From contig CACXMH010000010.1 in the NCBI GenBank assembly GCA_902768715.1, positions 1-49,460 on the forward strand: a DNA stretch of 49,460 nt, in the 5' to 3' direction. This DNA is from Fibrobacter succinogenes (lineage in GTDB: Bacteria; Fibrobacterota; Fibrobacteria; Fibrobacterales; Fibrobacteraceae). Shown here piece after piece: positions 1 to 49,460 of this stretch (its first letter is position 1; each line of letters begins with the position of its first letter). A model generated the notes under the pieces. The model had not been told where the DNA came from. It ran no database searches and saw only the letters and a program-made list of their open reading frames with translations. The translations under genes were made by a program, and so were the position numbers.

Positions 1-1
1 A

Positions 2-1225
2 GGCGGCTGGTTCCAGAGCAACATCGGCACGAGCGTCGACAACGGCATCGACACCAAAATGAAGAACTACTGGACGCAGATAGCGAACAAGTTCAAGGAC
101 TACAACGAACGCCTGATTTTCGCAGGCGCAAACGAGCCCGGCCCGAACGTGAACAACTGGACTGCCCAGCACGTAAGCACGCTGATGCACTACTACCAGA
201 CCTTCATCGACGCGGTGCGCGCCACCGGTGGCAATAACGCCACCCGCACACTGATTATTCAGGGTCTCAACACCGACATCGACAAGTCCGTCAAGAGCGC
301 CCCGGTGAGCACCTTCCCGAAAGACAAAGTCGAAGGCCGCCTGATGTTCGAAGTGCACTACTACGACCCGTATCAGTACACGCTCATGACCAAGCAAGAT
401 GACTGGGGCGCAAGCGAGCCGATTCTGCCGCAGTACTACTACGGCGACTACCAGAAAACCAGCGAACCCAAGCGCAATGCGGGCTACAACGCCTGGGCAG
501 GTTCCATCGATTCCAAGCTTGCAGGCATCGAACACCCCAAGGAACAGTTCGCCAAAATGAAGACGAACTACGTGGACAAGGGCTACCCGGTCATCGTCGG
601 CGAGTTCGGTGCGAACGTACGCTCCCCGGAACTGAGCGGATCTGACCTGGACCTACACAAGCAGGGCCGCGTGCAGTGGCACAAGGATGTGGTTTCCGCA
701 GCTAAGCAGTACGGGCTCACGCATATCCTCTGGGACATGGGCAACGAGAGCAACACCAACTACGACAACATGGCCTACATCCGTCGCCAGAGCAGCCCTG
801 TGGGCAAGGTGCTCGAAACCGACGTCATCAACGCGATGCGCAGCGTGTATAACCTCGGCAACTATGTGAACACGGGCGTCACCCATGTAGAAAATTTCAT
901 CACGGGCGGCAGCGAACCCACATCCAGTTCCTCCGTACAGCCGGGATCTTCCAGCTCGTCGGTACCCGTATGCGACGCCATGATTCCCGAATGCGGCTGG
1001 CCGGAAGCCCTCCACCCGGTCGTCAGCGCCACGGGGGTCCAACTCTACCGCGAAGGCAACACGCTCTACGGTACCGGCAAGATTATGCTCTTCGACATGA
1101 ACGGCAATCTGGTGCGCACCTCAGGCAACACCGCCGACAAGTCTACCTTGCAGTTGCAAGGAATCAAGCAGGGGCTCTACATCGCAAAGTGCGGAAACAG
1201 GTCGCTGAAAGTCGTAGCAAGATAA
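2..1225 (+). CDS. Secreted GH5 endoglucanase, 3' part (5' end outside window)
   Basis: The reading frame is open from base 2, so the gene starts upstream of the window. The visible 407 residues hold the second half of a GH5 (beta/alpha)8 cellulase. The general acid Glu lies in an ANEPG motif (codon 134-136) and the nucleophile Glu in a VGEFGAN motif (codon 602-604). The sequence around both resembles the complete GH5 at 22491-24686, so the two are paralogues. After the catalytic domain comes a Ser-rich linker (about nt 925-965) and a C-terminal module of roughly 65 residues ending in a basic strand (KVVAR). That end resembles type IX secretion sorting modules and recurs on other proteins here. 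The enzyme should cut beta-1,4-glucan outside the cell or on its surface. A terminator follows directly. The family call is firm; the subfamily and exact substrate are not. Confidence 0.9.
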   Translation, partial: GGWFQSNIGTSVDNGIDTKMKNYWTQIANKFKDYNERLIFAGANEPGPNVNNWTAQHVSTLMHYYQTFIDAVRATGGNNATRTLIIQGLNTDIDKSVKSAPVSTFPKDKVEGRLMFEVHYYDPYQYTLMTKQDDWGASEPILPQYYYGDYQKTSEPKRNAGYNAWAGSIDSKLAGIEHPKEQFAKMKTNYVDKGYPVIVGEFGANVRSPELSGSDLDLHKQGRVQWHKDVVSAAKQYGLTHILWDMGNESNTNYDNMAYIRRQSSPVGKVLETDVINAMRSVYNLGNYVNTGVTHVENFITGGSEPTSSSSVQPGSSSSSVPVCDAMIPECGWPEALHPVVSATGVQLYREGNTLYGTGKIMLFDMNGNLVRTSGNTADKSTLQLQGIKQGLYIAKCGNRSLKVVAR

Positions 1226-1241
1226 CCATATAAACCCAATC

Positions 1242-1275
1242 AAAAAATCCCTCGGCATTGCCGGGGGATTTTTTT
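1242..1275. terminator. Bidirectional intrinsic terminator between GH5 and ilvE
   Basis: AAAAAATCCCTCGGC, a 3-nt loop, then GCCGGGGGATTTTTTT. It is flanked by A and T runs on both sides, so it can end the GH5 transcript on the + strand and the ilvE transcript on the - strand. Confidence 0.85.
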
Positions 1276-1287
1276 AATATCAGGTCT

Positions 1288-1320
1288 GGATCCTTCGCCC
1301 ATTCAGGGCTCAGGATGACG
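1288..1320. repeat. REP-like palindrome, degenerate copy
   Basis: A GGATCC...TTCGCCC...GGGCTCAGGATGAC element related to the hairpins ending in ATGAC at 9302, 10791, 21361, 24826 and 29540. It abuts the ilvE stop codon. This copy is imperfect. Confidence 0.5.
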
Positions 1321-1321
1321 A

Positions 1322-2310
1322 TTACACATCAACCACTTCAGTCCAGCCGAACGGATCTTCGGCTTCGCCGAACTGGATAGCAGTGTACTTCGTGAAGAGT
1401 TCCGTGCAAACCGGGCCCGGATTCTTGCCGTCACCGTAGGTGAATTCCTTGCCGGCAACCGGATCCACAATCTTCTTGATCGGGGTAATCACGGCGGCGG
1501 TACCGCATTCGGCAGTTTCGCTGAATTCAGCGAGTTCTTCGAACGGGACCTGGCGGCGTTCCACGGTGTAGCCGAGGTATTCAGCAAGCTGCTGCAGACT
1601 CTTGTTCGTAATCGACGGCAGAATGGATTCGGACTTCGGGGTCACGTAGGTCTTGCCCTTGATGCCGAAGAAGTTTGCCGGACCGCACTGGAGTAACCGA
1701 GCTTCTTGGCTTCGGCGAGAGAGAGCAAGCTGGCAGCGTAGTTACCGCCGACCTTCACCGTACCCGTACCCTGGGGAGCGGCACGGTCGAAGTTGCGGCT
1801 GATCATCATATCGACAGGCTTGAAACCGTCCTTGAAGTACGGACCCACCGGAGTCACGAACATCAACAGCAGGTATTCGTCAGAGGGCTTCACGCCCACT
1901 TCCGGGCTCGTACCGATGAGAAGCGGACGGATGTAGAGCGTTGCACCGTAGCCGTAGGGCGGCACAAAGCGGGCATTGGCCTTCACCACGGTGTGAACCA
2001 TTTCGCGGAACAGCTCGACCGGCGGCACGGCCATGAGCACGCGGTTCGCGGTATTCTGCATGCGCTTCGCGTTTTCGTCAACGCGGAAGATACGGACCTT
2101 TCCGTCCTTGCCCGTGTAAGCCTTGAGGCCCTCGAAACCTTCCTGGCCATAATGCAAGCAAGTCGCGGCCATGTGGATGCTGATGTCCTTGGAAGAAGAA
2201 AGTTCGACCTTGCCCCACTTGCCATTGCGGTAGTAGCAGCGGACATTGTAATCGGTATCGTAATAACCGAAGGGGAGCGTCTTCCAATCGACAGTGTTCA
2301 AATCAAACAT
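1322..2310 (-). pseudogene. ilvE: Branched-chain amino-acid aminotransferase, broken by an internal deletion
   Basis: Two frames together encode a fold-type IV, IlvE group II aminotransferase (last step of Val, Leu and Ile synthesis). The 5' frame (1642-2310) starts MFDLNTVDWK and runs through the PLP-lysine region (TVKVGGNYA) to LGYSSA, then reads about 13 unrelated residues to a stop. The homologous sequence resumes in another frame as CGPANFFGIKGK and runs through TPKSESILPS to the stop at 1322. The join lies near 1685-1692. Intact relatives have about 15 more residues there (the YLDxxxxxYIEE stretch), so the lesion looks like a deletion of 3n+1 bases, roughly 43-46. The two parts add up to about 330 residues. 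Because the enzyme is normally needed for growth without amino acids, an assembly or sequencing error is a real alternative. SD AAAGG precedes the ATG at 2310. A GGTATCG/CGGTACC inverted repeat sits at 2346-2361 upstream. Confidence 0.8.
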
Positions 2311-2379
2311 AATTTAACCTTTTGTGCAGTTTGTGCATTTTTAAAGGTATCGTTCGGTACCGCACAGAAAAATACAATA

Positions 2380-2405
2380 ATGACGGGAGTTTTGGCACCC
2401 GTCAT
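2380..2405 (-). terminator. Terminator after the 28-residue peptide gene
   Basis: An 8-bp perfect stem, ATGACGGG/CCCGTCAT, with a 10-nt loop. On the - strand it is followed by a T-rich stretch (TATTGTATTTTT). It lies about 40 nt downstream of the stop codon at 2448 and upstream of ilvE. Confidence 0.55.
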
Positions 2406-2447
2406 ATTAAAAAGGAGAGAGAAAAATGATATTACAAAAATTGTAGA

Positions 2448-2534
2448 TTACCCCAAGAGGATATACATCGCCAGGGTAAACATCACAAAGGCCGTGGCGG
2501 TAAGCGCAGACGGCACAAACTTTCTGTCTTTCAT
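2448..2534 (-). CDS. 28-residue single-pass membrane peptide
   Basis: An ATG at 2534 opens a 28-codon frame: a basic start (MKDRK) followed by a hydrophobic run (FVPSALTATAFVMF...AMYILLG), which predicts one transmembrane helix reaching almost to the C-terminus. An AAAGGAG Shine-Dalgarno at 2541-2547 sits 6 nt before the ATG. A near-consensus promoter (2575-2603) and a hairpin terminator (2380-2405) make this a complete single-gene unit in what would otherwise be a 350-bp gap. I do not recognise the family. Size and shape resemble small accessory subunits or regulatory micropeptides (CydX and KdpF are examples of the class, not homologues I can claim). The rest of the gap holds only these control elements and the ilvE leader. 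Confidence 0.6.
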   Translation of the reverse strand: MKDRKFVPSALTATAFVMFTLAMYILLG

Positions 2535-2574
2535 AATGAACTCCTTTGTTAAGGGTTTCTCATTTCACTCCCTT

Positions 2575-2603
2575 AATATACACTCCCGAATTCATAATGT
2601 CAA
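2575..2603 (-). promoter_or_regulatory. Sigma70-type promoter of the 28-residue peptide gene
   Basis: On the - strand, TTGACA (2598-2603), a spacer of exactly 17 nt, and TATATT (2575-2580). The predicted start near 2568 gives a leader of about 34 nt that carries the SD. Confidence 0.7.
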
Positions 2604-2663
2604 ATATATTGTTTCTATGCAATTGATAGAAATAATTTATGAACAAAAAAACATGTTTTGAAA

Positions 2664-3890
2664 TTAGTGTTTCCGCCGGCCAACAACCAGCCGCCAGCCG
2701 GCCAGGACCAGCGAGACCGTCGCCAGGGCGCACATTACCACCATCACTGACGAAATAGCGGTTTTCTCGAGCATAAGGGTGAAGGCCGTGCTCAAAAGCA
2801 GCGCACCTAATTTTTTTACGAAATTCAAGACCACCATATTGGACTGCCTCTTTATCGGGTCTTCCACCAAGAGCGATTCATTCTGGATTGCAGTCACGTA
2901 AGGATCGCGAACAAAAGATACGCCCAAATACCCCATCGAAAGCAAAAACAACGCAGGCACAGTCGGGCGGTGCACCCACGGTAAAACCTGAAACGCAAGC
3001 GAAGCCACGAGTATCAGCTGCATGCCCAAATAAAGCCATGGACCAAACCGGCTAAACAATTTCGACATCAAAGCATTCGAAAGAAAGCGAACCAGATAGA
3101 CCAGAAATGACACGACGCTAAGCAGTTTCATAGTCTGGTCGAGGTCAATCTTCAAAGTCAGGGCTTCCTGAAAATTGATACGGACATAAGAAAGTCCTAT
3201 GCCGGTCATGGCCGTCAAAAGCCCGAAGGAAACGAGAAGAGGAATGCCTAAAAACACCTTGTTCCGTTTAATTATTTGGGGTTTCTCGTCAGTTTGTTTT
3301 TCTTCAACAGTTCCGCAACAAGACGTTATCATAAAAGACAACAGAACGCCCAAGGCGCAAAAGATTATGCACCCGAACATAGGGAAATAGGGATTGCACG
3401 AAAAAAGAAACCCGCACAACAAAGATGAAAGCATCATCAACAGGCAGGCCATATTGTTGGCATCTGACTGGAATGCCACATATTCATTGTCCCTGCCGTC
3501 TTGAACCAGTTTTTCTTTAAGGAGAGCCGGCCCTAGCAAGTTGAAGGTAAAACCGATACATTTGGCAATTCCTCCTGCTATAACCACCCCATAATTCGGG
3601 GCAAAGGTAAAACACAGGGCCGACAGCAAGAAAAAGAGGCTGCCCAACTGAACCGACCGGCGTGTTCCCACGGCGTGAATACATTTGAGCAAGGGGTACT
3701 GGACGATTACGGAAAAGAGCAAGGAAAAGGAAATCAAAAAAGAAAACTGGGCAAAAGACACTCCCTTTACCGCATGGAGAAACATGACATCGCAGACGAC
3801 GAAAAACAAATGCTCCGCTTCCATGGCGTTTTGCCACGGGAAAAGCCTGTAGAACCTGCAAGAATATCGACTGCGTATTTTTTCTAGCAT
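2664..3890 (-). CDS. MFS-type transporter coupled to the adenylation-kinase gene
   Basis: 408 residues with about 12 hydrophobic segments and the overall layout of a major facilitator carrier: two six-helix halves separated by a charged cytoplasmic loop (around the EEKQTDEKPQIIKRNK stretch, near residue 200) and a basic C-terminus (GRRKH). Its ATG lies inside the last codons of the upstream gene (7-nt overlap, ATGCTAG) with no good SD of its own, so translation is probably coupled. Pairing with an adenylation-phosphotransferase fusion suggests it moves the substrate or product of that enzyme, most simply as an exporter; this is inference. The gene is visibly more AT-rich than the housekeeping genes around it, which fits horizontal acquisition. 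No substrate-specific motif was recognised. Confidence 0.8.
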   Translation of the reverse strand: MLEKIRSRYSCRFYRLFPWQNAMEAEHLFFVVCDVMFLHAVKGVSFAQFSFLISFSLLFSVIVQYPLLKCIHAVGTRRSVQLGSLFFLLSALCFTFAPNYGVVIAGGIAKCIGFTFNLLGPALLKEKLVQDGRDNEYVAFQSDANNMACLLMMLSSLLCGFLFSCNPYFPMFGCIIFCALGVLLSFMITSCCGTVEEKQTDEKPQIIKRNKVFLGIPLLVSFGLLTAMTGIGLSYVRINFQEALTLKIDLDQTMKLLSVVSFLVYLVRFLSNALMSKLFSRFGPWLYLGMQLILVASLAFQVLPWVHRPTVPALFLLSMGYLGVSFVRDPYVTAIQNESLLVEDPIKRQSNMVVLNFVKKLGALLLSTAFTLMLEKTAISSVMVVMCALATVSLVLAGWRLVVGRRKH

Positions 3891-6199
3891 AACTCACATG
3901 CCCAGCTGATACGCCCGGAACGACAGGACTTTTCGGAAAAATCGACCGCGATGGACTTGACCGACCGCAGCACAAGATCGTTAAAGGCACCCGGGAAAAG
4001 CACCGACGAGAGGCAAATCCTTGCCGCCAGAATTCCCTGCAACTGTCTCTTGGATTCTTCCAAGAATTTCACGTTATGGGAACAGGAATAGTAACCGATG
4101 AATTTTTCAAAAATATTTTCCGCCTCGCCTTTGGACACGCCTGTCCGCTCCCTATAGCTTTGGTCATCTTCGAAAGAGGGCAAAAAGACATAATGGGAAT
4201 ACATGCAGACCAGGTCAAATACCGGATGCCCCTTGCCACACATAGTAAAATCGATAAAGGTCACTCCGTTTTCGTTGAAGATAGCGTTTCCGGCATGGCA
4301 ATCCCCATGGACAAAGCCATCGCTATCGGGAATGCACCTGAACACATCGCAAATCTTTTCGATTTCCTGGTCGGAGAACTTGTCCTTGTGCAAACTTTTG
4401 ACAATGGATACAGACAATTCCTTCATGTCGGGCAAACTTGCGCCTTGCACCTTTATCTGGTGAATTTTCCTGACCGTTTCGGCATATCTTTTCAGTAATT
4501 CGTCGCGTCTCTGTGGGCACTTGAAAAGCAAAGACTCCAAGTTTTCTCCCTGCACATAGTCCATGATAATCCCGTAACGCTTTCGAGAATGCACGACATC
4601 GTAGGCTTCCGGAGAAGGAACGTTCATCTGATGCGCGAAACGAGTCCTTTCGTATTCCCCCTGGATAGTCGCAAAAGGGACGGATGCATGGAACAATTTC
4701 ATCACCTTGTCTTTCCCTAGCCCAAGAACTGTCGATGTCCGGCCCTTCCCAACGACAGGAAGTTTTGACGATTCTATCTTGTTCAATTCGCTCCAGTCCC
4801 CTTCTTCGGGCAATAGACCATGCCGATCAAGTTTTCCGGTTTCTAGAATTGGAAAACGGGGCAATCTGACAAAATTGGTGGGAACCATGTATTCGGGGAG
4901 AACCTTCATCAGTTTTTCTCTGGCAGACACCACATCGATATCCACATCGCCCGTATAAAAAACAACTACAGAAAAGATATCCTTATAGACAAAGCCCCGG
5001 ACTACCGGGTTTTCGATACCGCAAACTTCCGAAACCTGTTTCTCGATTTCTTCGGGTTCGACCCTGAAGCCCTGCACCTTGAACATCTCCGTAGATCGGC
5101 CGCAGATAACGAAACCCTTCTGTGTCAATTTTCCGGCATCGCCCGTATGGATAACGCCATCGCGAACAAGTTTTTTTGTTCCGCTTGGCTGGTGGAGATA
5201 TCCTCGAATATAGGGCGACTTGAAACAGAGTTCGCCTTCTTCTTGGCCTGCGCACGTGCCATCTTCGTTCAGCACGACCAACTCGGCATCCGACTCGGGA
5301 AACCCTACCGGAGCAGGAGTCTCCGGGCGGCTCAATTTGTGGACCGCAAGAAAGCAGCCCGACTCTGTAGAAGCATAGACATTGTAATTCTCGGCTCCTT
5401 CCACAAACAAGCCGTCGGCGGGTTCGCTAGAAATGATGCACAGCCTCCAGGGCAGCTTCAAGGACGGATGCTTTCGCAAAAAAGCGGGCGTCACGTAACC
5501 GCAGTTGACACGGTTCTGCGCCAAGTATTCCAGGAACTTTTCTTCGGTTTCTCCATACCCGTACGGCATAATGGCGATGGGTATCCCAACATCGACCGTC
5601 ATGGCAAAGACAATGGGGAACGAAACGAAATTCAGGGGACTCATCAAGAGGAAAACATCCCCAGGTTGCAAAAGGGGGCTTCCTTGATATCGGGTCGATT
5701 TCCCTACATTTTCAAGGGAACCGTATTCATGGAGTACGCCCTTGGGCATTCCAGAAGTTCCAGAAGTGTAAGCGATGTAACAAAGGCTGTGCAGATTCTC
5801 GGGAACAAATCCGTCCATGGAGTCTGTTGCAAGGATTTCCAGAAAAGCCTTCTCGTCCACATACTCCCTGCATTGGCAGTCGTGCCGGATAAAGGCCGTC
5901 CTCTGCGTGCTATTGTCCGTTTCGGTAAGCACAAAGGCCGCCCCCGCACGCATAGTCCCTACGATGGCGGCATAAAGGTCAAGTCCCCTAGGCAGGCAGT
6001 ACATGACCGTATCTTCGGGGCCGATGCCCCTTTTCTTGAGATAGGCATAAATCTTGCCCGAAAGATTCCAGAGGCTACCATAAGTAAGGCTCTCTTTCGG
6101 CTCATACAAGGCCGCGGGCCTCTCCGGAAAAAAGCGGGCAAGGTATTCCAGTTTTTCAAGAATTGTACAATCCGAATACTCCACAGTGCCAATATACAC
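3884..6199 (-). CDS. Adenylation (AMP-binding) domain fused to APH-like kinase
   Basis: 771 residues with two enzymes in one chain. Residues about 10-470 form an ANL-superfamily adenylation domain: P-loop YTSGTSGMPKG (144-154), YASTES (275-280), TGD (352-354), the hinge region RSTEMFKVQGFRVEPEEIE, and the C-terminal lysine in ETGKLDR (K456). No carrier-protein domain with its Ser follows. Residues about 480-755 are a phosphotransferase of the APH/choline-kinase fold: HGDCHAGN (catalytic D633, N638), FIDF (metal ligand D650) and an N-lobe lysine near KVMKLF. The kinase half resembles the Fibrobacter paralogous family TIGR02172. Where amino-acid-activating NRPS domains keep an Asp in core A4, the region reads NFVSF, so an alpha-amino acid substrate is doubtful. 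The start is GTG at 6199 (SD-like AGGA upstream). The MFS gene overlaps its end. Predicted role: activate an acid as acyl-AMP and phosphorylate the same or a related small molecule. The substrate is unknown. Confidence 0.85.
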   Translation of the reverse strand: MYIGTVEYSDCTILEKLEYLARFFPERPAALYEPKESLTYGSLWNLSGKIYAYLKKRGIGPEDTVMYCLPRGLDLYAAIVGTMRAGAAFVLTETDNSTQRTAFIRHDCQCREYVDEKAFLEILATDSMDGFVPENLHSLCYIAYTSGTSGMPKGVLHEYGSLENVGKSTRYQGSPLLQPGDVFLLMSPLNFVSFPIVFAMTVDVGIPIAIMPYGYGETEEKFLEYLAQNRVNCGYVTPAFLRKHPSLKLPWRLCIISSEPADGLFVEGAENYNVYASTESGCFLAVHKLSRPETPAPVGFPESDAELVVLNEDGTCAGQEEGELCFKSPYIRGYLHQPSGTKKLVRDGVIHTGDAGKLTQKGFVICGRSTEMFKVQGFRVEPEEIEKQVSEVCGIENPVVRGFVYKDIFSVVVFYTGDVDIDVVSAREKLMKVLPEYMVPTNFVRLPRFPILETGKLDRHGLLPEEGDWSELNKIESSKLPVVGKGRTSTVLGLGKDKVMKLFHASVPFATIQGEYERTRFAHQMNVPSPEAYDVVHSRKRYGIIMDYVQGENLESLLFKCPQRRDELLKRYAETVRKIHQIKVQGASLPDMKELSVSIVKSLHKDKFSDQEIEKICDVFRCIPDSDGFVHGDCHAGNAIFNENGVTFIDFTMCGKGHPVFDLVCMYSHYVFLPSFEDDQSYRERTGVSKGEAENIFEKFIGYYSCSHNVKFLEESKRQLQGILAARICLSSVLFPGAFNDLVLRSVKSIAVDFSEKSCRSGRISWACELC

Positions 6200-6290
6200 T
6201 TTTCCTGCATTTCCTGGGCTCTGGACCCTACCTTCTACCCCCTAAAAAAACTATCTTTGGCCTCGGAAATTTTTCAACAGGACCAAGGTC

Positions 6291-7586
6291 ATGAACTACA
6301 ATCCTCTCGCAGAACAGGCCAACGCGGAACTTTCCGCAAACGGCTGCAGCGTACTTTCCATGCTCTCCGAAAGGGGCAAGGCAATCTTCTTCCCCCGCAA
6401 GGGCATTCTGGGCCAGGGCGCCGAAGCCAAGGGCAAAGAAATCAACGCCACCATCGGCACCGCCCTGGAAGACGACGGTAGCCCCCTGGTTCTCGACTGC
6501 GTGCTCAAGAGCCTGAACCTGCCCAAGCAGGCCTTCCTCTACGCCCCCAGTTTCGGAAACCCCGACCTGCGCAAGGCCTGGAAAGAGCAGATTGTCCGCA
6601 AGAACCCGAGCCTCGCGGGCAAGGCCTTCAGCAATCCGGTCGTGACCTGCGCCCTGACCCACGCCATCAGCTGCGCGGGCTACCTCTTCTTGGATCCGGG
6701 CGACGAGGTGATTATCCCCGACCTTTACTGGGACAACTACGAACTGGTCTTCGTGAACAGCTGCGGTGCAAAGATCCGCACTTTCAACACCTTCAAGGAC
6801 GGCGGTTTCGACACGGAAGCCCTTAAAAAGGTCCTTTCCGAGAGCAAGAGTCAGAAGAAGGTGGTGCTGTTGAACTTCCCCAACAACCCCACGGGTTATA
6901 CCGCCACCGAAAAGGAAGCGGTAGAAATCGCGAAGATCCTCACGGACTGCGCCAACGCGGGCAACAAGGTGGTGGCCCTGCTGGACGACGCCTACTTTGG
7001 ACTGGTCTATGAGGACGGCGTGACCAAGGAGTCCCTGTTCAGCAAGGTGCTGGACGCAAGCGAGAACCTGCTGGCCGTGAAGCTGGACGGCCCCACCAAG
7101 GAAGACTACGTGTGGGGTTTCCGCGTCGGGTTCATGAGTTTCGGTTTCAAGGGCGCCACAGAGGCCCAGCTGAAGGCCCTGGAAGACAAGGCCGCCGGTA
7201 CGGTCCGCGGAAACATTTCTAACGCCCCCAGCATCAGCCAGAAGATTCTGCTGGCCGCCTTCCAGAGCCCGGAATACCTGCAGCAGAAGGCCGAAAAGTT
7301 TGCCATTCTCAAGAAGCGCTACGACATCATCAAGCAGGTGCTGGCCGCCCACCCCGAATACAAGGAGGCCTTCGAGGCCATGCCCTGCAACAGCGGATAC
7401 TTCATGTGCGTAAAGCCCAAGGGCGTAGATGCCGAACTGCTCCGCCAGAAGCTCATCAGCGACTACAGCACGGGTACCATCATGCTTTCGGGCCTTATCC
7501 GCGTGGCATTCAGCGCCGTGCCTACCGACAAGCTGGGCAAGCTGTTCGAAAATATTTATAATTGTGTTTTAGAGATTAGAGGCTAG
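6291..7586 (+). CDS. PLP-dependent class I/II aminotransferase
   Basis: 431 residues of fold-type I aminotransferase. Visible signatures are NNPTG (198-202), the pyridine-N-binding Asp in LLDDAYFG (about 232-233), the Schiff-base lysine in DGPTKEDYVWG (K270) and the substrate-carboxylate Arg in FRVGF (R278). Cofactor and mechanism are therefore secure. Substrate is not: the group is often annotated as aromatic or general amino-acid aminotransferase. It is divergent from the adenylation-kinase gene, with about 90 bp between them holding an AACTATCTTTGG -10-like element and an AAGG SD. The last codons (LEIRG-stop) lie inside the left repeat that frames the next gene, so the natural C-terminus may have been replaced by repeat sequence. 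Confidence 0.85.
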   Translation: MNYNPLAEQANAELSANGCSVLSMLSERGKAIFFPRKGILGQGAEAKGKEINATIGTALEDDGSPLVLDCVLKSLNLPKQAFLYAPSFGNPDLRKAWKEQIVRKNPSLAGKAFSNPVVTCALTHAISCAGYLFLDPGDEVIIPDLYWDNYELVFVNSCGAKIRTFNTFKDGGFDTEALKKVLSESKSQKKVVLLNFPNNPTGYTATEKEAVEIAKILTDCANAGNKVVALLDDAYFGLVYEDGVTKESLFSKVLDASENLLAVKLDGPTKEDYVWGFRVGFMSFGFKGATEAQLKALEDKAAGTVRGNISNAPSISQKILLAAFQSPEYLQQKAEKFAILKKRYDIIKQVLAAHPEYKEAFEAMPCNSGYFMCVKPKGVDAELLRQKLISDYSTGTIMLSGLIRVAFSAVPTDKLGKLFENIYNCVLEIRG

Positions 7587-7600
7587 GATTTAGAGGCTAG
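7569..7600. repeat. Left arm of inverted repeats framing the IVP gene
   Basis: Two copies of a TTAGAGGCTAG-type unit in tandem. It overlaps the aminotransferase stop codon and resembles the reverse complement of 7964-7997. Confidence 0.6.
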
Positions 7601-7605
7601 TGTGA

Positions 7606-7977
7606 ATGAATAGCTACAAGGACTTGATTGTTTGGAAAAAATCCGTGGATATGGTCGTTCAATTGTACGACTATATTCAAGGTTTTCCAAAAAATGAGTC
7701 TTATGCGCTATCAGACCAGATGCGTCGTGCAGCAATTTCCATTCCGTCAAATATCGCAGAAGGATACGAACGCAGTACAACAGCTGAATACATTCGTTTC
7801 TTAATGATTGCAAGAGGGTCTAAGGCTGAACTAGAAACACAGTTGCATATTTGCAATCAATTAAAAATGGGCAGAGTAGAAAAAAATTCTGTATTGCAAT
7901 CCAATTGCGAAGAAATTGGAAAAATGCTAAATTCATTGATAAGTTCGTTAAACCGTAAACAAACCCCTAGATCCTAG
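7606..7977 (+). CDS. Four-helix-bundle (S23/IVP family) protein
   Basis: 123 residues matching the four-helix-bundle family first found in 23S rRNA intervening sequences (TIGR02436). Markers are YKDLIVWKKSVD at the N-terminus, then DQMRRAAISIPSNIAEGYER and EYIRFLMIARGSKAELETQL. The fold makes a homopentameric helical barrel in known members and is related to the Avd protein of diversity-generating retroelements. Function is unknown. The gene is much more AT-rich than its neighbours and sits between two inverted copies of a CTAG-rich repeat that also supplies its last codons (PRS-stop). There is no SD before the ATG. It splits an aminotransferase from citrate synthase and looks like an inserted unit. 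No reverse transcriptase or variable/template repeat is nearby, so it is not part of a DGR here. Confidence 0.9.
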   Translation: MNSYKDLIVWKKSVDMVVQLYDYIQGFPKNESYALSDQMRRAAISIPSNIAEGYERSTTAEYIRFLMIARGSKAELETQLHICNQLKMGRVEKNSVLQSNCEEIGKMLNSLISSLNRKQTPRS

Positions 7978-7997
7978 TCTCTAGATCCTAGCCCCTA
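7964..7997. repeat. Right arm of inverted repeats framing the IVP gene
   Basis: Tandem CTAGATCCTAG units flanked by CCCCTA. The reverse complement resembles 7569-7600. The IVP stop codon (7975-7977) is inside it. Confidence 0.6.
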
Positions 7998-8008
7998 CTG
8001 GAGGAATC

Positions 8009-9298
8009 ATGTCCGATAAAGCGACCTTGAATTACAACGGAAAGAGTTACGAACTCCCCGTGGTTGAAGGCACCGAAAACGAACACGGTCTCGACATCAG
8101 CACTTTGCGCAAGAGTTCCGGCCTGGTGACCCTGGACTACGGTTACCTGAACACGGGCAGCACCAAGAGTTCTATTACCTACGTAGATGGAGAGAAGGGG
8201 ATTCTCCGTTACCGCGGCTACTCCATCGAGGACCTGGCCGAAAAGGCCACCTTCCCCGAAACCGCATGGCTCCTGATTTACGGCGAGCTGCCCAACCCCG
8301 AGCAGCTGGGGCATTTCCGCACGCTGCTTACCGAAAACGCACTGCTCCACGAAAACCTGCTGCACTTTTTCCGTGAGATGCCGCCCAGCGCCCACCCCAT
8401 GGGCATTCTCAGTTCCATCGTGAACGCCGTGGGCCTTTTCACTCCCCGCTTCTACGACGACGAAAACATCGCCAGCGCTTTCGAGCTGACCACCGCGGGC
8501 CTCATCTCCAAGATTCGCACCATCGCGGCCTTCTCTTACAAGGCAAGCATCGGCGAACCCTTCGTTTACCCCGAAGCGGAACGCAGCTACTGCAGCAACT
8601 TCTTGAACATGATGTTCAGCAGCAAGGCCAGGCCCTACCACCTGGACCCCATCATGGAAAAGGCGCTAAACACCCTGTTGATTGTGCACGCCGACCACGA
8701 GCAAAACTGCTCCACTTCTACCGTGCGTATGGTGGGCAGTTCCCAGGCGAACCTTTACGCCAGCATCTGCGCAGGCATCTGCGCCCTGTGGGGCCCGCTC
8801 CACGGCGGTGCCAACCAGGCCGTTCTGGAAACGCTTCTCCGTATCCAGAACAGCGGCATGACCATCGAGCAGGTGATGGAAAAGGCCAAGGACAAGAACG
8901 ACCCATTCCGCCTTTCTGGATTCGGCCACCGGGTGTACAAGAGTTACGACCCCCGTGCCAAAGTTTTGAAAAAGCTCATGGGCCAAGTGTTCGAGCACGA
9001 ACATATCAACGACCCGTTGCTAGAAATCGCGCTGAAACTAGAAGAAGCCGCCCTGAAGGACGACTACTTCATTGCCCGCAAGCTCTACCCCAACGTGGAC
9101 TTCTATTCGGGCATTCTCTACCGCGCCATGGGTATTCCGACCAACATGCTCACGGTGATGTTTGCCATCGGCCGCCTGCCCGGCTGGATTGCCCACTGGA
9201 AAGAGATGCACGACGACCCGAATTCCAAGATCAACAGGCCCCGTCAGATATACGTAGGCGAAACGGCCAGACCTTGGATCGATCGGAATAAACGATAA
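8009..9298 (+). CDS. gltA: Citrate synthase (type I)
   Basis: 429 residues, the usual length of hexameric type I bacterial citrate synthase, which condenses oxaloacetate and acetyl-CoA in the cytoplasm. The catalytic set is present: His in HADHEQNCST (near residue 229), His in GPLHGGANQAV (near 264), GFGHRVY (near 305) and Asp in NVDFYSG (near 362). The N-terminal beta domain typical of type I enzymes precedes the fold. A strong SD (GGAGG) sits 5 nt before the ATG, just after the right repeat of the IVP unit, so it may be transcribed from a promoter within or before that insertion. In Fibrobacter it would feed a partial TCA pathway for glutamate synthesis; that is general knowledge of the lineage, not something this sequence shows. 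Confidence 0.97.
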   Translation: MSDKATLNYNGKSYELPVVEGTENEHGLDISTLRKSSGLVTLDYGYLNTGSTKSSITYVDGEKGILRYRGYSIEDLAEKATFPETAWLLIYGELPNPEQLGHFRTLLTENALLHENLLHFFREMPPSAHPMGILSSIVNAVGLFTPRFYDDENIASAFELTTAGLISKIRTIAAFSYKASIGEPFVYPEAERSYCSNFLNMMFSSKARPYHLDPIMEKALNTLLIVHADHEQNCSTSTVRMVGSSQANLYASICAGICALWGPLHGGANQAVLETLLRIQNSGMTIEQVMEKAKDKNDPFRLSGFGHRVYKSYDPRAKVLKKLMGQVFEHEHINDPLLEIALKLEEAALKDDYFIARKLYPNVDFYSGILYRAMGIPTNMLTVMFAIGRLPGWIAHWKEMHDDPNSKINRPRQIYVGETARPWIDRNKR

Positions 9299-9301
9299 TA
9301 A

Positions 9302-9323
9302 CCCGCTCAAGGCGGGCATGACA
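9302..9323. repeat. REP-like palindrome
   Basis: CCCGC-TCAAG-GCGGG followed by CATGACA. The same 22 bases recur exactly at 10795-10816. Confidence 0.75.
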
Positions 9324-9327
9324 ATTG

Positions 9328-9362
9328 AAAAAAAATCCTCGGTTTAGTCCGAGGATTTTTTT
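9328..9362. terminator. Bidirectional terminator between gltA and metY
   Basis: A7-ATCCTCGG, loop TTTAGT, CCGAGGAT-T7. It serves the convergent gltA (+) and metY (-) transcripts. Confidence 0.9.
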
Positions 9363-9364
9363 GT

Positions 9365-9398
9365 AGCCCCTATCGCCCCGATGGGGCTCCAGGGTGAC
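9365..9398. repeat. REP-like element, degenerate
   Basis: GCCCC-TATC-GCCCCGATGGGGC and a GGGTGACA tail, related to the other ATGAC-ended palindromes. Confidence 0.45.
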
Positions 9399-9406
9399 AA
9401 TATATC

Positions 9407-10684
9407 TTACACCTTGTCCAAAGCCTGAGTCAGGTCGGCGATGATGTCTTCGACGTTCTCGATACCCACGCTGAAGCGGATCAGGTCCGGTGCAACGCCT
9501 GCTTCGATGAGCTGTTCGTCGCTGAGCTGGCGATGCGTGTGGCTTGCCGGGTGCAGCACGCAGCTGCGGGCGTCGGCCACGTGGGTCACGATGCAAATCA
9601 TCTTGAGGCTGTCCATGAACTGGATGCTCTTTTCACGGCCACCCTTGATACCGAACGTGAGCACGCCACACGGGAGACCACCCTTGAACTGCTTCTTCGC
9701 AAGTTCATGGTACTTGTTGCCCTCGAGGCCCGCGTAATCGACCCAGGCCACCTTCGGGTGGTTCTGCAGGAACTTCGCGCAGGCGAGAGCGTTCTCGCAG
9801 TGGCGCGGCATGCGCAGGTGAAGCGTTTCAAGGCCAACGTTCAACAGGAACGCGTTCTGCGGAGCCTGGATGCTGCCGAGGTCACGCATGAGCTGGGCCG
9901 TAGCCTTCGTGATGAAGGCGCCCTTGCCGAAAGCCTTCGTGTAGGCAAGACCGTGGTAGCTCGGGTCCGGTTCGGTGAGGCCCTTGAACTTGTCGTGATG
10001 GGCTTCCCAGTCAAAGTTTCCGCTATCCACGATGCAGCCACCCACGGCCATGGCATGACCGTCCATGTACTTGGTGGTGGAATGCGTCACGATGTCAACG
10101 CCGAATTCAATCGGGCGGCAGAGAATCGGGGTCGGGAACGTGTTGTCCACAATCATCGGCACGCCGTGCTTGTGGGCAAGCTTCGCGAAGCGCTCCAGGT
10201 CCAGAATCTTGCCGGCCGGATTTGCCACCGTCTCGCCGAAGAAGCACTTGGTGTTCGGGCGGAAAGCCTTCTCGATTTCTTCGTCGCTCGCGTCCTGGTC
10301 CACGAATGTGCATTCGATGCCCAGCTTCTTCATCGTCACGGAGAAGAGGTTGCTCGTACCACCGTAAATAGCGCTGGTGCTGATGAAGTGGTCGCCCGCC
10401 TCGCAGATGTTGAACACGGCGAAGAAGTTCGCCGCCTGACCGGAACTCGTGAGCATGGCAGCCACACCGCCTTCCATGGCCGCAATCTTGGACGCCACGG
10501 CATCGTTGGTGGGGTTCTGCAGGCGCGTGTAGAAGTAGCCGCTGGCCTTCAGGTCGAACAGGTCGGCCATCGCGTTGCTGGACTCGTACTTGAAAGTGGT
10601 GCTCTGGTAGATGGGGAGGACGCGGGGTTCGCCGTTTTTCGGAGACCACCCGCCCTGGACGCACAAAGTTTCGATCTTGGACAT
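9407..10684 (-). CDS. metY: O-acetylhomoserine sulfhydrylase (aminocarboxypropyltransferase)
   Basis: 425 residues of the Cys/Met-metabolism PLP family, at the length typical of MetY rather than the shorter MetB/MetC. The PLP lysine is K205 in HSTTKYMDGH. Other family blocks are YFYTRLQNPTN, SSGQAA (PLP phosphate region) and VDNTFPTP. It makes homocysteine directly from O-acetylhomoserine and sulfide, feeding methionine synthesis. An AAGAGG SD lies 7 nt before the ATG, and the leader is about 28 nt. A good promoter (10713-10742) with an adjacent 22-bp palindrome (10747-10768) suggests transcriptional control, presumably by sulfur or methionine status. A related O-succinylhomoserine-using enzyme cannot be excluded from sequence alone. 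Confidence 0.93.
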   Translation of the reverse strand: MSKIETLCVQGGWSPKNGEPRVLPIYQSTTFKYESSNAMADLFDLKASGYFYTRLQNPTNDAVASKIAAMEGGVAAMLTSSGQAANFFAVFNICEAGDHFISTSAIYGGTSNLFSVTMKKLGIECTFVDQDASDEEIEKAFRPNTKCFFGETVANPAGKILDLERFAKLAHKHGVPMIVDNTFPTPILCRPIEFGVDIVTHSTTKYMDGHAMAVGGCIVDSGNFDWEAHHDKFKGLTEPDPSYHGLAYTKAFGKGAFITKATAQLMRDLGSIQAPQNAFLLNVGLETLHLRMPRHCENALACAKFLQNHPKVAWVDYAGLEGNKYHELAKKQFKGGLPCGVLTFGIKGGREKSIQFMDSLKMICIVTHVADARSCVLHPASHTHRQLSDEQLIEAGVAPDLIRFSVGIENVEDIIADLTQALDKV

Positions 10685-10712
10685 ATTTGCCTCTTGTATT
10701 AACCTGTCGGCA

Positions 10713-10742
10713 AATATAGTAAAAGGCGCATCACTCCGTCAA
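10713..10742 (-). promoter_or_regulatory. metY promoter
   Basis: On the - strand, TTGACG (10737-10742), an 18-nt spacer, and TATATT (10713-10718). Confidence 0.7.
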
Positions 10743-10746
10743 TGCG

Positions 10747-10786
10747 TTTATGCGTATATTCGCATAAATATTGGAGGCCGCATAAA
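10747..10786. promoter_or_regulatory. Candidate operator upstream of metY
   Basis: A perfect inverted repeat, TTTATGCG-N6-CGCATAAA, at 10747-10768 directly abuts the -35 box. A third half-site, CGCATAAA, lies at 10779-10786. Its position upstream of -35 fits an activator or a cooperative dimer. The regulator is unknown. Confidence 0.5.
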
Positions 10787-10790
10787 TAAA

Positions 10791-10816
10791 GATGCCCGCT
10801 CAAGGCGGGCATGACA
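10791..10816. repeat. REP-like palindrome
   Basis: GATGCCCGC-TCAAG-GCGGGCATGACA. Bases 10795-10816 are identical to 9302-9323. Confidence 0.75.
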
Positions 10817-10836
10817 CGAAATCCTAAAAGCCTGAA

Positions 10837-11841
10837 TTAATTTCCACCATCCATCACGCAGCGGACATTGAACGCTCTTGTACCATCACCCGCATTCAGA
10901 TAGTCTGGAGTAATACCTTCACCGCCACCATAGTTCATAAGCTGCACGCAGTTCTTGTTGTCAGTGGTGGTCTGAATCCAAAGGCGACCTTCCTTTTCAA
11001 CCTTCTTCAAATCATATTTATCACCCGAAGTTTCCAAGTCGAAACGTCCTCCCAAGGTCCACCAATTGCTCTTTTTTGCAGTCAAAGCGCTCACCACCTC
11101 ATCCTTCGTAGGGAGGCGCCATCCATAAGGACAAGCTGCTTCTGCCGCGGAAAGCGAAGTGTAAAACATTCCGTAATAGTCGCAGACATTTACCGTGGTA
11201 GTTTCTTCGGCCTGTTGCGCCCCAGGGCCCTCTCCGCCACCAGGGCCTTCTTTTTTCACCGTCACCTCTATTGTCGCATCGCAATATGTTCCCGATGACG
11301 GCTGGAATCGCAAGTTCTCGGCCATCCAGGTAACATCACCAATCTGCTCAATCTTGTACTTAACACCATCGCGATTGTCCGTCATTTCCTTACCCTTTAC
11401 GGTGGGAGGAATCGCTGAAGAAGAAGACGCGACCGAGGAACTGGACGGTTTCGCTGAAGAACTAGATGGTTTTGTCGTAGAACTGGATGACTTCGGCTTT
11501 GCCGAGGAACTGGAAGACTTAGGCTTGGCACTAGAGGAACTGGTTTTAGAAGCTGAGGATTTAACGGAGGCCGAGCTAGTTGCGGAACTCTTTTCGCAGC
11601 TGTCTGACCAACAGAAAACACCACTACTGTAATAAGGGCTCCATTCCGCATCGGTCACGACGACAGAATCCGTAATGAAAACCGTTCCGTTGGAATCTAC
11701 AACAACACTAGTCCCGATGACACTATCGGCGCCAGACTGCCCCACCTCAACCGCACGAACCGACGTGCCCGCCCCATCGGAACAGGCAGCAAGCAAAAAC
11801 GCTGCACAAAAAAACAGAATCCATGTTTTCAATGCACTCAT
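10837..11841 (-). CDS. FISUMP-domain lipoprotein
   Basis: 334 residues. A signal peptide ends in a lipobox (LLAAC, Cys20), so the protein should be lipid-anchored. Residues about 85-150 are a low-complexity Ser/Lys/Pro tract (repeated SSSSAKP units), followed by the Fibrobacter-type 'Fib_succ_major' (FISUMP, TIGR02145) domain. Its signature blocks are VTWMAENLRF, CPYGWRLPTKDE and a C-terminal FNVRCV. A Gly-rich insertion (about residue 205) interrupts the usual spacing. The family is abundant on the surface of Fibrobacter and Bacteroidetes. Its function is unproven; adhesion or substrate binding is commonly suspected. A TATATT hexamer 6 nt before the ATG with no SD predicts a leaderless transcript. 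Confidence 0.92.
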   Translation of the reverse strand: MSALKTWILFFCAAFLLAACSDGAGTSVRAVEVGQSGADSVIGTSVVVDSNGTVFITDSVVVTDAEWSPYYSSGVFCWSDSCEKSSATSSASVKSSASKTSSSSAKPKSSSSSAKPKSSSSTTKPSSSSAKPSSSSVASSSSAIPPTVKGKEMTDNRDGVKYKIEQIGDVTWMAENLRFQPSSGTYCDATIEVTVKKEGPGGGEGPGAQQAEETTTVNVCDYYGMFYTSLSAAEAACPYGWRLPTKDEVVSALTAKKSNWWTLGGRFDLETSGDKYDLKKVEKEGRLWIQTTTDNKNCVQLMNYGGGEGITPDYLNAGDGTRAFNVRCVMDGGN

Positions 11842-11847
11842 AGCCTA

Positions 11848-11853
11848 AATATA
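11848..11853 (-). promoter_or_regulatory. -10 box giving leaderless FISUMP mRNA
   Basis: TATATT on the - strand, 6 nt before the ATG. No SD is present. Confidence 0.5.
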
Positions 11854-11903
11854 ACCTCTAGAGTCTAAAAAAGCACGTAAAATTATACTATCTTTTGGCC
11901 ACT

Positions 11904-12296
11904 ATGAGCAATGTAGAGGTTTTTGACACTACTTTCGCCGTGACCATCCTGGTCATCATGGCGGTTTGCATCCCCACGGCCCTTTTACTGGCCAACTGGT
12001 TCTTGCACCCGGGCAAAATCAAGGATACCGCCATCAAGGGCACGTCCTACGAGTGCGGTCTCGCCCACGTTTCGGGTACGGCCAACGAGCGCTATCCGGT
12101 CAAGTACTACCTGGTGGCCATGCTGTTTTTGGTGTTCGACCTAGAAGTAGCGTTCCTGTACCCCTGGGCCGTGCAGTTCTTGGCCGGCGGCTGGGAGCTT
12201 TTGCTGGTGCTTCTGGGCTTCTTGGTTATCCTGGAAGCGGGCTACCTCTACGTGTTCCGCAAGGGTGTGCTGGACTGGGCAACCCTCAAGGACTAA
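11904..12296 (+). CDS. nuoA: NADH-quinone oxidoreductase subunit A (lone copy)
   Basis: 130 residues from the ATG at 11904. Three transmembrane helices and the family blocks SYECG, RYPVKYYLVAMLFLVFDLE (helix 2 with its conserved acidic residue) and a C-terminal helix identify complex I subunit A, a membrane-arm subunit at the junction with the peripheral arm. I preferred ATG 11904 to an in-frame TTG at 11895, because the TTG would overlap the predicted promoter region (TATCTT at 11889-11894). No SD is present, so the leader is very short or absent. The next genes are unrelated (terminator, then rubrerythrin on the other strand), so other nuo genes must lie elsewhere. That is unusual, because nuoA normally heads the nuo operon. 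Confidence 0.93.
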   Translation: MSNVEVFDTTFAVTILVIMAVCIPTALLLANWFLHPGKIKDTAIKGTSYECGLAHVSGTANERYPVKYYLVAMLFLVFDLEVAFLYPWAVQFLAGGWELLLVLLGFLVILEAGYLYVFRKGVLDWATLKD

Positions 12297-12324
12297 GTTT
12301 CTAGAGTATTCTATCTCAAAATAA

Positions 12325-12359
12325 AGAACGCAGGATTTCGGTCCTGCGTTCTATTTTTT
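12325..12359. terminator. Terminator between nuoA and rubrerythrin
   Basis: An 11-bp stem, AGAACGCAGGA/TCCTGCGTTCT, with loop TTTCGG, followed by ATTTTTTT. It suits nuoA and, less well, the convergent rubrerythrin gene. Confidence 0.88.
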
Positions 12360-12373
12360 TATTTGATTTTCTA

Positions 12374-12931
12374 CTACTTGAAGTACCGGCCCAGCAAGCC
12401 CTGGAAGGCAGATCCATGACGGGCCTCGTCCTTACACATCTCGTGGACGGTGTCGTGGATGGCGTCGTAGCCCAGTTCCTTGGCACGCTTGGCCAGGGCG
12501 AGCTTGCCTTCGGTAGCACCGGCTTCGGCGGCAACCCTGAGCTCCAGGTTCTTCTTGGTATCGGGATAGACCACCTCGCCCAGCAGTTCGGCGAACTTGG
12601 CGGCATGTTCAGCCTCTTCAAAAGCGATACGCTTGTAGGCCTCGGCCACCTCGGGGAATCCTTCGCGGTCGGCCTGGCGGCTCATGGCCAGGTACATGCC
12701 CACCTCGGTACATTCCCCTGCAAAGTTTTCCCTGAGGCCCTGGACCACCTCGGCGTCCAGCCCCTGGGCAACGCCAATCTTGTGTTCGTCGGCCCAGACA
12801 ATCTTGCCGCCAGCGCTCTGTTCTACCTTTTCGAAGAACTTGCTCTTGGGGGCCTTGCACTGGGGGCATTCGTCCGGGGCTTCCGGTCCCATGTGCACAT
12901 AACCACAAACCTTACAAACCCATACCTTCAT
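12374..12931 (-). CDS. Reverse rubrerythrin (rubredoxin domain first)
   Basis: 185 residues in two domains. Residues 1-45 are a rubredoxin-like Fe(Cys)4 knuckle pair (CKVCGY and [11 protein letters not shown]). Residues about 60-185 are a ferritin-like four-helix di-iron domain with Glu and His ligands ([32 protein letters not shown]). Ordinary rubrerythrins carry the rubredoxin domain at the C-terminus; this order is that of 'reverse rubrerythrins' described in clostridia, which act as NADH-linked peroxidase/oxidase systems together with a reductase. It should remove H2O2 or O2 in the cytoplasm of this anaerobe. A GGAG SD lies upstream of the ATG in a 56-nt gap from the KtrA gene. No reductase partner is adjacent. 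Confidence 0.92.
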
Positions 12932-12987
12932 ATTGTGTCTCCTCTCCGCTCCTAGGCGGGGCTGATGTGTGAATTTTAATGCGAGCC

Positions 12988-13644
12988 CTAGGCCTTGAAG
13001 CTGTCCAGAGCCTCGTTGGGGCCGATCAAGAACAGCACGTCGTTTTCCTTGAGCACGTAGTCGGCGATGTTACCGATCTTGGGCTTGGATTCCAGCGGGT
13101 CGCGGATGGCAATCACCTGAATGCCGTACTTGTGGGTCAGGGACAAATCCTTAAGAGTCTTGCCCTGGAACTTTTCGGGGCACACGATCTCGATAATGGA
13201 GAAGCCTTCCATGAACGGCAAAAAGTCCAGCATGTTGGGGCGGTTGAGCCGCTCGGCCAGGCTGATGGCGGAATCCCTTTCCGGGTGGAAAATGTCTGAA
13301 ACGCCCAGCTTCTCGAGAATGCTGGTATGGGCGGCACTGCTGGACTTGGCAATGATATGCTTTACGCCCAGCTCCTTCAGGTTCAGCACCGTAAGGAGCG
13401 AGGCCTGCAGGTTTTCGCCAATACAGACGATAACGGAATCCGCCTTCTGCAGGGGGATAGACGAAAGCTGCTTTAAGCGGGTACTGTCCGCCACAATCGC
13501 TTGGGAAACAGAACTGGAAATGTCCTGCACCTTGTCGGGGTGGCAGTCGATGACCATCACGTCGTGACCCAGGGAGGTCAGGTGCTTGGCCAAAAAGATG
13601 GCCGAGTTCCCGAGCCCGATAATTACAAATTGTTTAGAAGCCAT
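12988..13644 (-). CDS. ktrA: KtrA/TrkA-type potassium uptake regulator (RCK)
   Basis: 218 residues: a single RCK_N Rossmann domain ([13 protein letters not shown] near residue 10, the acidic ribose-binding residue in MVIDCHPDK) plus a C-terminal RCK_C domain (about 135-218). One RCK unit is the KtrA arrangement; TrkA of enterobacteria has two. It forms a cytoplasmic octameric ring that gates the membrane subunit in response to nucleotides. The ktrB partner lies directly upstream, separated by a 104-bp gap filled by a repeat. TACATT sits 7 nt before the ATG with no SD, so ktrA may be transcribed separately and without a leader despite following ktrB. Confidence 0.92.
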
Positions 13645-13651
13645 GGTTTCT

Positions 13652-13657
13652 AATGTA
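13652..13657 (-). promoter_or_regulatory. -10 box giving leaderless ktrA mRNA
   Basis: TACATT on the - strand, 7 nt before the ATG. No SD is present. Confidence 0.45.
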
Positions 13658-13675
13658 GTAAATAGCCGTTTATTG

Positions 13676-13743
13676 ATGTGCGGTGTGAGATGTGAAGTGT
13701 GAAATTATTCATTTCACATTACACATTCCACATTTCACACCGC
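13676..13743. repeat. TTTCACATT-type inverted repeat
   Basis: A long imperfect palindrome of TGTGAAATGTG-like units: left arm GGTGTGAGATGTGAAGTG..., right arm ending in CACATTTCACACC. The same motif recurs at 40681-40734. Confidence 0.65.
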
Positions 13744-13748
13744 CAAAA

Positions 13749-15143
13749 TCAGCCCACCATGATGTCTTCTTCGGCAAACCAGGTGGTATTCTGGACCCGC
13801 CCGGCCACGGCAGAAATCAAGAAGAGGGGGCCCATACGGCCAATGAACATCACGCAGCAGATAACCACGCGGCCAACGGTAGAAAGTTCACCTGTTAGTC
13901 CCATGGAAAGTCCGCAGGTACTGTAGGCGCTCACCACCTCGAACAGCACCTTGAGGAAAGAGGACTGTCCGGCCCCGGACACCCCTCCGGGGATTTCGGT
14001 ACAGAGTAGAATCAGGGTTGCAAGCACAATGACCACGATGGCCACCACGAAAATCCGCACCGCCTTATCTACGGTGGTTTCGGGAATGGTGCGACCAAGA
14101 ACCTGGGTCTTTTCGCGCCCCAGCAGACGGTTGAACCCCAAAAGCCCAATCACCGCAGCGGTAGTCACCTTGACGCCACCACCGCAGCTGCCGGGGTTTG
14201 CGCCGATGAACATGATGACGATAAAGAAGAACAGGGAGCTAGCACACAGACCGGGCACATCCACCGTGTTGAGCCCCGCCGTGCGGCTGGTAAAGGCCAT
14301 GAACAGGGTGGATTCAAACTTCTGCCCGACACTCAGGTCGCCAAGGGTATTGTTCCATTCCGTAAGCGAGAACACCAGCACGCTGGCCGCCACCACGAAC
14401 AGGGTGCCGAAGGTCGCGATGCGAGTATGGAGCGAAATTTTCCGGACCTTGCGCTGCTTAAAGTCAAACACATACTGTAGTTCCGTCACGGCCAAGAAAC
14501 CAAATCCCCCAGCCAGGGCAAGGACGCAAGTGGAAATGTTCACCAGGGGGTTCAACTGGAACTGCACCAGGGAATCCGGGAACAGGGTAAAGCCCACATT
14601 ACAGAAAGAACTTACCGCCTGGAACACCGAGACGAATATGCGATCGTAGAGCGTGGCGCCCGAGAACTGGGTAAAATAGACCGCCGCCCCGATGAGTTCC
14701 AGAATAAAGGTAAAGGGCAGAACCGCCTTCAGGATTTTCGAAGGGTCGATATTTCCCTCTTGAGAAAAAGCCGAAAGCAGCACGGACTGGTGGTTAAAGC
14801 CAGGGTGCATGCCCGCCAAAAGAATCAAGGTGGTAGATACCGTCATGATTCCAAGACCGCCCAGCTGCATCAGCACCAGCAGGACCCAGTCGCCAAAGTG
14901 GGTAAACGTACTGCTGATATCCAGCACAGAGAGCCCCGTGACGCATACGGCAGATGTGGCGGTAAACAAGGCTTCCAAAAAGGAGATGGGCGTCCGGAGC
15001 GACACCGGAAGCCGAAGCAGGACTGCGCCGACAAGAATCAACAGCAGGTAGCCCAGCACCACCAGCGTGATGGGGTTGGTCTGTTTCTTCTTGGCAACGG
15101 GGCCGTCGGCAAAACGCAGGCCCTGGTACTTGGAGCGCAACAT
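13749..15143 (-). CDS. ktrB: KtrB/TrkH-type potassium uptake membrane subunit
   Basis: 464 residues of the SKT superfamily: four M1-P-M2 repeats with pore Gly residues (for example TATSAVCVTGL, SSFCNVGF, SRTAGLNT, YSTCGLSMG). The Gly-rich intramembrane loop FIGANPGSCGGGVKVTTA lies in the third repeat. The N-terminus has a short basic stretch before the first helix, as in KtrB. With KtrA it forms a Na+- or H+-coupled K+ uptake channel in the inner membrane. TATCTT sits exactly 7 nt before the ATG and there is no SD, which predicts a leaderless mRNA. A single repeat-filled gap separates it from ktrA downstream. Confidence 0.93.
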   Translation of the reverse strand: MLRSKYQGLRFADGPVAKKKQTNPITLVVLGYLLLILVGAVLLRLPVSLRTPISFLEALFTATSAVCVTGLSVLDISSTFTHFGDWVLLVLMQLGGLGIMTVSTTLILLAGMHPGFNHQSVLLSAFSQEGNIDPSKILKAVLPFTFILELIGAAVYFTQFSGATLYDRIFVSVFQAVSSFCNVGFTLFPDSLVQFQLNPLVNISTCVLALAGGFGFLAVTELQYVFDFKQRKVRKISLHTRIATFGTLFVVAASVLVFSLTEWNNTLGDLSVGQKFESTLFMAFTSRTAGLNTVDVPGLCASSLFFFIVIMFIGANPGSCGGGVKVTTAAVIGLLGFNRLLGREKTQVLGRTIPETTVDKAVRIFVVAIVVIVLATLILLCTEIPGGVSGAGQSSFLKVLFEVVSAYSTCGLSMGLTGELSTVGRVVICCVMFIGRMGPLFLISAVAGRVQNTTWFAEEDIMVG

Positions 15144-15150
15144 GGGGCAA

Positions 15151-15156
15151 AAGATA
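15151..15156 (-). promoter_or_regulatory. -10 box giving leaderless ktrB mRNA
   Basis: TATCTT on the - strand, 7 nt before the ATG. No SD is present. Confidence 0.5.
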
Positions 15157-15214
15157 GTAAATAGTTGTCAGTTATCAGTTAGGGGTTGTGAGTTATCTTA
15201 TATTTGGCCTTGTC

Positions 15215-16105
15215 ATGAAAAACTTGCGTGCCATCTTGATGCCTGTGGCTATTTTGCTCGGGATTCTTTTCCCGCAAGCCCATGTGTTGTCTCCCCTGAT
15301 GCCGTTTTTGATCGGCACCATGATGTTCCTTACCTTCGTGACCAAAATCCCGCCCCAGACCCACGGTTACACCTTCAAGATTGAGATTCGAGCCTTCGTG
15401 GCAAGCCTGATTCTCATCGGAATCTTGTGGGCCATCGTTACAGCGTTCAACCTCCCGCGAGAGGTACTCTTGGGAGGGGCAATCATCGCCCTGTGTCCGC
15501 CTGCAAACGCAGCTCCAGCCATGGCAAAAATGCTGGGCGGTTCGGCGTCCCTTGCCCTGAAGATATTCTTGAGCGGAAACCTGATTGCCTGTTTTTCTAT
15601 CCCGCTGATTTTTGGCTACCTGACCGGCGCCGAGGCGAGCCTTTCCGAAATTGCCTGGAAGATCTTCAATTCTATACAGCCCATCATCAGCATCCCGCTG
15701 GCATTTGCCCTTGGACTTAGGGCCTTCTATCCGGAGCTTGCCGACAAGGCTGCAAAGTTCCAGAAATACACCATGGCGGTATGGACCTTTTCCGTTTTCA
15801 TCATCTTGTCTAAAGCAAGTTTTGATATCCGCGCAATGGGATTCTCCGACCTGTGGAACAGCGGAAAACTCCCCTGGATGGCGGGAATTTCACTAATACT
15901 TTGCCTTCTGCTATTCTGGCTCGGCTGGTTCTGCGAAAGGAACCGCCGGCCCATCGAAGGCTCCCAGAGCATGGGTCAAAAGAACACCACCCTGGTCATC
16001 TGGATATCTACGCTTTACGCAGGCCCGGTGGTGGCTCTTGCCCCCACCTGCTACGTAGTCTGGCAGAACCTGGTACTCAGCTGGATGAGCCGCAAGAAGC
16101 TCTAG
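15215..16105 (+). CDS. BASS-family (bile acid:Na+ symporter-like) transporter
   Basis: 296 residues from ATG 15215 (an ATG at 15188 is in frame but lies upstream of the TATATT at 15199-15204). About 9-10 hydrophobic helices. The segment ALCPPANAAPAMAKM matches the helix-4 crossover motif of the bile acid:sodium symporter fold, and a second broken helix near the end (AGPVVALAPTCYVVW) is its pseudo-repeat. Bacterial members take up small organic anions such as keto acids or pantoate; the substrate here is unknown. The stop codon shares the palindrome CTAG with the convergent InlB-repeat gene, leaving no room for a terminator. The leader is about 4 nt if the TATATT is used, and no SD is present. 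Confidence 0.8.
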   Translation: MKNLRAILMPVAILLGILFPQAHVLSPLMPFLIGTMMFLTFVTKIPPQTHGYTFKIEIRAFVASLILIGILWAIVTAFNLPREVLLGGAIIALCPPANAAPAMAKMLGGSASLALKIFLSGNLIACFSIPLIFGYLTGAEASLSEIAWKIFNSIQPIISIPLAFALGLRAFYPELADKAAKFQKYTMAVWTFSVFIILSKASFDIRAMGFSDLWNSGKLPWMAGISLILCLLLFWLGWFCERNRRPIEGSQSMGQKNTTLVIWISTLYAGPVVALAPTCYVVWQNLVLSWMSRKKL

Positions 16106-18573
16106 CGGATACGGACCGTACGGAACTGGCCATCCATGCGCACGATGTAGCTACCTGCCTTTGGAATTTCTACACGAGCTGACCCGCTCTGCGCAACACC
16201 TCGGGCAACCAGGCTTCCCTGCATGTCAAACACGGCCCACTTTGCGCCGGCCTTCATCCCGTGGATATCCAAAGTACGGCCCTGGACAGCCACCGAGAAG
16301 GCATTCAGGCGACCAGCCTCCCCATAACGGATAGATGCAGATTCCGTTTCCCAGTAAGGGTACAACGTCAGCTTGGCGTTGGTAGAATAGGCCGATTCGA
16401 GGTCGTATGTCTTGGCCCCGCCATCTTCTGTTGACCATCCTGCCTGAACATATCCATCCCTCAGGTAAGAGATTCCCTGCAGTTTGATGGGTTCGTCATA
16501 AACCTTTTCTTCGGCAGGAACGATTCCCAAGCCGTAGGCTCCAGCCATATAGGTAATGACATATGTCCGAACTTTCCATTTGGCGTAGAAGGTCTTGTTG
16601 CCAAAGGAACCCTTAGAAATCTGCGATGCGGCATTGCTGAAATCAGTATCGTAATACCAGCCCTCAAACACATAGCCTATCTTTGTCGGTGTTTTCAGCT
16701 TGATAGTTTCGCTTTCCGCGGTGTAGGATTCCGGATTAGCCTTATTGTTGACACCACCGTCCAATTTATATGTAATGGTATAGGTAACGGGAGTCCACTT
16801 GGCGTATGCAACCTTGCTTTCTGTTATGGCAGCGTCAAAGTCAAAAGCGGTTTTACATTCCTTTTCGGTAAACCATCCGTCAAAAGAGTACCCCTCGGCC
16901 TTCGGATTTTCAGGCTTGCCGACCTTAGCTCCGCTTTCAACTTTCACAAAAGATGTGCCATACCCTTGCGTTTCGAATGTCACCATAAATACGGGAGTCT
17001 CCGTCCAAATCGCATAGAAGGTCTTTGCCGTTTTCGCCGTTCCGAGAACCGTCAATACCTCGGTAGCATTAGCTGAATCGCCCCAGCCAGCAAAATAATA
17101 GGTCTTCTCGTTTTCGGTATAGGACAAAGGCAGTCCGACGCCACCTATATCAATGGTTCCGTCTTCGGCCACCCTTTTCACTTTTGTAGTTGAAGTGTCC
17201 GAAAAAATTCCGCCATTAGCATCAAAGGTGATTTCAACCATTGTCTTCCAGTAGGCATAGACCGTCGTAGAAACTCCCACCTTTCCCAAATTCTTGGCGG
17301 GACCGGTCGCATCGGGAGTCAGCGCCCAACCACCAAAAGCGGTATCGCCATGAACAGGAACCGAAATTTCATCGGCGGTAATCCTTTCACCAGATTTCAA
17401 GAACTTGGATGTCTTCGAACCGTCAGGGAAAATTCCACCATTGGCATCGAAGGCAATTTCATAGACGACCTCATCATTGTTGTCACGGGTTGTTCCGTTG
17501 AGCACGACATGGACATCGCCAACACTCCAAGATCCATCTTTTGTGCAGGTATTATCATCCCATTCACCACCATTCAAGTCGCATACCACCTTGGGTGCAT
17601 TGACATTCTTGACGCCTGACGCAGTTCCATCGATGGTCAAGCTATCGGTCTTTTTACCAAAGCCGTCAGCAACGACATCCATGTCAAAGTAAGTCCTTGA
17701 AACGGTTAGTTTGCCCTCTTCATAAAAACCTACAACACCTCCAGCTACGCCATTCCCACTATTGATGATGATGTTTCCGTCGTATGCGCAAGCGTCAATG
17801 GTCGCGGAACCCGACTTGCGTACGTAGCCTGCAACACCACCCGCATAAGAGTCATTACCACTCACCAGGATATCCACCGTACTGAGGCTATTCTTTATGG
17901 ATCCAGCCCAGATATTGCCGACAAGGCCTCCGATACCGTTTCCTTGACCGCTAGTGAGGACCTTGCCAGACACATAACAATTATCGACCGTACCGCTTTT
18001 CTGGAACGCGACAATGGGCCCAACAGAAACAGGATTGTTTTCTCCACCACCAACGCCCTTGTTGGCAGATGCCGCGATATCGATCTTTATTAAATTCAGG
18101 TTCTTGACAACGCCCCCTCCAAGGATGCCTACTAAACCAACATTCTGGGCATTACACTTTGGCTTGTTTTCGGGACATAGCTTATTTGAAATTTCTCCAA
18201 GCTTCTCCGAATCAAGATATAAATTGGAAATGGTATATCCGTTTCCGTCAAAGATTCCTCCGAAACTGACTGCACCGGTTCCAACAGCAATAGGGACGAA
18301 TAACTTGCCTCCCATATCCAAGGATGCCATGAGCTTTGCATTTATCTTGACGACTGTATCCTTTTTCTCCGTCAAGGAAACATTGTTTACCGCATCCCTA
18401 AACCAGGCCAGGTTCGCCTCGTTCTCGATGAGGTAATATTCCTTTTTTTCTATGGTTTCTTTTTTGGGTTCAGCCGTAGATTTTCCATCCCAAGCGGCAA
18501 AAACCTGACAAGCCCCAACCATCAGAAAAGCGAGGGCAAAAACCTTTGTAGCCAAGCGTGATTTCATTTGCAT
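16102..18573 (-). CDS. Surface protein with GLUG-like and InlB-type repeats
   Basis: 823 residues from ATG 18573. This start is chosen because an AAAGGAG SD sits 6 nt before it and a signal peptide follows directly (MQMKSRLATKVFALAF...CQVFA); a longer frame to 18612 has no RBS. Residues about 40-330 are Gly-rich repeats of GLUG/beta-helix type (GGIFDGNGYTISNLYL, GGLVGNI, GGVAGYV, GGVVGFY). Residues about 370-740 hold five InlB B-type repeats (Listeria-Bacteroides type, TIGR02543) with the ITFDANGG...FxGW...YAxW pattern. The C-terminus is a sorting-like module ending in RTVRIR, as on the cellulases here. It is probably a cell-surface or secreted adhesin-like protein. Its stop overlaps that of the BASS gene. 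Confidence 0.88.
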   Translation of the reverse strand: MQMKSRLATKVFALAFLMVGACQVFAAWDGKSTAEPKKETIEKKEYYLIENEANLAWFRDAVNNVSLTEKKDTVVKINAKLMASLDMGGKLFVPIAVGTGAVSFGGIFDGNGYTISNLYLDSEKLGEISNKLCPENKPKCNAQNVGLVGILGGGVVKNLNLIKIDIAASANKGVGGGENNPVSVGPIVAFQKSGTVDNCYVSGKVLTSGQGNGIGGLVGNIWAGSIKNSLSTVDILVSGNDSYAGGVAGYVRKSGSATIDACAYDGNIIINSGNGVAGGVVGFYEEGKLTVSRTYFDMDVVADGFGKKTDSLTIDGTASGVKNVNAPKVVCDLNGGEWDDNTCTKDGSWSVGDVHVVLNGTTRDNNDEVVYEIAFDANGGIFPDGSKTSKFLKSGERITADEISVPVHGDTAFGGWALTPDATGPAKNLGKVGVSTTVYAYWKTMVEITFDANGGIFSDTSTTKVKRVAEDGTIDIGGVGLPLSYTENEKTYYFAGWGDSANATEVLTVLGTAKTAKTFYAIWTETPVFMVTFETQGYGTSFVKVESGAKVGKPENPKAEGYSFDGWFTEKECKTAFDFDAAITESKVAYAKWTPVTYTITYKLDGGVNNKANPESYTAESETIKLKTPTKIGYVFEGWYYDTDFSNAASQISKGSFGNKTFYAKWKVRTYVITYMAGAYGLGIVPAEEKVYDEPIKLQGISYLRDGYVQAGWSTEDGGAKTYDLESAYSTNAKLTLYPYWETESASIRYGEAGRLNAFSVAVQGRTLDIHGMKAGAKWAVFDMQGSLVARGVAQSGSARVEIPKAGSYIVRMDGQFRTVRIR

Positions 18574-18668
18574 CAACCACTCCTTTTTTTGTACCAGCAC
18601 ACACTGCAGCACGCAATGCTGTAATACCTAACAAACTGAAAATAATCAAAAAACGGCCAAATATCCAC

Positions 18669-18705
18669 AAAAAAAGATAAAAGGCATAAAAAAACGCCTT
18701 TTATC
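18669..18705 (-). terminator. Terminator of the glk-rhlE operon
   Basis: A 10-bp perfect stem, GATAAAAGGC/GCCTTTTATC, with a 10-nt loop. On the - strand it is followed by TTTTTTT. It lies 30 nt after the rhlE stop. Confidence 0.88.
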
Positions 18706-18733
18706 ACTGTATCGGGGGATATAAAGCACTATT

Positions 18734-20152
18734 CTAATTTGGAATATTGCTCGATTCCCGCATACGGCGGCGGGCCTTTGAACCGGGGCGGTTGCGGCGC
18801 CGCTTGTGATGATCAGAATTTTGAGGCCGCTGGGAATTTTGTTCGGGCTTGGGCTGTTGCACAGGCTGCGTCGTTTTGAGAGGCTGTTGCTTGGGGGCTT
18901 TGGGAGGGGTCTGTGTCGGTTTTGAGTTCTGTGCCGGTTTTTCGCGGCGCGGGAATCCGCGACCACGGGCGTTGCGCATCTCGCTTTCGGGAGTCTCCTT
19001 CTGCGGAGGCGGCAACTTCTCGAATATGGCCTTGTCCCCTTCGGGAATCTTTATCTTGGTGAGCTTCTCAATGGCGCGCAGGTCCTGCTCCTCGTCGGGA
19101 GCACAGAACGAGATGGCGATTCCGTCCTTGCCTGCTCGGGCGGTGCGGCCTATGCGGTGCACGAAGGTTTCGGGAACGTCGGGCAGGTCGTAGTTGAACA
19201 CGTGGGAGACGTCATCCACATCGATACCCCGGGCGGCGATGTCGGTAGCCACCAGCACCCGGATTTTTTCGTCCTTGAAATTTTTAAGGGCCTCCTGCCT
19301 GCGGGTCTGGCTCTTGTTTCCGTGAATGGCGGCACACTTGACGCCCGCCTTTTCCAGTACGCGGGTAATCTTGTCGGCGCCGTGCTTGGTGCGGCTAAAG
19401 ACAAGCACCTTCTTCATCTCGGTGTGTTCCAGCAACAGCTCTTTCAGGAGTGCTCCCTTGCGGCGCTTGTCGATACGGTACAGTTCCTGACGGATGCGTT
19501 CAATGGGCGTGCTCTGGGGCGCGACCTCCACACGGACCGGATTCGGCCGGAGGATTGTAGCGGCAAGCTTGGTGATGTCGTCGGGCATGGTGGCGCTAAA
19601 GAACAGATTCTGGCGCTTTTGCGGCAGGAGCGCCACCACCTTACGGATATCGTGGATGAACCCCATGTCCAGCATGCGGTCGGCCTCATCCAGCACAAAG
19701 AATTCCAGGGCCTTCAGGGAGACCGCCTTCTGGCCGATAAGGTCCAGCAGACGCCCCGGAGTTGCCACCAGCACGTCAACACCCCGGACCAGGCAGTTTT
19801 TCTGGGAGGCGTCCCCGACGCCGCCAAAGATGCAGGTACTGGAAATAGCCGTGAACTGGGCGTACTGCTTGAAACACTCCTCCACCTGGATGGCAAGTTC
19901 CCGAGTAGGAAGCAGGATCAGGGCCCGGCAGGTCTTGGGCGCACGGAACTTTCCGGAATCCAGAAGCAGCTGCAAAATCGGCAGGGCGAATGCCGCCGTC
20001 TTGCCGGTGCCCGTCTGGGCGATTCCCAGCAGGTCCTTGCCTTCGAGCAGACTCGGGATGGACTGTTCCTGGATGGGGGTGGGCGTTTCGTAGCCTACAG
20101 CACGGATGGCACGCTGCAAGGGGTTTGCCAGAGGGAGTTCAGAAAAAAGCAT
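18734..20152 (-). CDS. rhlE: DEAD-box RNA helicase (RhlE type)
   Basis: 472 residues. Superfamily 2 helicase core at about 1-365 with a Q motif (TPTPIQEQSIP), Walker A AQTGTGKT (45-52), PTRELA, DEADRMLDMGF (D155-D158), SAT (186-188) and HRIGRTAR. The tail (about 375-472) is disordered and rich in Lys, Arg, Pro and Gln with repeated QNSKPTQ/KPEQNSQ-like units, and should bind RNA non-specifically. Such proteins unwind short duplexes in ribosome assembly or mRNA turnover. It starts 10 nt after glk, with no SD, so it is probably co-transcribed with glk and translated by reinitiation. A clear terminator follows. Confidence 0.93.
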   Translation of the reverse strand: MLFSELPLANPLQRAIRAVGYETPTPIQEQSIPSLLEGKDLLGIAQTGTGKTAAFALPILQLLLDSGKFRAPKTCRALILLPTRELAIQVEECFKQYAQFTAISSTCIFGGVGDASQKNCLVRGVDVLVATPGRLLDLIGQKAVSLKALEFFVLDEADRMLDMGFIHDIRKVVALLPQKRQNLFFSATMPDDITKLAATILRPNPVRVEVAPQSTPIERIRQELYRIDKRRKGALLKELLLEHTEMKKVLVFSRTKHGADKITRVLEKAGVKCAAIHGNKSQTRRQEALKNFKDEKIRVLVATDIAARGIDVDDVSHVFNYDLPDVPETFVHRIGRTARAGKDGIAISFCAPDEEQDLRAIEKLTKIKIPEGDKAIFEKLPPPQKETPESEMRNARGRGFPRREKPAQNSKPTQTPPKAPKQQPLKTTQPVQQPKPEQNSQRPQNSDHHKRRRNRPGSKARRRMRESSNIPN

Positions 20153-20162
20153 TGGGCAGCGT

Positions 20163-21230
20163 TTATTTCTGCAAGTTCAGGCTAGCGTTGGCCGCACCGT
20201 ACAGGCTAATGCTGTAATCCTTGATGATATAGACCGGAATCTTGTTCAGAAGCGGACGGATGTTCGGGTTGTAGTTCTTCTCGAAATACTTCATGAACAG
20301 GTTGTCGCGTTCGAGCCAGCGCAAATCCTTCTGCACCGTACCGCCGGCCAAGTAGAAACCGCCGAGAGGCAAGAACAGGGTCGCTGCATCACTTGCGAAA
20401 CGGGCGAGCATCTTCACGAACAGGCGCATCATTTCGGCGGCCACCGGATCGGTGTCGCTTGCGCGGCTGATGTACTTGGGACGATCGTTGGGTTCGGTTT
20501 CTTCAATCTTCTTGAAGGCCTCGTTGTCGGGAACGCCGCGGGTCTCCTTCCACCATTCGTACATGTTGCGGAGCCCCATGCCGGAGACCAGCGGTTCCAC
20601 GCCGGGAACCATGCCAATCTTCTTTTCCATGTAGTCGTGGAATTCCTGGGAGTCCTTGTCGAAGGGAGCGAAAGTGGAGTGTCCGCCTTCGGAACTTGCG
20701 GGGATGTACTTCTCGCCGTCGAAAGCAAGGAAACCAACGCCCATGCCGGTACCCGGACCGATAACCGCCTTGGTGGTCTTCTGGGGGGCGGGCTGGCTGC
20801 CGTCGGTATGGGTAAGCTTGAAAATCTGTTTGGGGTCATCCACGTCCAGCGTCGGGATACCGTAGCTGATGGCCATAAAATCGTTGATGACAAGGGTCGG
20901 GATGCCGGTCGCCGCAGTGAGGGCGTCGCCGTCCACGCTCCAGGGCAGGTTGGTCATCACGCACTTGTTGGCGGCCACCGGACCTGCGGCGCTAATGCAC
21001 ACGTGGCTAGGCTTGAGATCTGCACGGGATTCAGCAGCGAGGCGAAGAGTCTCAAGGATGGGGGCTTCCAGGCCGTCGATATCCTTGGAGGGGCACACCG
21101 TCTCAAGAATCAGCGTGAACTTGCCGTCTTTGTAGCCTACGAGGCCAAGGTTCGTGTTGGTGCCGCCAATATCGCCTGCCAAAACCAGGCGGTCAAACTT
21201 TGCATCGGGATTAAGCCATTTGATTTCCAT
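20163..21230 (-). CDS. glk: Glucokinase (Glk family, PF02685-like)
   Basis: 355 residues. Phosphate-1 motif AGDIGGTNTN (about 18-27), catalytic Asp in VINDFMAISYGIP, adenosine-side IGPGTGMGVGFL and SEGGHSTFAP are those of the E. coli Glk-type family rather than the ROK family, whose zinc-binding Cys motif is absent. It phosphorylates free glucose at O-6 with ATP, a logical step after cellodextrin hydrolysis by the cellulases in this window. A GGAG SD sits about 7 nt before the ATG, and a TATATT element lies about 25 nt further upstream. It is first in an operon with rhlE. Confidence 0.93.
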   Translation of the reverse strand: MEIKWLNPDAKFDRLVLAGDIGGTNTNLGLVGYKDGKFTLILETVCPSKDIDGLEAPILETLRLAAESRADLKPSHVCISAAGPVAANKCVMTNLPWSVDGDALTAATGIPTLVINDFMAISYGIPTLDVDDPKQIFKLTHTDGSQPAPQKTTKAVIGPGTGMGVGFLAFDGEKYIPASSEGGHSTFAPFDKDSQEFHDYMEKKIGMVPGVEPLVSGMGLRNMYEWWKETRGVPDNEAFKKIEETEPNDRPKYISRASDTDPVAAEMMRLFVKMLARFASDAATLFLPLGGFYLAGGTVQKDLRWLERDNLFMKYFEKNYNPNIRPLLNKIPVYIIKDYSISLYGAANASLNLQK

Positions 21231-21360
21231 AAAAAACTCCAGGTTATACGAGAAGAATATAGTAATTCAGGGTTTAGAGAAAAATACCATGGTTTCGCCA
21301 TTCGTTCCAAACGCACGAAGTGCGTGTTTTGGGGCTCGGGGTGCGGGTCTTAAACATTGT

Positions 21361-21427
21361 CATCCCCGACTTGGTCGGGGATCCGCTAAATCGCAGTAAG
21401 CGGATCCTCGCCTTCGCGAGGATGACG
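21361..21427. repeat. Composite REP-like element with three hairpins
   Basis: Hairpin 1 ATCCCCGAC-TTG-GTCGGGGAT (21362-21382), hairpin 2 GATCCGCT/AGCGGATC (21380-21406) and hairpin 3 ATCCTCGC-CTTC-GCGAGGAT (21404-21423), followed by GACG. The ends are the inverted GTCATCC / GGATGAC signatures of the family. Confidence 0.8.
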
Positions 21428-21459
21428 TTCCTTGCGCCTCGAGCCTCGAGCCTATTTTC

Positions 21460-21465
21460 TACATT
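21460..21465 (+). promoter_or_regulatory. -10 box giving leaderless EamA mRNA
   Basis: TACATT, 7 nt before ATG 21473. No SD is present. Confidence 0.5.
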
Positions 21466-21472
21466 TCTCGCG

Positions 21473-22366
21473 ATGAAAAACAGCACCGCCATCTGGCACA
21501 TATTGGCCGTTGCCACCGTAATCTTCTGGGGCACGAGCTTTGTGAGTACCAAGGTCCTGCTGACCCACGGTTTTTCGGCGGTACAGGTGTTCTTTATCCG
21601 GTTCGTGTTCACCTACCTGCTGTTGCTGGCCATAAGCCACAAGAAAATCCTGGCGCAAAACTTAAAAGACGAGTTCTTGCTGTTCATCAGCGGCATCACC
21701 GGCGGTACGCTGTACTTTTGGGCAGAAAACACCGCCCTCACCCTGTCGCCTTCTTCTAACGTTTCCCTCATCGTCTGTACCAACCCGCTGCTCATCATGA
21801 TTTTTGGCGGGCTCTTGTTCAAAAGCGAGCGGCTCAAGTCCAGACAAATCCTGGGTTCCCTGCTGACCTTCGTAGGGATGGTGCTGGTGGTCCTCAACGG
21901 CAAGTTCATATTGAAACTTTCACCCCTGGGGGATTTCCTCGCCTTTGTGGCAGCCATTCTCTGGACCATCTACTCCCTGAGCCTCAAGCCCTTTAAGGCG
22001 CGGTACAGCACCCTGTTCATCACCCGAAAAATTTTTTTCTACAGCATTGTCAGTTCCATCCCCCTCATGGCGGCAGAACACCTGCAAGGGCGATCCATTC
22101 CCTGGGAAAACTTTGCCGATCCCGTAGTGGCGTTTAACTTCTTGTGCCTCGCCATATTCTCTTCGCTACTGGGCTATGTGGCGTGGAACACAGTCCTCGA
22201 AAAACTGGGTACGGTCCTGGCCAGCAACTATGTCTATGCCCTGCCCCTGGTAACCATCATCACCGCCATGATTGCCATCGGGGAACGCATCTCTCCTGTG
22301 GCCTGGGCAGGAGCCGCCACCATCGTCATGGGCATGGCCATCGCAGAATACAAGGGTCGGCGATAA
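21473..22366 (+). CDS. EamA/DMT-family membrane transporter
   Basis: 297 residues, ten transmembrane helices in two EamA repeats (first repeat opens with WHILAVATVIFWGTSF; second near LSPLGDFLAFVAAILWTIYSLSLK; the end has the usual EERISP-like loop, here GERISPVAWAG). These carriers export amino acids or other small metabolites. An upstream in-frame ATG at 21320 was rejected because its extra 51 codons are translated REP-like repeat; ATG 21473 directly precedes a normal first helix. The TACATT at 7 nt upstream and the lack of an SD suggest a leaderless mRNA. The substrate cannot be told. Confidence 0.88.
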   Translation: MKNSTAIWHILAVATVIFWGTSFVSTKVLLTHGFSAVQVFFIRFVFTYLLLLAISHKKILAQNLKDEFLLFISGITGGTLYFWAENTALTLSPSSNVSLIVCTNPLLIMIFGGLLFKSERLKSRQILGSLLTFVGMVLVVLNGKFILKLSPLGDFLAFVAAILWTIYSLSLKPFKARYSTLFITRKIFFYSIVSSIPLMAAEHLQGRSIPWENFADPVVAFNFLCLAIFSSLLGYVAWNTVLEKLGTVLASNYVYALPLVTIITAMIAIGERISPVAWAGAATIVMGMAIAEYKGRR

Positions 22367-22490
22367 CTTACCCTATTCTTACGAATCTGCTTATTTTGGA
22401 CAATATGTCCACATTGTAAACAAAACTGGCCTACGGATTTTCGTCAGTTCAAATTATATTTACACCGGGATTTAAAAAAAAGGATTGAGT

Positions 22491-24686
22491 ATGAATATCT
22501 TGAAAATGACTGCCGCGTTTGGGTTGGCCATTGTGGCCAGCGGCTCCATGGCCCTTGCCGCCGATTTGCCCAAGGCCACCGAAATCTACCCCAGGATGGG
22601 AATTGGCTGGAATCTGGGCAACACCATGGAAGTTCCTAGTGATCCTACCGCCTGGGGTAATATTGTTCCAAACGCCGCTATTATCAAAGGTGTAAAAAAT
22701 GCGGGTTTTTCAACCATCCGCATTCCCTGTGCCTGGGACAGCCACGCAACCAACGGAACTATCAGCAGTGATTGGCTCAGCACGGTAAAAACCGTTGTCG
22801 ATTTGGCTATCAACGAGGGAATGTACGTTATCTTGAACAGCCATTGGGACAACGGCTGGCTCGAAGACAACGTCTTTAGCGGGAACCACCCGGACCGCGA
22901 TAAGAATCCAACCTCCACGGATTCTTCCAAGGTACGTCAGTTGCAGGAAAAATACTGGAAACAGATTGCCGACTATTTCAAGGACTATGACGAGCACCTG
23001 CTTTTCGCCAGCGCCAATGAACCCGGAGTCAACGACCCTCGGGATGGTGCCGCCGCCGATGGCTACACCGAAAACGGCCAATATGCCTTTACGGACGAAC
23101 GTATGACCATCTTAAAAAGGCTCCACGAAGCGTGTCTCCGCTCCGTTCGTGCCTCTGGCGGAAACAACGCCACAAGAACCGTCATCGTGCAGACTCCCCG
23201 CACCGAAATCGACAAGTATACCCAGCTTGCCGCCCAATACCCAACTGACCCCGCAGGTGAGGGATATACTATGGTAGAGGTCCATTTCTACCCGTACCAG
23301 TTCTCCTCCATGAATAGCGGAGACATGAACGGCGATGGTTGGACTATGTATGAATTTTATTACTGGGAGGACATTACCACTGGTACCGATGCGAACCACA
23401 CCTGCACAAGCGCAAAGAATAACGACGGTTCTAAAAACCACATTGACAAGCAATTCAAGAAACTCCAGACCGCCTTTGCCGACAAGGGTATTCCTGTTGT
23501 AATTGGCGAAATGGGAGCCAACAAGCGCTACAGTTACGAGGCCAAAGAAGGCTTTAACCTGAGCAAGCATCTCGACGCCGTTGCCGCGTGGTATGGCTAT
23601 ACCGTAGCTTCAGCCAAGACTCACGGCATAGTCCCCATCGTATGGGACACTGGCTATGAGGGAAGCAACGAGAAGGGCGACGACATGACGATTATCCGCC
23701 GTCAGTCAAAATACGGTTCTGACCTGGGCGCTGTTGTAGATGAGCTTACATTGAATGCCATCAAGACCCAATACGCAGCAGCCGAGGCCTATACTCCTGC
23801 AGAAAAGCCCGTCATTTCTGCAAATGACAAGGCTCTCTGGGTGACAATCACCTCCAAGACGGCCGCAGAAGCAGAAAATTCGACGGTGCGCATCAATCTT
23901 AGCGGAGCCGACTGGAGTAACTACACTGCCATTTCGTTCCAAATCCGCACCGAAGGAACCTTTGCTCCCTGCCCCGGCAACCAGTGGGCATGGGGCAGTT
24001 TCACATTGTTTGCCATGAGCAGCAACGACTGGGATAACGCCTGGACACAGGTTGCTATTGGCCAAGTCGCCGACTTCAGCGGAGCTCTCAATACGGTCAA
24101 GGTTGAATTTGGCGAAGGAGATGATAAACTTTCCCTTGTTGATCCGAAAAATGTCAACGCCCTGGGTATCCTGGCTAACGGAACTCAATTCAATGGGACC
24201 ATGTACTTGAACAACATCTTGCTCCACAAGGCTAACGGCACGGTTGACACGCTCCAGTCTTTTGACAAGACCCTGCCTGATGAGTTTGGCGGTAACGCCA
24301 AGGGCATCCTCATTCAGGCCAATGCCGATGGAACAGGGCCTTCTACCATTAACAGCAGCAATTCCGCTGCTCCGGCTTCTTCGAACAGCAACACCAACAA
24401 CAAGCCCGGCAGCAGCAACAGCACGGCTATCGCAACGCCCGTCATCGCTCAGAACGTCCACTTCTCTGCGGAACATGGCACCATCACCGCTACATTCAAC
24501 GCCATTACCGCAGGCCGCACAACGGTCTCGCTCATGAACAGCCTGGGCCAGGTAATTGCAAGCAAGAATGTGAACGTCTCCCGCGGCGTCAACAGCGTTT
24601 CCTTGGAAACAAGCTATCAGGGTACCGCCTTCCTGGTCATCCGTCAGGGCAGTCAGAAGTTGGTCAAGACGGTACGACTGAAGTAA
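22491..24686 (+). CDS. Secreted GH5 cellulase with CBM-like and sorting modules
   Basis: 731 residues from ATG 22491; AAAGGA lies 6 nt upstream, and a TTG at 22485 overlaps the SD spacing. Signal peptide at 1-24 (...GSMALAA). GH5 catalytic domain at about 30-425: GIGWNLGNTME, ILNSHWDNGW, acid Glu177 in SANEPG, nucleophile Glu340 in VIGEMGAN. Residues about 445-580 form a beta-sandwich region resembling CBM11-type modules (ISFQIRTEG...LNNILLHK). A Ser/Asn linker (about 613-646) precedes a sorting-like C-terminal module ending in VKTVRLK. It should cleave cellulose or mixed-linkage glucan. It is convergent with the GH9 gene. A TATATT at 22455-22460 and a near-palindrome GGACAATATGTCC (22398-22410) lie upstream and could be promoter and operator. 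Confidence 0.93.
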   Translation: MNILKMTAAFGLAIVASGSMALAADLPKATEIYPRMGIGWNLGNTMEVPSDPTAWGNIVPNAAIIKGVKNAGFSTIRIPCAWDSHATNGTISSDWLSTVKTVVDLAINEGMYVILNSHWDNGWLEDNVFSGNHPDRDKNPTSTDSSKVRQLQEKYWKQIADYFKDYDEHLLFASANEPGVNDPRDGAAADGYTENGQYAFTDERMTILKRLHEACLRSVRASGGNNATRTVIVQTPRTEIDKYTQLAAQYPTDPAGEGYTMVEVHFYPYQFSSMNSGDMNGDGWTMYEFYYWEDITTGTDANHTCTSAKNNDGSKNHIDKQFKKLQTAFADKGIPVVIGEMGANKRYSYEAKEGFNLSKHLDAVAAWYGYTVASAKTHGIVPIVWDTGYEGSNEKGDDMTIIRRQSKYGSDLGAVVDELTLNAIKTQYAAAEAYTPAEKPVISANDKALWVTITSKTAAEAENSTVRINLSGADWSNYTAISFQIRTEGTFAPCPGNQWAWGSFTLFAMSSNDWDNAWTQVAIGQVADFSGALNTVKVEFGEGDDKLSLVDPKNVNALGILANGTQFNGTMYLNNILLHKANGTVDTLQSFDKTLPDEFGGNAKGILIQANADGTGPSTINSSNSAAPASSNSNTNNKPGSSNSTAIATPVIAQNVHFSAEHGTITATFNAITAGRTTVSLMNSLGQVIASKNVNVSRGVNSVSLETSYQGTAFLVIRQGSQKLVKTVRLK

Positions 24687-24731
24687 ACTAGGCTTGCAGT
24701 GAAATCACTGCAGTTCTCAGGATATAGGAAG

Positions 24732-24757
24732 TCCCCGACACTGTCGGGGATTTTTTT
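24732..24757 (+). terminator. GH5 terminator
   Basis: TCCCCGAC-ACT-GTCGGGGA followed by TTTTTTT. A second hairpin (TGCAGTG-AAAT-CACTGCA, 24694-24711) precedes it. Confidence 0.9.
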
Positions 24758-24825
24758 GATAGCTCACGGAAAACTGCAAAGTCTAAAAGCAAGAATAAGT
24801 AAGTTGGTATAGACTTTGCTCACGG

Positions 24826-24849
24826 ATGCTCGACCTGGTCGAGCATGAC
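24826..24849. repeat. REP-like palindrome
   Basis: ATGCTCGAC-CTG-GTCGAGCAT followed by GAC, between the convergent GH5 and GH9 genes. It could also act as the GH9 3' hairpin, but no T-run follows it. Confidence 0.7.
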
Positions 24850-24884
24850 GAGGTGTATAAATCTAAGGAGAACAAAGAGCGTTT

Positions 24885-27167
24885 TTACTTCACCACAATT
24901 TTCTTCGGGGCAAATCCCTGGACATGCACCAGGTAGATTCCCTTAGGTACAGATGACAACTGTATCGTATTGCTGGCATTTGACAAAGCAATGTTCATCA
25001 CCACGCGGCCATGCACGTCCATCAGGCGGAACTTGCGCTGGGCAGGGCTTGCGAAAGACACCTGCAAGGTATTCCCAGACTGTAGCACCGTAAATCCCGC
25101 AGCAGACGCAACCTGGAACAGACCGTCGGTTTTCTTGCCGTCCTTGCTCCTGGAACTGGAAGACTTTTCGTCAATATCCTCAATATCCGTGTCTGAATCT
25201 CCAGAAGAACTGGAGACATTCGTATTCCCTGCAGAACTGCTAGAAGAACCACCCGTCTGGCTAGAGGAGCTACTGTTGTCGCCCTGGCTCGAGGAACTTG
25301 AGGTCGGGAAGATAACCTTCGTCGGATGCTCGTCGTAGCGGGTCGCAAGGGCCATCAGGTACCAGGTGGCATGGGGCAGCCACTGTTCTTCCCAGCGCCA
25401 GGTCTGCCAGCTAGCATCACTTTCTCCTAAAGAACGAAGCTGACTTGCAATATCCGATACATTATCCCAAGTAATACCGGAACCATCGGTATTTTTTCCG
25501 GTGATGCCGTTAGCAATACCGCCTTCAAAAGTCGTCGATGTGTAATCAGCGGTACTCGTCACGTATGGCTTAGGGTTATTGCTACCCACGCCCTTCATGA
25601 CACTCAAATTATACGGATTCTTTCCGAGAAGCCAGTCCAACTGATCTGCTGCATATTGGAAAGCCTTCACGGAGTCAGCATACCCAAGCATTCTGGAAGC
25701 GTACACCGCGGCCGAAGCCAAGGAACCAATCCTAGCGCTTTCTCCTTGGAACCAATAGCCGGTTTCATTGTCATGGGGGATAAAGAAATTCGTCTGGATC
25801 TTGCCACCCGTTTTCACGACCTGTTTAGCATAGCCGAAATGATTGTTTTGGCGGTCCGTCACGCTGATCATCCAATCCAGATGTTTCTTGATAGCCTCGG
25901 CGGCTTTTTTCATCAAGACCTCGCCAGGATTGACACAGTTTGCCTCTGGCGGGCAGGGTTCATACGCAATGTTGTTCTCCATTTCTATGTAACGAAGCAA
26001 AGCCACCACAGGAAGCCCAGCATCGCTGGCATGGTAAAACGGCCTGGTCTTATCGTTGTCACTCCAGAAATAACCTTCGTCACTCAGGCGGCCAATCAGG
26101 TGTTCCGCCCTCTTGCGAGCAGCAGTCATGTATTTGGATAGGCCTGTGGCAATGGAAAGTTCCGTTGCCGCCATAAGAGCCGTATAATCGTCGATGATAT
26201 TTTCCTTTTTATCATCGCAATAAGCACAATCCCCACCCAAGGTCTGCTTACTTTCCAGATGATCGAAGCCGGTCTTGGCGGCGGCCAAATAATCGTCCGA
26301 GGTGTAGTCGCCACCCTTCCCTAACATAGAGGCTCTGGCCAAAGCCGCAATGGCCATTCCGCCACCTTCGCGGTAGGCAGCCTGGTAATTGGCGGACATC
26401 GTTCCGGCACTACCCGAAAAGGCGCACAGATTCCAGCCGCCATCGGATGCGCTCCACCCATTAAAGACAGTAGTATAAAAATACCCCTCATCACTCAGCA
26501 TGCGTACTAAAAAATCAGCACCCCAGAGGGCCTCGTCAAGGGCAAAGCCTCCACTTGTGGCCGTGGTTACGGCCGTAGGGATATGCTCGTTGGCGTGCGC
26601 AAGAACCCAAACCGTCAAGGGAATTTGCTGAGGATTCATGTAGTTGGCGTAAGACAAATGAGAAAGGTAGGTGCCATAGTCACCGGAGGCGTCACTCCAA
26701 CCGCCGTGAACATCCTTTTTCTGGCTGCTTCCATAAATCGTCGCACTTTTATGCCCCGTCATGGTGTTACGATCCAGTCGGAAATAATTGAGCACAAGCC
26801 CAAGAGTCGTACTCGCCAGGTTTTTGTCTGCAATGGTAACGGTCTCCGAAGTCGCCGTGTTGCCGCCAGACTCGAATTCAACAGTATAGGACCCCGGTGT
26901 CTTGACCTGAGAAAAATCAAGATTGTAATAGACGGTAAAACCATTGGTCCACCCCGTGGGAATCGACCCGACGCCAAAGGTTCCCGAAGCTACCAATGCT
27001 CCGTCTTTCTTTATGGAATAGCTCACACCATTCAAATTGTCGCTGGATTCCACCACCAGGGCCTTGGGAAGGTTGGAATCGTAACCGGCCACATTGTAAT
27101 GGAACGTGACGACGGCACCCGCCATGGATGCCATGCCTAGAAAAAGGGGAAAATAAAGTTTGCGCAT
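24885..27167 (-). CDS. Secreted GH9 cellulase with Ig-like N-domain and sorting module
   Basis: 760 residues. Signal peptide at 1-18 (MRKLYFPLFLGMASMAGA), an Ig-like CelD_N-type domain (about 20-112), then the GH9 (alpha/alpha)6 barrel (about 118-615). The catalytic-base region is DVHGGWSDASGD (D152-D163), a LLGKNPYNLSVMKGVG block follows, and the proton donor is probably in RWEEQW (E593 or E594). A Ser-rich linker with an Asp-Ile-Glu-Asp patch (about 620-690) leads to a C-terminal sorting-like module ending in KKIVVK. It is an endo- or processive beta-1,4-glucanase acting outside the cell. A TATATT hexamer 6 nt before the ATG and no SD predict a leaderless mRNA, unlike the GH5 next door. Confidence 0.93.
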   Translation of the reverse strand: MRKLYFPLFLGMASMAGAVVTFHYNVAGYDSNLPKALVVESSDNLNGVSYSIKKDGALVASGTFGVGSIPTGWTNGFTVYYNLDFSQVKTPGSYTVEFESGGNTATSETVTIADKNLASTTLGLVLNYFRLDRNTMTGHKSATIYGSSQKKDVHGGWSDASGDYGTYLSHLSYANYMNPQQIPLTVWVLAHANEHIPTAVTTATSGGFALDEALWGADFLVRMLSDEGYFYTTVFNGWSASDGGWNLCAFSGSAGTMSANYQAAYREGGGMAIAALARASMLGKGGDYTSDDYLAAAKTGFDHLESKQTLGGDCAYCDDKKENIIDDYTALMAATELSIATGLSKYMTAARKRAEHLIGRLSDEGYFWSDNDKTRPFYHASDAGLPVVALLRYIEMENNIAYEPCPPEANCVNPGEVLMKKAAEAIKKHLDWMISVTDRQNNHFGYAKQVVKTGGKIQTNFFIPHDNETGYWFQGESARIGSLASAAVYASRMLGYADSVKAFQYAADQLDWLLGKNPYNLSVMKGVGSNNPKPYVTSTADYTSTTFEGGIANGITGKNTDGSGITWDNVSDIASQLRSLGESDASWQTWRWEEQWLPHATWYLMALATRYDEHPTKVIFPTSSSSSQGDNSSSSSQTGGSSSSSAGNTNVSSSSGDSDTDIEDIDEKSSSSRSKDGKKTDGLFQVASAAGFTVLQSGNTLQVSFASPAQRKFRLMDVHGRVVMNIALSNASNTIQLSSVPKGIYLVHVQGFAPKKIVVK

Positions 27168-27173
27168 AACTTA

Positions 27174-27179
27174 AATATA
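27174..27179 (-). promoter_or_regulatory. -10 box giving leaderless GH9 mRNA
   Basis: TATATT on the - strand within a TATATATATT run, 6 nt before the ATG. No SD is present. Confidence 0.5.
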
Positions 27180-27264
27180 TATACGAAACTCCAATTTTCC
27201 TAGAAAAGAATTGTTTAAAAAAGCTTTTGGCGAGAATTGCGATTTTATACAAAAAAAAGCCCGT

Positions 27265-27486
27265 TTACGCCCCAAATTCCTGGTCATCCAGGGTCAATTC
27301 GTGGGCCACGTCATCCAATTTCTGCTCTGCCGTCTTGGCCAGGGCGGTGCTGTGGCCCCGCAGGGCCGCAAAGGGTGCGAAAATCTTCGCACGGGACTCC
27401 ATGCTCATGCGGGGGTGCTTCATGAGAAAATTCCAGTCATCCCTCGGGTAGGGCAGATCTATTATGTCGAAATAGTCGCTATGCAC
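27265..27486 (-). CDS. YolD-like small protein linked to Y-family polymerase
   Basis: 73 residues starting at GTG 27486, with a GGAGG SD 5-6 nt upstream inside the polymerase gene. The block HPRMSMESRAKIFAPFAALRGH is the hallmark of the YolD-like/UmuC-associated small proteins seen beside Y-family polymerases in Firmicutes and others. The first 8 nt overlap the end of the polymerase gene, so expression is coupled. The biochemical role is not established. A UmuD-like or polymerase-accessory function is inferred only from this conserved neighbourhood. Confidence 0.8.
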   Translation of the reverse strand: MHSDYFDIIDLPYPRDDWNFLMKHPRMSMESRAKIFAPFAALRGHSTALAKTAEQKLDDVAHELTLDDQEFGA

Positions 27487-28861
27487 GGTGTCCTCCGATT
27501 TGTCCGTTCCGCTCTACGGTGGTGGCCCCTTCCTGCAGGTCCATGCCCTTGACAATGGCATTCTTGCCGAAACGTTTCTTGATAAGCAGTTCCGCCTTGA
27601 GGCGTTTCTTTTCACGCTCCTGCTTTTGGGCATCGGTAAACAGGTCGTAGCCCTGGTTGCTTTCATCTACCACGTCAATGGCCACCAGGTTCAGGCGGCG
27701 CACCGTCAGTTGCGGGTCCACAATCCGGTCAAAAAGCCGCATGACCGCCTCGGCAAAGGCGGACTGGGAACTGGTGTAGTGCCCGATAGAAGCGGTGCCG
27801 TGGGCGGGTTTCGGCACAGTACGACCGTAAAAATCCAGCACCGTTTCGCCGCGGTAAATGCCCTTGTCCACATTCTCCCGGTCGTAGCCTACCGTAAGCA
27901 CCATGCCCTTGGCCACCAGGTCGTTTTCTACCAGGCGCATGGATACCGTATCCACCATTTCCCGAACCACCAGGCGGGCCTTGTCGAAGGGGTACGGGTC
28001 TTGCAGTACCTGGCCCTCCCCCATGCTCTGGGACTGGGGCTTTGCCCTCTTGATGTCTGCGATGGTGCAAGGCTCGTAACCCCAGGCGTGGTCAATCAGA
28101 ATTTCGGCATTCACGCCAAACATCTTGTACAGGGCGTCAGGTTCCTTGACGCTTACCCGGGCGATATCTCCCATGGTATGGATTCCCCGCCCACGGTTCA
28201 GGTGGCACTTTTCCAGCCTGGCAGCGATGCCACGGCCCACCTGCCAAAAACTGGTAATGGGCTTGTGGGCCCACAGTTGCCTGCGGTAACTCATCTCGTC
28301 CAGTTCCGCTATGCGCACGCCATCGCTATCCGCCTCTACATGCTTTGCCATGATGTCCATGGCAATCTTGCACAGGTAAAGGTTCGTGCCGATGCCACCT
28401 GTGGCTGTAATTCCCGTGGTGGCAAGTACATCCTGGATGATGGTCTTCACCAGCTCCCGTGCGGTTTTCTTGTACAGTTTGAGGTACTTCGTCAAGTCCA
28501 GAAAACATTCATCGATGGAATAGGCGTGAATATCTTCGGCGCTCACGTACTTGAGGTAAACGTTATAGACCTTGGTGGAGTACTCTACGTACCTTGCCAT
28601 CTGGGGCTTTGCAATCAGGAATTCCACCTTCTCACCGGTGCGACGCTCCACCTCGCGGACCTTCTGGTTCACCTCGAAAAGGCGGGCACGCCCCGGGATG
28701 CCGTAGGCCTTGAGCGCTGGCGTCACCGCAAGACAAATGGTCTTTTCGGTACGGCTCTCGTCAGCCACCACCAGCTTTGCCTTTAAGGGGTCAAGACCCC
28801 GGAGGATACATTCCACCGAGGCAAAGAATGACTTTAAGTCTATGGCGGCGTAGGTACGCAC
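27479..28861 (-). CDS. Y-family (UmuC/DinB-type) translesion DNA polymerase
   Basis: 460 residues starting at GTG 28861. Palm motifs are AAIDLKSFFASVE (metal-binding Asp near residue 8) and YSIDECFLDLT (catalytic Asp-Glu pair near 117-118). The helix-hairpin-helix (LWAHKPITSFWQVGRGIAARL) and little-finger regions follow. It copies damaged DNA with low fidelity. It begins 3 nt after the upstream Bat-like gene and overlaps the YolD-like gene by 8 nt, so it belongs to a four-gene operon whose first two genes encode envelope TPR-type proteins. No LexA-type box was recognised upstream of the operon. Confidence 0.92.
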   Translation of the reverse strand: MRTYAAIDLKSFFASVECILRGLDPLKAKLVVADESRTEKTICLAVTPALKAYGIPGRARLFEVNQKVREVERRTGEKVEFLIAKPQMARYVEYSTKVYNVYLKYVSAEDIHAYSIDECFLDLTKYLKLYKKTARELVKTIIQDVLATTGITATGGIGTNLYLCKIAMDIMAKHVEADSDGVRIAELDEMSYRRQLWAHKPITSFWQVGRGIAARLEKCHLNRGRGIHTMGDIARVSVKEPDALYKMFGVNAEILIDHAWGYEPCTIADIKRAKPQSQSMGEGQVLQDPYPFDKARLVVREMVDTVSMRLVENDLVAKGMVLTVGYDRENVDKGIYRGETVLDFYGRTVPKPAHGTASIGHYTSSQSAFAEAVMRLFDRIVDPQLTVRRLNLVAIDVVDESNQGYDLFTDAQKQEREKKRLKAELLIKKRFGKNAIVKGMDLQEGATTVERNGQIGGHRA

Positions 28862-28864
28862 ACC

Positions 28865-29635
28865 TTACCAGTCCTTAGCCGGTCTGGCCTGGCCGCGGAT
28901 AGGCTTCCAGGGCTTGCGTTCACCATTCTGTTCGTCAAAATCTTTCAGGAGCTGTGCTGCCTCTTCGGGGCTCATCTCCCCCATCTGCACGGGCTGTTCT
29001 TCCGGCTCTGCACCGTCGTCGGAGGAATCGCCCTGGCTGTCGCTGGAGCCTTCTTCGGGCTGTTCGGGCTGGGGCTGTTCACCGGCTCCGCCATTACTGT
29101 CGGAACTATTGCTTTCGGAGCTGCCGCCCTCCTGGCTGCTGCTGGACTGACCACCGTTTTGGTCTTGATTTTGATCTTGATTCTGGTCTTCGCCACTAGA
29201 TGAACTTTGACCGTCGCCGTTCTGGTCCTGGTTTTGCTGGTCCTGCTGATTCTGGTCCTGGTTGTTATCCTGGTTCTTGTCGTTTTTCTTGTTTTCGTTC
29301 TTCTGCTCGTCCTTGGCCTCGTGAATACGGTCCAGAAGCATCTGCAATTTTTGATCGTTGGGGTAGTATTGCAGGCCTTCGTTACAGGTAATTTCTGCAG
29401 AGGGCAGGCGGTTTTCGATATACTGGAAGGCCGCATCGCTGTAGTAAGCCGATGCCGACTTGGGGGCGGCAAAGGCAGCGACAGATAAGAACATAACAGC
29501 AAAAAAAGCAAATAAACGGACGTTCAAAACAGAGGGGAGATCCCCGCCTTCGCGGGGATGACACGAAAAAATGCGGGGACAGCAATCCTGTTTATGGCCT
29601 ATCAACCTAATCACCGACCACAGACTTCTCTTCAT
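28865..29635 (-). CDS. Bat-like envelope protein with Gln/Asp/Ser-rich middle and REP-derived N-terminus
   Basis: 256 residues. The ATG at 29635 shares one base with the stop of the upstream TPR gene (TAATG), so coupling supports this start. Residues about 20-36 (...CHPREGGDLP...) are the translation of a REP-like hairpin (29540-29562). A hydrophobic signal segment only follows it (RLFAFFAVMFLSVAAFA, about 39-56), so export may depend on an internal start. After a single TPR-like helix pair (about 60-100) there is a long low-complexity Gln/Asn/Asp then Ser/Glu-rich region (about 105-215). A conserved end follows: MSPEEAAQLLKDFDE and a terminal KDW, as in BatC-type proteins of the Bacteroides aerotolerance group. 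Function is unproven; it is probably periplasmic. Confidence 0.75.
   Translation of the reverse strand: MKRSLWSVIRLIGHKQDCCPRIFSCHPREGGDLPSVLNVRLFAFFAVMFLSVAAFAAPKSASAYYSDAAFQYIENRLPSAEITCNEGLQYYPNDQKLQMLLDRIHEAKDEQKNENKKNDKNQDNNQDQNQQDQQNQDQNGDGQSSSSGEDQNQDQNQDQNGGQSSSSQEGGSSESNSSDSNGGAGEQPQPEQPEEGSSDSQGDSSDDGAEPEEQPVQMGEMSPEEAAQLLKDFDEQNGERKPWKPIRGQARPAKDW
29540..29562. repeat. REP-like palindrome inside a coding sequence
   Basis: ATCCCCGC-CTTC-GCGGGGAT followed by GAC. It has the same architecture as 21404-21426 and lies in frame in the N-terminal region of the gene at 28865-29635. Confidence 0.85.
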
Positions 29636-30378
29636 TAGATTACCTCCAGGTCGTTGTCGGTGTTGCTGGCGTCAATCTTCGCCTTGGGCTTACGGCCCGC
29701 CTTGATTTCGATAATGTCATCGATGCGCTGCACATGCCCACTGAGCTGACCAGCTGTTTCGTCTTCGGCAATCAGGTTTTCCAGCATTTCCTTTGCTTCG
29801 GCATACTTGCCGTCCTTGCAAAGTTGCAATGCACGGGCCAGAACTTCCTTCGCCTTTTCGCTCAGGGGCGGCTGTTTCTGGTCGTTGTCCTGGTCCTGAT
29901 TCTGTTCCTGGTTCTGCTTTTGCTTGTCCAGTTCCTCTTTCAGCTTGCGCTGCACGATTTCTACGTTCTTCTTGGCGTTTTCAAAACCGTTGTCCAGATC
30001 GATAGCCTTTTTCAGGTAGGCAACGGATTCCCGCCAGGCGGCAATGCGCTCGCTACCTTCGGCGGACTTTTCACCTATGCGAAAGTGTGTATTGGCCAGG
30101 TTGTAGGCCGCCTTGGCAGCCATTTTCTTGTCGGGCATGCGCACGGCGCTCTCCAATTCCTTCTTGGCCTCGTCGTAATTGCCCAACTTGTACTGGCAAG
30201 TGCCGATATTGTAAAACAACAACGGGTTTGCAGGCTCCGCTTCACGAGCCTTCATATACTTCTCCAATGCACCGGCATAATCGCCGTTTTTGAAAAGTTT
30301 ATTGCCGTCGTTTATGGGCCGCGCCAAAAGTGACACCGACAGCACGCACAACATGACCAAAAACAATCGCATTTTCAA
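29635..30378 (-). CDS. TPR protein of Bat type
   Basis: 247 residues: signal peptide (MKMRLFLVMLCVLSVSLLA), then tetratricopeptide repeats (NGDYAGALEKYMKAREAEP, LFYNIGTCQYKLGNYDEAKKELESA, AAYNLANTHFRIG), a Gln/Asn-rich spacer (KQKQNQEQNQDQDNDQK, about 165-182) and another TPR-like pair (ALQLCKDGKYAEAKEMLENL). It matches the general layout of BatC/BatE-like proteins that accompany vWA-domain Bat proteins and are linked to envelope integrity or oxidative stress, but batA, batB and batD are not in the window. It heads the operon with the Bat-like protein, the Y-family polymerase and the YolD-like gene. A GAAGG SD and a promoter at 30399-30428 precede it. Confidence 0.8.
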   Translation of the reverse strand: MKMRLFLVMLCVLSVSLLARPINDGNKLFKNGDYAGALEKYMKAREAEPANPLLFYNIGTCQYKLGNYDEAKKELESAVRMPDKKMAAKAAYNLANTHFRIGEKSAEGSERIAAWRESVAYLKKAIDLDNGFENAKKNVEIVQRKLKEELDKQKQNQEQNQDQDNDQKQPPLSEKAKEVLARALQLCKDGKYAEAKEMLENLIAEDETAGQLSGHVQRIDDIIEIKAGRKPKAKIDASNTDNDLEVI

Positions 30379-30398
30379 ACCTTCATCTTTGCAATGGT

Positions 30399-30428
30399 AA
30401 TATACAAAAATGAGAAATTTACGACCAA
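30399..30428 (-). promoter_or_regulatory. Promoter of the Bat-like/polymerase operon
   Basis: On the - strand, TTGGTC (30423-30428), an 18-nt spacer, and TATATT (30399-30404). It lies just past the stop of the glycosyltransferase gene. The leader is about 15 nt plus the SD. Confidence 0.5.
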
Positions 30429-30429
30429 T

Positions 30430-32187
30430 TTATAGCAAAAGCATTAGAGCTGCCGAGCAACCGCTAAAAATCAATGCAAGGAATACGCCCGCCACTCGAC
30501 GACGCGCAGAGCCGTTCTCGGCAAAAATTCCTTCAACCGACAAACAAATGCAGGGAATCAATACCGGAAGTATAAAACGGAAATCATTACTGCACGAATA
30601 AGGGTATTTCAACCGTAATGCAGCCACGGCCGCAACAAACATCACTACCTGAGCCAAGCAAAGAATAGTTTTGGCATTCCATCTTATTCGCCAGAGCCCC
30701 ACTAGGGCAAAACCCACAAGGCCTAAAAGCGAAATACTGATAATGGACGCCAGCCAGTTCCCAGCCGTCGTTTTCAGCAACTGGAATTCCCCGAAAAGGG
30801 ATGTCTTTGCCAAGTAGTTCAAGAAATACTGCCTGCCCATTTTGTCGTCCCAGGCGCTAGTATAGGGGTGCGTCAAGAAGTTTTCCAAATCAAAATAAAG
30901 CATATTTCCCGGCTGTGCACCGACAATCAAGGCGCTGTTCAAATTCTTGGAGTTCCCCACAATATCGGGATTGAACAACACAAGGCCGCCTACAGTGCCG
31001 CAAAGGGCCAAGAACAGCACAAGACCAATATACTCCGTTTTTTTCTTGCGTTCAAAAGACAGCAATCTGCCAGGAACAAAATAAACAAGGAACATCAATC
31101 CGAGTGTAGCGATGGTGATGATTCCCGTAGATTTCGCCCAATAGGCCATTGCCGCAAGAGCCACTGATAAAATCACATACGCGCCATTCTTTGTAGCCAT
31201 ATACCGCAGAACGGCCCAGAAACAAATCACATGTGCCATGCAAAACATGGCTTCGTTGGTAACCCTCGGAGACATCATAACAAGGGATGGCCAGAAAGTC
31301 CAAAGCAGAGCGGCAAGCCAAAAACTGCCGCCCGTCAAAAGCATGCGCAGACAGTACAGCCCAAAGACCAAGGTCAGCGCCGACATAATAAAACTGTACC
31401 ATTGGAGAGCTCTGGGCTTGGAATAATCAAACAAGAAGGAGGCTTCCCAGAAAGGTATTGCCGACAAGTAATAAAGGGGCGGGTGGTAGCAAGTCCAACA
31501 TTCCTTATTGTCTGGAATGCGGTGCTCATCTGCCACAATTCCCACATATTCAATATGGCCATCTACATCGTAGGCTCGTTGGCTGTAACTGGTATTCTGG
31601 AAATAAACCCCTCTCAAAGCCAGTCCCAGCAAGAAAATCAACAGGATTCCCTTATGTAGCCGGAAGCGAGAACCGATCAAGAAAACAAGTAACCCGAAAA
31701 GAAGCGCGGCGACAATAGAAAGAGCCCGAGAACCGAAAGAGCCGGCCTTCATCAGGGCGGACAAACCTGCCGCTCCCCCATTGTTCCGAATCTTTAAATC
31801 AAAACTGTATTCTTTTGCCAACCCAACATTTTTTTCAAAATCATCCCTTGTCAAGTTAAATCCGGCAGCCCAGTCACAGTAGCCAGGAAACTGCTTTGGA
31901 TCTACGGACTTGCCGTTTATAGACATGCTCAAGACGCAGTCGTCAGGAACCAATTTAAGGCTCAATCCATCGTACCATCCCGTATTCAAATCAAAACGGA
32001 CAGAAAAAATTTCTCCTTTCCCCATGCCCATTATAATCGGGAGCACGACCTCTTTCTCTTTGCCCAGCCTTGTTAGAGAAACATTTTTAATGACGGGCGC
32101 AGAAACCTTCAGCACCGCTAGCACCACTACAAGTAAAAGCGCAATATATAATTCCGGCTGCCTAAAAATTTTCAGGATTCTTTTCAT
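30430..32187 (-). CDS. GT-C (PMT/ArnT-like) membrane glycosyltransferase
   Basis: 585 residues. One N-terminal helix, a periplasmic beta-rich insertion (about 35-150), then 11-12 transmembrane helices. The first long periplasmic loop carries acidic residues (AYDVDGHIEYVG, near residue 208), as in polyprenyl-phosphate-sugar-dependent glycosyltransferases of the GT39/GT83 type, and a HPPLYY motif follows. It should transfer a sugar from an undecaprenyl-phosphate donor onto a periplasmic acceptor such as lipid A, a glycan or a protein. It is third in an operon after GtrA and an FAD oxidoreductase (13-nt gap). GtrA proteins help move undecaprenyl-phosphate-sugars, which supports the role. The exact donor and acceptor are unknown. 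Confidence 0.8.
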   Translation of the reverse strand: MKRILKIFRQPELYIALLLVVVLAVLKVSAPVIKNVSLTRLGKEKEVVLPIIMGMGKGEIFSVRFDLNTGWYDGLSLKLVPDDCVLSMSINGKSVDPKQFPGYCDWAAGFNLTRDDFEKNVGLAKEYSFDLKIRNNGGAAGLSALMKAGSFGSRALSIVAALLFGLLVFLIGSRFRLHKGILLIFLLGLALRGVYFQNTSYSQRAYDVDGHIEYVGIVADEHRIPDNKECWTCYHPPLYYLSAIPFWEASFLFDYSKPRALQWYSFIMSALTLVFGLYCLRMLLTGGSFWLAALLWTFWPSLVMMSPRVTNEAMFCMAHVICFWAVLRYMATKNGAYVILSVALAAMAYWAKSTGIITIATLGLMFLVYFVPGRLLSFERKKKTEYIGLVLFLALCGTVGGLVLFNPDIVGNSKNLNSALIVGAQPGNMLYFDLENFLTHPYTSAWDDKMGRQYFLNYLAKTSLFGEFQLLKTTAGNWLASIISISLLGLVGFALVGLWRIRWNAKTILCLAQVVMFVAAVAALRLKYPYSCSNDFRFILPVLIPCICLSVEGIFAENGSARRRVAGVFLALIFSGCSAALMLLL

Positions 32188-32200
32188 TAAAAATACCGGT

Positions 32201-33829
32201 CTAGGCCTTCTTTCCTTCGTGGTAGTCTTCTTCGCTGTTCACGCTCCAGAGGGCCGTTTTGTCAGTGGAGTTTTCACGGATGCATTTTACTACTTCCATG
32301 GCGGCAAGCATACTGTGGTCCATATTGTTGTATTTGTGCATGCCGTTACGGCCCATCAGGAATAGGTTCTCAATCGGATCTACGTATTCGCGAATTTTGC
32401 TAAACTCACCGTAGGTGCCAAAGTAAGCCGGGTAGGCCTTCTTGATATGGAACACCACGGAATCGCGGACATCGGCGAGCCTTGCCACGTCTATCTTGTC
32501 CAGCTCCGCAATGGCGAACTTGATAAAGTCCGCATCGGGCATGCGCCACATCTCGTCGCCTTCGGTGGCAAAATACTCAAGACCAATCCAGACTTTTTCG
32601 GGATCGGCCACCAGGTACGGGCTCCAGTTGTTGAAAATCTGGATGCGGCCAAGCTTCACGTCGGATTCCTGCACATAGATCCAGTTGTCGGCCACGAACT
32701 TGAGCTTGCTTTCGGGAGTACCTGGCTTTGCGGGGTTCTTGATAAGCAGCTTGTCCAGAAGGAGGCCCACCGTAATGAAGTCGCGATAAACCAGGCCATC
32801 AGCCACGCGCTTGACTTCTGCCGGCACGGGCGTTTTCCCGTTGTCCATGGCGGCCACAAGTTCTTTTACCGGCATGGTGCTGAGGAAATAGTCGCAGGAA
32901 ACCGTTTCCGTGGAATTCCCGCGGTCCACGACCACACTTTCCACACGCTTTCCGTCGGTAGAGCGATTCACACCCACCACCTTCGAGTTCATGTGGATTT
33001 CGCCACCTTTCTCCAGCACCTTCTCGGCCACCGTTTCCCAAAGCTGCCCCGGTCCGAATTTCGGGTAGAGGAACTGGCCTATCAGGCTGGTCTCGGTATC
33101 CTTCTGGCGGATGTCCGCACCGTTGGCTGCACCCGCGTTCGGCTTCTTTTTCCCGGCAAAAATCTGCTTGAGCGCATGCACTACGGTTTTTGTAATCGAA
33201 AGACCCTTGATACGCTGGCCACCCCAGTCAGGACTAATCTTGTTGCAAGGCACGCCCCACACCTTTTCGGTATAGTCCCTAAAGAAGGTGCGGTATAGCT
33301 CCACGCCAAAGCGGTTGATCATGAAATCTTCGAGGCTGTTCTCTTTACGGGCAGGCAAAAGCTGGACCTTGAGGTAGCTCATGCCTATCTTGAACATGCG
33401 CCAAAGCCCGAGGTTACGGATGGTATCGCCGTTCAGGCTCACCGGATAATCAAAGAGCTTGCGCAAAAAGAGAATGCGGCTAAGGCGGCTACGGCAAAGC
33501 ATCACGTAGTCCGTCTTTTCGGGATTGGGACCGCCCTGCATCAGCGGGACACTGCGGCCGATGGCGATGTCGTCTTTACTGGCTGTGCCCTGTAGTGGCA
33601 GAATCCCCTGCCACCAGTCCATTACCGTATCACTCTTGCTAAAGAACCGGTGACCACCGATATCCATGCGGTTCCCGTTATAGCGGGCCGTCCGTGAAAT
33701 ACCCCCGATAACATCTTCGGCTTCAAAAATTACAGGCTTCACGCCCGTGGTACGCAAAAGTTCCAAAGCGGCGGTCAGACCCGCAGGGCCTGCTCCAGCA
33801 ATGACGGCTATTTTTTTCTCTTCACTCAT
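32201..33829 (-). CDS. FAD-dependent amine-oxidase/UGM-like oxidoreductase
   Basis: 542 residues. An N-terminal dinucleotide-binding motif [15 protein letters not shown] (about 11-25) with an acidic residue at the end of the second strand ([11 protein letters not shown]), then GGHRFFSK, a block also seen in UDP-galactopyranose mutase-like and protoporphyrinogen-oxidase-like flavoproteins. The C-terminal flavin motif is [20 protein letters not shown]. Proteins of this type often sit in polysaccharide clusters beside GtrA and glycosyltransferases, as here. It could isomerise or oxidise a sugar donor, but classical UGM is shorter (about 370-390 residues), so I leave the substrate open. AGGA lies 6 nt before the ATG; 8 nt separate it from gtrA. 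Confidence 0.8.
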
Positions 33830-33837
33830 AACGAATC

Positions 33838-34305
33838 CTAGGAACTGAGCCTCTTGTTTCCCGATTTGAATAGAATAAACTTTCTCGCAAGGAAATTATA
33901 CAGGAGCACGATTATCGCGGCAACCACCTTGGATACCATTTCCTGAATGCCAAGCACGCCGACAAACACATACATCAGCAATTCGTTCAGTCCCATCCCT
34001 AAAAGGCTTATCAGTACAAAAACAACCACTTCCAGAAAAACGTACTTTTCCATTTTACGTTTTTCCGTGCTGAATACCCACCTCACGGTCAAGAGGTAGT
34101 TGACCACGTTTCCTGCCGCAAGGCCAATCAAGTTCGAAATCAGGTAATGGATGTCAAAATAGTAGAGGGCAAGTGCAAAACCCCCAAAATCCACAATAAA
34201 GGCGAGACCGCCAGTCACGAAATAACGCAAGAACTGGCCTACAATCCCCCTTCGGCTGGGAATCTTCGATTTTATCTTTCCGAGCACGGAACTTTCGAAA
34301 TCCAT
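33838..34305 (-). CDS. GtrA-family membrane protein
   Basis: 155 residues with four transmembrane helices and the GtrA signature: [21 protein letters not shown] near the start, [23 protein letters not shown], and a last helix with [10 protein letters not shown]. GtrA proteins act in the inner membrane in polyprenyl-phosphate-linked sugar translocation or binding for O-antigen, arabinogalactan or teichoic acid modification. It is the first gene of a three-gene operon that ends with a GT-C glycosyltransferase, which is the expected partner. The upstream 56 bp are shared with the divergent epimerase gene and hold a TACTAA -10-like element but no SD. Confidence 0.9.
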
Positions 34306-34361
34306 AGCAAAAAAGTTAGTAATTTTACCCCCAAAGTAATTCTACACATAGGGTATTAGCC

Positions 34362-35399
34362 ATGTCCTGTTTCCTGATTACCGGCGGCGCCGGATTCTTT
34401 GGCTCCATTCTCAAAAAGGAGCTCCTTGCAAAGGGCCATAAATGCGTAAGTATCGACCTGTGCCCTGACCCGGACAAGCACGAAAACCTCACCAGCATTT
34501 TGGGCGATATCCGTGACAAGGAACAGGTTGAAAAGATATTCAGCGAAAACCAGTTCGAAGCCGTGTTCCACCTGGCCGCCATGCTGGCCCACGACCGCAA
34601 GCGCATCAACAACCTCTGGACATCCAACGTAGATGGCACAGAAATTATTGCCGACGCCTGTATCCGCCACAATGTGAACAAGCTCGTGTTCACATCCTCG
34701 AACTGCCTTTGGGCTAAGAATTTCGACGACCCCGTCACCGAAGCCGAAGAACCCAACCCCATCGAGATTTATGGCAAGTCCAAGCTGGAAGGGGAAAAGA
34801 TTCTCTTCGCCCGCAAGGACAAGCTGAATTCAGTCATTTTCCGCTGCCCCACCATCATGGACGAAGGGCGTCTTGGCCTGCTTTCCATCCTTTTTGAATT
34901 CATTGACGAAAACCGCAAGCTCTGGATGGTAGGCGACGGTAACAACCGTTACCAGTTCATCTATGCCAAGGACTTGGCCAACGCCTGTGAACTCGCCTTG
35001 AATTATCAAGGGACTACTGTATTCAACATCGGCTCGGACAATGTAAAGACCTTCAATGAAGTCTATAGCTACGTCATTGAGCATGGGCAATCGAAATCCA
35101 AACTGGCACATTTCCCAAAATGGTTCATCATTCCTTGCATGAAACTTGCCAGCAAGCTCGGAATTTCGCCCCTCGGCCCTTACCAGTACAAGATGATTGC
35201 CAGCACCTTTGTGTTCGACACGTCGAAAATCAAAAAGGAGCTGGGATTCCAGCCTACAAAGACCAACGAAGAAATGCTGCTCCGCGCCTATGAGTTCTAT
35301 CACCAGAACCGCAAGGCTATCGAGCACCGCACCAACGTTTCGGCCCACAACGAGTGCGCCAAGATGGGCGTCATTCGGCTACTGAAATGGCTATCCTAA
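34362..35399 (+). CDS. NAD-dependent nucleotide-sugar epimerase/dehydratase (extended SDR)
   Basis: 345 residues. NAD-binding TGGAGFFGS (about 7-15), Asp in SIDLCPDP, GDIRD, and a catalytic region where Ser and Tyr-Lys are readable (SSNCLW and IEIYGKSKLEGE). A C-terminal substrate domain follows with GDGNNRYQFIYAKDLANA. These are marks of GalE-like/extended SDR enzymes acting on NDP-sugars. It is divergent from the gtrA operon and 10 nt before an acyltransferase gene, so it probably works in the same envelope-glycan pathway. Which sugar is changed cannot be told. The ATG lacks an SD. Confidence 0.85.
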   Translation: MSCFLITGGAGFFGSILKKELLAKGHKCVSIDLCPDPDKHENLTSILGDIRDKEQVEKIFSENQFEAVFHLAAMLAHDRKRINNLWTSNVDGTEIIADACIRHNVNKLVFTSSNCLWAKNFDDPVTEAEEPNPIEIYGKSKLEGEKILFARKDKLNSVIFRCPTIMDEGRLGLLSILFEFIDENRKLWMVGDGNNRYQFIYAKDLANACELALNYQGTTVFNIGSDNVKTFNEVYSYVIEHGQSKSKLAHFPKWFIIPCMKLASKLGISPLGPYQYKMIASTFVFDTSKIKKELGFQPTKTNEEMLLRAYEFYHQNRKAIEHRTNVSAHNECAKMGVIRLLKWLS

Positions 35400-35409
35400 T
35401 TTTTCTCCT

Positions 35410-36501
35410 ATGCCCAAAAGAATCGAATACATTGATGTCGCCAAATTCCTAGCCCTTCTACTGGTGGTGTTCTGCCACAGTTTCAAGGAATGTTCTTTCG
35501 TCGCGTTTGCCTATTCTTTCCATTTGCCCGTTTTCTTTTTCTTGAGCGGAATGACGCTTAAGGTTGACGGACTGCCTTTTGGAGATTTTCTGGTCAAGAA
35601 GTTGCGGGGATATATCGTACCCATGTTCGGGTTGGGCATCATAACGTTGCTGTTCAGCCTCCTCGTACGAGAAATCCTCAACTGGCCTATAGGGGACAAG
35701 TTCATATACGAGGGTATCGCCCGGATTATCAACCAGACAAGAACCTACGCCCTTTGGTTTTTATCTGCCCTGTTCCTCGCGAACCTGATGCTATACGGAC
35801 TGAATCGGCTGTTTAAAGGCAGGTTGGTTCTGATGGGAATCGGAACCTTGGCCATTTTAGGCATAGGCATCCTGTTCAATCAAAAATACAATGTCAACCT
35901 CGTCTGGAATTTTGACGCAGCCCTTTTTGGAATAACCTTTACCTATTTTGGATTCCTGTTTACCCACAGGAAAATGGCCACAATTTACCACCTTGTAACA
36001 GACAGGCGTTGGCTTGCCCTGTTGCTTGGAGCGGTCCTCCTGGTAGGCACCTATTTTTTAAGCTCGTATAACTACACCAACTACCATCGCCACCTAGAAA
36101 TGTTTTTCAGGATTTACACCCAGTACTACATTACTCTCCCCTGCGCCCTGATTGGAAGCTTGGGTTTTGTGCTTTTCTGCAGGGGTATATCCAACTTTGT
36201 CCTGGCAAAACCCGTCGAGATTAATCTCGCTCTGCTTCCGCTCCACCAGGAACTGGCGTTCCCCCTGTTCCGAGACCTTGTTGCAAAAGACTACTGGAGA
36301 ATGGTCGCTCCATTGCCGCCAACAGACTACCGTTTTATTCTTTTTTCGCTGGCGACGATGGTGTTTTCGCTAGCGGTGGCAACAGCCGTACATTTCTTCC
36401 TTAAGTATTCTCCAATCAGCCCTGTGGTCAACCAGCCACTGGCAAGTTTTTACCACAGAAAAAAGCGCCCAGCAGTCGAATCATTGACTGATGGTCCTTG
36501 A
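35410..36501 (+). CDS. Membrane acyltransferase family 3 protein
   Basis: 363 residues with about ten transmembrane helices. The N-terminus RIEYIDVAKFLALLLVVFCHS carries the conserved His (VVFCHS) and the following FHLPVFFFLSGM block of the Acyltransf_3 family, whose members O-acylate sugars of exopolysaccharides and peptidoglycan. It is co-directional with the epimerase (10-nt gap). Its last 24 codons overlap the 3' end of the convergent M18 aminopeptidase gene by 74 bp. The C-terminal tail (FYHRKKRPAVESLTDGP) is therefore encoded opposite the peptidase's conserved end, and the frame probably lost its original stop. Confidence 0.88.
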   Translation: MPKRIEYIDVAKFLALLLVVFCHSFKECSFVAFAYSFHLPVFFFLSGMTLKVDGLPFGDFLVKKLRGYIVPMFGLGIITLLFSLLVREILNWPIGDKFIYEGIARIINQTRTYALWFLSALFLANLMLYGLNRLFKGRLVLMGIGTLAILGIGILFNQKYNVNLVWNFDAALFGITFTYFGFLFTHRKMATIYHLVTDRRWLALLLGAVLLVGTYFLSSYNYTNYHRHLEMFFRIYTQYYITLPCALIGSLGFVLFCRGISNFVLAKPVEINLALLPLHQELAFPLFRDLVAKDYWRMVAPLPPTDYRFILFSLATMVFSLAVATAVHFFLKYSPISPVVNQPLASFYHRKKRPAVESLTDGP

Positions 36502-37639
36502 CAGCCGTCATCTCGCGGATGCTGTGCATGCTGAGCATAGGTTCGCCGATATCCACTGTCGGGATTCCGAGGCTAGCCGAAACGGCAGGACCAACCGTAG
36601 AGCCGCAGGGCATGTCGTTACGCATGACAAATGTCTGATACGGAACGTTATTTTGTTCACAAAGCAACTTGAACTGGGCATTGGAATACACATCGCTAGC
36701 GTAACGCTTTTGTGCATTGACCTTGAGGACAATTCCACCGCCCAGAACCGGGGCATGGTTCGGCTCGTGCTTGGCTACAAAGTTCGGGTGGCAGGCATGA
36801 GCCATGTCGATGGAAAGGGCGAGTGAATTCGGAGTTCGGAATTCGGAATTCGGAATTAAAGAGTCAAGGACACTCTTCAGGAAGTTGCCGGCAGCACCTT
36901 CGCGGGTGTTGGAACCCACCTCTTCGTTGTTGAAGAAGGCGGCCACCTGGAAATCATGCTCCGAAGGTTCCACCTTGGCAAAGGCTTCTGCGATGGCGTG
37001 GCAGCTGGAAAGGTTGTCGAGCCTGCCGGAATAAATCCATTCGTCTTCAAAGCCGCCTAGCTGTGCGGCTTGAGCATCGAACAGCTGCACGTCGAAATCC
37101 AGAAGGCGCGCCCCACGAGGAAGCTCAGCCGACAAGGCCTCTACGAAACGTTCCTTGCCGCCGACTGCAGTCCACAGGGCGTTCAAGTCCGTCTGGGGAT
37201 TCACCTTCAGGCCGTCCTGGTTGACATTCCGGTTCAGGTGGACTGCAAGCTGCGGAATGCGGAACAGCTTTTTTCCACGGAACAACTTTGTCTGTACCTT
37301 GCCTTCCAGTTCGTAGGCCAAAAGTCCGGCGTATCCTAAATCTCGGTCCAGCCAGCTGGCGAAAATGGGACTGCCGTAAACTTCGGGGTGGAGCGTCCGT
37401 ACGCCCGCAGCCGAACAGTCCGGATTGGGGGTGATTTTCAATGTCGGGTAGTCCGTATGGGCAAGGGCTATTTTGAACTTGGATTCTGCACTTGCCACCC
37501 GAGGTAAACGGACCGCAATCAGCGCACCGCCTCGTTCAAAAAGCTTTATTTCGGCCCCAGCAGATTCCAAAAGCTGTTTCAGGTTCTCTACCGTATGGCA
37601 GGGCGTTACCGAATTATTCAAAAAATCAAGGAAATTCAT
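36428..37639 (-). CDS. apeB: M18-family aspartyl aminopeptidase
   Basis: 403 residues, close to the usual 420-430. Di-metal aminopeptidase blocks are readable: LAHTDYPTLKI (first His ligand and Asp), DNLSSCHA (bridging Asp), NNEEVGSNT (catalytic and ligand Glu), SIDMAHACHP (Asp ligand) and the closing SMHSIREMTAVKDH with a His ligand. It releases N-terminal acidic residues from peptides in the cytoplasm. A tandem AATTCGG repeat (36825-36857) sits in frame between the NNEE and IDMAHA blocks and adds about 12 extra residues (PNSEFRTPNS-like). TATCTT lies 6 nt before the ATG with no SD. The gene overlaps the acyltransferase gene by 74 bp. Confidence 0.92.
   Translation of the reverse strand: MNFLDFLNNSVTPCHTVENLKQLLESAGAEIKLFERGGALIAVRLPRVASAESKFKIALAHTDYPTLKITPNPDCSAAGVRTLHPEVYGSPIFASWLDRDLGYAGLLAYELEGKVQTKLFRGKKLFRIPQLAVHLNRNVNQDGLKVNPQTDLNALWTAVGGKERFVEALSAELPRGARLLDFDVQLFDAQAAQLGGFEDEWIYSGRLDNLSSCHAIAEAFAKVEPSEHDFQVAAFFNNEEVGSNTREGAAGNFLKSVLDSLIPNSEFRTPNSLALSIDMAHACHPNFVAKHEPNHAPVLGGGIVLKVNAQKRYASDVYSNAQFKLLCEQNNVPYQTFVMRNDMPCGSTVGPAVSASLGIPTVDIGEPMLSMHSIREMTAVKDHQSMIRLLGAFFCGKNLPVAG
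36825..36857. repeat. Tandem AATTCGG repeat inside apeB
   Basis: Four near-identical units (GAATTCGG, AGTTCGG, AATTCGG, AATTCGG) and a partial fifth, in frame within the M18 peptidase gene. Confidence 0.8.
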
Positions 37640-37645
37640 GGTTTA

Positions 37646-37651
37646 AAGATA
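37646..37651 (-). promoter_or_regulatory. -10 box giving leaderless apeB mRNA
   Basis: TATCTT on the - strand, 6 nt before the ATG. No SD is present. Confidence 0.45.
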
Positions 37652-37690
37652 GGTAATGAAAAGTCCGGTTCAAAGCGCAGCGACCTCAGA

Positions 37691-37791
37691 CCCCCGATGC
37701 TAGAGATTGGGGGTTTTAGGGGCGAAGCCCCTAGGAGTGGGGGTGGTGGAAGACCGCAAGGCGGGCTGAAACCAGGGGGATGCCTCCCCCT
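37691..37791. repeat. Hairpin-rich G/C intergenic element
   Basis: Successive hairpins: CCCCC...GGGGG (37691-37713), AGGGGC-GAA-GCCCCT (37718-37732) and AGGGGGA-TGCC-TCCCCCT (37774-37791), with CCGCAAGGCGG between. It fills most of the 215-bp gap between apeB and the MCE gene. No reading frame or T-run is attached. It may be an intergenic repeat or a structured RNA. Confidence 0.55.
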
Positions 37792-37841
37792 AACCCCTAA
37801 TCACCAGTCATTAATCACCAAACACTGGCCAAACCTGTTTC

Positions 37842-37847
37842 TATATT
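37842..37847 (+). promoter_or_regulatory. -10 box giving leaderless MCE-gene mRNA
   Basis: TATATT, 7 nt before ATG 37855. No SD is present. Confidence 0.5.
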
Positions 37848-37854
37848 TTTTTTC

Positions 37855-38862
37855 ATGAAGTTCAAGCCCATCAAGCAGATAAACTGGATGGAGATGTCCG
37901 GCCTTTTGGTCGGTATCTTCTTTACGGTTGCCGTGATGGTGTTCGGGCTTGTGCTCTATACGAAGCTTTTTACCAGCGGAATGATCGGCGTGGAGGAGTA
38001 CAAGCTCCACAGTTCCTTCGACAAGGCCCTGGGCTTAAGGCCCGGCACCCGCGTGCAGATTAGCGGTGTAGATGTGGGTCAGATTTCGGACATGAAGATC
38101 GAGGGCGACGGCGTCTATATGGAGTTCACCCTCCGGAAACAGTTCCAGAACTGGATTACCGACAGCGCCCAGGTGTACGCCATCCGCGACCAGAACGTGA
38201 TTTCGGCCCGTGTGGTCAATATCGATGTCAAGCGCGGGAAAGGGCGTGTGTTAGAAGACGGTGACTTTTTGCCGCCGGGCAAGGCTCAGGATATCGAGAC
38301 CGTGCTGGAAACGGCCAACGAACTGCTGGGCCGCGTGAACCAGCTTATCGATGCCGCCGATACCTTGGTATCCATGGCCATGGATACGGGAACTACCATC
38401 GGCGCCCTGTTCGGTTCCCGTGCCCTCTACGACAACCTGAACCGACAGCTTGTGCGCCTGGACGACATCACTCTCAGCGGAACAAGAGCCATTCACAAGG
38501 TTTCGGACCTGATGGATACGCTGCAGCTATCTGTTCCGCCCCTCGTGAACCGGATGGACACCGTGATGAACAATGTCTCCGGCATGATGGACGATGTCTC
38601 TGGCATGATGAAGGACTTGAGACCCCTGCCCGGAAAGGTGGACGGGCTCATGGGCAAGCTTGAAGGAACGGTGGGTCGCGCAGACGACATGATTACCGAA
38701 CTCGGGAAGATTACCGTCGGACTTTCGGATTTCATGGAATCTACGGAACAGACCCTGGACAACGCGGACGAGCTGATGGAAGGCATATCCAACATGTGGA
38801 TCGTCAACCGGAACATGCCTAACCGCGACAGCATTCCCTACATGGTGGAGACCCTATGGTAA
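37855..38862 (+). CDS. MCE/MlaD-family lipid-transport protein
   Basis: 335 residues: a cytoplasmic stub, one transmembrane helix (about 15-40), then an MCE domain (about 48-128; ALGLRPGTRVQISGVDVGQISDM is its signature) and a long helical C-terminal part with heptad-like NN/MMDDV/MMKDL repeats (about 150-320). The architecture is that of MlaD-type substrate-binding subunits of ABC systems that move phospholipids between inner and outer membrane. The ATPase and permease genes (mlaF, mlaE) are not adjacent. The next gene overlaps by 7 nt (ATGGTAA), so the pair is co-translated. TATATT 7 nt before the ATG predicts a leaderless mRNA. Confidence 0.88.
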   Translation: MKFKPIKQINWMEMSGLLVGIFFTVAVMVFGLVLYTKLFTSGMIGVEEYKLHSSFDKALGLRPGTRVQISGVDVGQISDMKIEGDGVYMEFTLRKQFQNWITDSAQVYAIRDQNVISARVVNIDVKRGKGRVLEDGDFLPPGKAQDIETVLETANELLGRVNQLIDAADTLVSMAMDTGTTIGALFGSRALYDNLNRQLVRLDDITLSGTRAIHKVSDLMDTLQLSVPPLVNRMDTVMNNVSGMMDDVSGMMKDLRPLPGKVDGLMGKLEGTVGRADDMITELGKITVGLSDFMESTEQTLDNADELMEGISNMWIVNRNMPNRDSIPYMVETLW

Positions 38863-39626
38863 ATAGAATCTTCGCCCTGGCCCTGGTCCTTGTTTTTTCG
38901 GGAATGAGCTTTGCTTCCGAGTCTTCGACGCTGGCCTTTCGTGCCCAGAAGTCCATAGCCAACGGGAAATTCGCCAAGGGTTATGGCCAACTGGAACGAG
39001 CCCTCCTTGCAAGCCGCAAGGAAGCCGATTTAGCCTCCGAAGGCCGTGTCTTGCTGTCCATGGCGAGAGTCCGCATCATGAGTCTGGATTTGGACTTTGC
39101 GGATTCCCTACTGAAGGTGGTGCGTCCCGAAGCCCTGGATGATAATTCCGCATTGATGCTCAACCAGTCGAAGGTGGCACTGGCCAACGCTCGGGAAAAA
39201 TATGGCGACGCCGAAAAGATTTGTCGTTCCATTGACGATGGCGATATCAAGAAACGGGACGAAGCCCTGAAGGCGGCCTACTATTCGGAATGTGCTACCG
39301 CCTACGCTGGAGCGGGCCACGAAGACGAGGCCAACGCCGCCCTCAAGATGACGGGCAAGAACAGCGATACGGACGGCGGCTTTTACGCCTACACCGCGGC
39401 AAAGGTCAAGAGACTCCTGGGAGACTCCGAAGCCGAAAAACTATACAAGACAGCCGAAGAAAAATCCATCAAGAGCAACTACACCTACATGACCGCCAAT
39501 ATCCTCTGGGAACGTTCCTTGATCAAGGGCGTTCCGCAGAAAGAAAAAGACGACCTGCGGCTCCGCTGCAAGAACGCCTTCGAGCTGATGGGACTGCCCA
39601 ACAACGCCAAGCGCTGCGGGAAATAG
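38856..39626 (+). CDS. Periplasmic TPR-like protein coupled to the MCE gene
   Basis: 256 residues: signal peptide (MVNRIFALALVLVFSGMSFA), then helical hairpins with TPR-like spacing (FAKGYGQLERALLASRKEADLA, VLLSMARVRIMSLDLDFADSLLKVV, ALMLNQSKVALANAREKYGDAEKI, ATAYAGAGHEDEANAALKM, YTAAKVKRLLGDSEAEKLYKTAEEK). The ATG lies inside the last codons of the MCE gene, so stoichiometric partnership is likely. No lipobox is visible. I do not recognise a named family. A scaffold role in the MCE lipid-transfer complex is an inference from coupling alone. Confidence 0.7.
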   Translation: MVNRIFALALVLVFSGMSFASESSTLAFRAQKSIANGKFAKGYGQLERALLASRKEADLASEGRVLLSMARVRIMSLDLDFADSLLKVVRPEALDDNSALMLNQSKVALANAREKYGDAEKICRSIDDGDIKKRDEALKAAYYSECATAYAGAGHEDEANAALKMTGKNSDTDGGFYAYTAAKVKRLLGDSEAEKLYKTAEEKSIKSNYTYMTANILWERSLIKGVPQKEKDDLRLRCKNAFELMGLPNNAKRCGK

Positions 39627-39627
39627 G

Positions 39628-39655
39628 CGTTAGGTTTTAGGTTGTAGGTGTTAGG
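39628..39655. repeat. TTAGG-type tandem repeat
   Basis: GTTAGG-TTTTAGG-TTGTAGG-TGTTAGG, period about 7. It is related to 40631-40659, 7569-7600 and the CCCCTAACCCCTAA at 37786-37799. The following 60 bp contain a direct repeat TGATGGC(C/T)GCAAGAA (39659-39695). Confidence 0.6.
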
Positions 39656-39723
39656 GCTGATGGCCGCAAGAAATTTCTAGTTGATGGCTGCAAGAAGCAT
39701 CTGCGGCAGGTTGCAAGATGCCG

Positions 39724-40602
39724 CTAGTTGTTGGTCGTATCGGTCAGAGCGGCAACGGTATCCGCTGCGACGGCATTGATTACCGTAGAATCAGCTTTCG
39801 TCGAATCCACCGCCGTTGAATCGGCGGGCTTCACCTCTTCGGGCTTTTTCAGCTGAAGCAAGTGGTTATATGCCTGAGGCGGAGAAATCTTGCCATCGGC
39901 AAACAGGTCAATGGTCTTTGACACGTCTTCATAAACTGCCGAATACTCATCTTTTTTCACGCCTCGATAACCGAGAACGCGGAACGCCTTATTGTGGAAG
40001 CTCTGCCGGAAATTTTTGAAGCTGGGTTGCATCACGTCATTCAGCACCGCTTCAAGGGCAATTTCTGTTTGCATTGTATCAAGCTCAAAGCTCCTGTACA
40101 ATGTGCGAATGTGGTTAGGAATTTTTGGATCAGGATAATCGAAATAAGGCCGCATCACGTTAGCCGCTTCTGTCTTGTTGGGGTATGGACCATTATACAA
40201 GCGCAAAGCATAGGCAATGGCGATATTCCACCGCTCTGGGTAAACTCTCAACGCACGGCGCATGACTATAAAGTCAGATGTGTCCTTCGCATCTGTTGGA
40301 GTCACGCCACTCACAAAATAATATGGGGTGTAAAACAAACTGTCCAATTCCGTACAGAGATTCGCCACATGACTCAGATAGGCATATTCCTTGCCACTTA
40401 AGTAGCTTTCGCCAAGTTCCGTAAGTCCCTTAATCCAAAAAAGGCCTGCAACAGACGCGTCGTTACCCGCGGCGATATACTTGACATAATCGGCCTTCGG
40501 CAAGAACGACTCGTCGAAATTAGTGCCAGGGAGCGGCTTCGCAAAATGGAAGGCCGCCGCAATGACCGCTATGGCTAATATGATGATGGCAAGGAAACGC
40601 AT
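39724..40602 (-). CDS. Membrane-anchored protein of unknown function
   Basis: 292 residues. One N-terminal helix (MRFLAIIILAIAVIAAAF) without a clear cleavage site, so anchored in the inner membrane and facing the periplasm. A helical region (about 35-225) has a weak TPR feel: GLFWIKGLTELGESYLSG, YLSHVANLCTELDSLFYTPYY, RALRVYPERWNIAIAYALRLYNG. The tail is low-complexity and rich in Asp, Ser, Thr, Ala and Val (repeated DSTAVDSTKADST units, about 258-292). I do not recognise a family with confidence. Genes on both sides are unrelated and the gaps are full of short repeats. The ATG lacks a strong SD. Confidence 0.6.
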   Translation of the reverse strand: MRFLAIIILAIAVIAAAFHFAKPLPGTNFDESFLPKADYVKYIAAGNDASVAGLFWIKGLTELGESYLSGKEYAYLSHVANLCTELDSLFYTPYYFVSGVTPTDAKDTSDFIVMRRALRVYPERWNIAIAYALRLYNGPYPNKTEAANVMRPYFDYPDPKIPNHIRTLYRSFELDTMQTEIALEAVLNDVMQPSFKNFRQSFHNKAFRVLGYRGVKKDEYSAVYEDVSKTIDLFADGKISPPQAYNHLLQLKKPEEVKPADSTAVDSTKADSTVINAVAADTVAALTDTTNN

Positions 40603-40630
40603 GGTTAGTCCGGAGTACGAAATCAGAGAG

Positions 40631-40659
40631 GGGTTAGGTTTTAGGTATTAGGGGTTAGG
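40631..40659. repeat. TTAGG-type tandem repeat
   Basis: GGGTTAGG-TTTTAGG-TATTAGG-GGTTAGG, the same type as 39628-39655. The two arrays lie on either side of the unknown gene at 39724-40602. Confidence 0.6.
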
Positions 40660-40680
40660 ATTGACGGAGACAAGATGAAT

Positions 40681-40734
40681 TAATGTGAGATGCGTAATGA
40701 CAAATTCCACATACCACATTTCACATTACACATC
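40681..40734. repeat. TTTCACATT-type inverted repeat
   Basis: ATGTGAGATGCGTAATGA... facing CCACATTTCACATTACACAT. It shares its core with 13676-13743 and abuts the pyrF stop codon. Confidence 0.6.
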
Positions 40735-41640
40735 CTATAAGTTACAGGCCTCCGCGAGTTTTTCGAGGGCGTCGATGCAATCGCTTGCGAAGTTCGCCGG
40801 GTTGCCGCTGCGCTGGTAGGCAAAATTCAGGCCGCTACTGCTGTTGAGCACGTGGAACTTGCGCTTGCCGCCGCCGTTGGCAATGGCGGTAAGCACCGTC
40901 TTGGCGTCGCCGCCCTGACCGCCGGGCACGCCAGGAATAGAAACACCTGGAATCAAGAAGGGAATTTCGTGCTTGTGGGCTACGGTGTAGGCCGTAATCT
41001 TTTCAAGCTCTTCGGGGTGGGTAGCTCCGACGACTGCGCCCAGGTATCCGAAGTTTCCGTCCCATTCCATAATCTTGTCGGCTACGGAATAAAACGCTTC
41101 GGCCTTGTCCCGAGGGTCGTCGCTACGGACCACAGGCAGGTCCTGAAAATCGTGAGCGCCCTTGTTGCTGGTGCGGAGCAGCACGTAGGCGCCATGCTCG
41201 TCGGCGCAAGTTTCGGAACTGCGGATAAACGGCCCTACGGAATCGGCGCCCATCCAGGGAGAAACCGTGACGGCATCCGCCTTGTAAACGTCGTAGGCGG
41301 CGGTGGCGTAGGCGGCGCTGGACTTGCCGATATCGCCGCGCTTGGCGTCGAGAATTACCGGAATACCGGCACTGCGGTAATCGGCAATCAGCTGTTGCAG
41401 CACAAGCATGGCCTGAACGCTCACGCATTCGTAGTAGGCACTGTTGGGCTTGACTACGGCGGGCTGCACGCCCCGCTTCAATGCGCATTCCAGGATTTCG
41501 GAATAGAAGCGCTTGATCTTGTCTTCGGCAGAGCCATCGGGGCAGCAGGGGTCAATCAGCTTGAGCACAGGATCCATGCCCAGGCAAATCGGGTTTCCGC
41601 ACTTGGCAATGCGTTCTTCTAAGCGAGCCTGAAAGTTCAT
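40735..41640 (-). CDS. pyrF: Orotidine-5'-phosphate decarboxylase (type 2)
   Basis: 301 residues, longer than the E. coli-type enzyme, as expected for the type 2 family (TIGR02127-like). The catalytic tetrad block is VILDAKRGDIG (Asp98, Lys100, Asp103). The phosphate-binding end has GVSIPGVPGGQGGD and the closing LNSSSGLNFAY. It makes UMP from OMP, the last step of pyrimidine synthesis. The ATG shares one base with the stop of the upstream SPOUT methyltransferase gene, so it is the last gene of the ispA-dxs-methyltransferase-pyrF operon. Confidence 0.95.
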   Translation of the reverse strand: MNFQARLEERIAKCGNPICLGMDPVLKLIDPCCPDGSAEDKIKRFYSEILECALKRGVQPAVVKPNSAYYECVSVQAMLVLQQLIADYRSAGIPVILDAKRGDIGKSSAAYATAAYDVYKADAVTVSPWMGADSVGPFIRSSETCADEHGAYVLLRTSNKGAHDFQDLPVVRSDDPRDKAEAFYSVADKIMEWDGNFGYLGAVVGATHPEELEKITAYTVAHKHEIPFLIPGVSIPGVPGGQGGDAKTVLTAIANGGGKRKFHVLNSSSGLNFAYQRSGNPANFASDCIDALEKLAEACNL

Positions 41641-42899
41641 TACTTCAGCTCCTCTTGAATCTGGGCGGCCTCGTAGCTGAGAATGCCGTGAGCTACCGCC
41701 ACGTTCAGGGATTCCAGCTCACTACTCATAGGAATCTTTACCGTCTCGTCGGCAAGCTCGATAAAGTAGGGGTTGGTGCCCGCACCTTCGTTACCCACCA
41801 AGAAAGCCATCTTGCGGAGCTTGCGTTCCGGAATCTGGCGCAAGGACTGCTTGGCATGCAGGTCCGTGGCGATAATCGTGTATCCCTTGCTGCGCAAGAA
41901 ATTGATCTGGTCAATCAGGTCCACGTCGAACTCGAAAGGAACACGGAGGAAAGTTCCCGACGAACCGCGAACCACCTTCGGGTTGAAGGGGCTCACGGTA
42001 CCACGACCAAGAATCATGCCGTCAGAACCAAAGCCGAGGCTGGTGCGGAACAGCGTTCCCAAGTTGCCCGGGTCCTGCACCGCATCTACAAGAGTCAGCA
42101 CGCTGCGGCTGGATTCGTAGTTGGGCTTGGTATTTGCGATACGGCAGTGGGCGATAATACCCTGGGGGGTCACCGTAGAGCTAATCTGCTTCATCTGGTC
42201 GGCAGGCATGTCGTGGAGGGTGATTCCCGCCTCGTTGATGAGGTCCAGCAAAGTCTGGTCCTCGAAACCTTCGACGGCGTAAACGGCAATGACCAGCTCG
42301 CGGTGGTTTTTCACCAGCTCGGTCACCACATGGACGCCTTCGCCCAAGAAACGGCCTTCGCGTTCGCGGCCCTTTTCTGTGGTGAGGGCCAGGAGCTTCT
42401 TGAACCAGGGCGGATTGCCGGCGCTTTCTTCTACGGTTTCCGCCTGGGCTGCTCGGGCTTCCAATACGGACTCGTCCAGGTTTTCGTCCTGGAAGGCGTC
42501 GGACTTTTGTTCCGGACGCTGGCGGTAAATGGGCCTGCTGGACTTTTCAAAACCGGCCTTGTCGTACCCGCGGAAAGGGCGGTCTCCATCGCGGCGGCGG
42601 TCATGACCGAACCGTTCAGAACGGCCGAAGGGCCTGTCGTCAAAACGGCGGGGACGGCGTTCGCGGTCAAAGGGCTTGCGATCGCGGTCGAAACGGCGTT
42701 CCCCTGTGCGTCCTTCACGGAGGCTTCCGTCTTCGCGAAGTCCACGGGGGCGGTCACCACGAGGGCCACGGCCAAATTCCCTATCATCGCCGGTTCTTTC
42801 TTCGCGGCGGGGGCGGCGTTCATCACGGCTTTCGCTGACGCCGAACTTGCGGTCCAAAGTTTTCCTTATGGTACGCGGGGTCTTGTTTTCTTCGCTCAT
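41640..42899 (-). CDS. SPOUT (TrmH/SpoU) RNA methyltransferase with Arg/Asp-rich tail
   Basis: 419 residues. Residues 1-150 are a disordered stretch dense in Arg, Asp, Glu and Gly (repeated RRPRREER, RGPRGDRPRG, DRDRKPFDRERR patterns) that should bind RNA. Residues about 165-250 look like the SpoU substrate-binding domain (FLGEGVHVVTELVKNH). Residues about 265-419 are the knotted SPOUT methyltransferase: motif 1 DAVQDPGNLGTLFRTS, motif 2 LVGNEGAG and motif 3 IPMSSELESLNVAVA. It probably 2'-O-methylates rRNA or tRNA; the target is unknown. It overlaps dxs by 4 nt (ATGA) and pyrF by 1 nt. Confidence 0.9.
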   Translation of the reverse strand: MSEENKTPRTIRKTLDRKFGVSESRDERRPRREERTGDDREFGRGPRGDRPRGLREDGSLREGRTGERRFDRDRKPFDRERRPRRFDDRPFGRSERFGHDRRRDGDRPFRGYDKAGFEKSSRPIYRQRPEQKSDAFQDENLDESVLEARAAQAETVEESAGNPPWFKKLLALTTEKGREREGRFLGEGVHVVTELVKNHRELVIAVYAVEGFEDQTLLDLINEAGITLHDMPADQMKQISSTVTPQGIIAHCRIANTKPNYESSRSVLTLVDAVQDPGNLGTLFRTSLGFGSDGMILGRGTVSPFNPKVVRGSSGTFLRVPFEFDVDLIDQINFLRSKGYTIIATDLHAKQSLRQIPERKLRKMAFLVGNEGAGTNPYFIELADETVKIPMSSELESLNVAVAHGILSYEAAQIQEELK

Positions 42900-44764
42900 A
42901 GTTTTTCCATCAGTTGTTCGGCGACAGATTCGCCATCGATTTTCAAGAGTTTGTAAAGGTTCTTGATTTCACCTTGCTCCACAAAATTATCCGGGATTCC
43001 GAACCGGAAGAACTTCTTGCCTGAATATCCAAGGTCCGCGGCAAGCTCCATCACAGCAGAGCCAAAGCCGCCTACTAAAGTGTTGTCCTCGAGAGTGACA
43101 ATGGTGTCGTGGCTTTCGAACAGTCCCCGATAACATTCGGTGTCCAGGGGCTTCACCAAGCGGGCGTCCACGAGAGTGGGGTTATGCCCATGCTCGCGAA
43201 GAATCTTCGCCGTCTTTTTCAGTTCGTTGGTCATGAACCCGGCGCCCAGAAGCAGAATATCCTTGCCCTGTTCCAAGACCTTCGGGAGCTTCACATCTAC
43301 TGTCGCAGGTGGCTCTGCCATTTTCTCGGCAAGGGCGATTCCGCGGGGGTAGCGGATAGCCACGGGGCCTTCCATGTCGATGGAGGCCGTCAGCATATCC
43401 CGCAGTTCGTTTTCGTCGCTAGGCGCAAGGATGGTCATGCCCGGCACCGTGCGGAGGAACGACAGATCAAAGGTCCCGTGATGGGTAGGCCCGTCGGCAC
43501 CCACGAGGCCCGCGCGGTCCAGCACGAACACCACGTGGAGTTTCTGCAGGGCCACGTCGTGCATAATCTGGTCGTAGGCACGCTGCATAAAGCTGGAATA
43601 GATGGCCACCACCGGAACAATTCCATCACAGGCAAGGCCTGCGGCAAAGGTCACCGCGTGCTCTTCGGCAATGCCCACGTCTATCACCCGGTCGGGCAGT
43701 TCCTTGGCCACGATGTCCAGGCCGCAGCCCGTAGGCATGGCGGCCGTAATCCCGATAATGCGGTCATCCTTCTTGGCAAGTTCCAGCAAGGTCTTTCCGA
43801 ACACGCTGGTAAGGGAGGGGTTCGGGCTGCCTGGCGAAAGGGGAAGTCCGCTTTCGGGGTCAAAAGGTCCTGTGCCGTGGAACTTGGTGGGGTTCTTCTC
43901 GGCGGCGTTCAGCCCGCGGCCCTTCTCTGTCAGAATATGGACCAGGCAAGGCCCCGGCTGGGACTTGACCCGCTCGAGAATCATGATAAGTTCGTTAATG
44001 TCGTGACCGTCGATAGGCCCGAAATAGCGGATACCCAGATCTTCGAAGAAAGTCCCCGGCTTCACGGCGTTCTTCGCCGCGTTTTCCACCTGCAAGAACA
44101 AATCGCGAAACCTACTCCCCAGCACACCCGGGAGCCTCGTCATGAGGCGGTCCAAATCGGAGCGCATCTTGTTATAGACCGGGTCGGATATCACGCGGTT
44201 CAGGTACTTGCTGAACCCGCCCACATTGGGGGCGATGCTCATCTTGTTGTCGTTCAAGATGATGGTCATGTTCTGCTTCGAAATGCCCGCGTTGTTCAGG
44301 GCCTCGTAAGCCATACCGCCGGTCATGGAGCCGTCACCGATGACAGCCACCACGTTGTTCTTGCGGTTAAAGTGGTTGCGGGCCACGGCAAAGCCAAGAG
44401 CCGCCGAAATGGAAGTGGTGGCATGTCCTGCGCCAAAGCAGTCGTACTCGCTTTCGCAACGTTTCAAGAATCCAGAAATGCCGCCCTGCTGGCGGAGCGT
44501 GTCGAACCGGTCGTAGCGGCCCGTCAAAAGCTTGTGCACGTACGCCTGGTGACCTACGTCCCAGACAATCTTGTCTTCGGGAGCGTTAAACACGTAATGA
44601 AGGGCAAGGGTCAGCTCCACCACCCCGAGGCTAGACGCCAAGTGGCCGCCATGCTTGGCCACTTGGCCGATAATCGCCTGACGGACCTGGGAAGCCAGGT
44701 TATAAAGTTCCTCCACAGAACAATGCTTGATGTCCTCGGGAGACTTTATGTCTTTCAGTTCCAT
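42896..44764 (-). CDS. dxs: 1-deoxy-D-xylulose-5-phosphate synthase
   Basis: 622 residues, typical for Dxs. The thiamine diphosphate motif is GDGSMTGGMAYEALNNAG, followed by NDNKMSIAPNVGGFSKYL. The HQAYVHKLLTGR block with its conserved His is present, and the transketolase C-terminal part has DVGIAEEHAVTFAAGLA and DRAGLVGADGPTHHGTFDLS. It makes DXP from pyruvate and glyceraldehyde 3-phosphate, the first step of the MEP isoprenoid pathway. It overlaps ispA upstream by 1 nt and the methyltransferase gene downstream by 4 nt, so isoprenoid precursor supply is tied to prenyl-chain synthesis in one operon. Confidence 0.97.
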   Translation of the reverse strand: MELKDIKSPEDIKHCSVEELYNLASQVRQAIIGQVAKHGGHLASSLGVVELTLALHYVFNAPEDKIVWDVGHQAYVHKLLTGRYDRFDTLRQQGGISGFLKRCESEYDCFGAGHATTSISAALGFAVARNHFNRKNNVVAVIGDGSMTGGMAYEALNNAGISKQNMTIILNDNKMSIAPNVGGFSKYLNRVISDPVYNKMRSDLDRLMTRLPGVLGSRFRDLFLQVENAAKNAVKPGTFFEDLGIRYFGPIDGHDINELIMILERVKSQPGPCLVHILTEKGRGLNAAEKNPTKFHGTGPFDPESGLPLSPGSPNPSLTSVFGKTLLELAKKDDRIIGITAAMPTGCGLDIVAKELPDRVIDVGIAEEHAVTFAAGLACDGIVPVVAIYSSFMQRAYDQIMHDVALQKLHVVFVLDRAGLVGADGPTHHGTFDLSFLRTVPGMTILAPSDENELRDMLTASIDMEGPVAIRYPRGIALAEKMAEPPATVDVKLPKVLEQGKDILLLGAGFMTNELKKTAKILREHGHNPTLVDARLVKPLDTECYRGLFESHDTIVTLEDNTLVGGFGSAVMELAADLGYSGKKFFRFGIPDNFVEQGEIKNLYKLLKIDGESVAEQLMEKL

Positions 44765-45651
44765 TACTTAACCCGGGTGATAATGAATGCGGCTATGGCC
44801 CGAAGGATTTCGGTATCGCAGGAAAGGGAATCCAGAGACTTGATGGACTCTTCGAAGAGTTCCTTGGCCTTTTCCCTGGAGCGGTCAAGCCCCACCACGG
44901 AGGGGTAGGTGGCCTTGCCCTTCTCGATGTCGGAACCGGCATCCTTGCCCAGTTCTTCGGTAGTGGAGACAATGTCCAGGATATCGTCCACAATCTGGAA
45001 CGCAAGCCCGATGGACTTGCCGTACTTGCGGATGACCTGGATATCGGCATCGCTTGCACCGGCAAGCATGGCGCCTACCTGCAAGGCCGCCTCGATAAGG
45101 GCCGCCGTCTTGTGGTAATGGATGTAGTCCACCGTTTCCAGGTCCACTTCCTTGCCTTCGCACTCGATGTCGATCATTTCGCCGCCGATAAGGCCGTAGG
45201 TGCTGAGCAGGTGCGCAAGGACCTCGATAGCGCGGGCGTTTCCCGTCTTGCCCATGAGTTCAAAAGCGAGCACGCAAAGGGCATCTCCTGCCATTACGGC
45301 CGTAGCCTCGCCAAACTGCTTGTGGCTGGTGGGCTTGCCCCTGCGGAAATCGTCGTTGTCGATACAGGGCAGGTCGTCGTGAATGAGGGAGAAGGTGTGG
45401 ATCATCTCCAGAGCGACCATGGCGAGCTCAACGCCTTCGCCCTTGCCGCCGAACATGTCAAAAGTAGCCCTAACAAGGGCAGGACGCAGGCGCTTACCGC
45501 CCGCCAGCATAGAATAGCGCATGGCCTCGTGCAACCGGCAGGGCTGATCCGTTACCGGAGGGAGGAACTTGTCAAATAGGGCTTCCGCCTCTACAGAAAT
45601 CTTGGACAGATAGTCCTGTGCAATAGCTGCTTCTTTTTCAATAGACTGCAT
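44764..45651 (-). CDS. ispA: Farnesyl/geranylgeranyl-type polyprenyl diphosphate synthase
   Basis: 295 residues, the length of bacterial IspA. The two Asp-rich metal sites are LIHDDLPCIDNDDFRRGKPT (first, near residue 85) and FQIVDDILDI (second, near 220). Upstream of the first motif, GGKRLRPALVR holds the diphosphate-binding Arg and Lys residues. It condenses IPP with allylic diphosphates; chain length (C15 or C20) is not certain. It heads the ispA-dxs-methyltransferase-pyrF operon. TATCTT lies 7 nt before the ATG; the GGGAG next to the ATG is too close to be a normal SD, so the mRNA is probably leaderless. Confidence 0.94.
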   Translation of the reverse strand: MQSIEKEAAIAQDYLSKISVEAEALFDKFLPPVTDQPCRLHEAMRYSMLAGGKRLRPALVRATFDMFGGKGEGVELAMVALEMIHTFSLIHDDLPCIDNDDFRRGKPTSHKQFGEATAVMAGDALCVLAFELMGKTGNARAIEVLAHLLSTYGLIGGEMIDIECEGKEVDLETVDYIHYHKTAALIEAALQVGAMLAGASDADIQVIRKYGKSIGLAFQIVDDILDIVSTTEELGKDAGSDIEKGKATYPSVVGLDRSREKAKELFEESIKSLDSLSCDTEILRAIAAFIITRVK

Positions 45652-45658
45652 ACTCCCA

Positions 45659-45664
45659 AAGATA
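45659..45664 (-). promoter_or_regulatory. -10 box giving leaderless ispA-operon mRNA
   Basis: TATCTT on the - strand, 7 nt before the ATG. Confidence 0.5.
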
Positions 45665-45795
45665 CTTAAATCAGGGGGTCCCCCTATCCCGTTTTACCCC
45701 CATTTCATCCCCTTTTTCCCCGTTTCGTCATAAAAAAACGGTCCAGGTTGTGCTTTTTTCTTTTTTTTGAGATAGATTTCAAATGGGAGGTTTCT

Positions 45796-48162
45796 ATGAC
45801 TACAATTCCAGGTTTCTGGTTTCTTGTTCCTGTCGCGGCCCTGTTCGCCCTCGTTATGGCCTACCTGTTCTACAGGGCCATGAAAAAAGCTCCCGACGGC
45901 AACCACAAAATGAAAGCCATCGCCCACTTTGTGCGGGTGGGGGCGTTTGCCTACCTGAGGCGTCAATACAAGACCGTCTCCATCGTCTTTACGGTGCTGT
46001 TCGCGGTATTCGTGGTGCTCGCTTTCATGGGCATCCAGAATCCCTTTGTGCCGGTGGCGTTCCTTACCGGCGGTTTCTTCAGCGGCCTGTGCGGTTTTTT
46101 GGGAATGAAGACTGCCACTTACGCAAGCTCCAGAACGGCGCAGGGCGCCATGAGCAGCCTGAACCGTGGGCTGGTCATCGCCTTCAGAAGCGGGGCTGTC
46201 ATGGGCCTTGTGGTGGTAGGGTTTGGCCTGCTGGATATTTCGGCGTGGTTTATCTTGCTGAACTACATCTACGACCACAACGTGTTCGGTTTCGGCGCCG
46301 ACATTGCAAACAAACTAGCGTTAGGTGGCTGGAGCGATTCTCTCTTGCAAAATGACGCCTGGCTCCACGGCAAGATGGTAGAAATCACCACCACCATGCT
46401 GACCTTCGGCATGGGAGCCTCTTTGCAGGCGCTGTTCGCCCGCGTGGGGGGAGGCATCTACACCAAGGCGGCTGACGTAGGCGCAGACCTGGTGGGCAAG
46501 GTAGAAGCGGGCATTCCCGAAGACGACCCGAGAAACCCGGCCACCATCGCCGACAACGTGGGCGACAACGTAGGAGACGTAGCCGGCATGGGAGCCGACC
46601 TCTACGAATCTTACTGCGGGTCTATCTTGGCGACGGCGGCTCTGGGAGCGGCCCTCCCCGGAGGCCTCAGCTACGTGCTCGCCCCCATGGTGGTGGCGGC
46701 CATCGGCATCGTGCTTTCGGTGGTGGGCATTTTCATGGTCCGCACCAAGGAAGATGCCACCACCAAGAACCTTCTCCACTCCCTCCTGACAGGAACACTG
46801 GGCTCTTCCATCATGATCCTCATCGCCCTCTTTGTCATGGTGAAGCTTGGATTTATCGGCATGGGAATTTTCGGGGCGGTACTTTCGGGACTTGCCGCCG
46901 GCGTGCTTATTGGGCAGTTTACGGAATACTACACCTCCGACGCTTACAAGCCTACTAGAGGCATCGCAGGCCAGGCTAGGCTTGGAGCCGCCACCACCAT
47001 CATCGACGGCATTTCGGTGGGCATGTTCTCTACGGGGCTCCCTGTGGTGACCATCGTGATTGGTATCATCGCCGCATTTGGATGCGCTGGCGGTTTTGAA
47101 AACATGGCCATGGGACTTTACGGCGTAGGCTTTGCGGCCGTGGGCATGCTCAGCACCTTGGGAATTACCCTGGCTACAGACGCCTTCGGGCCTATTGCTG
47201 ACAACGCCGGCGGAAACGCCGAAATGGCAGGGCTTGACGCCAGTGTGCGCGCCCGTACCGACGAACTGGACATGCTAGGAAACACCACCGCCGCCACAGG
47301 GAAGGGATTCGCCATCGGGTCTGCGGCCCTTACCGCCATGGCGCTGCTGGCCTCTTATGTCGAAGAAATCAAGATATGGATTGGCCACCTGGCCACATCG
47401 GCCAAAGGCCTCTGGAACGTAGGCAGCGTCACCTTCGCGAACCACAGCCAGGACCTGGTAAATGCGGTAGCCAACATAGACGGTGCAAAGATTCTGGACG
47501 GCGGAAACCGCGCCGTCTCAGCCAGCGGCGAGCTCATCGGGCTTGTGGCCAGCAAGGCGAACTACGTGGACTTCATGAACATCTACAACCTGAACCTCAT
47601 GAACCCGCTGCTGCTGGGAGGCATCTTCATCGGTGCTATGATGGCCTTCGTGTTCTGTGCCCTCACCATCAAGGCGGTGGGCCGTGCCGCCAGCGCCATG
47701 GTCGAAGAAGTCCGTCGGCAGTTCAGGGAAATCCCCGGAATCATGGAAGGCACGGGCCAACCGGATTACGCCCGCTGCGTGGAGATTTCCACCGTAGGCG
47801 CCCAGCACGAAATGGTCATCCCGTCGCTCCTGGCAGTTGTAGTCCCGGTGCTGGTGGGGCTCTTTATGGGCGTGGCCGGAGTGTTCGGCCTGTTGGTGGG
47901 CGGACTTGCGTGCGGTTTTGCCCTTGCCACCATGCTGAACAATGCAGGCGGCGCCTGGGACAACGCAAAGAAATTCGTGGAAAAAGGGAACTACGGCGGC
48001 AAGGGCTCCGGTACACACAAGTCCGCCGTCGTCGGCGATACCGTAGGCGACCCCTTCAAGGATACCGCGGGTCCTTCCCTGAATATCCTCATCAAGCTCA
48101 TGACCATGGTGAGCGTCGTCTTTGCAGGAGTGATCGTCCGCTTCGGCGGGTTCCTGTTCTAG
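45796..48162 (+). CDS. hppA: Membrane-bound ion-pumping pyrophosphatase
   Basis: 788 residues from ATG 45796, chosen for the GGGAGG SD 5 nt upstream; the frame is open to 45748 but without an RBS. About 16 transmembrane helices. Catalytic loops are complete: [60 protein letters not shown], and near the end [17 protein letters not shown]. It hydrolyses pyrophosphate and pumps H+ or Na+ outwards. The cation determinant reads NTTAAT-GKG with Ala (residue about 499) where K+-independent enzymes have Lys, and GSAALT follows; this is the K+-dependent type, a group that includes the Na+ pumps. The stop lies 1 bp from that of the convergent diguanylate cyclase, with no terminator between them. Confidence 0.95.
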
Positions 48163-48163
48163 C

Positions 48164-49459
48164 CTACTTGGATTCGGACTTCTTGAAGGTAGCGCTGGTC
48201 ACACGGTTGCGGCCTGCCTGCTTGGAGGCATACAGGGCCTTGTCCGCACGGTCGAACAGGCGCTTGGGATCTTCGCCCGCAACCATTTCGGCGATACCGA
48301 AGGAACAGGTGACCACCTGCTGCTTGATAAGCTGGGTCGTCTCGATGGCGTGACGGAGCTTTTCGGCCAAGAACTGGGCGTTCTGGATAGGCGTGTCGCC
48401 GCAGAGGATCACGAACTCTTCGCCACCCCAGCGGACCAGGGCGTCGGTGTTACGGATCTTGCCCTGGATAAGCTTGGTGAGGTTCACCAGCACCTCGTCG
48501 CCAACGTTGTGGCCCCAGGTGTCGTTCACGTCCTTGAAATGGTCGATATCCAGAATCACGAAGGAAACGGGGCTTCCGTTCTTTACCAGTTCTTCGTGTT
48601 CACGCATAAGCACGCTGCTGAAGCCCGCACGGTTCAGGCAACCCGTCAGCGGGTCTTCCTTGCTGGACTTTTCGTATTCGCTCTTCTCGATTTCCAGGGC
48701 CTTCAGGTTCTTTTCCAGCTCCTCGCGCTTTTTCTTGTTGGCGGCCCGTTCACGGCTGTAGTCGAAGAAGCGGATAATCAAGATGATCAAGAAGGTCACA
48801 AACCAGATAGCGACGATGATGGTCACCAGGTCTGCCCAGGCAATCTTCTTGCCCTTGAAGCAGAGGCCGCGAATTTCCATGGTGCCGTAGCCCAGGGGAG
48901 CGTTGGTTCCTGTCTGGATTTCGATAAGGGGCACGTTGGACAGGTCCACGCGGGCCTTGTGTACGTTGATTTCGTTCTGGGCCACCCACCAGCCCGCCAC
49001 GCGGAATTCCTGGGGCACGAACACCGCAGGATAGGTTTCTTCTAGCGGGAAAAATTCCAGTTCGTTGAATTTCAGGGAACTTTCGTCGCCTTCGCGGTAA
49101 ATGGACGGATCGTAGCTGCGCATGTAGAGGCGCACCGTTCCCTCGCCGCGGGGCTTAATCCACACGAAAATGCTGTCGTAGTGGGAAAGGTCCAATCCTT
49201 TGGTCTGGCCATCTCCCAGCAAAATCTTGATACCCGCAAAGGGATAAGCGTAACCTTCCCGCAGCTCGTAGTCCACCACCACGGAAGAATCCGTGCGGAT
49301 CAGCTTGACAGCGGAATTACCGCCGTCGGCGGAGTCCGTCTGGGCGATAATGTAGGGGTAATCGGAAAGGTTCAAGAAGACAATGTCGTTCAGCCCCTTG
49401 TGGTAAGCCGTAAGGGCGATAACCGTAGCGGCAAGGAGCACAAAAATCAGGATGTTCAT
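48164..49459 (-). CDS. Diguanylate cyclase with carbohydrate-binding-like periplasmic sensor
   Basis: 431 residues if the ATG at 49459, one base from the window edge, is the true start; a longer N-terminus cannot be excluded. Helix 1 (about 1-18), a periplasmic beta-rich domain (about 28-205), helix 2 (about 210-232), a coiled coil (about 235-270) and a GGDEF domain (about 272-425). The active site is intact as GGEEF (345-349), preceded by a perfect inhibitory I-site RxxD (R336-D339), plus DIDHFKDVNDTWGH. The periplasmic part resembles galactose-binding/CBM11-like sandwiches (FAGIKILLGD, SIFVWIKPRGEGTVRLYMRSYD, IEIQTG...MEIRGLCF), as on secreted glycanases. It should make c-di-GMP in response to an outer signal, perhaps a sugar polymer. 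Confidence 0.85.
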   Translation of the reverse strand: MNILIFVLLAATVIALTAYHKGLNDIVFLNLSDYPYIIAQTDSADGGNSAVKLIRTDSSVVVDYELREGYAYPFAGIKILLGDGQTKGLDLSHYDSIFVWIKPRGEGTVRLYMRSYDPSIYREGDESSLKFNELEFFPLEETYPAVFVPQEFRVAGWWVAQNEINVHKARVDLSNVPLIEIQTGTNAPLGYGTMEIRGLCFKGKKIAWADLVTIIVAIWFVTFLIILIIRFFDYSRERAANKKKREELEKNLKALEIEKSEYEKSSKEDPLTGCLNRAGFSSVLMREHEELVKNGSPVSFVILDIDHFKDVNDTWGHNVGDEVLVNLTKLIQGKIRNTDALVRWGGEEFVILCGDTPIQNAQFLAEKLRHAIETTQLIKQQVVTCSFGIAEMVAGEDPKRLFDRADKALYASKQAGRNRVTSATFKKSESK

Positions 49460-49460
49460 C

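Follow-up and report, generated by a model that had tools for sequence, protein, structure and literature searches.

One gene of the Fibrobacter contig analysed here (contig 10 of an assembly totalling 2.84 Mb; its whole stretch of 49,460 nucleotides is called the window) encodes an adenylation (A) domain followed by an APH-fold kinase on a single chain of 771 residues, and this combination of domains is new, assembled from two well-known families. When the protein was compared with Pfam, AMP-binding (residues 21-334; 131.7 bits, cut-off 29.9) and APH (residues 496-672; 84.5 bits, cut-off 23.2) were the only families to exceed their cut-offs, and neither a PP-binding nor a Condensation domain was found in the chain. 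The Pfam and ORF results agree with the original prediction, which had described an A domain and then a kinase without a carrier domain, and the catalytic residues it had named (P-loop 144-154, K456, D633, N638, and D650) are located as predicted and conserved in relatives. The prediction had also named no characterised system with this arrangement, and our literature search likewise found no paper on an A-domain/APH fusion. The features of the locus are listed in Table 1; no RNA family was found in the first 10 kb of the window.

Table 1. Features of the fusion locus, with positions numbered from the first nucleotide of the window.
Feature	Position	Strand	Basis
Fusion gene P0001, A domain and APH-fold kinase, 771 aa	3884..6199	-	ORF call, Pfam, homologues
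A domain, residues 1-462 (PF00501 at 21-334 plus C-terminal subdomain)	4814..6199	-	Pfam, AF2, Foldseek
ATP-binding loop YTSGTSGMPKG, residues 144-154	5738..5770	-	Invariant alignment positions
Catalytic lysine K456, motif A10	4832..4834	-	Invariant in A-domain alignment
APH-fold kinase domain, residues 463-771	3887..4813	-	PF01636, AF2, fold match
Kinase catalytic loop HGDCHAGN, residues 631-638	4286..4309	-	H, G, D, and N invariant
Kinase metal-binding Asp D650 (IDF)	4250..4252	-	Invariant in kinase alignment
MFS transporter gene, 408 aa	2664..3890	-	MFS_1 41.1 bits (cut-off 33.4); 7-nt overlap with fusion
Cassette extent, fusion and MFS genes	about 2662..6250		G006 flanks match on both sides

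The fusion is genuine and complete, and purifying selection acts on it. Our survey covered 168 Fibrobacterota genomes, including 80 of Fibrobacter, and the fusion and MFS genes were present at full length in 3 of the 80 (G000, G015, and G056), the two other copies being 87-88% identical to that of the window and starting with ATG, while the gene in the window starts with GTG. Beyond these three genomes, no fusion was found among the 168. The MFS protein was likewise restricted to the fusion genomes (3 of 168), and no other relative of it was found among the 168. As predicted, the MFS gene overlaps the fusion by 7 nucleotides (ATGCTAG), its ORF beginning just ahead of the fusion stop codon, and this overlap is kept in all three loci. 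An assembly error or chimera was ruled out, since the three genomes share an equal length and an equal overlap, and a pseudogene or the decay of one half was ruled out by an omega of about 0.13 per half. The dN/dS values were 0.13-0.14 in both the A half and the kinase half (G000 against G015 and G056), and this equal selection on two complete domains suggests that both activities matter. Thus, neither the misassembly nor the loss of catalytic residues in relatives that had been raised as grounds for doubt was seen, both catalytic sets being kept. No fusion was detected by a scan of genome contigs, whose reach is limited to close relatives, in plasmids (0 of 1,460 matching records at 80% coverage; 72,556 records), in phages (50,697 records), or in viral contigs.

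Judged by its motifs, the A half is a member of the ANL superfamily (PF00501), with a recognisable P-loop, the A5-A8 motifs, the A10 Lys, and a Pfam score above the cut-off. Across 15 A domains, the P-loop, K456, D354, R368, K374, and G377 were invariant or nearly so, and residues 144-147, 152-154, E279, D354, R368, K374, and K456 were fully invariant. K456 presumably pairs with K517 of GrsA. The best NCBIfam match was TIGR01733 (amino-acid adenylation), yet its 150.5 bits lie below the cut-off of 317.4. In the AF2 model, the pLDDT was mostly 75-97 for residues 10-450, and the top Foldseek matches of this half were the NRPS A domains LgrA, SyAstC, and GrsA. An A domain of the NRPS type, rather than an acyl-CoA synthetase, therefore fits best with both the sequence and the predicted fold.

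The A4 region of the fusion reads PLNFVSF and lacks the usual Asp. In the alignment with GrsA, the position of this Asp is presumably taken by Val, or by Asn if the alignment is shifted by two. The Asp was present in 0 of 12 relatives, with the three fusions excluded, and by this alignment its absence is a trait of the entire A-T-C lineage described below. A domains with an aliphatic residue at this position are known to accept alpha-hydroxy acids (Ala or Gly) and alpha-keto acids (Ile), the aryl-acid A domain DhbE has Asn, and McyG, a Phe-activating A domain for a hydrophobic amino acid, has Val (PMC11253843). The NFVSF sequence had been taken to argue against an alpha-amino acid substrate; the Asp is indeed absent, which fits hydroxy or keto acids, but the example of McyG and the lineage-wide absence make the argument suggestive only, and an alpha-amino acid may still be the substrate. 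In addition, pocket positions 322 and 331 differ between G000 and G015/G056, and the substrate may thus vary among the fusions.

In the genomes surveyed, the A half comes closest to A-T-C proteins of 940-1013 residues (e.g., L013, L041, and L052), and Pfam recognised A, T, and C domains in 8 relatives. Their A domain is 28-36% identical to that of the fusion over residues 13-465 and shares with it the A3-A10 motifs and the absence of the A4 Asp, whereas T and C domains stand where the fusion has its APH kinase. In the tree, the fusions formed one clade (100/100) among the A-T-C lineages, with no exact sister resolved and with long-branch warnings. The fusion therefore resembles an A-T-C protein that kept its A domain and exchanged its T-C tail for a Fibrobacter-type kinase, an order of events that we infer. 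Since its nearest relatives have their own T and C domains, the fusion is without the acyl acceptor that is normal for its family. Elsewhere in the genome, contig C7 encodes one carrier domain, C58 encodes two, and C24 encodes that of the A-T-C protein (its T domain), and these observations weaken the original description of the module as self-contained.

By sequence and by predicted fold, the kinase half is an APH-family protein (PF01636), with the HGDxxxxN motif, the metal-binding Asp, an ATP-binding Lys, and the expected fold. H631, D633, and N638 of the motif, together with D650, were invariant across 14 related kinases. When this half was modelled alone, AF2 gave a pLDDT of 90.2 and a pTM of 0.88, and the model matched the aminoglycoside kinase APH(3')-Ia (VIA Z 18.7; 4.4 A over 234 residues); small-molecule kinases occurred all through the list of fold matches, which singled out no one substrate. 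In the full-chain model, the pLDDT of the kinase half was mostly below 50, which we attribute to the presence of only three fusions in that part of the alignment. The match of this half to TIGR02172 (88.9 bits) was under the family cut-off of 228.2. The nearest relatives were the STAS-APH proteins L092 (397 aa) and L057 (417 aa). The STAS-APH proteins and TIGR02172-family kinases of Fibrobacter are 21-28% identical to the kinase half and share its catalytic residues, but unlike the fusion they have no A domain. The APH-fold kinases ComG and AmiN act on the peptide-type antibiotics corramycin and amicoumacin, respectively, and matched the kinase half only weakly (E 0.1-0.5, not significant); both are stand-alone resistance kinases, again without an A domain. 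ComG inactivates corramycin, a modified peptide antibiotic, by phosphorylation (PMC10996006).

The fusion and MFS genes are flanked by ilvE and by an aminotransferase gene (PRK08637), at a site whose content differs among genomes and which some relatives leave vacant. In G003, a gap of about 255 bp without any cargo separates the flanking genes, and its matches to the window end at 2396 and restart at 6238. In G006, a sister genome, the flanking sequence follows the window up to 2661 and again from 6251, junctions which show that the cassette consists of the two genes alone. Between these junctions, G006 carries two ORF6N-like genes (a label given by eye from the N-termini), Cas12a, an unassigned 210-aa ORF, Cas1 fragments, Cas2, and a repeat array. 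The same site holds a YhcG-type nuclease in G048, an ORF6N protein in G049, genes resembling type I restriction genes in G014, and lipoproteins or large surface proteins in other genomes, the latter two labels having been given by eye. No remnants of the cassette were found in the sister genomes. Between G000 and G056, the fusion had a dS of 0.51 and the MFS gene one of 0.32, compared to 0.13-0.21 for the comparison genes, among them flanking genes (e.g., 0.15 and 0.21) and the resident A-T-C gene (0.20, with a similar GC3), and these raised values point to exchange between lineages. Overall, these results point to a cassette that is horizontally exchanged at a hotspot, where one chromosomal position can alternate between small-molecule cassettes and CRISPR-Cas12a. 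Acquisition had originally been proposed from the AT-richness of the locus. The AT-richness is real (GC 0.48-0.50 in the cassette genes, 0.57-0.58 in their neighbours), but the window contains several further genes with as high an AT content and GC alone is weak evidence, and we dropped it as proof; it is the empty site, the alternative cargo, and the excess dS that support acquisition.

The best explanation we can offer, to which we give somewhat less than an even chance, is a specialised-metabolism cassette in which a non-standard acid, for example a hydroxy acid, is activated and passed to an acceptor, and the product is phosphorylated and exported. The A domain would adenylate a hydroxy, keto, aryl, or hydrophobic carboxylic acid, in which the usual Asp does not anchor the alpha substituent. 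The acyl group would then go to an acceptor outside the protein; a carrier supplied in trans, CoA, or a small alcohol or amine may serve. A hydroxyl of the acyl product, or of the acceptor, would be the target of the APH-type domain, and the co-translated MFS protein would move the phosphorylated product out of the cell. There are precedents for an acid-activating ANL enzyme and such a kinase working on one acyl chain, in LvaE/LvaA (PMC11342911, PMC12440821), and for a kinase that inactivates a modified peptide antibiotic, in ComG (PMC10996006). A hydroxy-acid substrate would supply the target of the kinase and explain why the two halves are joined. We infer the class of substrate, the acceptor, the order of the reactions, the direction of export, and the biological role; the MFS protein had no NCBIfam, PDB, plasmid, or viral-contig match, and with no recognisable subfamily the direction of transport is a guess. 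Some points count against this explanation. An NRPS-type A domain normally hands its product to an acceptor or carrier, and there is none in the chain or adjoining it; the transporter is the sole biosynthetic neighbour, and it is their fusion that suggests a relation between the substrates of the two halves. A role in signalling, defence, or self-protection, as the original prediction had further suggested, would be speculative; in PADLOC, which covers known anti-phage defence systems, neither the fusion nor the MFS protein matched a defence protein model. A bolder proposal is that the fusion founds a class of bifunctional enzyme not seen before: a single chain would adenylate an acid and also phosphorylate the product, through a kinase that took the place of the T-C tail, and would make in Fibrobacter a phosphorylated molecule, as yet unseen, for signalling or competition; we consider this possible but rather doubtful. 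Should the two halves work one after the other, carrier-based assembly would have a compact alternative in this protein, which has its own transporter and a size that suits direct biochemistry and heterologous expression.

Other readings differ in where the activated acyl group goes and in what is phosphorylated. The A domain may load a carrier encoded elsewhere, such as the T domain in the genome's own A-T-C protein, with the kinase phosphorylating the bound or released product. Such tailoring in trans is consistent with an NRPS-type A domain that probably belongs with the A-T-C proteins, with the free carriers on C7 and C58 and the T domain on C24, and with the finding that all three fusion genomes also have an A-T-C locus (L041, L042, and L043). 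However, G007, G048, and G049 have this locus without the fusion, so that its co-occurrence with the fusion is explained by kinship, and the cassette contains no carrier gene, while the A-T-C protein already has an A domain of its own; we regard this reading as unlikely. The combination of MFS efflux and a kinase is a common resistance pairing, and the APH fold is typical of antibiotic kinases. The kinase, perhaps with acylation, may accordingly inactivate a toxic small molecule made by competitors, which the MFS protein then expels, and the competition-related cargo of relatives at the same site (Cas12a, the YhcG-type nuclease, and the restriction-like genes) would suit such a function. Nevertheless, an A domain would be unusual as a modifying enzyme, and it is conserved as strongly as the kinase; kinases related to this half occur widely in Fibrobacter outside any such context; and the hotspot also carries lipoproteins and surface proteins, so that position says little. 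Detoxification or resistance thus seems improbable to us.

A catabolic precedent exists in the levulinate pathway of Pseudomonas putida, in which LvaE and LvaA pair an acid-activating ligase with a small-molecule kinase on one acyl chain (PMC11342911), and in ACAD10/ACAD11, in which a kinase domain of this broad kind is likewise joined to an acyl-chain enzyme (PMC12440821). In both cases, a kinase of this broad kind transfers phosphate to a hydroxyl of an activated acyl chain (PMC11342911, PMC12440821). By analogy, a 4-hydroxy acid would be converted to a thioester and its hydroxyl phosphorylated for elimination. LvaE and LvaA, however, are separate proteins with a ligase of the CoA type and an acyl-CoA dehydrogenase partner, and the kinase domain of ACAD10/ACAD11 is fused to such a dehydrogenase, whereas the Fibrobacter fusion is one chain with an A half of the NRPS type rather than an acyl-CoA synthetase. 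The cassette has no dehydrogenase, the single acyl-CoA dehydrogenase match of the genome being on contig C66, and we consider catabolism of this type very unlikely. To a regulatory device, in which the target of the kinase is a protein (for instance a STAS anti-sigma antagonist) and substrate sensing by the A domain is linked to a partner switch beside the A-T-C genes, we assign only a very slight probability. The STAS-APH fusions among the kinase relatives and the SpoIIE phosphatase, STAS, and MATE genes found with the A-T-C genes are in its favour, but the cassette contains neither a STAS nor a SpoIIE gene, APH folds act mostly on small molecules, and some of the related kinases exist without STAS.

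The A-T-C genes were themselves found in a recurrent setting. They adjoin genes for a MATE protein and a SpoIIE-type phosphatase, and in several cases also STAS and PLP-enzyme genes, both in Fibrobacter and in a second genus of the same family, whereas the fusion adjoins an MFS gene. The MATE proteins may have an HATPase-like tail, a suggestion that comes from a weak Pfam match (2 of 10 members, best E 0.006) with no support from the PDB. No paper on an NRPS associated with SpoIIE, STAS, and MATE genes was found in the literature search, and the combination of A-T-C, MATE, and SpoIIE/STAS appears to be a larger, undescribed theme of Fibrobacter, of which the cassette may be a stripped-down offshoot.

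As shown in the table, a CRISPR-Cas12a locus is present in genome G006, and it occupies exactly the same junctions as the fusion cassette (the adenylation-domain/APH-kinase fusion gene and its MFS gene) of the window. A 28-residue ORF beside the cassette also adjoins this Cas12a cargo, and it is therefore resident; its identity is 100% in G006 and G056 and 96% in G015 (the latter two Fibrobacter genomes carrying the cassette). A predicted promoter near consensus, TTGACA-17-TATATT at 2603-2575, would serve this ORF, and the lipoprotein of loci L104 and L111 has a signal-peptide start similar to it. The nearby ilvE gene is split by a frameshift into 222 and 107 aa, compared with an unbroken 343 aa in G056, G003 and G006; the gene was lost recently, or the frameshift is an error of sequencing or assembly.

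Coordinates of the features
Feature	Location	Strand	Source
ilvE	window 1322-2310	minus	
ORF, 28 residues	window 2448-2534	minus	
CRISPR-Cas12a locus	L137:4769-15989		
A-T-C NRPS-like module	L045:6035-12187		
A-T-C NRPS-like module	L052:6921-15673		
A-T-C NRPS-like module	L093:7384-13389		
APH-fold kinase genes, tandem pair	L098:8276-9993		
APH-fold kinase genes, tandem pair	L108:9036-10753		
STAS domain + APH-fold kinase fusion	L057:9022-10275	minus	Pfam
STAS domain + APH-fold kinase fusion	L092:7497-8690	minus	BLAST

The A-T-C protein (AMP-binding, PP-binding and Condensation domains) belongs to a conserved module with a MATE transporter and a SpoIIE phosphatase, often accompanied by STAS and PLP enzymes; a literature search for NRPS with MATE and SpoIIE/STAS found no paper. 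The conserved tail of this MATE transporter (~120 residues) may be a degenerate RsbW-like ATPase. The tandem APH-fold kinases are relatives of the kinase half of the fusion, and in two further loci such a kinase is fused to STAS, a partner-switch domain for which this is an unusual combination.
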